Assembly: GCA_026989265.1 (NCBI GenBank)
Contig: JALSJP010000007.1
Span: forward strand, 1-34,948
Origin: Micavibrio sp.
Lineage (GTDB): Bacteria > Pseudomonadota > Alphaproteobacteria > Micavibrionales > Micavibrionaceae
Reading direction: 5' to 3'
Length of the DNA: 34,948 nt
Shown: piece by piece, positions 1-34,948 of the stretch
How the letters are laid out: every line of letters begins with the position of its first letter
Numbering within the stretch: the stretch's first letter is position 1
Translations under genes and position numbers: made by a program
Notes under the pieces: model-generated
Told to the model about the DNA's origin: nothing
What the model saw: the letters and a program-made list of their open reading frames with translations, nothing else
Databases searched by the model: none

Positions 1-1284
<1,284 letters not shown>

Positions 1285-1291
1285 TCAAACG

Positions 1292-1319
1292 CTTATATCA
1301 TGCATGAGGTTTTAGCCAA
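1292..1319 (-). promoter_or_regulatory. Candidate eno promoter
   Basis: On the minus strand a TTGGCT -35-like hexamer (1314-1319) is followed after 16 bases by TATAAG (1292-1297), about 20 bases before the enolase start codon. The match is moderate. It would give eno its own transcription start despite lying downstream of nhaA in the same direction. Confidence 0.3.
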
Positions 1320-1345
1320 AAAACAAACAATATGAAAGAAACTTT

Positions 1346-2560
1346 TTAACTAAGATTTTTTGCGGCAGATTTTTTAAGGCTGTAATTCAAAACCAAATAA
1401 CCTATAAGCCCTGATATGAGAGAACCTGCAACAATGCCTAGCCGCTCATCAACTGTTATATTTATCCCCTCACCTGCGAATGCTAGTGATCCAATGAATA
1501 AGCTCATGGTAAAGCCAATGCCGCACAAAGCCGACACGCCATAAAGCGACAATATTGAAAAATCCTTTGGCATCTCTATAAGCTTTAGCTTTATACCAAT
1601 CCAGCAAAAGCCAAATACGCCAATTTGCTTACCCAATATCAAGCCAAGAGCAACGCCAATAGTCACATTATGAGTTATTTGCTCCATCCCAATATTGGTG
1701 AAATTAATGCCAGAATTACAAAATGCAAATAACGGCAGAATAAAGAAAGCAACCGCGTAATGAAGATCATGCTCCAAGCTTTTAAGTGGCGACCTGCCGC
1801 CATCTTTTTTAGCGTGAAGCGGAATAAACATCGCTATAACAACCCCCGCCAAAGTCGCATGAACTCCCGATTTTAACAGTGCCACCCACATAATCAAACC
1901 AATTATTAAATATGGACTTTTTTCTACTATGCCTTTTTTATTCAGGATAAATAGTGCAAGAGTACAAAATGCAGCAGTCCCAAGAGCTGTAAGCGATAGG
2001 TTGCTGGTGTAAAACACAGCTATAATTAATATCGCGCCAATATCATCGAAAATAGCCAATGATATAAGGAATATTTTCAAGCTACTAGGCACTTTTGAAC
2101 CAAGCAATGCAAGCACGCCAAGCGCAAACGCTATATCAGTAGCAGCGGGTATAGCCCACCCCCGCATAGCCATAGGGTCATCCATATTAAAATACATATA
2201 AACCAGCGCAGGAACGGCCATGCCGCCAATCGCGCCAACCGCAGGCATAATTATTTTGCGCCGATCAGAAAGCTCACCTTCCAAAAACTCCCGTTTAAGC
2301 TCAAGCCCAACAAGGAAGAAGAAAACAGCCATAAGACCGTCATTAACCCAAAGCAGCCAAGGCTTATTTATCTCAAGCATGCCAATTTTTATCATGACAG
2401 GCATGTTAATTAGCCCCTCATAATAAGGGTTAAGCGGGCTGTTCGCCAATATCATGGCAAGGATAGCCGCGCATATAAGCAAAATCCCACCAGCAGTTTC
2501 TGCCTTTAAGAATTTTGAAATAAAAGAATCATTAGGATTATAGGGGGAGTAATTACTCAT
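1346..2560 (-). CDS. nhaA: Na+/H+ antiporter NhaA
   Basis: NhaA exchanges cytoplasmic Na+ for external protons across the inner membrane and maintains pH and sodium homeostasis. The 404-residue product matches the usual length of about 390-400. It is hydrophobic throughout, with multiple membrane segments. It keeps the discontinuous helix segment PAATDIAFALGVLALLG and the ion-binding pair of aspartates in AIFDDIGAI, equivalent to the Asp163/Asp164 region of the E. coli protein. The start lies only six bases after the stop of the 126-residue gene upstream and has no clear Shine-Dalgarno, so translational coupling is likely. NhaA is not a usual member of the tpiA-eno cluster, so its place here looks like an insertion. 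Confidence 0.95.
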   Translation of the reverse strand: MSNYSPYNPNDSFISKFLKAETAGGILLICAAILAMILANSPLNPYYEGLINMPVMIKIGMLEINKPWLLWVNDGLMAVFFFLVGLELKREFLEGELSDRRKIIMPAVGAIGGMAVPALVYMYFNMDDPMAMRGWAIPAATDIAFALGVLALLGSKVPSSLKIFLISLAIFDDIGAILIIAVFYTSNLSLTALGTAAFCTLALFILNKKGIVEKSPYLIIGLIMWVALLKSGVHATLAGVVIAMFIPLHAKKDGGRSPLKSLEHDLHYAVAFFILPLFAFCNSGINFTNIGMEQITHNVTIGVALGLILGKQIGVFGFCWIGIKLKLIEMPKDFSILSLYGVSALCGIGFTMSLFIGSLAFAGEGINITVDERLGIVAGSLISGLIGYLVLNYSLKKSAAKNLS

Positions 2561-2566
2561 TAAATT

Positions 2567-2947
2567 TTAGACCGTTTCATCTATTTCTGTTCCGATTGAA
2601 CTGCTGCTAACATTACCATCATCTTGAATAAGGACATCACGAGAAAGCGAGGTTGTCGCGCGAAGCCCTGCTATTTGTATTTGAGCAGATTCTATCGTGG
2701 CACTCAACCCACCAGTTAAAGAAAACATTTGATTAATTGTGGAAGAGTTATTGTTAAGCATCGCCGTATTCATTTGACGCGCCCTTGCAGAAAGCCCAAC
2801 CCCGCGCACAGCATTGCCGCGCCCCGCGTCAAGCAAGCTAGATGATGCAGCTTGCCCCAACACATTACCAGCATCAAAATTAGAACCAGTTAATTGAGAT
2901 AACCGCGCTTGGTTTAAATATTGTGATGAGCCTGCAATTCTTGTCAT
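2567..2947 (-). CDS. Small protein of unknown function
   Basis: I do not recognise this 126-residue product. It has a strong ribosome-binding site (AGGAGG on the minus strand, nine bases before the ATG). It follows kdsA by 33 bases and precedes nhaA by 6 bases, so it is almost certainly a real, co-transcribed gene. The protein has no cysteine or tryptophan, is rich in Ala, Ser, Asn, Gly and Leu, and has no membrane segment or signal peptide. Residues about 50-95 (VGLSARARQMNTAMLN onward) look like amphipathic helix and recall the heptad pattern of flagellin-type helices, but that resemblance is weak and is inference only. The C-terminus is acidic and serine-rich. Confidence 0.8.
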   Translation of the reverse strand: MTRIAGSSQYLNQARLSQLTGSNFDAGNVLGQAASSSLLDAGRGNAVRGVGLSARARQMNTAMLNNNSSTINQMFSLTGGLSATIESAQIQIAGLRATTSLSRDVLIQDDGNVSSSSIGTEIDETV

Positions 2948-2980
2948 ATATTAAAGCCTCCTGCTTTGCCTACCATTATA

Positions 2981-3802
2981 TTACATTTTTGCAATTTTAT
3001 CAAATTTCATTAAAGTTTTCAGCAATTCTGGCATATCACTAAGCTTAACCATATTAGGCCCATCGGACGGCGCGTTATCTGGATCTTCGTGAGTTTCAAT
3101 AAATACTCCAGCAACGCCAATAGCGACAGCCGCGCGCGCAAGCACGGGAACCATGGTGCGATCACCGCCTGATGAGCTGCCCTGCCCTCCGGGTTGCTGC
3201 ACTGAATGAGTAGCATCAAATATCACGGGATAGCCCGTCTCTTTCATAATAGGGAGCGAGCGCATATCAGATACAAGCGTATTGTAACCAAAGCTAGCCC
3301 CGCGCTCACACAGCATAATATTGTCATTACCACTATCGGAAACTTTTTTGGCTACATTTTTCATATCCCACGGAGCTAAAAACTGACCTTTTTTGATATT
3401 AATTACCTTGCCAGTTTTTGCCGCAGCAACAAGCAAATCAGTTTGACGGCATAAAAATGCAGGAATTTGCAATATATCGACTACTTCGCCGACAATCGCG
3501 CATTGTTCTTCCGTATGAACATCCGTAATAACAGGAACGCCGAAAGACTCCCTAATATCAGATAAAATCTGTAAGCCCTTATCAATGCCAACCCCGCGCA
3601 CTCCCGATATAGAAGTGCGATTAGCCTTATCATATGAGCTTTTAAATACGAATTGTATGTCTAATTTTTGGGTTAACTGCTTTAGAGCTTCGCACATTTC
3701 AAATGCGTGATCGCGGCTCTCTATCTGGCAAGGACCTGCTATAATAGTTAATGGCTGTTTATTGCCAATTCGAAGCTGGCGGGCTTTTATGATTTTTTCC
3801 AT
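2981..3802 (-). CDS. kdsA: 3-deoxy-D-manno-octulosonate 8-phosphate synthase
   Basis: KdsA condenses phosphoenolpyruvate with arabinose 5-phosphate to make KDO-8-phosphate, the precursor of the KDO in the LPS inner core. The 273-residue length is typical. Family motifs include AGPCQIES near the N-terminus, [36 protein letters not shown] and [13 protein letters not shown]. Cys25 in AGPC occupies the position that is cysteine in metal-dependent (Aquifex-type) KdsA and asparagine in the E. coli enzyme, so this is probably the metal-dependent class. It is separated from its usual upstream neighbour pyrG by a plus-strand 97-residue gene. No strong Shine-Dalgarno is visible at the ATG. Confidence 0.97.
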
Positions 3803-3930
3803 GATGATAACGTATTTTTATATGATTATTTATGCAAGAGGGAAATATAAAAATATTAATAGTTTGCATATTAATAATGATATGTGCTAGTGTAATTATC
3901 AAATTTAAACATAGCAATACAAGGTGATTT

Positions 3931-4224
3931 ATGGGTAAGAAAAAATCGGTAGAATGGGCGAAATTAATTGAGCAAGCTGTAAAGGTTAGCGGTGAAAGTA
4001 AGGTGCTTTCAGATGTAAGTAAGGTGCTTTCAGATGTAAGTAATCGTTGTGAAAGCCTTAATAATTCAGCAGATTTGCAAGAATGTGCCACGAGCATACC
4101 AGCAGATAACAGATCAATTCGCGGATGGTTAGCTAATAGCTTGAAAAAACTTGGTAAAGAGCCAAAAGTAAACAATTACGCTAATTTTTCTAAAGTAAAG
4201 AACATCACCCTAGATCATGACTAA
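3931..4224 (+). CDS. Small basic protein of unknown function with tandem heptad repeat
   Basis: This 97-residue frame is not one I recognise. A good ribosome-binding site (AAGGTG, four bases before the ATG) supports translation. The product is lysine-rich at both ends and has two cysteines. It contains a perfect seven-residue duplication (KVLSDVS twice) caused by a 21-bp DNA tandem repeat at 3997-4038. No signal peptide or membrane segment is apparent. The gene is opposite to its neighbours: divergent from kdsA, and convergent with pyrG, whose stop codon it overlaps (CTAA at 4221-4224). It could be a recently acquired or fast-evolving gene. The antisense frame in this region is probably a shadow. 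Confidence is moderate because it is short and lacks homology that I can name. Confidence 0.65.
3997..4041 (+). repeat. 21-bp tandem direct repeat, two copies plus start of a third
   Basis: Two identical 21-base units (3997-4017 and 4018-4038, beginning AGTAAGGTGC) are followed by five bases of a third. The period is a multiple of three, so the reading frame of the 97-residue gene is preserved and the protein gains an extra KVLSDVS heptad. This is the signature of a slipped-strand duplication. Confidence 0.9.
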
Positions 4225-5849
4225 ACCAGTCGCCCTTGATCGATAGCCGCTGATATGAATGAGATAAACAGCGGATGCGGGTCAAACGGTTTTGATTTAA
4301 GCTCAGGGTGGAATTGCACCCCGATAAACCACGGGTGATCCTCATATTCGACAATTTCAGGCAACTTACCATCTGGCGACATGCCAGAGAATTTCAACCC
4401 GCCGCGTTCTAATTGCTCAATATAATTAGTGTTTACCTCATATCTATGTCTATGGCGTTCACTTATATTAGTAGAGCCGTAGATTTCTGCTACTTTAGAT
4501 CCTTTTGACAAAACAGCAGGATACGCGCCAAGGCGCATAGTTCCGCCAAGATCGCCGTCATTGGAGCGCGTTTCTTTAGAATCTCCCTTAATCCATTCGC
4601 TCATAATTCCAACAATAGGCGTTTTGCAATTTGTAAATTCGCTAGAGCCTGCGCCCGCAATATCACATAAATTACGCGCAGCCTCGATAACTGCCATTTG
4701 CATGCCATAGCAAATACCAAAATATGGGATTTTCTTCTCACGCGCATATTTAGCAGCCAAAATTTTGCCTTCAACGCCCCTATCACCAAAACCACCAGGT
4801 ACAAGAATGCCATTAACGCCCGCTAAATGAATCTCAGGATCTTCACTTTCGAATATCTCCGCCTCAATAAATTTGAGATTAACCTTAACCTTATTAGAAA
4901 TTCCGCCATGGATAAGCGCCTCATTAAGGGATTTATAGCTATCGGCTAGATTTGTATATTTACCAACAATAGCAATGCTCACCTCCCCCTCTGGGGCTTT
5001 GATATTTTGCGCTATATCTTCCCAAACGGATAAATCAATATCGCGCGCGCATTCCATACCAAAGCTTTCAAGCACTTGGCTGTCAAGACCTTGTGCATGA
5101 TAAGTAATCGGCACTTCATAGATAGAAGATACATCCAAAGCTGGTATAACTTTTTCCTGATCCAAGTTGCAAAATAGAGCAATCTTACGGCGCTCATCAT
5201 TATCTATCTCACGATCCGCGCGGCATAGCAATATATCAGGGCGTATGCCATAGCTCATAAGTTCTTTAACTGAGTGCTGGGTTGGCTTTGTCTTAAGCTC
5301 CCCCGCCGCAGGGATATAGGGAAGCAACGTCACATGAATAAATACAGCATTATTATGCCCTACTTCATTGCTAAACTGGCGGATAGCTTCCAAGAATGGC
5401 AGGCTTTCTATATCGCCAACTGTGCCACCAATCTCACATAATACAAAATCGGCACTGCCATCTTTTTCGCGGATAAAATCCTTAATCTCATTCGTAATAT
5501 GCGGGATAACTTGGATAGTTGCACCAAGATACTCGCCCTTGCGCTCACGAGCTAATACGCTTGTATAAATTCTGCCCGTTGTTGTGTTGTCGGTGGCTTT
5601 GGCGGGAACAGCCGTAAATCTTTCATAATGACCGAAATCAAGATCAGTTTCCGCACCATCATCAGTGACAAACACTTCACCATGCTGAAATGGACTCATA
5701 GTACCAGGATCAACATTTAAATATGGGTCAAGCTTACAAAGACGGACGCTATAGCCCCTAATTTGCAGCAATGCGCCAAGCGATGCAGAGCCTAAGCCCT
5801 TTCCTAATGAGGAAACGACTCCGCCAGTAATAAATATAAATCTTGTCAT
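4221..5849 (-). CDS. pyrG: CTP synthase
   Basis: PyrG aminates UTP to CTP using glutamine and ATP, the last step of de novo CTP synthesis. The 542-residue product opens [18 protein letters not shown], the nucleotide-binding start of the synthetase domain (about residues 1-265). A class I glutamine amidotransferase domain follows, with the oxyanion loop GGFGDRG, nucleophile Cys in FGICYGMQM and the His-Glu pair in [10 protein letters not shown]. Its start lies three bases after the secG stop, and its own stop overlaps that of the convergent small gene. Length and motifs are entirely normal. Confidence 0.98.
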
Positions 5850-5852
5850 TTT

Positions 5853-6191
5853 CTACTCTATTGGCGCGGTTGGTGCTAACGGCTCTTCTTGTAATGTTTT
5901 TATTGGGGCTTCTATTGCAGCAGGATCAATATCATCCAAAATCCCGCTGCTAGATTTACTGTTGCTGGTTGCTAAAACAGCCAAAGTCAGTGATGTAACG
6001 AAAAATCCCGCAGCGCACAGCCCCGTCATTTTGGTAAGCGCGTTAGCTGTCCCTCTTGCAGAGGCCAAACCTCCAAGCCCGCCGCTTCCGCCACCAATGC
6101 CAAGCCCCCCGCCTTCCGAGCGTTGCAGCAGCACAAGACCAATAATTGCTAATGCCAAAATAAGGTGAATTACAAGAACAACTGATTCCAT
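5853..6191 (-). CDS. secG: Preprotein translocase subunit SecG
   Basis: SecG is the small auxiliary subunit of the SecYEG protein-export channel in the inner membrane. The 112-residue product shows the family plan: an N-terminal membrane segment (VVLVIHLILALAIIGLVLLQ), the RSEGGGLGIGGG glycine-rich loop, a conserved TKMTGLCAAGFFVTSLTLAVLA second membrane segment split here by the family motif, and a variable Pro/Ala-rich tail (LAPTAPIE). It sits between tpiA and pyrG, its usual alphaproteobacterial context, and is separated from pyrG by three bases, so the two are probably co-transcribed and coupled. Confidence 0.95.
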   Translation of the reverse strand: MESVVLVIHLILALAIIGLVLLQRSEGGGLGIGGGSGGLGGLASARGTANALTKMTGLCAAGFFVTSLTLAVLATSNSKSSSGILDDIDPAAIEAPIKTLQEEPLAPTAPIE

Positions 6192-6240
6192 AGTTTAAAT
6201 ACTTTTTCTTCTAAATGTTTAATTTCGCGTGACTATAAAG

Positions 6241-6984
6241 TTAATTCGCCCATGCAGCAAGCCCAATTTCAATAAAAGCATCAGCATTTAGACTAGCTCC
6301 TCCGATAAGCCCCCCATCAACATTGGGGATAGCTAAAAGCTCCCCAGCATTTTCAGGCTTCATAGAGCCACCATATAAAATGCGAACTTTTTCCGAACCC
6401 TCAATAAGCCCATTCAATTTTGAGCGTATAAAGCTGTGCATATCAGCAACATCCTTAGGGCTAGCAGTCTTTCCAGTGCCAATCGCCCATACAGGTTCAT
6501 AAGCGATAACAGTATTTTGCGCCGTAGCTGTATCAGGAATTGAGCCTAAAAGCTGTCCCCCTACTACCGTTTGCTCTTGCCCTTGATCGCGTTGATTCTC
6601 ACTCTCGCCCACACATATTATAGCGATAAGCCCCGCCTCATGCGCTGCTTTTGCCTTATCAGAAACAACCGCACTGCTTTCTCCGTGGTAAGATCTGCGC
6701 TCGGAATGACCCAAAATAACGTAAGAGCCGCCGCAATCCTTAATCATCGAAGCCGAAATCTCGCCAGTATATGCTCCCGATTTATGAGAAGAGCAATCTT
6801 GAGCGCCTGATGCCACGCCCTTAATGCTGGATAAGTAAACAAATGGCGGACATACCAAAAAGTCACAATTATCTTGTAATTCTTTGTTCGCCTGAATTTT
6901 ATCAGTAATAGATGAAATAAGCTCTGACCCTTGGCTAAGGTCAGTATTCATTTTCCAATTACCTGCAATTAATTTTTTCATCAT
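6241..6984 (-). CDS. tpiA: Triosephosphate isomerase
   Basis: TpiA interconverts dihydroxyacetone phosphate and glyceraldehyde 3-phosphate in glycolysis. The 247-residue TIM-barrel protein carries the catalytic Lys in AGNWKMN, the electrophilic His in ILGHSERR, the base Glu in AYEPVWAIGTGKTA, the phosphate-binding loop LYGGSMKP and the terminal DGGLIGGASL. Two adjacent ATG codons are available (6984 and 6981). The AAGGG Shine-Dalgarno is better spaced for 6981, so the true protein may begin one residue later. It heads the minus-strand run and is divergent from ppiD. Confidence 0.97.
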   Translation of the reverse strand: MMKKLIAGNWKMNTDLSQGSELISSITDKIQANKELQDNCDFLVCPPFVYLSSIKGVASGAQDCSSHKSGAYTGEISASMIKDCGGSYVILGHSERRSYHGESSAVVSDKAKAAHEAGLIAIICVGESENQRDQGQEQTVVGGQLLGSIPDTATAQNTVIAYEPVWAIGTGKTASPKDVADMHSFIRSKLNGLIEGSEKVRILYGGSMKPENAGELLAIPNVDGGLIGGASLNADAFIEIGLAAWAN

Positions 6985-7049
6985 AAGCCCTTATAAAAAC
7001 ATAATTTCGAAAGACTACATAAACTTCTGCAAAAGTCCACTCTTTTGAC

Positions 7050-7078
7050 TTGCCCGAAACTTTACAGCTGCTTATAGT
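7050..7078 (+). promoter_or_regulatory. Candidate promoter for ppiD-trpE
   Basis: In the tpiA/ppiD divergent gap a TTGCCC hexamer (7050-7055) is followed after 17 bases by TATAGT (7073-7078), about 36 bases before the first ppiD ATG. A TTGACT overlaps just upstream but is too far from a -10 element. The match is moderate. Confidence 0.35.
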
Positions 7079-7114
7079 GAGCTGCAAATGAAATGATATT
7101 GGGTTAAAATTATT

Positions 7115-9019
7115 ATGGTTATGAAATCTATGCGCGGCGAAGGAAAAGCTGGCGGCATTATGAAATATTTTCTATTCACTCTACTTGGTATGGCTGTTGG
7201 TGGCTTAGTGCTAGGCAGTTTCGCGGATACAAACAGCGTTAGCAGCAACGATGTTGCAAAAATAAATGGCAAGCAAATAAGCATACAATCCTTTGACCGC
7301 TCGCTTCAACGCTCTATATCGCGCTATGGAATTTCTACTAAACAAGCATATAAAATGGGCTTGGCTGATGAAGTATTAGCAGGCGAGATTCGTAGCTATT
7401 TATTACTTAACGAAGCAGAAAGCCTTGGAATTGAAATAAGCAAAGAACAAGTCGCCGCACGCATTGCGGAGGTTGTAAAACCATATGCTCAAGATGGGCA
7501 GTCGCTACAAGATGCGCTTGAGCTTTTATTGCGCAGGCAAGGAATGAGCGAAAAAGACTTTATCCATGAGATTAAAAAAGAAGTCTCGGGCGAGATTATA
7601 ATGAACGCTATTAGAGGCGGTTTTGCCCCCTCAAATGATCTTTTGGCAAATGACTTATATATGTTCCAAACTCAAACAAGAGACATTGATATAATATTAT
7701 TCCCCGATAGCGATATAAAAATAGAGCCAGCAACCAAAGACCAGCTAGCTAAGTTATACGAGGCAACCAAGTCTTATAAATATAAAGTGCCAGAATATCG
7801 CAGCGCATATGTAGCGACTTTTGACCCTGCAAATGTTGATATTGAATTCTCAGTTTCTGATGAAGAAGTTAAAGAGGCTTACGAAAACCACAAAGACAGC
7901 TTCCGCGTGGGTGAACAACTCATATTGTCTCAGATAGTTACAAAAGATGAGCAACAAGCCAAAGACATATATGAGCTAACCGAAAATGGAATGTCCCTTA
8001 AAGCCGCCGCAGTTAAAATTATGGGCAAAGACGCTGCATATATAGAAGGCATTAGCTTTGAGACTTCCATGATGCTTCCCGATTTGATGGAGGCATTAAA
8101 AGACCGTAAAATCGGGAAAATAGTAGCCCCCGTTAAAACCATAATTGGTTATCACGTAGTAAAGCTTGATAATATTTTAGAGCCGTCAATTCGCCCGTTT
8201 AATGATGTAAAAGCAGGCATTAAGAAAGAATTGCTTGAGGTTAAAAAATCCGATTACTTCTATAATATAGCAACTGATTTCGATAAAATGCTAAGCGATG
8301 AAATGAGCCTTGAGGAAATCGCCAAAGAAATGGATATAGAAATCACCTCAATAGATTTCATTGATAATACAGGGCTTAACAAGCAAGGCGATGATGGACT
8401 TGATATGTTTAGCGAATCAGACAGGAAGGATATAGCCGCGACGATATTTGAAATTGACGGCGATATAGCATCTTCTATGCAGGACTTTGGCGGCAAACTA
8501 GTTTCCTTTGCTCTTAAATCCAAACAAGATGCTACGTTTAAGCCGTTTGAGACTATAGAAGCCGAGCTTTTGGAGCAATTTAACGCGGATTTGCGCCGCT
8601 CTGAAAATGAGCTATTAATGCAGAAATATCTTGCAGAAATAAGCACAGGCGGGAAAACCCTAGAAAGCATTGCTGCGGATAATGGCTTGAAAATTGAGAA
8701 AATATCAGAAATATCAATAGGTAAAGCCCCGCCCGCCCCCCTCACTCCTAATGTAGTTCCATTAATATTTAAAACAGAATTCGGAGCGCATGAAGTTCTA
8801 AGGCTTGATGGAAAATCTGCGATTATGAAAATATCTGGGTATGGATATAGCGGTCAAGATGATGCAGAGCTTAAAAACAAAGAAATTGAAAGCATCAAGG
8901 CAAGGGTAGGCGAAGAGGGTAAAGATGAAGTATTTTTAATGTATCTACATTCGCTTAGCAAGAAATACCCCGCCACAGTTAATGAGCGTCTATTAGAGCG
9001 GGCATATGGCGAAAATTAA
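7115..9019 (+). CDS. ppiD: Peptidyl-prolyl cis-trans isomerase, PpiD/SurA type
   Basis: PpiD-type proteins are membrane-anchored periplasmic chaperones that assist outer-membrane and exported proteins leaving the Sec channel. The 634-residue product has a short basic N-terminus, one membrane anchor (MKYFLFTLLGMAVGGLVLG, about residues 16-34), a SurA-like N-terminal chaperone domain (NGKQISIQSFDRSLQ onward) and a parvulin-like region at about residues 265-360, ending IGYHVVKLDNILEP. Starts at 7115 or the in-frame ATG at 7160 are both possible. The longer one gives the usual cytoplasmic basic segment. The last 14 bases overlap trpE. A ppiD-type gene ahead of trpE and divergent from tpiA is a common alphaproteobacterial arrangement. 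Confidence 0.88.
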   Translation: MVMKSMRGEGKAGGIMKYFLFTLLGMAVGGLVLGSFADTNSVSSNDVAKINGKQISIQSFDRSLQRSISRYGISTKQAYKMGLADEVLAGEIRSYLLLNEAESLGIEISKEQVAARIAEVVKPYAQDGQSLQDALELLLRRQGMSEKDFIHEIKKEVSGEIIMNAIRGGFAPSNDLLANDLYMFQTQTRDIDIILFPDSDIKIEPATKDQLAKLYEATKSYKYKVPEYRSAYVATFDPANVDIEFSVSDEEVKEAYENHKDSFRVGEQLILSQIVTKDEQQAKDIYELTENGMSLKAAAVKIMGKDAAYIEGISFETSMMLPDLMEALKDRKIGKIVAPVKTIIGYHVVKLDNILEPSIRPFNDVKAGIKKELLEVKKSDYFYNIATDFDKMLSDEMSLEEIAKEMDIEITSIDFIDNTGLNKQGDDGLDMFSESDRKDIAATIFEIDGDIASSMQDFGGKLVSFALKSKQDATFKPFETIEAELLEQFNADLRRSENELLMQKYLAEISTGGKTLESIAADNGLKIEKISEISIGKAPPAPLTPNVVPLIFKTEFGAHEVLRLDGKSAIMKISGYGYSGQDDAELKNKEIESIKARVGEEGKDEVFLMYLHSLSKKYPATVNERLLERAYGEN

Positions 9020-10517
9020 CTCTAATAAATTTAAGGATAACTTCAATGGTGGCAAAAGCCAGCTTGTCTGGAGCTGGATATCTGCTGATCTTGAAACGCC
9101 TGTATCTGCTTATCTTAAATTATGCGGGCATAGTGCCTATTCGTTTTTATTTGAATCAGTAGAGGGCGGAGCGACATTAGGGCGCTACTCCATAATTGGC
9201 ACAAATCCTGATTTTTTATGGAAATGCACTCGTGGTGGTCATGTGGAAACCAAAGCTCATGGTGATGGTTTATGGACTTCCCATAATGACATATGCGCCA
9301 AAAAATCACTGAAAAACCATATATCGCAAAGCAGTGTTGACATAACGCCTGATGATCTGCCACCAATGTGCAGCCTTGGTTTGTTCGGATATATTGGCTA
9401 TGACATGGTGCGCCTTGCCGAGGATATCCCCGATAATAACCCCGATGATTTAAGCGTGCCAGACAGCGTGCTTATGCGCCCATCTATATTGGCTATATTC
9501 GATAATGTCAAGAATATGATTTGCGTTGTAAGCCCCGTATATCTTCATTCAGCTAATAGCGATCTGCCCGCAGATATGGTTTATAATGATGCAAAATCTA
9601 GGGTGAAAAATGCTATAAAATTACTGGATGCACCGCTGGATAGAGCCTTACTTAATCACTCAACATCACTTAAATCAGGTGCAGAGATATCCTCTAATAC
9701 GCCGAAGGAAACATATAAAGCCGCCGTTTCAAAAGCTGTGGAATATATTAATGCGGGCGAGGTTTTTCAAGTCGTGCCGTCACAACGTTTTTCCATTGAT
9801 TTTGACTTGCCTTCGTTTGAGCTATACCGCTCACTTAGAAGTGTAAATCCCTCGCCTTTCTTGTTTCATTTGTCATTTGATGGATTTGCGCTTGTTGGCT
9901 CTAGCCCTGAGATACTGGTGCGCGTGCGTGATGATATTGTAACGATAAGGCCAATTGCAGGAACGCGCAAACGCGGGAAAAATGCCGCAGAGGACAAGGC
10001 TTTAGCCGATGATTTGCTTAGCGATCCAAAAGAATGCGCCGAGCATTTAATGCTGCTTGACCTTGGGCGCAACGATATTGGCAGAGTAGCAGAAATAGGC
10101 AGTGTCAATGTAACAGATAAATTCGGGATAGAGCTATATTCCCATGTCATGCATATAGTGTCAAATGTGGAAGGTAAATTACGCAAAGACGTTGATGTAA
10201 TTGACGCTCTATTCGCAGGTTTCCCCGCAGGAACAGTTAGCGGCGCTCCCAAAATCCGCGCAATGGAAATCATTGATGAGCTAGAGCTAAGCCGCAGAGG
10301 GACTTACGCGGGCGGGATTGGTTATTTCTCAGAAAACACAATGGATAGCTGCATTGCACTTCGTACTGGCGTTGTAAAAGACGGCAAACTCTATGTCCAA
10401 GCAGGCGGAGGAGTAGTAGCAGATTCAGACCCCGAATTCGAATACCAAGAATCATGCAACAAAGCAAAAGCCGTATTTCATGCTGCAAATCTGGCAATTG
10501 ATAAATTCCAAAAATAA
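9006..10517 (+). CDS. trpE: Anthranilate synthase component I
   Basis: TrpE converts chorismate to anthranilate using ammonia delivered by TrpG, the first committed step of tryptophan synthesis. The 503-residue protein has the N-terminal tryptophan-sensing stretch (FLFESVEGGATLGRYSIIG) and the chorismate-binding core: FHLSFDGFALVGSSPEIL, RPIAGTRKRG, LDLGRNDIGRVAEIG, GTVSGAPKIRAMEII and YAGGIGYF. It is not fused to the glutaminase, unlike rhizobial trpEG. It overlaps ppiD by 14 bases, so translation is probably coupled. Downstream, a minus-strand gene and a parS site separate it from trpG, so trpE and trpGDC are likely transcribed separately. I see no leader-peptide attenuator. Confidence 0.98.
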   Translation: MAKINSNKFKDNFNGGKSQLVWSWISADLETPVSAYLKLCGHSAYSFLFESVEGGATLGRYSIIGTNPDFLWKCTRGGHVETKAHGDGLWTSHNDICAKKSLKNHISQSSVDITPDDLPPMCSLGLFGYIGYDMVRLAEDIPDNNPDDLSVPDSVLMRPSILAIFDNVKNMICVVSPVYLHSANSDLPADMVYNDAKSRVKNAIKLLDAPLDRALLNHSTSLKSGAEISSNTPKETYKAAVSKAVEYINAGEVFQVVPSQRFSIDFDLPSFELYRSLRSVNPSPFLFHLSFDGFALVGSSPEILVRVRDDIVTIRPIAGTRKRGKNAAEDKALADDLLSDPKECAEHLMLLDLGRNDIGRVAEIGSVNVTDKFGIELYSHVMHIVSNVEGKLRKDVDVIDALFAGFPAGTVSGAPKIRAMEIIDELELSRRGTYAGGIGYFSENTMDSCIALRTGVVKDGKLYVQAGGGVVADSDPEFEYQESCNKAKAVFHAANLAIDKFQK

Positions 10518-10544
10518 CCAAGAAAACCGCCAATGTTCCCCTTA

Positions 10545-10560
10545 TGTTTCACGTGAAACA
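10545..10560. promoter_or_regulatory. parS centromere-like site (ParB binding)
   Basis: The perfect 16-base palindrome TGTTTCACGTGAAACA is identical to the widely conserved chromosomal parS sequence bound by ParB/Spo0J, as described in Bacillus and Caulobacter. It lies in the gap between the convergent ends of trpE and the deacetylase gene, where it disturbs no coding sequence. ParB loading here would nucleate the partition complex. Such sites usually cluster near the chromosome replication origin, so this locus may be origin-proximal. I saw no second copy in the window. Confidence 0.88.
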
Positions 10561-10630
10561 TTACCAATAATACTCTTGGCTTATATAAAGAATCAAGGAA
10601 ATACACCAGTATAATCAAACACTTAATTGG

Positions 10631-11791
10631 CTAATATTGGGCAACCAAATTATCATTTGCTGGCTTAGGCTGGTTAATGAGCTTGCTTGCGGGAACAAGG
10701 GTCAAACCCTTATCCTTTAATGTCGGTAGCCACGCTTTTAGGGCTGCTATGGTTTCTTTATGCGGATGCCCAATCGCAATAGCGTAGCCGTTTTTATTGG
10801 CTAACCCCTCTAACTCTAGCAAAGCCGCCTCAATAAATTCTGGCGTTTGCTCATGATCTATAAACACATCACGAACAGCATATGGAACACCTAAATTGCG
10901 CGCTGATTTTGCCGCAACCGATGAGCCAATAGTCTTTGAATCGATAAAAAATAAATCACCATCTTTGTTTTTTAAATATTTCATAATATGGTTCATTGCA
11001 TTTTCATCTTGAGTAAGCTTGCTACCCATATGATTATTAATGCCTACAAACCCATCAAATTGAGATAGCCCCCAATCAAGCATATCCTCTAACTCTTTAT
11101 CACTGCTTGAGGTTTTAAGCACTTTGGGACCGCCATCCATATATTCGTTCATAGCCTCCATAGGTATATGCACCATAAGCTCATGACCATTTTTCGATGC
11201 GCGAGTCGTGCGCTCTTTCAAATTTTTAGCATATGGCAAATAAGATAATGTCAAAGGCGCGGGCAGCACCTCAACAAGCTTGCTCCGCAGGCTAATCCCC
11301 ATATCATCAATGATAATTGCGATCATGCCCTGCCCTTTTGGCTTATCATATTCGTAAACAGCCACCTGATTGCTAGGCTCAATCTTGAGAACTTCAATTG
11401 GCTCGACTTCTTTGTAAATTTCTTTATCAATACCAACCGCAGGCATAATATTAGCCAACGCAACAGCATTTTGATTGGCGAGTATCTCATCAATAGTAAT
11501 AGATAGCGCGTCCTCACGAGATATAGGATCAACCTTAGCCTTAGCCAAGCTAACGGGCGGCATTTTTGGCTTAGACATCATAGAAGGCTCAATATAAATT
11601 CCATCATCCATATATAAATTATGCTGATCGCGAAGACTCGCAACATTAACCAAAGGCTCTTCACTATAATTTTGCACGACTTTTTTAATGCCGCCAAATA
11701 GAAAAAGCTCACTCAAAACCACAGCCGCCCCGCCAATAAGGATAAATATTATTATCTTTGTTGGGTTAAATTTCCTGTCTTCATATTCCAT
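10631..11791 (-). CDS. Divergent polysaccharide deacetylase family protein (YibQ-like)
   Basis: This 386-residue protein has a short basic cytoplasmic N-terminus, one membrane segment (IIIFILIGGAAVVLSELFLF, about residues 14-33), a linker of about 120 residues, and a C-terminal divergent polysaccharide deacetylase domain (about residues 155-375). Typical motifs are IAIIIDDMGIS, HIPMEAM, GINNHMGSKLT, FFIDSKTIGSS and AIGHPHKETI. Family members are envelope proteins, sometimes near peptidoglycan-hydrolase activators. Their substrate is not firmly established, and I infer a periplasmic, cell-wall-related role. The gene is inverted relative to the trp genes and splits trpE from trpG, with no obvious functional link to tryptophan synthesis. 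Confidence 0.88.
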   Translation of the reverse strand: MEYEDRKFNPTKIIIFILIGGAAVVLSELFLFGGIKKVVQNYSEEPLVNVASLRDQHNLYMDDGIYIEPSMMSKPKMPPVSLAKAKVDPISREDALSITIDEILANQNAVALANIMPAVGIDKEIYKEVEPIEVLKIEPSNQVAVYEYDKPKGQGMIAIIIDDMGISLRSKLVEVLPAPLTLSYLPYAKNLKERTTRASKNGHELMVHIPMEAMNEYMDGGPKVLKTSSSDKELEDMLDWGLSQFDGFVGINNHMGSKLTQDENAMNHIMKYLKNKDGDLFFIDSKTIGSSVAAKSARNLGVPYAVRDVFIDHEQTPEFIEAALLELEGLANKNGYAIAIGHPHKETIAALKAWLPTLKDKGLTLVPASKLINQPKPANDNLVAQY

Positions 11792-11828
11792 AATTATGTT
11801 TTACCCTAAAATATAGTTTATTGCAAAC

Positions 11829-11857
11829 TTGATTTTTGTAGCACAGGACTGCATAAC
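11829..11857 (+). promoter_or_regulatory. Candidate trpG promoter
   Basis: TTGATT (11829-11834) and CATAAC (11852-11857) are separated by 17 bases. The predicted transcription start would fall almost on the trpG ATG at 11864, and no Shine-Dalgarno precedes that ATG, so a leaderless or near-leaderless mRNA is possible. The hexamer matches are only moderate. Confidence 0.3.
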
Positions 11858-11863
11858 AAAGCT

Positions 11864-12436
11864 ATGATTACATTAATTGATAACTATGATAGCTTCACAT
11901 ATAACCTTGTTCAGTATCTTGGAGATTTAAAAGCAGATGTGCGCGTCTATCGCAATGATGAAAAATCAGCGCAAGATGTTATAAATGAGCGCCCTTCTGG
12001 TATTTTAATTTCCCCTGGCCCTAGCAATCCTGATAATGCAGGAATTTGTCTAGAATTAATAAAACTTGCCGCAGATAATAATATCCCGCTATTTGGCGTG
12101 TGTTTGGGGCATCAATCTATTGCTCAGGCTTTTGGCGGTAAGGTTATACGCAGCGATAAACCTATGCATGGCAAAGTCTCTGAGATCACTCATAGTGAAA
12201 CTGATATGTTTAAGGGGCTTCCCTCCCCTTATATTGTAACGCGTTATCACTCATTAATAGCCGAAAAAGACAGCCTTCCCGATTGTTTGGAGGTAACGGC
12301 CGAAACAGATGACGGAATTATAATGGCGGTATCCCATAAGGAAAAGCCGATACATGGCGTGCAATTTCATCCTGAAAGCATAGCAACCGAACATGGTCAT
12401 GCATTGCTTGAAAATTTTGTGGAGATGACGAGATGA
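11864..12436 (+). CDS. trpG: Anthranilate synthase component II (glutamine amidotransferase)
   Basis: TrpG releases ammonia from glutamine for TrpE; in many bacteria the same subunit serves aminodeoxychorismate synthase (PabA). The 190-residue protein has IDNYDSFTYNLVQYLG at the start, SPGPSNPDNAG, nucleophile Cys in FGVCLGHQSIAQAFGG and the His-Glu pair in GVQFHPESI. Length and motifs are normal. It overlaps trpD by four bases (ATGA), indicating coupled translation. It is separated from trpE by the inverted deacetylase gene, and no obvious ribosome-binding site is seen before its ATG. Confidence 0.97.
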   Translation: MITLIDNYDSFTYNLVQYLGDLKADVRVYRNDEKSAQDVINERPSGILISPGPSNPDNAGICLELIKLAADNNIPLFGVCLGHQSIAQAFGGKVIRSDKPMHGKVSEITHSETDMFKGLPSPYIVTRYHSLIAEKDSLPDCLEVTAETDDGIIMAVSHKEKPIHGVQFHPESIATEHGHALLENFVEMTR

Positions 12437-13416
12437 CAGATAAAAGCCTTAGCGAAAATGAAATGATTAAAGCTATTTCAGAAATAATGGAAGGCAAATG
12501 GAATAATGAGCAAATAGCTGCATTTTTAACCTCGCTGTCAAAGCGCGGCGAAACTATTGAGGAAATAACAGGCGCGGCAAAAGTTATGCGAGCCAAAGCC
12601 CTTCATATTAATGCGCCTAAAGGCGCGGTTGATTGCTGCGGCACTGGCGGGGATAAATCTGGCACTTATAATATCTCCACAGCTGTTGCTATTGTTGCAG
12701 CGGCGTGCGGCGTTCCAATTGCAAAACATGGAAATAGAAGCGCAAGCTCTAAATCTGGCGCAGCAGATGTGCTGGAGGCTCTTGGAGTTAATCTTGATGT
12801 GCCTCAAAATAAGCTTGAAGAAGCCTTGGAGCTATATAACTTCGCATTCCTAATGGCTACGCGCCACCACGGCGCTATGAAATATGTTGTGCCAGTGCGC
12901 AAGGCTCTTGGCGTTCGCACAATATTCAACCTTTTAGGCCCGCTGGCTAATCCTGCAAAAACCGAGTTTCAATTGCTAGGCGTGTTTGATAAAGCTCTTG
13001 TGCGCCCTATGGCTGAGGTTTTGCAAAAACTAGGCACTAAATGCGCGTGGGTGGTTCATGGCTGCGACGGGCTGGATGAAATAACTGTTACTAGCGATAC
13101 ATATGTCGCCAAGCTTGAGGGTGGGGTTATAACCGAAGGCATGTTGTCACCCGAAGATTTCGGGCTTAGTAAATCAGATGCTAGCGAGCTTATAGGCGGA
13201 AGCCCTGACATAAATGCCGCCGCTTTATTGGGTGTTTTAGGCGGGGCAAAGAATGCTTATCGTGATATTGTAATTGCTAATAGCGCGGCAGTTTTGGTGA
13301 TTGCTGGTAAATATAGCGATTTAAAACAAGCAGCAGAAAAAGCTGCGCAAATGCTTGATGAAGGCAGTGCGCTTGAACTTTTAAACCAATATAAAGCATT
13401 TACACAAAAGGCTTAG
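12433..13416 (+). CDS. trpD: Anthranilate phosphoribosyltransferase
   Basis: TrpD transfers the phosphoribosyl group of PRPP to anthranilate, the second step of the tryptophan branch. The 327-residue protein carries the PRPP-binding glycine-rich loop CCGTGGDKSGTYNIST, KHGNRSASSKSGAADVLEALG, and the anthranilate-site stretch RHHGAMKYVVPVRKALGVRT with FNLLGPLANP following. It overlaps trpG by four bases and precedes trpC by three, forming a compact trpGDC unit. Confidence 0.97.
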   Translation: MTDKSLSENEMIKAISEIMEGKWNNEQIAAFLTSLSKRGETIEEITGAAKVMRAKALHINAPKGAVDCCGTGGDKSGTYNISTAVAIVAAACGVPIAKHGNRSASSKSGAADVLEALGVNLDVPQNKLEEALELYNFAFLMATRHHGAMKYVVPVRKALGVRTIFNLLGPLANPAKTEFQLLGVFDKALVRPMAEVLQKLGTKCAWVVHGCDGLDEITVTSDTYVAKLEGGVITEGMLSPEDFGLSKSDASELIGGSPDINAAALLGVLGGAKNAYRDIVIANSAAVLVIAGKYSDLKQAAEKAAQMLDEGSALELLNQYKAFTQKA

Positions 13417-13419
13417 TCT

Positions 13420-14214
13420 ATGAATATATTACAAGAAATATGCGCAAAGAAAAAAGAGCATGTGCGATATAAAAAATCCAGCCATCCGCTTGATAATTTA
13501 ACTTGCCTAATAGATGAAATGCCTATGCCATATGGGTTTTTCAATAGTATGAAGCGAGCAAATGGGGCGGCTTTAATTGCTGAGATTAAAAAAGCATCGC
13601 CAAGCAAGGGCGTTATAAGGCAAGATTTTAACCCCGTGGAAATAGCAAAAATATACGAGCAATCAGGGGCGGCTTGTCTTTCTGTTTTAACAGATGAGCC
13701 TTATTTCAAAGGGAATGACAGCTTTATTGCTGCGATCAAAAAAGAAGTTGATATCCCTGTGCTGCGTAAAGATTTCATGGTTGACCCCTATCAAATATAC
13801 GAATCACGCGCGATTGGGGCGGATTGTGTTTTGCTTATAATGGCGGCTCTTAATGATAATTTGGCACTAGAATTATATGAAACCGCAAGATCATTGCATT
13901 TGGATATTTTGGTCGAAGTCCATGATTTAGAAGAGCTAGAACGCGCCCTAAGGCTAGAGCCTATGATGATTGGCGTTAATAATCGCAACCTAAAAACCAT
14001 GGAAATTGATATAAATACCTCTTATGATTTATTGATGAATATTCCTGATAATATATATAAAATATCTGAAAGCGGAATTGGGGATAATGCCACAGTGACA
14101 GGGCTTTACAATGCTGGATATAAAGGTTTCCTTGTGGGGGAAAGCCTTATGCGTGAGGATAATATTGCAGATGCCGTGCATAAACTTCTTGACACAAAAG
14201 GCGAACCAAGCTAG
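13420..14214 (+). CDS. trpC: Indole-3-glycerol phosphate synthase
   Basis: TrpC closes the indole ring, converting carboxyphenylamino-deoxyribulose phosphate to indole-3-glycerol phosphate. The 264-residue TIM-barrel protein has the family motifs AEIKKASPSKGVI, PVLRKDFMVDPYQIYESRAIGADCVLLI, GVNNRNLKTMEID, SESGIG and FLVGESLMR. It is not fused to trpF. Neither trpF nor trpBA is in the window, so those steps are encoded elsewhere. Its last bases overlap the lexA operator, and its 3' end holds the likely lexA promoter. Confidence 0.98.
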   Translation: MNILQEICAKKKEHVRYKKSSHPLDNLTCLIDEMPMPYGFFNSMKRANGAALIAEIKKASPSKGVIRQDFNPVEIAKIYEQSGAACLSVLTDEPYFKGNDSFIAAIKKEVDIPVLRKDFMVDPYQIYESRAIGADCVLLIMAALNDNLALELYETARSLHLDILVEVHDLEELERALRLEPMMIGVNNRNLKTMEIDINTSYDLLMNIPDNIYKISESGIGDNATVTGLYNAGYKGFLVGESLMREDNIADAVHKLLDTKGEPS

Positions 14215-14217
14215 AAC
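14189..14217 (+). promoter_or_regulatory. lexA promoter with SOS box
   Basis: A consensus TTGACA -35 (14189-14194) is followed after 17 bases by TAGAAC (14212-14217). Covering the spacer and -10 is GAAC-N7-GAAC at 14203-14217, which is exactly the LexA operator established for alphaproteobacteria. LexA bound here would block RNA polymerase, giving the expected negative autoregulation. The promoter lies inside the 3' end of trpC, so lexA can be transcribed apart from the trp genes. Confidence 0.75.
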
Positions 14218-14257
14218 AAATAGTGTATACTTATTGATTTACAGCTAACTCAACCTA

Positions 14258-14271
14258 GAACGGGTGCGAAC
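14258..14271 (+). promoter_or_regulatory. Second GAAC pair with 6-base spacing, abutting lexA ATG
   Basis: GAAC repeats at 14258-14261 and 14268-14271 are separated by six bases instead of the canonical seven, and end directly against the lexA start codon. It may be a weaker auxiliary LexA site or a chance match. There is no strong Shine-Dalgarno in this interval. Confidence 0.3.
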
Positions 14272-14946
14272 ATGCTCACTAAAAAACAACGAGATTTGTT
14301 ATTATATATTCATGAGAGAATGTCTAAGGATGACATATCGCCCTCTTTTGAAGAGATGAAAAACGCGCTTGGGCTAAAATCTAAGTCTGGCATTCACAGG
14401 CTTATATCTGCTCTTGTTGAACGCGGATATATTCAGCGACTGCCCCATAGGGCGCGCGCATTAGAGATCATACGCCTTCCCGATGGTTTTAAGCAAAAAG
14501 ATGAAAATCAAGCTGCAAAAACATCACAAGAAACATCACAAGAAGCATCAAATGATTCGGCGCTCGATCAAGTTCCTATATATGGTAAAATATCGGCTGG
14601 AACTCCGATAGAGGCTGTGCGCGATGAAGGGGAAATATTACGACTGCCTGAGCATATGATTGGACGTGGTGAGCATTACGCCCTAACTATCGAGGGTGAT
14701 TCGATGGTTAATGCAGGGATACACGACCAAGACACGGTTATTATCAAAAGATGCGATAGCGCGGAAAATGGTGCAATTGTTGTGGCATTAATTGATGATT
14801 TAGAGGTAACGCTAAAACGATTGCGCCGCGCTGGAAATAAAATAGTGCTAGAACCTGAAAATGATGCTTATGAACCAAGGATTCTAGATCCTGAGCGCGT
14901 AAAAATCCAAGGAACACTCTCTAGCTTAATGAGGACATACCACTAA
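14272..14946 (+). CDS. lexA: LexA repressor
   Basis: LexA represses the SOS DNA-damage genes and inactivates itself by RecA-stimulated self-cleavage. The 224-residue product has an N-terminal winged-helix DNA-binding domain (MLTKKQRDLLLYIHERM to about residue 70) and a linker enriched in Thr, Ser, Gln and Glu. A C-terminal S24 peptidase domain follows, with the Ala-Gly cleavage site in KISAGTP, catalytic Ser in EGDSMVNAGI and Lys in EVTLKRL. The recognition-helix region follows the alphaproteobacterial type. It directly follows trpC; in many relatives moaC and moeA lie between. Autoregulation is expected from the upstream SOS box. Confidence 0.97.
   Translation: MLTKKQRDLLLYIHERMSKDDISPSFEEMKNALGLKSKSGIHRLISALVERGYIQRLPHRARALEIIRLPDGFKQKDENQAAKTSQETSQEASNDSALDQVPIYGKISAGTPIEAVRDEGEILRLPEHMIGRGEHYALTIEGDSMVNAGIHDQDTVIIKRCDSAENGAIVVALIDDLEVTLKRLRRAGNKIVLEPENDAYEPRILDPERVKIQGTLSSLMRTYH
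14521..14550 (+). repeat. 12-bp tandem repeat in the LexA linker
   Basis: Two identical 12-base units (14521-14532 and 14533-14544, ACATCACAAGAA) and a degenerate third half-unit encode TSQETSQEAS in the flexible hinge between the DNA-binding and protease domains. The repeat is in frame and probably arose by slippage in a length-tolerant linker. Confidence 0.8.
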
Positions 14947-15018
14947 AATGATTTTTATAACAAGATGAACACTAATACAATATTATCTCGGTCTTTCCAT
15001 ATTGAAATACAGTGAATA
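14947..15018. other. Non-coding start of the lexA-dehydrogenase gap
   Basis: The gap from 14947 to 15480 contains no intact gene. In this first part I see no terminator hairpin after lexA and no RNA gene. The rest of the gap is described under the coding remnant and direct repeat. Confidence 0.5.
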
Positions 15019-15371
15019 TCACTCTAACTCATCATTAAAGAGCTGAATGTACCCAAAAGTGCCTTCCCCAATAGCGTTTCTTAAGCTCTGGAAATTTCCA
15101 TTGTATTTTACGTGAAGAACGCCCTATATAACCTCAGTTTTCAGTTCATCACAAACTTGCTTAATAATGACAAGTATCCGCTTACGCAGACCACCTGTTA
15201 GAGCTATTACAGCAATACTTAGTATTCAAGAACTGCATGACATCCAGTGCTGTAGCTCATATCAATAAATAACAGCTAAAGCCTTACTTGTTAATGCTGT
15301 TACGATTATTTCCCTGATTTCAACCCCAGTGTTGCTTAATCAGTGGGTTAATATGTTCAGCATTTGCTCAT
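15019..15371 (-). pseudogene. Eroded coding remnant, unknown product
   Basis: On the minus strand a GGAGG Shine-Dalgarno (15379-15383) sits seven bases before an ATG at 15371, but that frame stops after four codons (MSKC). Shifting frame gives ANAEHINPLIKQHWG, then a second shift at about 15325 leads into VEIREIIVTALTSKALAVIY. That last frame continues to 15019, interrupted only by TGA (15262-15264), TGA (15226-15228) and TAG (15124-15126). It includes ALTGGLRKRILVIIKQVCDE and NAIGEGTFGYIQLFNDELE before a TGA stop. The intact translation-start signal followed by about 115 protein-like codons with several lesions suggests a decayed gene. I do not recognise the family. Confidence 0.45.
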
Positions 15372-15428
15372 GATAATTCCTCCATAAAAGAAGTGTAGCG
15401 TGAAACTTAATAATTAGATAACAATGTC

Positions 15429-15457
15429 TAATACTTTGTTATATAATACTTTGTTAT
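15429..15457. repeat. 14-bp direct repeat, period 15
   Basis: TAATACTTTGTTAT occurs at 15429-15442 and again at 15444-15457, separated by one base. The pair lies upstream of the start of the decayed minus-strand gene and immediately downstream of the dehydrogenase gene's stop. A repeat spaced at about one and a half helical turns could be an operator for that lost gene, or a simple duplication. Confidence 0.85.
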
Positions 15458-15480
15458 TGGTGCAATTATTTCATCATGAG

Positions 15481-16419
15481 TTATTTTACAGGCGTTAATA
15501 ATGGCTTGCCATCAAAATGCGCTATAAGGTTATCAATAACAATCTTCCCCATTTTTGACCTCGTTTCAAGTGTTCCCCCGCCAACATGCGGAGATAATAC
15601 AACATTATCCATCTTTATCATTTCAGGCGGCACATTTGGCTCACCCGCAAAAACATCAAGCCCCGCCCCTGCTATAGCTCTATTATGCAAGGCTATTAAT
15701 AAATCCTCTTCATTTACAATGCTGCCGCGCGCAATATTCACAAGATATCCCTTATTTCCCAATGCCTTAAGAACTTCATAATCAATCAAGCCGTTAGTTT
15801 CACCACTTGCCGCGCAAGCAATAGCAAGAAAATCGCAATCACGCGCCATTTCTTTTAAATCATCATAATATTTATATTCCACGTCTTTGACCGTGCGTGA
15901 ATGATATATAACGCTCATATTAAAAGCTTCCGCCCTGCGCGCTATAGCCTTTCCAATATTACCAAGCCCAACTATACCAATAGCCTTACCTGATAAGGTT
16001 GTCCCCATATGATCTATGGAAGATTGCCAGCGCCCTACCCGCACATACATATCAGCTTCTACTGCTCGCCTAGCCAAAGCCAATATTAAAAACAGTGCCA
16101 TATCAGCAGTATCATTAGTTACAACATCGGGGGTATTGGTAACTAATACGCCGCGCTCATGCGCTGTTTTTATATCAATATTATCAAACCCTACCCCATA
16201 TTGAGCGATAATCTCAAGGTTAGGCAAAGCCTCCATAAGGCGCGCACTAACGCCTCTACTATTATATGTAGAGACAATCGCAACAATGTCATTGCTATTG
16301 TCAATAATAAGCTGCTCTGGCTCAAGGCTCTCCCATAGGCGAATTACATTGAATAGCTCTTCTAATTTAACCATCTCATTATGTAAGAGCGGTTGAATGG
16401 CTAGAATCGTTCTTTTCAT
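15481..16419 (-). CDS. D-isomer-specific 2-hydroxyacid dehydrogenase (glyoxylate/hydroxypyruvate reductase-like)
   Basis: The family reduces 2-keto acids to D-2-hydroxyacids using NAD(P)H. The 312-residue product has the full fold: a split catalytic domain (ending YGVGFDNID and NTPDVVTNDTADMALFLIL), the Rossmann motif GIVGLGNIGKAIARRA, catalytic Arg in VNIARGSIV, Glu in DVFAGEPNVP and His in LSPHVGGGT. The motif spacing resembles hydroxypyruvate or glyoxylate reductases, but exact substrate cannot be set from sequence. It is a single minus-strand gene, divergent from miaB, in a spot that is not standard for either flanking block. Its neighbours give no pathway hint. Confidence 0.9.
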   Translation of the reverse strand: MKRTILAIQPLLHNEMVKLEELFNVIRLWESLEPEQLIIDNSNDIVAIVSTYNSRGVSARLMEALPNLEIIAQYGVGFDNIDIKTAHERGVLVTNTPDVVTNDTADMALFLILALARRAVEADMYVRVGRWQSSIDHMGTTLSGKAIGIVGLGNIGKAIARRAEAFNMSVIYHSRTVKDVEYKYYDDLKEMARDCDFLAIACAASGETNGLIDYEVLKALGNKGYLVNIARGSIVNEEDLLIALHNRAIAGAGLDVFAGEPNVPPEMIKMDNVVLSPHVGGGTLETRSKMGKIVIDNLIAHFDGKPLLTPVK

Positions 16420-16494
16420 TAAGAAACCCTTGATTTTTCATTGCACTTTATGGTTTATGGCACAGATAAATAACATAAAAGAGCTTAATCTATC

Positions 16495-17853
16495 ATGGCA
16501 AACGCAAGCAAGAAACTATTTATTAAAACATGGGGTTGTCAGATGAATGTCTATGACAGCAACCGCATGAGTGATATATTATCCGCCCTTGGCTATAAAA
16601 CAGTAGATACGCCCGAAGGCGCGGACATGATGATATTAAATACATGCCATATTCGCGAGAAAGCCACGGATAAAGTATTTTCAGAGCTTGGGCGGCTGCG
16701 CGTTCATAAGGAAGAAAAAATCGCAAAAGGCGGCAATATGGTTATCGCTGTTGCAGGCTGCGTTGCTCAAGCCGAGGGTGAATTTATATTAGAGCGCGCG
16801 CCATATGTTGATATGGTGTTTGGCCCTCAAACATATCATGAACTTCCTGAAATGGTGATAAAAGCCTCTAATAATGAGCGCGTAATAAACACGGAATTCC
16901 CGATCATATCAAAATTCGATCACCTGCCCGATCAGCACACTATCGAAGGCTCAGCGGCATATTTATCCATACAAGAAGGCTGCGATAAATTCTGCACATT
17001 TTGCGTTGTGCCTTATACGCGCGGCGGAGAATATTCCAGAACCGCGCAAGAAATAATAGACGAAGCGCATAGGCTTGTCGATCAAGGAGCAAAGGAAATT
17101 ATGCTGCTTGGGCAAAATGTAAATGCATTTCATGGAGTGGCTAGCGATGGCTCTATATGGGGGTTAGCCGAACTTATCCGTAACATATCCGAAATAAACG
17201 GGCTAGAGCGCATAAGATATTCCACCTCTCATCCGCGTGATATGGATGATGATTTAATAGACGTTCATGGCGAAGTGCAAAAGCTTATGCCTTTCTTGCA
17301 TTTACCTGTGCAAAGTGGCTCTGACAAAATATTAGAAGCAATGAACCGCAAGCACAAAGCAGAAAAATATCTCGACGTTATTGCAAAGCTTAGAAAAGCT
17401 CGCTCTGATATTGCATTTTCATCTGATTACATTATCGGCTTTCCCGGGGAAACGGAGCAAGATTTTGAAGATAGCCTTAACCTTGCCCGCAAAGTTGGTT
17501 ATGCTTCTTGCTATTCCTTTAAGTATAGCGCAAGGCCCGGAACGCCAGCCGCTAATTTGCAAGCTGCGCTAGTCCCCGATCATATAGCGTCCGAGCGTCT
17601 AAAGCGTTTTCAAGCTCTAATAAATGAACAACAAGCCGCATTTAACAAAACATGCGAAGGCAAAACCATGCCCATTCTTTTTGACCGCAAAGGCAAAAAA
17701 CAAGGACAGGTTTGCGGGCGCAGCCCCTACTCTCAATCCGTATATGTAACAGGAAATGACCGCCTAATCGGCAATATAATTGATGTGAAAATAACCGAGG
17801 CTTTCGATAATTCCTTGACAGGTGATGTTGTAACGCAAGATGACCTGTTATAA
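16495..17853 (+). CDS. miaB: tRNA-2-methylthio-N6-dimethylallyladenosine synthase
   Basis: MiaB is a radical-SAM methylthiotransferase that adds a methylthio group to i6A37 in tRNAs reading UNN codons. The 452-residue product has the N-terminal methylthiotransferase domain with its three iron-sulfur cysteines (WGCQMN, NTCHIRE, VAGCVAQ). It also has the radical-SAM cluster CxxxCxxC in GCDKFCTFCVVPYTRG, SHPRDMDDDLI, HLPVQSGSDKILEAMNRKH, and a C-terminal TRAM domain. It heads the conserved miaB-phoH-ybeY-corC-lnt run. Upstream is a 75-base divergent gap shared with the dehydrogenase gene. No strong Shine-Dalgarno is visible. Confidence 0.97.
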   Translation: MANASKKLFIKTWGCQMNVYDSNRMSDILSALGYKTVDTPEGADMMILNTCHIREKATDKVFSELGRLRVHKEEKIAKGGNMVIAVAGCVAQAEGEFILERAPYVDMVFGPQTYHELPEMVIKASNNERVINTEFPIISKFDHLPDQHTIEGSAAYLSIQEGCDKFCTFCVVPYTRGGEYSRTAQEIIDEAHRLVDQGAKEIMLLGQNVNAFHGVASDGSIWGLAELIRNISEINGLERIRYSTSHPRDMDDDLIDVHGEVQKLMPFLHLPVQSGSDKILEAMNRKHKAEKYLDVIAKLRKARSDIAFSSDYIIGFPGETEQDFEDSLNLARKVGYASCYSFKYSARPGTPAANLQAALVPDHIASERLKRFQALINEQQAAFNKTCEGKTMPILFDRKGKKQGQVCGRSPYSQSVYVTGNDRLIGNIIDVKITEAFDNSLTGDVVTQDDLL

Positions 17854-17912
17854 ATTTATATATTTATTCATGTATTTACGTTATAATAGGTAAAAGCAAT
17901 GAAAGGTAATAA

Positions 17913-18872
17913 TTGACCAAAGAGCTTATACTAGAATTTTCGGATAACGACCTTGTTCCCTTTTTATTCGGTGAATATAATGATCATTTGTCATATCTTG
18001 AAAAAAAGCTAGATATCCATATATCAGATCGTGGGAATTTACTTAGAATTAGTGGTGATGAAGAACCTATAGGCAAAGCAAAAACCGTTCTTTTATCGCT
18101 ATATAATCGCCTAGAAGAAGAAGAGCGTCACAACATAACTAGAGCCGACATTGACGGCGAGCTGCGGTTTTTAAGCTCGGGAAAGCCAAAAGACAAAAAC
18201 TCTAAAAATTCTGATCAAATTGTTATAAAAACCAAGAATAAAACCATTGTTCCGCGCTCTCCTAATCAAGCAAAATATCTTAAACTTATAAGTAAGCATG
18301 ACATGGTTTTCGGGCTTGGCCCTGCTGGGACTGGTAAGACTTACCTTTCTGTTGCTGCTGGCGTTGATATGTATTTAAAAGGCGAGGTAGAGCGGCTTAT
18401 ATTCACCCGCCCCGCTGTTGAGGCTGGCGAGAATCTGGGGTTTCTACCAGGGGATATGAAGGAAAAAATCGACCCATATTTGCGCCCTATTTATGACGCG
18501 CTGCAAGATATGCTGCCTTGGGATTTTTTGATAAAAAAAATGGAGATTGGCGAAATTGAAATTGCACCACTGGCTTTTATGCGCGGGCGAACATTGGCGC
18601 GATCTTTCATAATTCTTGATGAGGCGCAAAACACCACCGCCGCGCAAATGAAGATGTTCCTAACCCGCATGGGAGAGGCTTCCCACATGGTTATAACGGG
18701 CGATAGCACTCAAACTGACTTGCCTAATCACATAAAATCAGGTTTAAGCGAAGCCATTGACATTCTTGGCGGAGTCAAAGATATTGGCTTTATGAAATTT
18801 GATGCAAAAGATGTTATTCGCCATGGTTTGGTTCGTAAAATCATCAATGCATATGACAGGCACAATAAGTAA
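17913..18872 (+). CDS. phoH: PhoH-like ATPase
   Basis: PhoH-family proteins are cytoplasmic P-loop ATPases. Their exact substrate is unsettled, but genetic linkage with ybeY points to RNA metabolism. The 319-residue protein has a KH-like N-terminal region, then Walker A in GLGPAGTGKTYLSVAAG, RPAVEAGENLGFLPG, Walker B in FIILDEAQNTT and the sensor region MVITGDSTQTDLP. The start is TTG: the only nearby ATG (17900) stops after five codons, while GAAAGG lies six bases before the TTG at 17913. The stop is three bases before ybeY. Confidence 0.95.
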   Translation: MTKELILEFSDNDLVPFLFGEYNDHLSYLEKKLDIHISDRGNLLRISGDEEPIGKAKTVLLSLYNRLEEEERHNITRADIDGELRFLSSGKPKDKNSKNSDQIVIKTKNKTIVPRSPNQAKYLKLISKHDMVFGLGPAGTGKTYLSVAAGVDMYLKGEVERLIFTRPAVEAGENLGFLPGDMKEKIDPYLRPIYDALQDMLPWDFLIKKMEIGEIEIAPLAFMRGRTLARSFIILDEAQNTTAAQMKMFLTRMGEASHMVITGDSTQTDLPNHIKSGLSEAIDILGGVKDIGFMKFDAKDVIRHGLVRKIINAYDRHNK

Positions 18873-18875
18873 CTC

Positions 18876-19361
18876 ATGGCAATTTACGATATAGATATAA
18901 CGCTGCACTCTGATAGATGGGTGAATAAAAACCGCAAGATTGAGGCTTTTGTTAATGAGGTTGTTGAAGAAACTATTGATGGATTAATCCAATCCATTCC
19001 ACATATTGAGGTAAGCGTTGTTCTTGCTGATGATAAGTTTTTGCAAGATTTGAATATGAAATATCGCAATAAAAATACCCCTACTAATGTTTTGTCGTTT
19101 CCTATAACTGAGCCTGAAATATTAATAGCTCCCGCGCCATTTTTAAGCCTTGGCGATATTATATTATCATTTGAGACAGTTAAATCCGAAGCAGCCGAGC
19201 AGAATAAGAGCTTCACCGATCATATAGCCCATATGCTTGTCCATGGATGCTTGCATTTACTGCATTACGACCATATAGACGACGAAGATGCCGAGGAAAT
19301 GGAAACTTTAGAGATTGATATTTTAAAAACTATGGGTATAACAAACCCATATGAACTTTAA
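18876..19361 (+). CDS. ybeY: Endoribonuclease YbeY
   Basis: YbeY is a zinc-dependent RNase implicated in 16S rRNA 3'-end maturation and ribosome quality control. The 161-residue protein has the core NMKYRNKNTPTNVLSFP, LGDIILSFETV and the zinc site in HMLVHGCLHLLHYDH. The three histidines keep the H-x3-H-x5-H spacing. The usual glycine before the Tyr-Asp-His is histidine here (HLLHYDH rather than HLxGYDH), which could add a fourth nearby ligand or be neutral. It follows phoH by three bases and precedes corC by 18, its standard alphaproteobacterial place. Confidence 0.95.
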   Translation: MAIYDIDITLHSDRWVNKNRKIEAFVNEVVEETIDGLIQSIPHIEVSVVLADDKFLQDLNMKYRNKNTPTNVLSFPITEPEILIAPAPFLSLGDIILSFETVKSEAAEQNKSFTDHIAHMLVHGCLHLLHYDHIDDEDAEEMETLEIDILKTMGITNPYEL

Positions 19362-19379
19362 CAATTAGCTATATTTAAG

Positions 19380-20267
19380 ATGACAGAAGAAAAAGAAGAA
19401 CCTGAAAATATTACAGCCAACAACAAAGAAAAGTCTATATTTTCTTTTATTGGGAATATTTTTAAACCCAAGCAAGATGCTTCTCTTAGGGAAACTATAG
19501 AAGAATATATAGAAGATGGCGTCGCTGATATAGCAGAAGCATCTATATCAGAGCATGAGAAAACCTTAATATCTAACGTGCTTGAGCTTCGCGATTTATG
19601 CGCGGCAGATGTCATGATACCGCGCGCTGATATCGTGGCAATTAATGATAAAACAACGCAAGAAGAGCTATTCACCTTATTCGCAGAGCGTCAATATAGC
19701 CGCCTTCCCGTTTATAAGGATACGCTGGATAATGTTATTGGCTCTATCCATGTGAAAGATATTATGGGTTCAATCGCACGGGGGGATGAGTTTAATATAA
19801 GCTCTCTAGTTCGTAATGTTCCCATTGTATCGCCATCAATGAAAATTCTTGACCTGCTGTTGCAAATCCGTGAAACCCGTAAACATATGGTACTTGTAGT
19901 TGATGAATTTGGCGGGATTGACGGGCTTATAACTATTGGTGATGTTATGGAATCCATCGTTGGTGAAATTGATGATGAATATGATCTTGATGATACTCCT
20001 AAAATTACAATAGAGCCTAACAGTAACATTATTGCTGATGCTCGCGCTGATTTAGAAGAGTTTGAAAAGCAGTTCGGGAAATTCCTTAATAAAGAAGAAC
20101 GCCGCGAAAATGACACCCTTGGCGGGTTAGTATTTTCTATTGCAGGGCGCGTTCCTGCAAGGGGTGAAGTTCTAACCCATGAATCTGGCATTGTTTTTGA
20201 GGTAATAGAGGCAGACCCGCGGCGCATTAAACGCTTATGCATACGCAATATCGCTGATAAAAAATGA
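19380..20267 (+). CDS. corC: CBS-domain protein of the CorC/HlyC (TlyC) family
   Basis: The 295-residue protein has an acidic N-terminus, a CBS pair (about residues 75-200, starting DVMIPRADIVAIN and continuing RQYSRLPVYKDTLDNVIGSIHVKDI and VVDEFGGIDGLITIGDVMESIVGEI), and a C-terminal transporter-associated domain ending about residue 290. It lacks the DUF21 membrane domain of larger relatives, so it is a soluble CorC type linked to Mg2+/Co2+ efflux or ion sensing. The position between ybeY and lnt is conserved in many proteobacteria. Its TGA stop overlaps the lnt start (ATGA), so translation is coupled. Confidence 0.93.
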   Translation: MTEEKEEPENITANNKEKSIFSFIGNIFKPKQDASLRETIEEYIEDGVADIAEASISEHEKTLISNVLELRDLCAADVMIPRADIVAINDKTTQEELFTLFAERQYSRLPVYKDTLDNVIGSIHVKDIMGSIARGDEFNISSLVRNVPIVSPSMKILDLLLQIRETRKHMVLVVDEFGGIDGLITIGDVMESIVGEIDDEYDLDDTPKITIEPNSNIIADARADLEEFEKQFGKFLNKEERRENDTLGGLVFSIAGRVPARGEVLTHESGIVFEVIEADPRRIKRLCIRNIADKK

Positions 20268-21682
20268 AGCAATTAATTGCAACATTTGCCTTAGGTGCGC
20301 TTTCTTCTCTTGCTATGGCGCCTATCAATCTATGGGTGGCTCTTTTTATAGGGCTTGGCGGCTTATATATACTCCTATGCAAAGCCCCTACCCCATTTAA
20401 AAGCGCACTAACTGGATTTGCCTTCTCACTTGGCTATTTTGGATTTTCCCTATCATGGATAGGCAATGCGTTGCTTATAGAAGATAATCCTTATTGGTGG
20501 GCATGGCCTTTAGCTGTATCGGGGCTTCCAATTATACTCTCATTATTTACAGCGATTGGATGCTATATATATAAGGTCATTTGCAAAAATAGAAATAATT
20601 TCACGTCTTATATAATATTTACAATATCTTTTACAGCAATAGAATATGCACGCGGGCATCTATTTACTGGCTTCCCATGGAATCTTTACGGCTATAGCTG
20701 GATTGATATATTACCAATCGCGCAAATTGCCGCGCTTTGGGATATATATTTACTAACCGCTTTAACCATTTTATGGGCAAGTGCGCCCGCTTTTTTAATT
20801 ACGTCCAAACACTCAAATAAAATCAAAGCCATGTTATCAATAACAATAATATCAAGCTTTGCATTAAGCTATGCTTGGGGGGAGCAACGCATTCAAGATA
20901 ACCCTACTAAATATTTGCCTGATTACGAGGTTGCAACAATACAGCCAAATATAAAGCAAAGCGAGAAATGGAAGCCAAAGAATAAATATGATAATTTCAT
21001 AAAACAAATAGAGCTTTCCAAATACAGCGCAGATAAAAATAGCAGCGATAAAAAAGCATATTACATTATCTGGCCTGAAACTGCGATATCACAAGATTTG
21101 TTGGACACAAAATGGGCGGTTAAAACTATATCTAATATGCTAAAAGCCTATCCCAACAAGGCATATTTGATTACAGGAGCGCTTAGACATGACGGACAAT
21201 CATATTTCAACAGCATCATAGCCATTAATAATATGGGCAAGGTCATAAACACATACGACAAATCCCACCTTGTCCCCTTTGGAGAATATATGCCACTTGC
21301 AAATATATTTGATATCGCGCCAATCGTTGGCTTTACTGGATTTAAAAAAGGTGCAGGGCGCATTACCATGAAAATGCCAGAGGGCGCAAAATTCAGCCCG
21401 CTTATTTGCTATGAGGTTATTTTTCCTAACAATGTAGCCATTGGTAACCCCGATTTTATAATAAACGTAACAAATGATGCTTGGTATGAAGGCAGCGCAG
21501 GTCCTCACCAACATTTAGTGCAAGCAAGGTTTAGAGCGATAGAAACAGGAATCCCTATATTCAGAAGTGCCAACACAGGAATAAGCGCAGTAATTGACCC
21601 TATAGGAAATATAGTGAAACATGCGAAGGAATCAGAAGAAAAATCCACTATTAGTGCCATTCCTAGAACTTTTAGTAAATAA
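20264..21682 (+). CDS. lnt: Apolipoprotein N-acyltransferase
   Basis: Lnt adds the third acyl chain to the N-terminal cysteine of lipoproteins in the inner membrane, a step needed for Lol-dependent sorting. The 472-residue protein has about six membrane segments in the first 200 residues, then a nitrilase-fold domain. The catalytic Glu lies in IIWPETAIS, Lys in YDKSHLVPFGEYMPL and nucleophile Cys in PLICYEVIFP, with NVTNDAWYEGSAGPHQH and FRAIETGIP following. It is a little shorter than the E. coli enzyme, mostly in loops. It overlaps corC by four bases and is probably the last gene of the miaB-lnt run. Confidence 0.95.
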   Translation: MKQLIATFALGALSSLAMAPINLWVALFIGLGGLYILLCKAPTPFKSALTGFAFSLGYFGFSLSWIGNALLIEDNPYWWAWPLAVSGLPIILSLFTAIGCYIYKVICKNRNNFTSYIIFTISFTAIEYARGHLFTGFPWNLYGYSWIDILPIAQIAALWDIYLLTALTILWASAPAFLITSKHSNKIKAMLSITIISSFALSYAWGEQRIQDNPTKYLPDYEVATIQPNIKQSEKWKPKNKYDNFIKQIELSKYSADKNSSDKKAYYIIWPETAISQDLLDTKWAVKTISNMLKAYPNKAYLITGALRHDGQSYFNSIIAINNMGKVINTYDKSHLVPFGEYMPLANIFDIAPIVGFTGFKKGAGRITMKMPEGAKFSPLICYEVIFPNNVAIGNPDFIINVTNDAWYEGSAGPHQHLVQARFRAIETGIPIFRSANTGISAVIDPIGNIVKHAKESEEKSTISAIPRTFSK

Positions 21683-21708
21683 ATCACCCACATTATACTT
21701 AAGATCTA

Positions 21709-21736
21709 TTGCATTCCATAGTATTACCTTTATAAA
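21709..21736 (+). promoter_or_regulatory. Candidate promoter of the XRE regulator
   Basis: TTGCAT (21709-21714) and TATAAA (21731-21736) are separated by 16 bases and lie about 32 bases before the regulator's first ATG. This suggests the regulator has its own start, separate from the lnt operon. Confidence 0.4.
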
Positions 21737-21767
21737 CACTAAATACATATGTAATTAAAAATTAACT

Positions 21768-22247
21768 ATGAGCATGATTATGACTGAAGAAAAAAGAAAA
21801 ACCAAAGGAACGCCCGACATTGTTGACAAACATGTTGGTAAACAGCTTCGCAATAGACGCTCACTTCTAGGTATTAGTCAGGAAAAACTAGCGAATTCTA
21901 TTGGAGTAACATTCCAACAAGTTCAAAAATATGAACGCGGAACAAATAGAGTAAGCGCTAGCAGGCTATTCAGCTTTAGTAAGATATTAGATGTATCTAT
22001 AAACTACTTCTATAGTGGTCTTGAAAATGCAAACATAAAGCCTAAAGCATTAGGCATGTCAGACAACAAGCAAGAACCGTTTTTGGGAGCAAAAGCAGAC
22101 CAAAAAAACAAAAACACCCTTCCTGAAGACCTTATGTCACAAAAAGAAACTATTGATTTGGTTCGTACCTATTATTTGGTAAAAGACCCTAAAACAAGGA
22201 AAGATATCCTTAAATTTGTTAAGTCAATGGCAAAAAATGTAGCTTAA
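21768..22247 (+). CDS. XRE-family helix-turn-helix regulator
   Basis: The 159-residue protein has an N-terminal cro/C1-type HTH (about residues 24-82: VGKQLRNRRSLLGISQEKLANSIGVTFQQVQKYERGTNRVSASRL), a polar linker, and a C-terminal helix (KETIDLVRTYYLVKDPKTRKDILKFVKSMA). This layout is seen in small regulators encoded next to lnt and metK in many alphaproteobacteria; the targets are not known to me. Three in-frame ATGs (21768, 21774, 21780) are possible starts and none has a clear Shine-Dalgarno. A factor-independent terminator follows immediately. Possible metK or methionine-cycle control is inference from context only. Confidence 0.88.
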   Translation: MSMIMTEEKRKTKGTPDIVDKHVGKQLRNRRSLLGISQEKLANSIGVTFQQVQKYERGTNRVSASRLFSFSKILDVSINYFYSGLENANIKPKALGMSDNKQEPFLGAKADQKNKNTLPEDLMSQKETIDLVRTYYLVKDPKTRKDILKFVKSMAKNVA

Positions 22248-22266
22248 TTTCGTGTTTTTTAAGATT

Positions 22267-22291
22267 AAGGCTTGAACAAAGCCTTTTTTTT
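22267..22291 (+). terminator. Factor-independent terminator after the XRE regulator
   Basis: A six-base stem (AAGGCT 22267-22272, AGCCTT 22280-22285) with a seven-base loop runs directly into a tract of eight T residues. It would end transcription of the regulator gene before metK. Since metK begins only 54 bases further on, some read-through or regulated attenuation is also conceivable. Confidence 0.8.
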
Positions 22292-22297
22292 GTTTTA

Positions 22298-22327
22298 AAG
22301 TTATCCCTTCGGTAAAAAGAATAACTT
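22298..22327 (+). promoter_or_regulatory. Stem-loop in the metK leader
   Basis: AAGTTAT (22298-22304) and ATAACTT (22321-22327) can form a seven-base stem enclosing a 16-base loop, 17 bases before the metK ATG. I could not match it to a known SAM-sensing riboswitch consensus. It may be a small regulatory leader element or part of the promoter region, since a weak -35/-10 pair (22290-22318) overlaps it. Confidence 0.35.
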
Positions 22328-22344
22328 AACGAAATGAGATTTTA

Positions 22345-23550
22345 ATGCCATATTCAGGACAAGCTATGCAACAAAAAGCACTAACAGACTATATCTTTAC
22401 AAGTGAATCAGTATCAGAAGGTCATCCAGATAAAATCTGTGACCGTATATCGGATACTATTTTGGATTTATATATGGAAGCAGACGGGCAATCCCGCGTT
22501 GCTTGTGAAACTTTAGTGACCACTGATTGCGTTGTTATCGCTGGCGAGACTAGAGGGCCTAAAAGCGTTACAAAAGAGAAAATCGAAGAAGCCGCTCGCC
22601 AAGCAATTAAGAAAATTGGTTATGACCAAGAAGGCTTTAGCTGGAAAACCGTTAATGTTGATGTGAAATTGCACGCACAAAGCGTTGACATCGCGCAGGG
22701 CGTTGATGAAGGAACGGGCGTTGATACTGATGAGGGCGCGGGCGATCAAGGAATTATGTTTGGCTATGCTTGCAAAGAAACCGAAGCGCTTATGCCTGCT
22801 CCGCTGCACTACTCACACCAAATATTACGCCGCATGGCAGAAGACCGCCAATCAGGTAAGCTTATTGGGATTGAGCCAGACTCAAAATCACAGGTTACTT
22901 TAGAATATAGAGATGACAAACCAGTTGGAGTTAGGTCAGTTGTTGTATCAACGCAGCACGCGGAAGGTCTATCTCAAGATGATGTGAAAGAGCTTGTGCG
23001 TCCATATATCGAAGAAGTTTTGCCTGAGGGTTGGGTTGTTCCTGAAGAAGAATTATACGTAAATCCTACTGGTCGTTTTGTTATTGGCGGGCCAGTTGGC
23101 GACGCTGGACTTACAGGACGCAAGATCATTGTTGATACTTATGGTGGGGCTGCTCCTCATGGCGGCGGCGCGTTTTCTGGTAAAGATCCAACAAAAGTTG
23201 ATCGCTCGGCTGCTTATATTGCGCGTTATTTAGCTAAAAATGTTGTTGCTGCTGGCTATGCTACTGGCTGCACAATCCAGCTAGCCTACGCCATTGGCGT
23301 ATCAAAGCCTATTTCAGTTTATCTGAATACTCATGGCACAGGAACTGCGCCCGAAACGGTTATTGTTGATGCGCTAAAACAGCTTGTTGATTTGCGCCCG
23401 CGCGGCATTCGTGAGCATTTACAGCTTAATAAGCCTATATATGAGCGCACTTCTGCTTATGGTCACTTTGGTAGAACCCCAACAGAAGATGGCGGTTTCT
23501 CATGGGAAAAAACTGACCTTATCGCTGAATTGCAACGTATCCTTGGCTAA
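22345..23550 (+). CDS. metK: S-adenosylmethionine synthetase
   Basis: MetK makes S-adenosylmethionine from methionine and ATP. The 401-residue product has the family motifs [34 protein letters not shown], the [19 protein letters not shown] loop and the [19 protein letters not shown] phosphate site. The first ATG (22345) adds MPYSGQA ahead of a second possible start at 22366 ([11 protein letters not shown]). Neither has a clear Shine-Dalgarno. The context HTH-metK-trmB is standard, and trmB, which uses SAM, overlaps its 3' end. Confidence 0.98.
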
Positions 23551-24274
23551 TTCTAATTGCAATAATGATGCAGGCTTCGCTCATAGTTATAAAGAGCGGA
23601 GTCTTTTTGGTCGCAGGCAAGGTCGAGTCTTGGGAGATATGCGCCAAAATGCGCTTGATAATATTCTGCCCAAACTAGAGATACCCAAGGATAAACTAAA
23701 GCTTGATGGCTCTACTCACCCCGATGAGTTTTTCGAGCAAAGGCACAAAGAATACTGGCTAGAAATTGGCTTTGGTCATGGCGAGCATGTATCCGCTCTT
23801 ATGCGCAAAAATCCTGATACGGGCTACCTCGCCGCCGAAGCCTTTATCAACGGAATGTCCGCTTTTCTAAATGATATAAAAGATGATCCGCATGATAATA
23901 TCCGCGTTCTTATGGATGATGCAATGATTATTGCAAAATCACTTACCCCCGATTCGCTAGACGGGATATATTTGCTAAACCCTGATCCATGGCATAAAAA
24001 ACGCCACCATAAACGCCGTCTTATTAATCAACATAATCTTGATATATTTGCCAAAATATTAAAATCTGGCGGAAATCTTATCATGACCAGTGATGTTGAG
24101 GACGTATCGAGCTGGATGTGCGCTCACGCTTCTAATCATCCAAAATTCACTTGGACAGCCAAAAGTAAAGACGACTGGCAAACCCCGCCCGATGATTGGA
24201 TAACAACAAGATACGAAACAAAGGGCGCAAAAGGTGCTAAAAAAATGGTCTATTTATTCTTTGAGAGAAAATAA
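23543..24274 (+). CDS. trmB: tRNA (guanine-N7)-methyltransferase
   Basis: TrmB methylates G46 of tRNA to m7G with SAM. The domain includes the alphaproteobacterial N-terminal signature [18 protein letters not shown] (SAM-binding motif I), [30 protein letters not shown] and the C-terminal [17 protein letters not shown]. The frame is open far upstream into metK. The FGRRQGR signature must be kept, and no ATG lies between the metK stop and it, so the best start is TTG at 23543, giving 243 residues and an eight-base overlap with metK. A start further upstream inside metK is less likely. There is no clear Shine-Dalgarno, which suggests coupling to metK translation. Confidence 0.92.
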
Positions 24275-24293
24275 CCCTTGCCATTTTGATTGT

Positions 24294-24363
24294 AAAGGCG
24301 TATAAACCTCACAAATACCCGATCTTAAAAGACGGTGGGCTCATAAAGAGACCCGCCTTTTTT
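24294..24363 (+). promoter_or_regulatory. rimP leader with possible terminator/antiterminator switch
   Basis: AAAGGCG at 24294-24300 is perfectly complementary to CGCCTTT at 24354-24360, the 3' arm of the terminator hairpin described separately. The two pairings are mutually exclusive, the layout of a transcription attenuator ahead of rimP-nusA-infB. NusA-dependent autogenous control of this operon is known in E. coli. Whether this element does the same is inference. Confidence 0.4.
24334..24363 (+). terminator. Hairpin terminator between trmB and rimP
   Basis: The 5' arm GGTGGGCTC (24334-24342) and 3' arm GAGACCCGCC (24348-24357) enclose an ATAAA loop, with one bulged A and one G-T pair, and run into a tract of six to seven T residues. 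It would end metK-trmB transcription, or act as the conditional terminator of a rimP leader. It ends 38 bases before the rimP ATG. Confidence 0.8.
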
Positions 24364-24401
24364 GTTGGAAATACGGTTTACTAGAACGGAAAATTAAATA
24401 A

Positions 24402-24899
24402 ATGCGCTACACGCCATTAGAAGAAAAAATTGCAAATATAGTAAAGCCTGTGATCGAAGATCTCGGCTTTGCGCTGCATCGCATAAAAATTACTGGCGAA
24501 TCTAATGCATCTATTGTGCAAATAATGGCAGAAGACTTAAATACTCGTAATTTAATGGTTGATGACGCTGCTAAAATATCTCGCGCTATATCCGCTGTTA
24601 TGGACGTTGAAGACCCAATTAACGGCGAATACCGCCTTGAAGTTAGCTCCCCCGGTATTGACCGAATGTTAATCACGCAAAAAGATTTTGAAAATTACAA
24701 AGGTTTTGAGGCAAAGATTGAGGCACTAACCCCCAATGAAAGCGGTCAAAAACGTTTTCGCGGTCAAGTAAATGGAATAAAAGATAATAATATACTTGTA
24801 ACAACAGATATTGGTGATATAGAAATCCCCTACGCCTCGTTGTCACAAGCAAAACTTGTTTTAACTGACGAGCTTATTAAAGCCACAGCAAATCTTTAA
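24402..24899 (+). CDS. rimP: Ribosome maturation factor RimP
   Basis: RimP assists assembly of the 30S ribosomal subunit. The 165-residue product has the N-terminal alpha/beta domain with LEVSSPGIDRML at about residues 75-90 and the C-terminal SH3-like domain (GQVNGIKDNNILVTTDIGDIEIPYASLSQAKLV). It starts the rimP-nusA-infB-rbfA-truB-rpsO run and is followed by nusA after 11 bases that contain a strong AAGGAG ribosome-binding site. Confidence 0.96.
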   Translation: MRYTPLEEKIANIVKPVIEDLGFALHRIKITGESNASIVQIMAEDLNTRNLMVDDAAKISRAISAVMDVEDPINGEYRLEVSSPGIDRMLITQKDFENYKGFEAKIEALTPNESGQKRFRGQVNGIKDNNILVTTDIGDIEIPYASLSQAKLVLTDELIKATANL

Positions 24900-24910
24900 G
24901 GAGATAAAAA

Positions 24911-26491
24911 ATGGAATTGTTGCAAGTTGCCGATATGGTTGCCCGTGAAAAGAATATTGACCGTGACATAGTATTATGTGCGATGGAAGAAGCTATTCAA
25001 AAGGCTGGGCGCTCTAAATATGGGCATGAGCAGGATATCCGCGCTCAAATTGACCGCTCAAACGGCGATATTGAGCTTAAGCGTTACCGCGAAGTTATAG
25101 CCAATGACGATGAAATGGAAAATGAAGTTGCTCAGCTAACACTTGATCAAGCAGTTAGAATTAAACCTGATGCTAAAGAAGGTGAGTTTTTAATTGATGA
25201 GCTGCCGCCGCTCGATTTTGGCCGCATTGCCGCGCAAACGGCCAAGCAAGTTATTATGCAAAAAGTACGTGAAGCAGAGCGCGCACGCCAATATGAAGAG
25301 TTCAAAGACAAGGTTGGTGAAATCATTAACGGCGTGGTTAAGCGCGTTGAATATGGTAATGCTACTATTGATATCCAAGGCAAAGCCGAGGGAATTATCC
25401 GCCGCGATGAATGCATCCCGCGCGAGCCGCTGAATGTTAATGACCGTGTTCGCGCTATCATTTACGAAGTGCGCGAAGAAGTACGAGGGCCGCAAATATT
25501 CTTATCACGCTCTCACCCTGAATTTATGGCTAAATTATTTACCCAAGAAGTACCCGAAATTTATGACGGAATTATTGAGATTAAAGGCGTTGCCCGCGAT
25601 CCTGGTAGCCGCGCAAAAATCACTGTTATATCTCATGATAACTCTATTGATCCTGTGGGCGCGTGCGTTGGTATGCGCGGTAGCCGCGTTCAAGCCGTTG
25701 TAAATGAGCTTGGCGGTGAGAAAATCGATATTATCCCATGGAATGAAGATTTGGGGAGCTTCGTTATTAGCGCGCTTCAACCTGCTGTGGTTTCCAAAGT
25801 TGTGCTTGATGAAGATAAAAAACACATGGACGTTGTCGTAGCAGAAGACCAGCTTAGCCTTGCTATTGGTCGCCGCGGTCAAAATGTTCGCCTTGCCTCA
25901 ATACTTACGGGCTGGGACATAGACATAATGACTGATGAGCAAGAATCAGAAAGACGCGCCGAAGAATTTGCGACTAGGTCTGCTCTATTCATAGAAGCAC
26001 TTGATATTGATGAAGTTATCGCGCAACTCCTTGTTGTGGAAGGCTTTACTGAGGTAGAAGAAATTGCAGAAACTCCAATAGAAGAGCTTAACGAGATTGA
26101 AGGATTTGAGGAAGAAATCTCAACAGAGCTTCAACAACGCGCCATTAACTGGCTTGCTCAAAAATCTGAGGAGCTAATGGCTAAACAGGCTGATCTTGGT
26201 ATTTCTGATGACCTTATAGCCGCGCAAGGCTTGCGTGCAGATCAAATCCTTAAACTGGGTGAGCAAGAAATTAAAACCCTTGATGATTTGGCTGACCTTG
26301 CTGGAGATGAGCTTGTTGAACTGCTTGGAGCTAATCAAATGAGTGTGCAAGAAGCAAATGACGTAATCATGAAAGCTCGTGAACATTGGTTTGCAGAAGA
26401 AGATGCGGCGGCAGAAAAATCTATAGCGGAAGCAGAAAAAGAAGCTAAAGAAAAAGCCAAAGAAAAAGAGAGTACAGTTGAAGATGCTTAA
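24911..26491 (+). CDS. nusA: Transcription termination/antitermination factor NusA
   Basis: NusA binds RNA polymerase and nascent RNA to control pausing, termination and rRNA antitermination. The 526-residue protein has an N-terminal polymerase-binding domain (1-130), an S1 domain (about 135-205, GEIINGVVKRVEYGNATIDIQGKAEGI) and two KH domains (about 210-345, including DPVGACVGMRGSRVQAVVNELGGEKIDI and SLAIGRRGQNVRLASILTGW). C-terminal acidic HhH repeats follow, then a charged lysine/glutamate tail. It is translated from a strong Shine-Dalgarno just after rimP. A ylxR gene, common between nusA and infB in relatives, is missing. Confidence 0.98.
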   Translation: MELLQVADMVAREKNIDRDIVLCAMEEAIQKAGRSKYGHEQDIRAQIDRSNGDIELKRYREVIANDDEMENEVAQLTLDQAVRIKPDAKEGEFLIDELPPLDFGRIAAQTAKQVIMQKVREAERARQYEEFKDKVGEIINGVVKRVEYGNATIDIQGKAEGIIRRDECIPREPLNVNDRVRAIIYEVREEVRGPQIFLSRSHPEFMAKLFTQEVPEIYDGIIEIKGVARDPGSRAKITVISHDNSIDPVGACVGMRGSRVQAVVNELGGEKIDIIPWNEDLGSFVISALQPAVVSKVVLDEDKKHMDVVVAEDQLSLAIGRRGQNVRLASILTGWDIDIMTDEQESERRAEEFATRSALFIEALDIDEVIAQLLVVEGFTEVEEIAETPIEELNEIEGFEEEISTELQQRAINWLAQKSEELMAKQADLGISDDLIAAQGLRADQILKLGEQEIKTLDDLADLAGDELVELLGANQMSVQEANDVIMKAREHWFAEEDAAAEKSIAEAEKEAKEKAKEKESTVEDA

Positions 26492-26560
26492 TATTTTCAA
26501 AAACTTTGGCAAACGGACTGCAACGATGTAGACATAAACTATAATTTTTAGGCGAAGCAA

Positions 26561-29056
26561 ATGACTGAGAAAAAAGAAGAAAAAACAAAAGCTAGCGGAT
26601 CAGGCAAAACATTAAGCCTATCTGGTAAGACTCTAAGCCTAAAATCTGTTGGTAATGCAGCGCCGAAAACAGGAGCAAATGTTACTACGGTGGCAGTGCG
26701 CCGCAAAAGAGCACAAGCCACTCCTACTGGTGGCGCTTTAACAAGCAAAACATCAGCATTACAAAAAGATGAGGCAGGTCTAACATCAGGGCAAAAAGAT
26801 GCAAGGGCGCGCGCACTTCAAGCTGCACTTGATGGCGGAACTGCGAAAAAAGAATTGCCAAAACGCCGCATCATGACTTTGGAAGATAAAAAAGCCAAAG
26901 AAGCAGAAGAAAATGCAGCCAAAAAAGCACGCGAGGAAGAAAAAAAAGCCAAAGAAGAAGCTAATACTGTAAAATCAGAAACTTCCAAAACTGTTGACGT
27001 CGCAAAACTGCAAGCCGCGCAGCCTAAAGATGATGCAAAGCGCAGCAAAGTATTTACAAATGAAGACAGCAAACCATCCGAAAGCTATCGCGATAAGATC
27101 AAAAAATCTGCACCAAAGCCGCCAACTCGCAATGTTGGGGATCGACGCGGTGGACGCATTACAATAACGCAAGCTCTTAACAAAGATTATGACCGTGATA
27201 GGGGCCCTAGCTTAGCCGCTCAAAAACGTATGAGAGAAAAAGCTCGCCTTGCAGCTCAACCATTTGAAGCACCACAAGAAAAACGTGTACGCGAAGTTAT
27301 TTTGCCCGAGACCATCACAGTGCAAGAGCTTTCCAACCGTATGGCAGAAGCAGGTAAAGATGTTATAAAAGCTTTAATGAAAATGGGCGTTATGGCTACT
27401 GGCACGCAAGATATTGACGCGGACACGGCTGAACTTATTATCGAGGAATTTGGTCATAAAGTAAGACGAGTTACTGACGCTGATGTTGAGATTGGGCTTG
27501 ATGATACAGAAGACAAAGAAGAAGACCTACTCCCTCGCCCGCCCGTTGTCACAATTATGGGTCATGTTGATCATGGTAAAACTTCATTGCTTGACGCGCT
27601 GCGCTCTACTGATGTTGTTGCTGGCGAAGCTGGTGGTATCACCCAGCATATTGGCGCATATCAGGTTAATCTTTCAACTGGCGAGAAAATTACTTTTCTT
27701 GATACACCAGGGCATGCCGCATTTACGGAAATGCGCGCACGCGGAGCGAATGTAACCGATATCGTAGTTATAGTTGTTGCGGCAAATGATTCTATAATGC
27801 CGCAAACTATTGAAGCTATAAGCCATGCCAGAGCGGCGGGTGTACCTATCATTATTGCAGTTAATAAAATTGATTTACCTGACGCTAACCCTACCAAGGT
27901 AAAGCAAGATTTACTTCAACATGAGGTAGTTATCGAGGAAATGGGCGGCGATGTTCAATGCGTTGAAATATCTGCAAAAAAGAGAATCAACCTTGATAAG
28001 CTTGAAGAAGCTATTTTGCTACAAGCAGAAATATTAGAGCTTAAAGCTAACCCTAATAGAGGGGCTCAAGGCTTTATTGTTGAATCTAAAGTTGAAAAAG
28101 GGCGTGGCTCGGTTGCGACTGTTTTAATACAAAAAGGAACGTTGCGCGTTGGTCATGTATTTGTTGCAGGCTCAACATTTGGTAAGGTGCGCGCTATTAT
28201 TGATGATAAAGGCAACCATGTTAAAGAAGCCGTGCCAGGGCAACCTGTTGAGGTTTTGGGGTCAAATACCACCCCTTCTGCTGGTGATATATTTAATGTC
28301 ACAAGCGAGGAGTCCAAGGCTCGTGAAATCGCAGAATATCGCGCACGTAAAACCAAGGAAATCGCAGCGGCTAAATCTATTACAGGGCGCACAACAATGG
28401 ATCAAATTCTAGCGCAGCGCGAGGCAGGCGAGACTACAAAACTACCTGTCCTTATACGCGCGGATGTTTTTGGCTCTATTGAGGCAATCACAGGCTCGCT
28501 AGCTAAAATGGAAGAGGAGAATGAAGGCATTGAAGTACAAATTCTTCATTCCGGCGTTGGCGGCATTACCGAATCAGATGTTATTTTGGCGAATGCTTCG
28601 AACGCGCTTATTATTGGATTTAATGTTCGCGCAAACACGCAAGCCAGAGCTTTAGCCGCGCATGAGCAAGTTGATATTCGCTATTATAATATTATCTATA
28701 ACGTTATTGATGATGCAAAAGCCCTGCTTACGGGAATGCTTGCTCCTACTATTCGCGAGGAATATATCGGTCAAGCGCTTATCAAAGAAGTATTCAACAT
28801 CACAAAAGTTGGTAAGGTTGCTGGCTGCGAAGTATCTGAAGGCGGCGTTAAGCGCGGCTCTAAGGTTCGCCTATTGCGCGATGATGTTGTTGTTCATGAA
28901 GGCATGCTTAAAACTCTTAAACGCTTCAAAGAAGAAGTTAAAGACGTTAAAGAAGGTCAAGAATGCGGTATGGCATTTGAAAATTATGACGATATAAAAG
29001 CAGGCGATATTATCGAATGCTATGAAATTATCGAAGAAGAACGCATAGTTAAGTAG
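26561..29056 (+). CDS. infB: Translation initiation factor IF-2
   Basis: IF-2 is the GTPase that brings fMet-tRNA to the 30S subunit and promotes subunit joining. The 831-residue protein has a long Lys/Glu/Ala-rich N-terminal region (about 1-240), an IF2 N-terminal domain ([26 protein letters not shown]), the G domain with [30 protein letters not shown] and [10 protein letters not shown], then domains II-IV to the C-terminus. The N-terminus repeats [16 protein letters not shown] 69-base gap without a gene precedes it; the ATG is preceded by AGGCG. Length is typical for alphaproteobacteria. Confidence 0.98.
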
Positions 29057-29069
29057 GTTTTTGCTTGTT

Positions 29070-29471
29070 ATGAGAAAAAAGATTAAGGGCAGTAATGCAG
29101 AACCATCACAACGTCAACTCCGCGTTGGTGAGCAGCTCCGCCATATCATGTCGGAAACGCTGCAACGAGGACATTTTACTGACGCTCTATTGCTTGATAA
29201 ATCAAATACATTAATAATATCCGAAGTCCGCCCATCACCTGATCTAAAACATGCGCGGGCATATGTCATGTCTATTAATGGCGAGGGTATGGATGACCTG
29301 CTCCCCGCCCTAAATGCTCAATCGCATGTATTCCAAAAGGAAATTGCAGGATCATCAAACCTTAAATTCACTCCGCGCGTTAAATTCGTAGTCGATACCT
29401 CATTCGATGAAGCTCAGCACATAGAAGAGCTTCTTCGCGGCGTTCATATCCCCGATGATGATAATGAATAG
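29070..29471 (+). CDS. rbfA: Ribosome-binding factor A
   Basis: RbfA helps 16S rRNA processing and 30S maturation, especially in the cold. The 133-residue KH-fold protein shows SQRQLRVGEQLRHIMSETLQRG, the beta strand ISEVRPSPDLKHARAYVM and the C-terminal PRVKFVVDTSFDEAQHIEELL. The frame opens with a TTG at 29061, but that codon is too close to the AGG element, so the ATG at 29070, giving MRKKIKGSNAEPS, is preferred. It sits between infB and truB, as usual. Confidence 0.94.
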   Translation: MRKKIKGSNAEPSQRQLRVGEQLRHIMSETLQRGHFTDALLLDKSNTLIISEVRPSPDLKHARAYVMSINGEGMDDLLPALNAQSHVFQKEIAGSSNLKFTPRVKFVVDTSFDEAQHIEELLRGVHIPDDDNE

Positions 29472-29486
29472 GTAAATAGTTAAGCG

Positions 29487-30422
29487 ATGAGACGTAAAAA
29501 AGGCGATCCTATTTCAGGATGGATAAATCTCGATAAGCCCTATGGCATGACCTCCACTCAAGCGATTGGCAAGGTGCGCCGCGCCCTTAACGCGCAGAAA
29601 ATCGGACATGCGGGAACGCTTGACCCGCTGGCGACAGGCGTTCTTCCCATTGCTTTGGGCGAGGCAACAAAGACCATTGCATTTGCTCAAGATTCGCTAA
29701 AAACATATAGCTTTACAGTGACTTGGGGAGAGCAGCGCGATACTGACGATATGGAGGGGCAAGTCATTGCTAGTTCTTATATCCGCCCTAGTAAAGAGGA
29801 TATAGTCGCCCTACTCCCTAAATATACAGGCGATATACAGCAAACTCCGCCGATTTATTCCGCCATTAAAATAGATGGCGAGCGAGCATACGACCTTGCC
29901 CGCAACGGAGAAATTCCAGAGATAAAACCTCGCAATGTATATATTGAAAAGCTTGAATTACTAGAGGCGCGAGAGCATGAAGCAGATTTTGAAATGATTT
30001 GCGGTAAAGGCACATATGTGCGCTCACTCGCGCGGGATATGGGCAAGAATTTAGGCTGTGAGGGCTATATATCTGCGCTGCGCCGCATTAAAGTTGGCGT
30101 TTTTGATGCAAATGATGCGATTTCACTAGACATTATAAGTGATATGGACTACGTTTGCGCCCGAAGTGAATATTTGCTGCCTTTGCAAATCGTGCTGGAC
30201 GATATCCCGGCTCTTGATTTGACAATGGAAGAAACTGCAAGAATTCGCAATGGACAGGCTCTTAGCTTTGTATCTAAACCAGATTTCGAAAGACTTACGA
30301 AAGTTGGACTTGGTGGCAAAAATAAGGTTATAGCTCTAGCAACTCATGAAAATGCGCCCATCGCATTGATTGAACAAACAAGAGCCGAAATAAAACCTGT
30401 CCGAGTTTTTAACTTAACCTAG
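29487..30422 (+). CDS. truB: tRNA pseudouridine(55) synthase
   Basis: TruB makes pseudouridine 55 in the T-loop of tRNA. The 311-residue protein has GWINLDKPYGMTSTQAIGKVRR, the catalytic Asp in GHAGTLDPLATGVLPIALG, YSAIKIDGERAYDLARNG and the GKGTYVRSLARDMG strand, with a C-terminal domain of normal size. It follows rbfA by 15 bases. The rpsO gene is 85 bases downstream, the gap containing two small stem-loops. Confidence 0.97.
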   Translation: MRRKKGDPISGWINLDKPYGMTSTQAIGKVRRALNAQKIGHAGTLDPLATGVLPIALGEATKTIAFAQDSLKTYSFTVTWGEQRDTDDMEGQVIASSYIRPSKEDIVALLPKYTGDIQQTPPIYSAIKIDGERAYDLARNGEIPEIKPRNVYIEKLELLEAREHEADFEMICGKGTYVRSLARDMGKNLGCEGYISALRRIKVGVFDANDAISLDIISDMDYVCARSEYLLPLQIVLDDIPALDLTMEETARIRNGQALSFVSKPDFERLTKVGLGGKNKVIALATHENAPIALIEQTRAEIKPVRVFNLT

Positions 30423-30424
30423 TG

Positions 30425-30474
30425 ATTTGCGTTAGCAAATTGTACCGAGCAAGTGCGAGGCGTTCGTTAGAACG
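30425..30474 (+). promoter_or_regulatory. Twin stem-loops in the rpsO leader
   Basis: Two inverted repeats lie in the truB-rpsO gap. ATTTGC-GTTA-GCAAAT occupies 30425-30440 and CGTTC-GTTA-GAACG occupies 30461-30474. Both have the same GTTA loop and share a CGTTAG core. Neither has a T tract, so they are not simple terminators. S15 is known to repress its own mRNA in other bacteria through structured leaders, so an autoregulatory role is plausible but unproven here. Confidence 0.4.
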
Positions 30475-30507
30475 AAAAATTTAAAGATATTTGAAAAGGA
30501 AACTATA

Positions 30508-30777
30508 ATGACTATGCAAACAGCACAAAAATCAAAAATAATCAAAGAATATGCACGCGATAAGAGCGATACAGGCTCACCAGAGGTTCAAGTAGCAATA
30601 CTTACAACCCGCATTAGTGAGCTATCCGAGCATATGCAAGTTCACAAAAAGGACTTCCACTCTCGCCGCGGACTATTGGCTATGGTGGCAAAACGCCGTA
30701 AATTGCTTGATTACCTTAAATCAAATAATGAGCAAGGCTATAAAGACCTTATAAAGGCTCTTGGTATCCGCCGTTAA
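30508..30777 (+). CDS. rpsO: Small ribosomal subunit protein S15
   Basis: S15 is a primary 16S rRNA-binding protein that organises the central domain of the 30S subunit. The 89-residue length is exact for the family, with the motifs [50 protein letters not shown] and the C-terminal [14 protein letters not shown] lies seven bases before the ATG at 30508. An ATG two codons later is less well placed. It is the last gene of the rimP run; the usual following gene, pnp, is displaced by the inverted gpmI. Confidence 0.98.
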
Positions 30778-30787
30778 ACACCATGTC

Positions 30788-30828
30788 ATCCCCGCATTCT
30801 AGAGTAGCTAGAAATAAACTGCGGGGAT
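30788..30828. repeat. REP-like palindrome between rpsO and gpmI
   Basis: Arms ATCCCCGCA (30788-30796) and TGCGGGGAT (30820-30828) match perfectly over nine bases, enclosing a second inverted repeat TTCTAG-AGTAG-CTAGAA (30797-30813). The sequence context GTCATCCCCGC...GCGGGGATCCA resembles palindromic repeats dispersed in many bacterial genomes, including rickettsial types. It lies between convergent gene ends, a typical REP location. It may also act as a bidirectional transcription block, although it has no T tract. Confidence 0.7.
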
Positions 30829-30912
30829 CCATATGTCAGCATAGCGCGTAGTGAGCTTCCATGAGCTGTTATTAGGATACTCTTTACCCTATATACTATA
30901 ATTTCAATTAAA

Positions 30913-32502
30913 TTACAGCTCTGGATAACCATAAACAATCATGCTCTGCCCTGTCATTTCATCTGGCTGCCCTAACCCATCTAAATCAGGATAATACGTT
31001 CGCATAATATCAAGCATGGTTGGCGCAATATCAGCTAGCGTGCCGAGAGACCTTAGAGATGCGCCTTCACCATTGCTTTGATCGTTAAAGTTATCAATAA
31101 TGAATGGTACTAAATTAGCAGTATGAGCCGTATGCGGGTCGCCCGTTTCGTTATTAACCATGATATCAGCATTACCATGATCAGCCGTAACAACCATAAC
31201 CCCGCTTTTTTCATGCACAAGTTTGCGTATTGCCCCAAGCTCTTTATCAACGGCTTCTATAGCCTTAATCGCTGCGCCCAAATTGCCTGTGTGACCAACC
31301 ATATCAGGGTTAGCAAAATTAATTACATAAACATCATATTTATCACCTGCTATAGCTTCTTGGATTTTTTCTGATAGCTCGGGAGCTGCCATCTCTGGCT
31401 TTAAATCAAATGTAGCAACATCAGGTGAGGGAACCATAACATGATCCTCGTTAGGGAATGGCTTTTCTCGCCCACCATTAAAAAAGAAAGTAACATGCGC
31501 GTATTTCTGTGTTTCTGCCGCATGAAGCTGTTCCAGACCAGCCTCAGAGACTACTTGAGCAAAAGTATTTAAAATATTTTCTTTTGGAAAAATAATCCCC
31601 ATATGCTTGTCAATATCAGACCTATAAGGAGCCATAGCAACTACAGATGATAGGTTAGGCTTAGAACCTCGTTCAAAACCATCAAATTCATCAAGTAATA
31701 TTACCTCTGCCAATTGACGCGCACGGTCAGCTCTATAGTTAGAAAATATAAGACCATCATTTGGCGCAAACCCATCATAATCATCCGCAATCATTGGCAT
31801 GAAAAACTCATCGGTTACGCCATCATCATATAATGCAGATATAGAATCAGAAAATGATGATGTATTTTCTCCCTCGCCACTAACAATAGCATCATATGCT
31901 ATTTGCACCCGATCCCATTTATTGTCACGATCCATCGCGTAATAACGCCCTGTAACTGTTGCAATATTTATTAAAGGATTTTCTGATATTTTATCTTCAA
32001 TTACAGATAAATATTGACTTGCGCTTTTAGGTGCGCAATCACGACCGTCAGTTATGGCATGAATTTTAACATTAACACCCTTATTTGCCATTATTTCAGC
32101 CTGAGCAAGCATGTGATCCATATGACCATGTACCCCGCCATCTGATGCCATGCCGATTATGTGAAGATCACTACCGCTGCGCTTAATATCCGCCGCCATT
32201 TTCAGCAAATGTTCATCCGAGTCCATGCCATCATTTTTAATGTAATTACTGGCTTTCAAATAATCTTGTTCTATAATTCTTCCCGAGCCGATACTGATAT
32301 GCCCGACCTCAGAGTTGCCCATTTCTCCAGATGGAAGCCCAACAACCTCACCAGATGCATCGATCTTTGAATAAAGCCCGTCTTCCTTCATGGCGTCCAA
32401 ATTAGGAGTATTTGCTCGCGCAACAGCGTTATTAGGGTCGTTCTCATCACCAATACCCAGACCATCAAGAATTACTAGAAGTAGTGGTGTTTTAATACCC
32501 AT
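30913..32502 (-). CDS. gpmI: 2,3-bisphosphoglycerate-independent phosphoglycerate mutase
   Basis: GpmI interconverts 3- and 2-phosphoglycerate, the step just before enolase, using two Mn2+ ions and a phosphoserine intermediate. The 529-residue protein opens with the metal-site motif LLLVILDGLG and carries catalytic Ser64 in GEMGNSEVGH, SDGGVHGHMDH, AITDGRDCAPKSA, the NYRADRARQL phosphate site and the C-terminal metal ligands in VTADHGNAD and GDPHTAHT. It is a single minus-strand gene placed between rpsO and pnp, which are adjacent in most proteobacteria. A strong promoter lies just upstream. Confidence 0.97.
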   Translation of the reverse strand: MGIKTPLLLVILDGLGIGDENDPNNAVARANTPNLDAMKEDGLYSKIDASGEVVGLPSGEMGNSEVGHISIGSGRIIEQDYLKASNYIKNDGMDSDEHLLKMAADIKRSGSDLHIIGMASDGGVHGHMDHMLAQAEIMANKGVNVKIHAITDGRDCAPKSASQYLSVIEDKISENPLINIATVTGRYYAMDRDNKWDRVQIAYDAIVSGEGENTSSFSDSISALYDDGVTDEFFMPMIADDYDGFAPNDGLIFSNYRADRARQLAEVILLDEFDGFERGSKPNLSSVVAMAPYRSDIDKHMGIIFPKENILNTFAQVVSEAGLEQLHAAETQKYAHVTFFFNGGREKPFPNEDHVMVPSPDVATFDLKPEMAAPELSEKIQEAIAGDKYDVYVINFANPDMVGHTGNLGAAIKAIEAVDKELGAIRKLVHEKSGVMVVTADHGNADIMVNNETGDPHTAHTANLVPFIIDNFNDQSNGEGASLRSLGTLADIAPTMLDIMRTYYPDLDGLGQPDEMTGQSMIVYGYPEL

Positions 32503-32531
32503 TACGAAACCCCAACTATTTGATTTTGTGC

Positions 32532-32560
32532 AATATACATAATTAAAATTATATTGTCAA
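32532..32560 (-). promoter_or_regulatory. gpmI promoter
   Basis: On the minus strand a perfect TTGACA (32555-32560) and TATATT (32532-32537) are separated by 17 bases. The predicted start is about 24 bases before the gpmI ATG. This is one of the clearest promoters in the window. Confidence 0.65.
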
Positions 32561-32642
32561 TATAAACAAAGCTTTACTTTTGTGGCGGATAGTGGCATTA
32601 ATATTCGCGTTTGAAAAGCTGTAATTTAGTAAGGCTTTACGG

Positions 32643-32669
32643 TTGACAATTAAGGGCAGTGCTTATGAT
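32643..32669 (+). promoter_or_regulatory. Candidate pnp promoter
   Basis: TTGACA (32643-32648) and TATGAT (32664-32669) face pnp, but with a short 15-base spacer. The predicted 5' untranslated leader would be about 100 bases and could allow RNase III or PNPase-dependent autoregulation as in E. coli, which is inference. The remaining gpmI-pnp gap shows no gene. Confidence 0.4.
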
Positions 32670-32777
32670 CTGTTTTTAACAGTCCACCGAAGACCTTTTT
32701 AAAACAAAACTCGGAAAACAATATTAACCTTTATTGCATGGGCGATAAAGAAGATGAACATATAAAAGGAAATACAA

Positions 32778-34910
32778 ATGTTTAACATATATAAAAAAGA
32801 AATAGATTTTGCTGGCAAAACTCTAACATTAGAGACAGGTAAAATCGCACGTCAAGCCGATGGCGCAGTATTGGCAACAATTGGCGAGACATCAGTTCTT
32901 TGCGCAGTTACAGGACGCAAAAATATTAAAGAAGGGCAGGATTTCTTCCCGCTTTCAGTTCACTATCAAGAAAAAACATATTCTGCTGGTAAAATCCCTG
33001 GTGGATTTTTCAAACGTGAAGCTCGCCCAAGCGAGAAGGAAACTCTTACATCACGTTTGATTGACCGCCCTATTCGCCCGCTTTTCCCAAAGGGCTTTCT
33101 AAATGAGGTTCAAATTGTTTGTACTGTAGTATCGCATGACCTTGAAAATGACCCTGATATGATTGCTATGATCGGCGCATCTGCCGCTCTTACTATCTCA
33201 GGCATTCCATTTATGGGTCCGATTGGCGGCGTTCGCGTTTCTTATAAAGACGGCGAATATATCATCAACCCGCCAATGTGCGAGGTTAAAGACATGGAAC
33301 TTGATCTTGTAGTGGCTGGCACTAAAGAAGGCGTTTTGATGGTTGAATCAGAAGCAAGCGAGCTATCCGAGGAAATCATGCTTGGCGCGGTTAATGCAGG
33401 ACATGAGGCATATCAAAGCGTTATAGATGGAATTATTGATCTTGCTGAAATGTGCGCAAAGGACATGTGGGACATTGCCGAAGAGCCAAAAGAAGTTACT
33501 AAAATGGCAACAGCACTTAAAAAGAAATATGCTAAGCAAGTTGAAAAAGCATATGCCCTTACCGACAAGATGGAGCGTCAAGACGCTGTCGGCGCGGCTC
33601 GCACCGCGGCTATTGAAGCGTTCACAGATGCAGAAAATGGTCTTGGTGAAGCGGTTGTAGCTTCCAAATTCAAATCATTAGAAGCCGACGTGGTTCGCGG
33701 AAATATCCTTAAAACTGGCAAGCGCATTGATGAGCGTGACACAAAAACTGTGCGCTCAATCGTATCTGAAGTTGGTATTTTATCACGTACTCACGGGTCA
33801 TGTTTGTTCACTCGCGGAGAGACGCAAGCCCTTGTTGTTGTAACGCTTGGAACTGGTCAAGATGAGCAAATCATGGATCGCCTTGAAGGTGAATACAAAG
33901 AACGCTTCTTGCTGCATTATAACTTCCCTCCATATTCTGTTGGTGAAGCTGGACGCATGGGCCCTCCGGGTCGTCGTGAAATTGGGCATGGTAAACTTGC
34001 GTGGAGATCACTTAACCCACTACTTCCATCTGCCGAAGAATTCCCATATACGATGCGTAGCGTATCCGAGATAACAGAGTCTAATGGCTCATCTTCTATG
34101 GCTACTGTTTGTGGTACTTCACTTGCACTTATGGACGCTGGTGTGCCTTTGAAAGCTCCTGTTGCGGGCATTGCTATGGGCTTAATTAAAGAAGGCGATA
34201 AGTTCGCGGTTCTATCTGATATTCTTGGTGATGAAGATCATCTTGGCGATATGGACTTTAAAGTTGCAGGTACTGAAAAAGGTATTACTGCCCTTCAGAT
34301 GGATATCAAAATCACATCTATTACTAAAGAGATTATGGAAGTAGCCCTAGACCAAGCAAAAGACGGGCGCATACATATCCTTGCTGAAATGGCAAAAGCA
34401 CTTACTGAAGGGCGCGGCGAGCTTAACTCAAACGCTCCGCAAATCGTAAGCATCCAAATCCCAACAGACAAAATCCGTGAAGTTATCGGAACTGGCGGTA
34501 AAGTTATCCGCGAGATGATCGAAGTTACTGAAACTAAGATCGACATCGAAGATGACGGCACAATCAAAATCGCCGCTACTAACGCGGAAGCGATCGAAAA
34601 AGCTATCGCTATGATTAAGGCTATCACTGATGAGCCAGAAGTTGGCGTTGTATATGACGGTAAAGTCGTTAAATGCGTTGATTTTGGCGCATTTGTGAAC
34701 TTTATGGGCGCAAAAGATGGGCTAGTTCATATCTCCGAGCTTGCAGATCATAGGGTTGCTAAAACCACCGATGTTGTGAATGAAGGTGACAATGTTAAGG
34801 TGCTTTTAACTGGCGTTGATAACCGCGGTAAGGTTAAGCTTTCCATGAAACGTGTGGATCAGGAAACTGGCGCAATCATCGAAGATGAAGAAGTTCAACA
34901 AGCTGGATAA
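32778..34910 (+). CDS. pnp: Polyribonucleotide nucleotidyltransferase (PNPase)
   Basis: PNPase is a phosphorolytic 3'-5' exoribonuclease, a component of the RNA degradosome. The 710-residue protein contains two RNase PH domains (about 10-210 and 310-545, with [28 protein letters not shown] and [14 protein letters not shown]), a helical linker, then a KH domain ([15 protein letters not shown]) and an S1 domain ([33 protein letters not shown]) to the end. AAGGA lies seven bases before the ATG. Only 38 bases follow its stop in the window, so no terminator can be judged. Confidence 0.98.
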
Positions 34911-34948
34911 AAATCAGGACACCTCCTTCATACAGCCGCCGATATGGG

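Follow-up and report, generated by a model that had tools for sequence, protein, structure and literature searches.

A parS palindrome with a precisely spaced third half-site, dispersed over the chromosomes of Micavibrio sp. and some other alphaproteobacteria

The palindrome downstream of trpE and its copies in the genome

The window analyzed here, a stretch of 34,948 nucleotides, is the start of contig C7 of a Micavibrio sp. draft genome (GCA_026989265.1; G000 below) that comprises 1.74 Mb (1741 kb) in 34 contigs and has a completeness rating of 100%. It contains trpE and, convergent with it, a gene for a divergent polysaccharide deacetylase, and a 16-bp palindrome lies in the gap between the two (Table 1). 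Among the entries of the named collection, the best relative of trpE comes from a Micavibrio metagenome assembly (86% protein identity); trpE itself is not thought to be part of the function of the element described below. The palindrome, spelled TGTTTCACGTGAAACA, matches the 16-bp palindrome of chromosomal parS sites, TGTTYCACGTGRAACA, exactly, and it is the sole match in the window even if three mismatches are allowed (0.12 expected by shuffling). With the base composition of the window, the exact 16-mer is expected 1.2e-5 times per window and 6e-4 times per 1.74-Mb genome, and 13 copies were observed in the genome. The first-pass annotation had described a perfect parS palindrome, very unlikely by chance, between trpE and an inverted envelope gene, and this was borne out in all three points. 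It omitted a TGTTC on the trpE side, which forms, together with the palindrome, a 27-bp element that recurs at other dispersed copies and is called the composite in the following.

Table 1. Features of the trpE-lexA region of the window
Feature	Position	Strand	Remarks
parS palindrome TGTTTCACGTGAAACA	10545..10560	.	Candidate ParB docking site; zero mismatches
Composite element TGTTC-N6-parS, 27 bp	10534..10560	+	Exact pattern match; same fixed spacing at dispersed copies in G000, G010, G005 and G059
Third half-site TGTTC	10534..10538	+	On the trpE side of the palindrome; missing from origin-cluster parS
trpE, anthranilate synthase component I (left neighbor)	9006..10517	+	TIGR00564, 557 bits
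Divergent polysaccharide deacetylase (right neighbor, convergent with trpE)	10631..11791	-	PF04748, E 2.5e-75
GTTC-N7-GTTC upstream of lexA	14203..14217	-	Putative LexA box, by resemblance; lexA is TIGR00498; contrast to the third half-site of the composite

A search of the whole genome of G000 revealed 13 perfect palindromes on eight contigs and 2 copies with one mismatch. Four perfect copies lie within 5 kb on contig C19, adjoining parB in the gene order mnmE-gidA-gidB-parB, and the remaining nine are found on seven other contigs. For G000, the gidA-gidB-parB cluster served to define the origin (dnaA lies on a different contig); on this basis, 4/13 perfect copies are beside parB and 9/13 are dispersed. 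Since the shortest arc with all 13 copies is at least 660 kb of 1741 kb (38%) under any order of the contigs, the copies are not all origin-proximal and, as far as the contigs allow, many are scattered far from the origin. The proposal that the window may be origin-proximal was therefore not upheld.

Instead, the window is probably terminus-proximal, as judged by synteny with G059, a genome of the same family in 8 contigs. The GC skew of its contig C1, which is somewhat noisy, flips sign at around 630 to 650 kb. The trp block of the window corresponds to 560 to 572 kb of this contig, reversed, the block from a hydroxyacid dehydrogenase gene to pnp corresponds to 691 to 709 kb, and genes further along C7 correspond to 824 to 842 kb. 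Thus, the window unites genes that flank the terminus of G059, and its genes have their counterparts within about 80 kb of this skew-defined terminus. The two blocks are on opposite sides of the G059 terminus, as would result from an inversion centered on the terminus. In G336, which belongs to another family, relatives of trpG, trpD, trpC and lexA are located at 521 to 529 kb, with one composite between trpG and trpD; the skew changes from plus to minus between 0.35 and 0.52 Mb, which puts this block at or beside the terminus. The sign convention of the skew was checked in G034: the skew there is negative at 1.53 and 1.92 Mb and positive at 0.30 Mb, and the parB cluster, at 1.926 Mb, is close to the change from minus to plus. 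Since the skew of C7 is weak and mixed over the window, the placement at the terminus rests on synteny.

A third half-site at fixed spacing

Of the 9 dispersed perfect copies in G000, 8 have TGTTC at a distance of exactly 6 bp and one has CGTTC there; the two copies with one mismatch also carry TGTTC at 6 bp. When loci were fetched for the palindrome alone (perfect or with one mismatch), TGTTC was present at gap 6 at 10/15 palindromes in G000, 8/11 in G010, 4/9 in G005 and 9/18 in G059, and all other gaps from 0 to 30 gave 3 matches in the four genomes combined. The chance of TGTTC at gap 6, on either side, is about 0.0017 per site. If one mismatch is allowed, TGTTC accompanies 11/11 dispersed copies in G000, 8/8 in G010, 5/7 in G005 and 11/15 in G059. 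At the mnmE-gidA-parB cluster, copies with one mismatch included, it was found at 0/4 copies in G000, 0/3 in G010 (a contig with mnmE and gidA that is broken before gidB-parB), 0/2 in G005, 0/4 in G059 and 0/6 in G034. The rule is strict at the clusters and strong, not absolute, at the dispersed sites: 2/7 dispersed palindromes in G005 and 4/15 in G059 have no TGTTC, and only 4 composites are found among the 9 dispersed palindromes of G058.

Aligned over 63 composites, the third half-site reads TGTTC (the first base mostly T), any base, C or T (60/63) and then often G (31/63); that of the window is TGTTCCC. It looks like a parS half minus one base (TGTT-CNYG versus TGTTYCACG). The offset between TGTTCNY and the left palindrome half, which lies downstream of it in the same orientation, is 11 bp, or one helical turn.

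With at most one mismatch, the composite is present in 20 of the 104 genomes of the family, 10 of which have exact matches, with a maximum of 11 each in G000 and G059; several of the ten genomes with inexact matches have a single one-mismatch match, which may be due to chance. A reversed control pattern gave zero matches in the same 104 genomes. Since 84/104 family genomes are without the composite, it is not required by the lineage overall. Exact composites were found in 9 of 385 genomes drawn from the class (G000 included; 7 composites in G336), plus one genome with a single mismatch, and a few further alphaproteobacterial families have exact copies. In 398 genomes of the phylum, searched with gaps of 3 to 12, gap 6 gave 7 matches outside G000, all of them in the same class, and the other nine gaps together gave 9; genomes outside the class contributed nothing at gap 6 but 5 matches at the remaining gaps. 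Because the gap-6 matches are all within the class, the fixed spacing characterizes some alphaproteobacteria. At ten loci outside the family (L202 to L211), no relative of the ParB of G000 was found within 10 kb on either side.

Some composites are arranged differently. Those at L193 (G034 C1:1542249) and L208 (G417 C3:112878) are symmetric elements with a third half-site on both sides of the palindrome, and those at L207 and L209 (G417 C2 and G494 C12, high-GC genomes of another alphaproteobacterial family) are tandem composites 33 to 34 bp apart. At L108 and L111 (start of C153 and end of C262 in G010), the contigs break at the composites and the left flanks are nearly the same, perhaps through a duplication, or because the assembly broke off at a repeat.

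A composite is located inside rimM in G000, G010, G005 and G002. In this gene, picked after the site was seen, 6/7 amino-acid-invariant codons within the element are codon-invariant across the four species versus 19/80 outside it (Fisher p 0.002), and the copy looks constrained at the DNA level. One copy keeps its place between genera, in that the ABC-F-like gene which it follows at the 3' end is the same in G000 and G103. Composite neighborhoods may be conserved between distant genomes as well, as the comparison suggests. At the corresponding gene pair of L023, the nearest trpE relative detected, the window copy is missing, and no palindrome was detected at 560 to 580 kb of G059, a region that carries relatives of trpE and the deacetylase gene. 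Thus, copies turn over. Judged by rimM and by the spacing and conservation tests above, the composite is a real element under selection.

By mechanical ORF calls, 39/50 composites are intergenic, a figure to be taken loosely since at least one coding site, rimM of G010, was misplaced. As read from Pfam hits, the neighbors of the G000 copies are sufD and sufS, sufE and a ClpX-like gene, a thioesterase gene and ruvB, a desaturase gene and an ABC-F-like gene, purA, a gene for an ileS-like synthetase, hisD, dksA and flgH, and cmk and aroA. These are unrelated housekeeping genes, which argues against a regulon and points to chromosome position rather than regulation.

In G059, 8 composites are distributed along the 1.33-Mb contig C1 on both sides of the skew terminus, and their spacing is more even than random (p 0.012, for one genome and its 8 C1 composites, with four C1 palindromes without TGTTC left out). 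The composites of G034 are about 384, 517 and 1024 kb from the cluster if the 2.13-Mb contig is treated as a circle, and those of G336 are about 503 to 1358 kb from the skew origin. We considered origin avoidance as a general rule; it holds in G336 (nearest composite at about 503 kb) but fails in G000, where a composite with one mismatch (C19:36093) is some 8 kb away from the cluster, and the rule was rejected. Nor is there a rule for orientation relative to replication: 8/10 scorable composites of G059 (the site on C8, where the skew is near zero, was excluded) point with replication, but only 4/8 do so in G336.

The reader of the element and its partners

The ParB of G000, encoded on C19 (TIGR00180, 192 bits), has the domains ParB_N, HTH_ParB and ParB_C, and a cognate ParB for a chromosomal parS is thus present. 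The spelling TGTTCCACGTGGAACA is shared by all 11 composites of G059 and the three perfect copies near its parB, the fourth cluster copy having one mismatch; in the congener G058, the four composites and the two palindromes near parB are spelled likewise. In G000, G010, G034 and G103, the palindromes of the cluster and of the composites are mainly TGTTTCACGTGAAACA, as are the palindromes of G121 (parB position not located). Because the spelling of the palindrome co-varies between cluster and composites, ParB is the natural reader of both classes of site. This co-variation, seen in one genus, would represent one evolutionary change, as far as is visible.

A ParB paralogue is unnecessary, since four composite-bearing genomes (G010, G005, G058 and G103) have a single ParB_N protein each at the search threshold. 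Two weak ParB_N matches in G000 were considered as ParB paralogues but were read, from their sequences, as phage-type DNA methyltransferases and not as partition proteins. Both are near-identical 403-aa proteins with a ParB_N-like N terminus and an apparent DNA methyltransferase domain, encoded on C21 (near 6983) and C6 (near 26379) of G000, perhaps in two related prophage remnants.

According to the first-pass annotation, an absence of parAB from the genome would speak against its reading. Half of this applies to G000: a three-domain ParB is encoded, with four perfect parS alongside on C19, but canonical ParA was not found in the 34 contigs of the draft. The gidB-parB operon lacks its gene, and the ParA of a congener, G005, used as a query against the genome, gave weak partial matches only (27 to 35%). 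Partial matches were also all that this query found in G002 (28 to 34%) and G010 (27 to 33%; 51% over 45 residues). Three partial matches in G000 include MipZ (PF09140, 328 bits), and a second ParA-like match, adjoining an FlhF-like gene, was read as FlhG. The same query detected canonical ParA at 70 to 76% identity in five congeners (G008, G009, G011, G006 and G003) and a match of 63% in G059 and G034; G004 and G007 gave weak matches only and G001 a short 66% fragment, these three genomes being 74 to 86% complete. gidB and parB are direct neighbors without parA in G000 (C19, L019:11960-13592), G010 and G002, and parA is retained directly before parB in G005 and G009. This looks like a loss of parA within one genus that kept ParB and, in G000, MipZ. 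Since G005, G059 and G034 have both ParA and composites, the loss of ParA is not the cause of the composites. The available text of PMC7333895 describes ParB and parS without ParA as known, for example, from Streptococcus pneumoniae.

If the palindrome is read by ParB, TGTTC could be read by a different protein that adjoins or competes with ParB, and the composite would then be a gated ParB site. This is possible, but we consider it rather unlikely. In its favor, the third half-site stays TGTTC in G059 despite the changed spelling of the palindrome; if ParB read the third half-site, TGTTC might be expected to change as well, yet it is constant while the palindrome differs between genera. Moreover, in 11/12 rows of composites with half-C/half-T palindromes, of which several seem to be orthologous, the C is on the side of the third half-site, a hint of a second reader that wants TGTTC twice. 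Such a C, placed beside the third half-site, is present in G005 and G002 at three composites each, spelled TGTTCCACGTGAAACA, whereas the cluster copies of these genomes are TGTTTCACGTGAAACA. The 11-bp direct repeat of the composite is typical of dimeric helix-turn-helix repressors. On the other hand, no candidate protein was identified, and the third half-site fits a parS half minus one base (TGTTCNY), for which no second protein is needed.

LexA could be such a protein if the composite were an SOS box overlapping parS, with LexA covering TGTTC-N6-TGTTY and blocking ParB until DNA damage occurs, but we regard this as very improbable. Alphaproteobacterial LexA boxes are GTTC-N7-GTTC and share the 11-bp period of the composite. 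Such boxes were found upstream of lexA at 27/34 loci read, the window included (29 boxes), and GTTC-N7-GTTC is contained in the composites of G002 and G059 and in most of those of G005. However, two positions after TGTTC, 60/63 composites have C or T, compared with only 5/29 lexA-upstream boxes, which favor A (p 3e-14), and in G000 and G010 no composite has GTTC as its second half, the pattern being GTTC-N7-GTTT or a variant throughout. Nor do the neighbors of the G000 sites form an SOS set, though ruvB adjoins one site. In view of the base preference and the GTTT in G000, the composites do not have the spelling of the local lexA-upstream boxes, and their identity as LexA boxes was rejected.

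That the site is an ordinary origin-proximal parS without further structure is hardly plausible: the consensus is perfect and ParB is encoded, but the copies are dispersed, synteny puts the window at the terminus and the TGTTC extension is missing from the origin sites. Least plausible are relics or target sites of mobile elements or phages carrying parS-like DNA, since the composite pattern does occur in 14 viral contigs but is not clearly above chance there (controls with shifted TGTTC match 10 contigs at gap 7 and 5 at gap 5), outside the element no obvious similarity is seen among the 36-base flanks of the G000 sites, and the neighbors are housekeeping genes. Given the two controls, the viral matches were treated as chance plus parS-like phage sites, and a link to phages was rejected. 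One viral contig (L161, 11725 bases) is phage-like, with inverted terminal repeats and the parS palindrome mirrored near both ends (132 and 11579).

Relation to known systems and possible role

parS is usually treated as the centromere of the origin region; a comparative survey of parS positions was reportedly made by Livny in 2007. A ParB site that consists of a palindrome and an extra box at fixed spacing is familiar from plasmid P1, whose parS has A and B boxes, but this is a plasmid system with other sequences. Noc of Bacillus is a ParB paralogue with its own palindrome, whereas here the palindrome is parS itself and no separate paralogue for the dispersed sites was found in the four composite-bearing genomes with a single ParB_N protein. 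Common to both is a ParB-type 16-bp site dispersed around the chromosome, in the case of Noc the NBS sites (see also PMC8429893).

With the chromosomal parS of ParABS systems (Caulobacter, Bacillus, Hyphomonas), the window site shares the identical 16-bp palindrome, as given for Hyphomonas in the accessible part of PMC7022226, and G000 encodes ParB and has a four-copy cluster at mnmE-gidA-gidB-parB. The window copy differs in that it is single, lies outside the parB cluster and carries TGTTC, and canonical ParA was not found in G000. In Pseudomonas aeruginosa, ParB binds hundreds of half-parS heptamers, GTTCCAC or GTTTCAC, and is thus held at many places of the nucleoid; the extra half-sites there are single heptamers, according to the portions available of PMC10419367 and PMC7022226. 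G000, in contrast, has about ten full palindromes plus one modified half-site at fixed spacing, and this half-site is not the heptamer but TGTTCNY (in 60/63 composites). The predator Bdellovibrio has two parS near the origin, as stated in the available text of PMC10547168. Our literature search, in which subscription literature was mostly outside the scope, found no paper on parS sites with Micavibrio, nor on parS, LexA, SOS box and ParB together, and no title among the matches listed describes such an element.

On balance, we lean towards the reading that the site is a ParB-docking center of a dispersed, extended type, serving chromosome architecture rather than origin partition. The chromosomal ParB would recognize the 16-bp palindrome of the origin cluster as well as that of about ten single sites on the chromosome, the window copy included. 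The third half-site, TGTTCNY, might take an extra ParB subunit or dimer, and this extra contact could alter clamp loading or sliding and so temper loading. Sites on the arms and near the terminus would then hold ParB without acting as second centromeres. A point against this reading is that plain ParB loading at the dispersed places would be costly because, as far as the accessible text of PMC5815017 goes, Caulobacter, likewise an alphaproteobacterium, tolerates an extra parS cluster best within about 500 kb of the origin and disfavors it mid-arm; ectopic parS also disturbs MipZ foci there (PMC5815017). The likely use of such sites would be nucleoid-wide architecture or division control via ParB, with MipZ encoded and canonical ParA not found, and not regulation of the neighboring genes. 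What the analysis shows is the sequence, the spacing, the dispersal, the co-variation with cluster parS in one genus and the conservation of one copy at the DNA level; binding by ParB, the additional subunit and the function are inferred.

More tentatively, the palindrome with its third half-site might be a separate functional class of ParB site across the chromosomes of certain alphaproteobacteria, with which ParB and MipZ, in part of the genus without canonical ParA, would mark or fold the whole nucleoid, the third half-site preventing extra centromeres. The novelty is a class of site, not a protein family. The lineage described here has full parS palindromes in the chromosome arms and near the terminus, mostly with a precisely spaced half-site that is missing at the origin copies. 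It lets one ask how a centromere differs from a site at which ParB merely docks, and what role ParB may have away from the origin, including in genomes where canonical ParA was not found.
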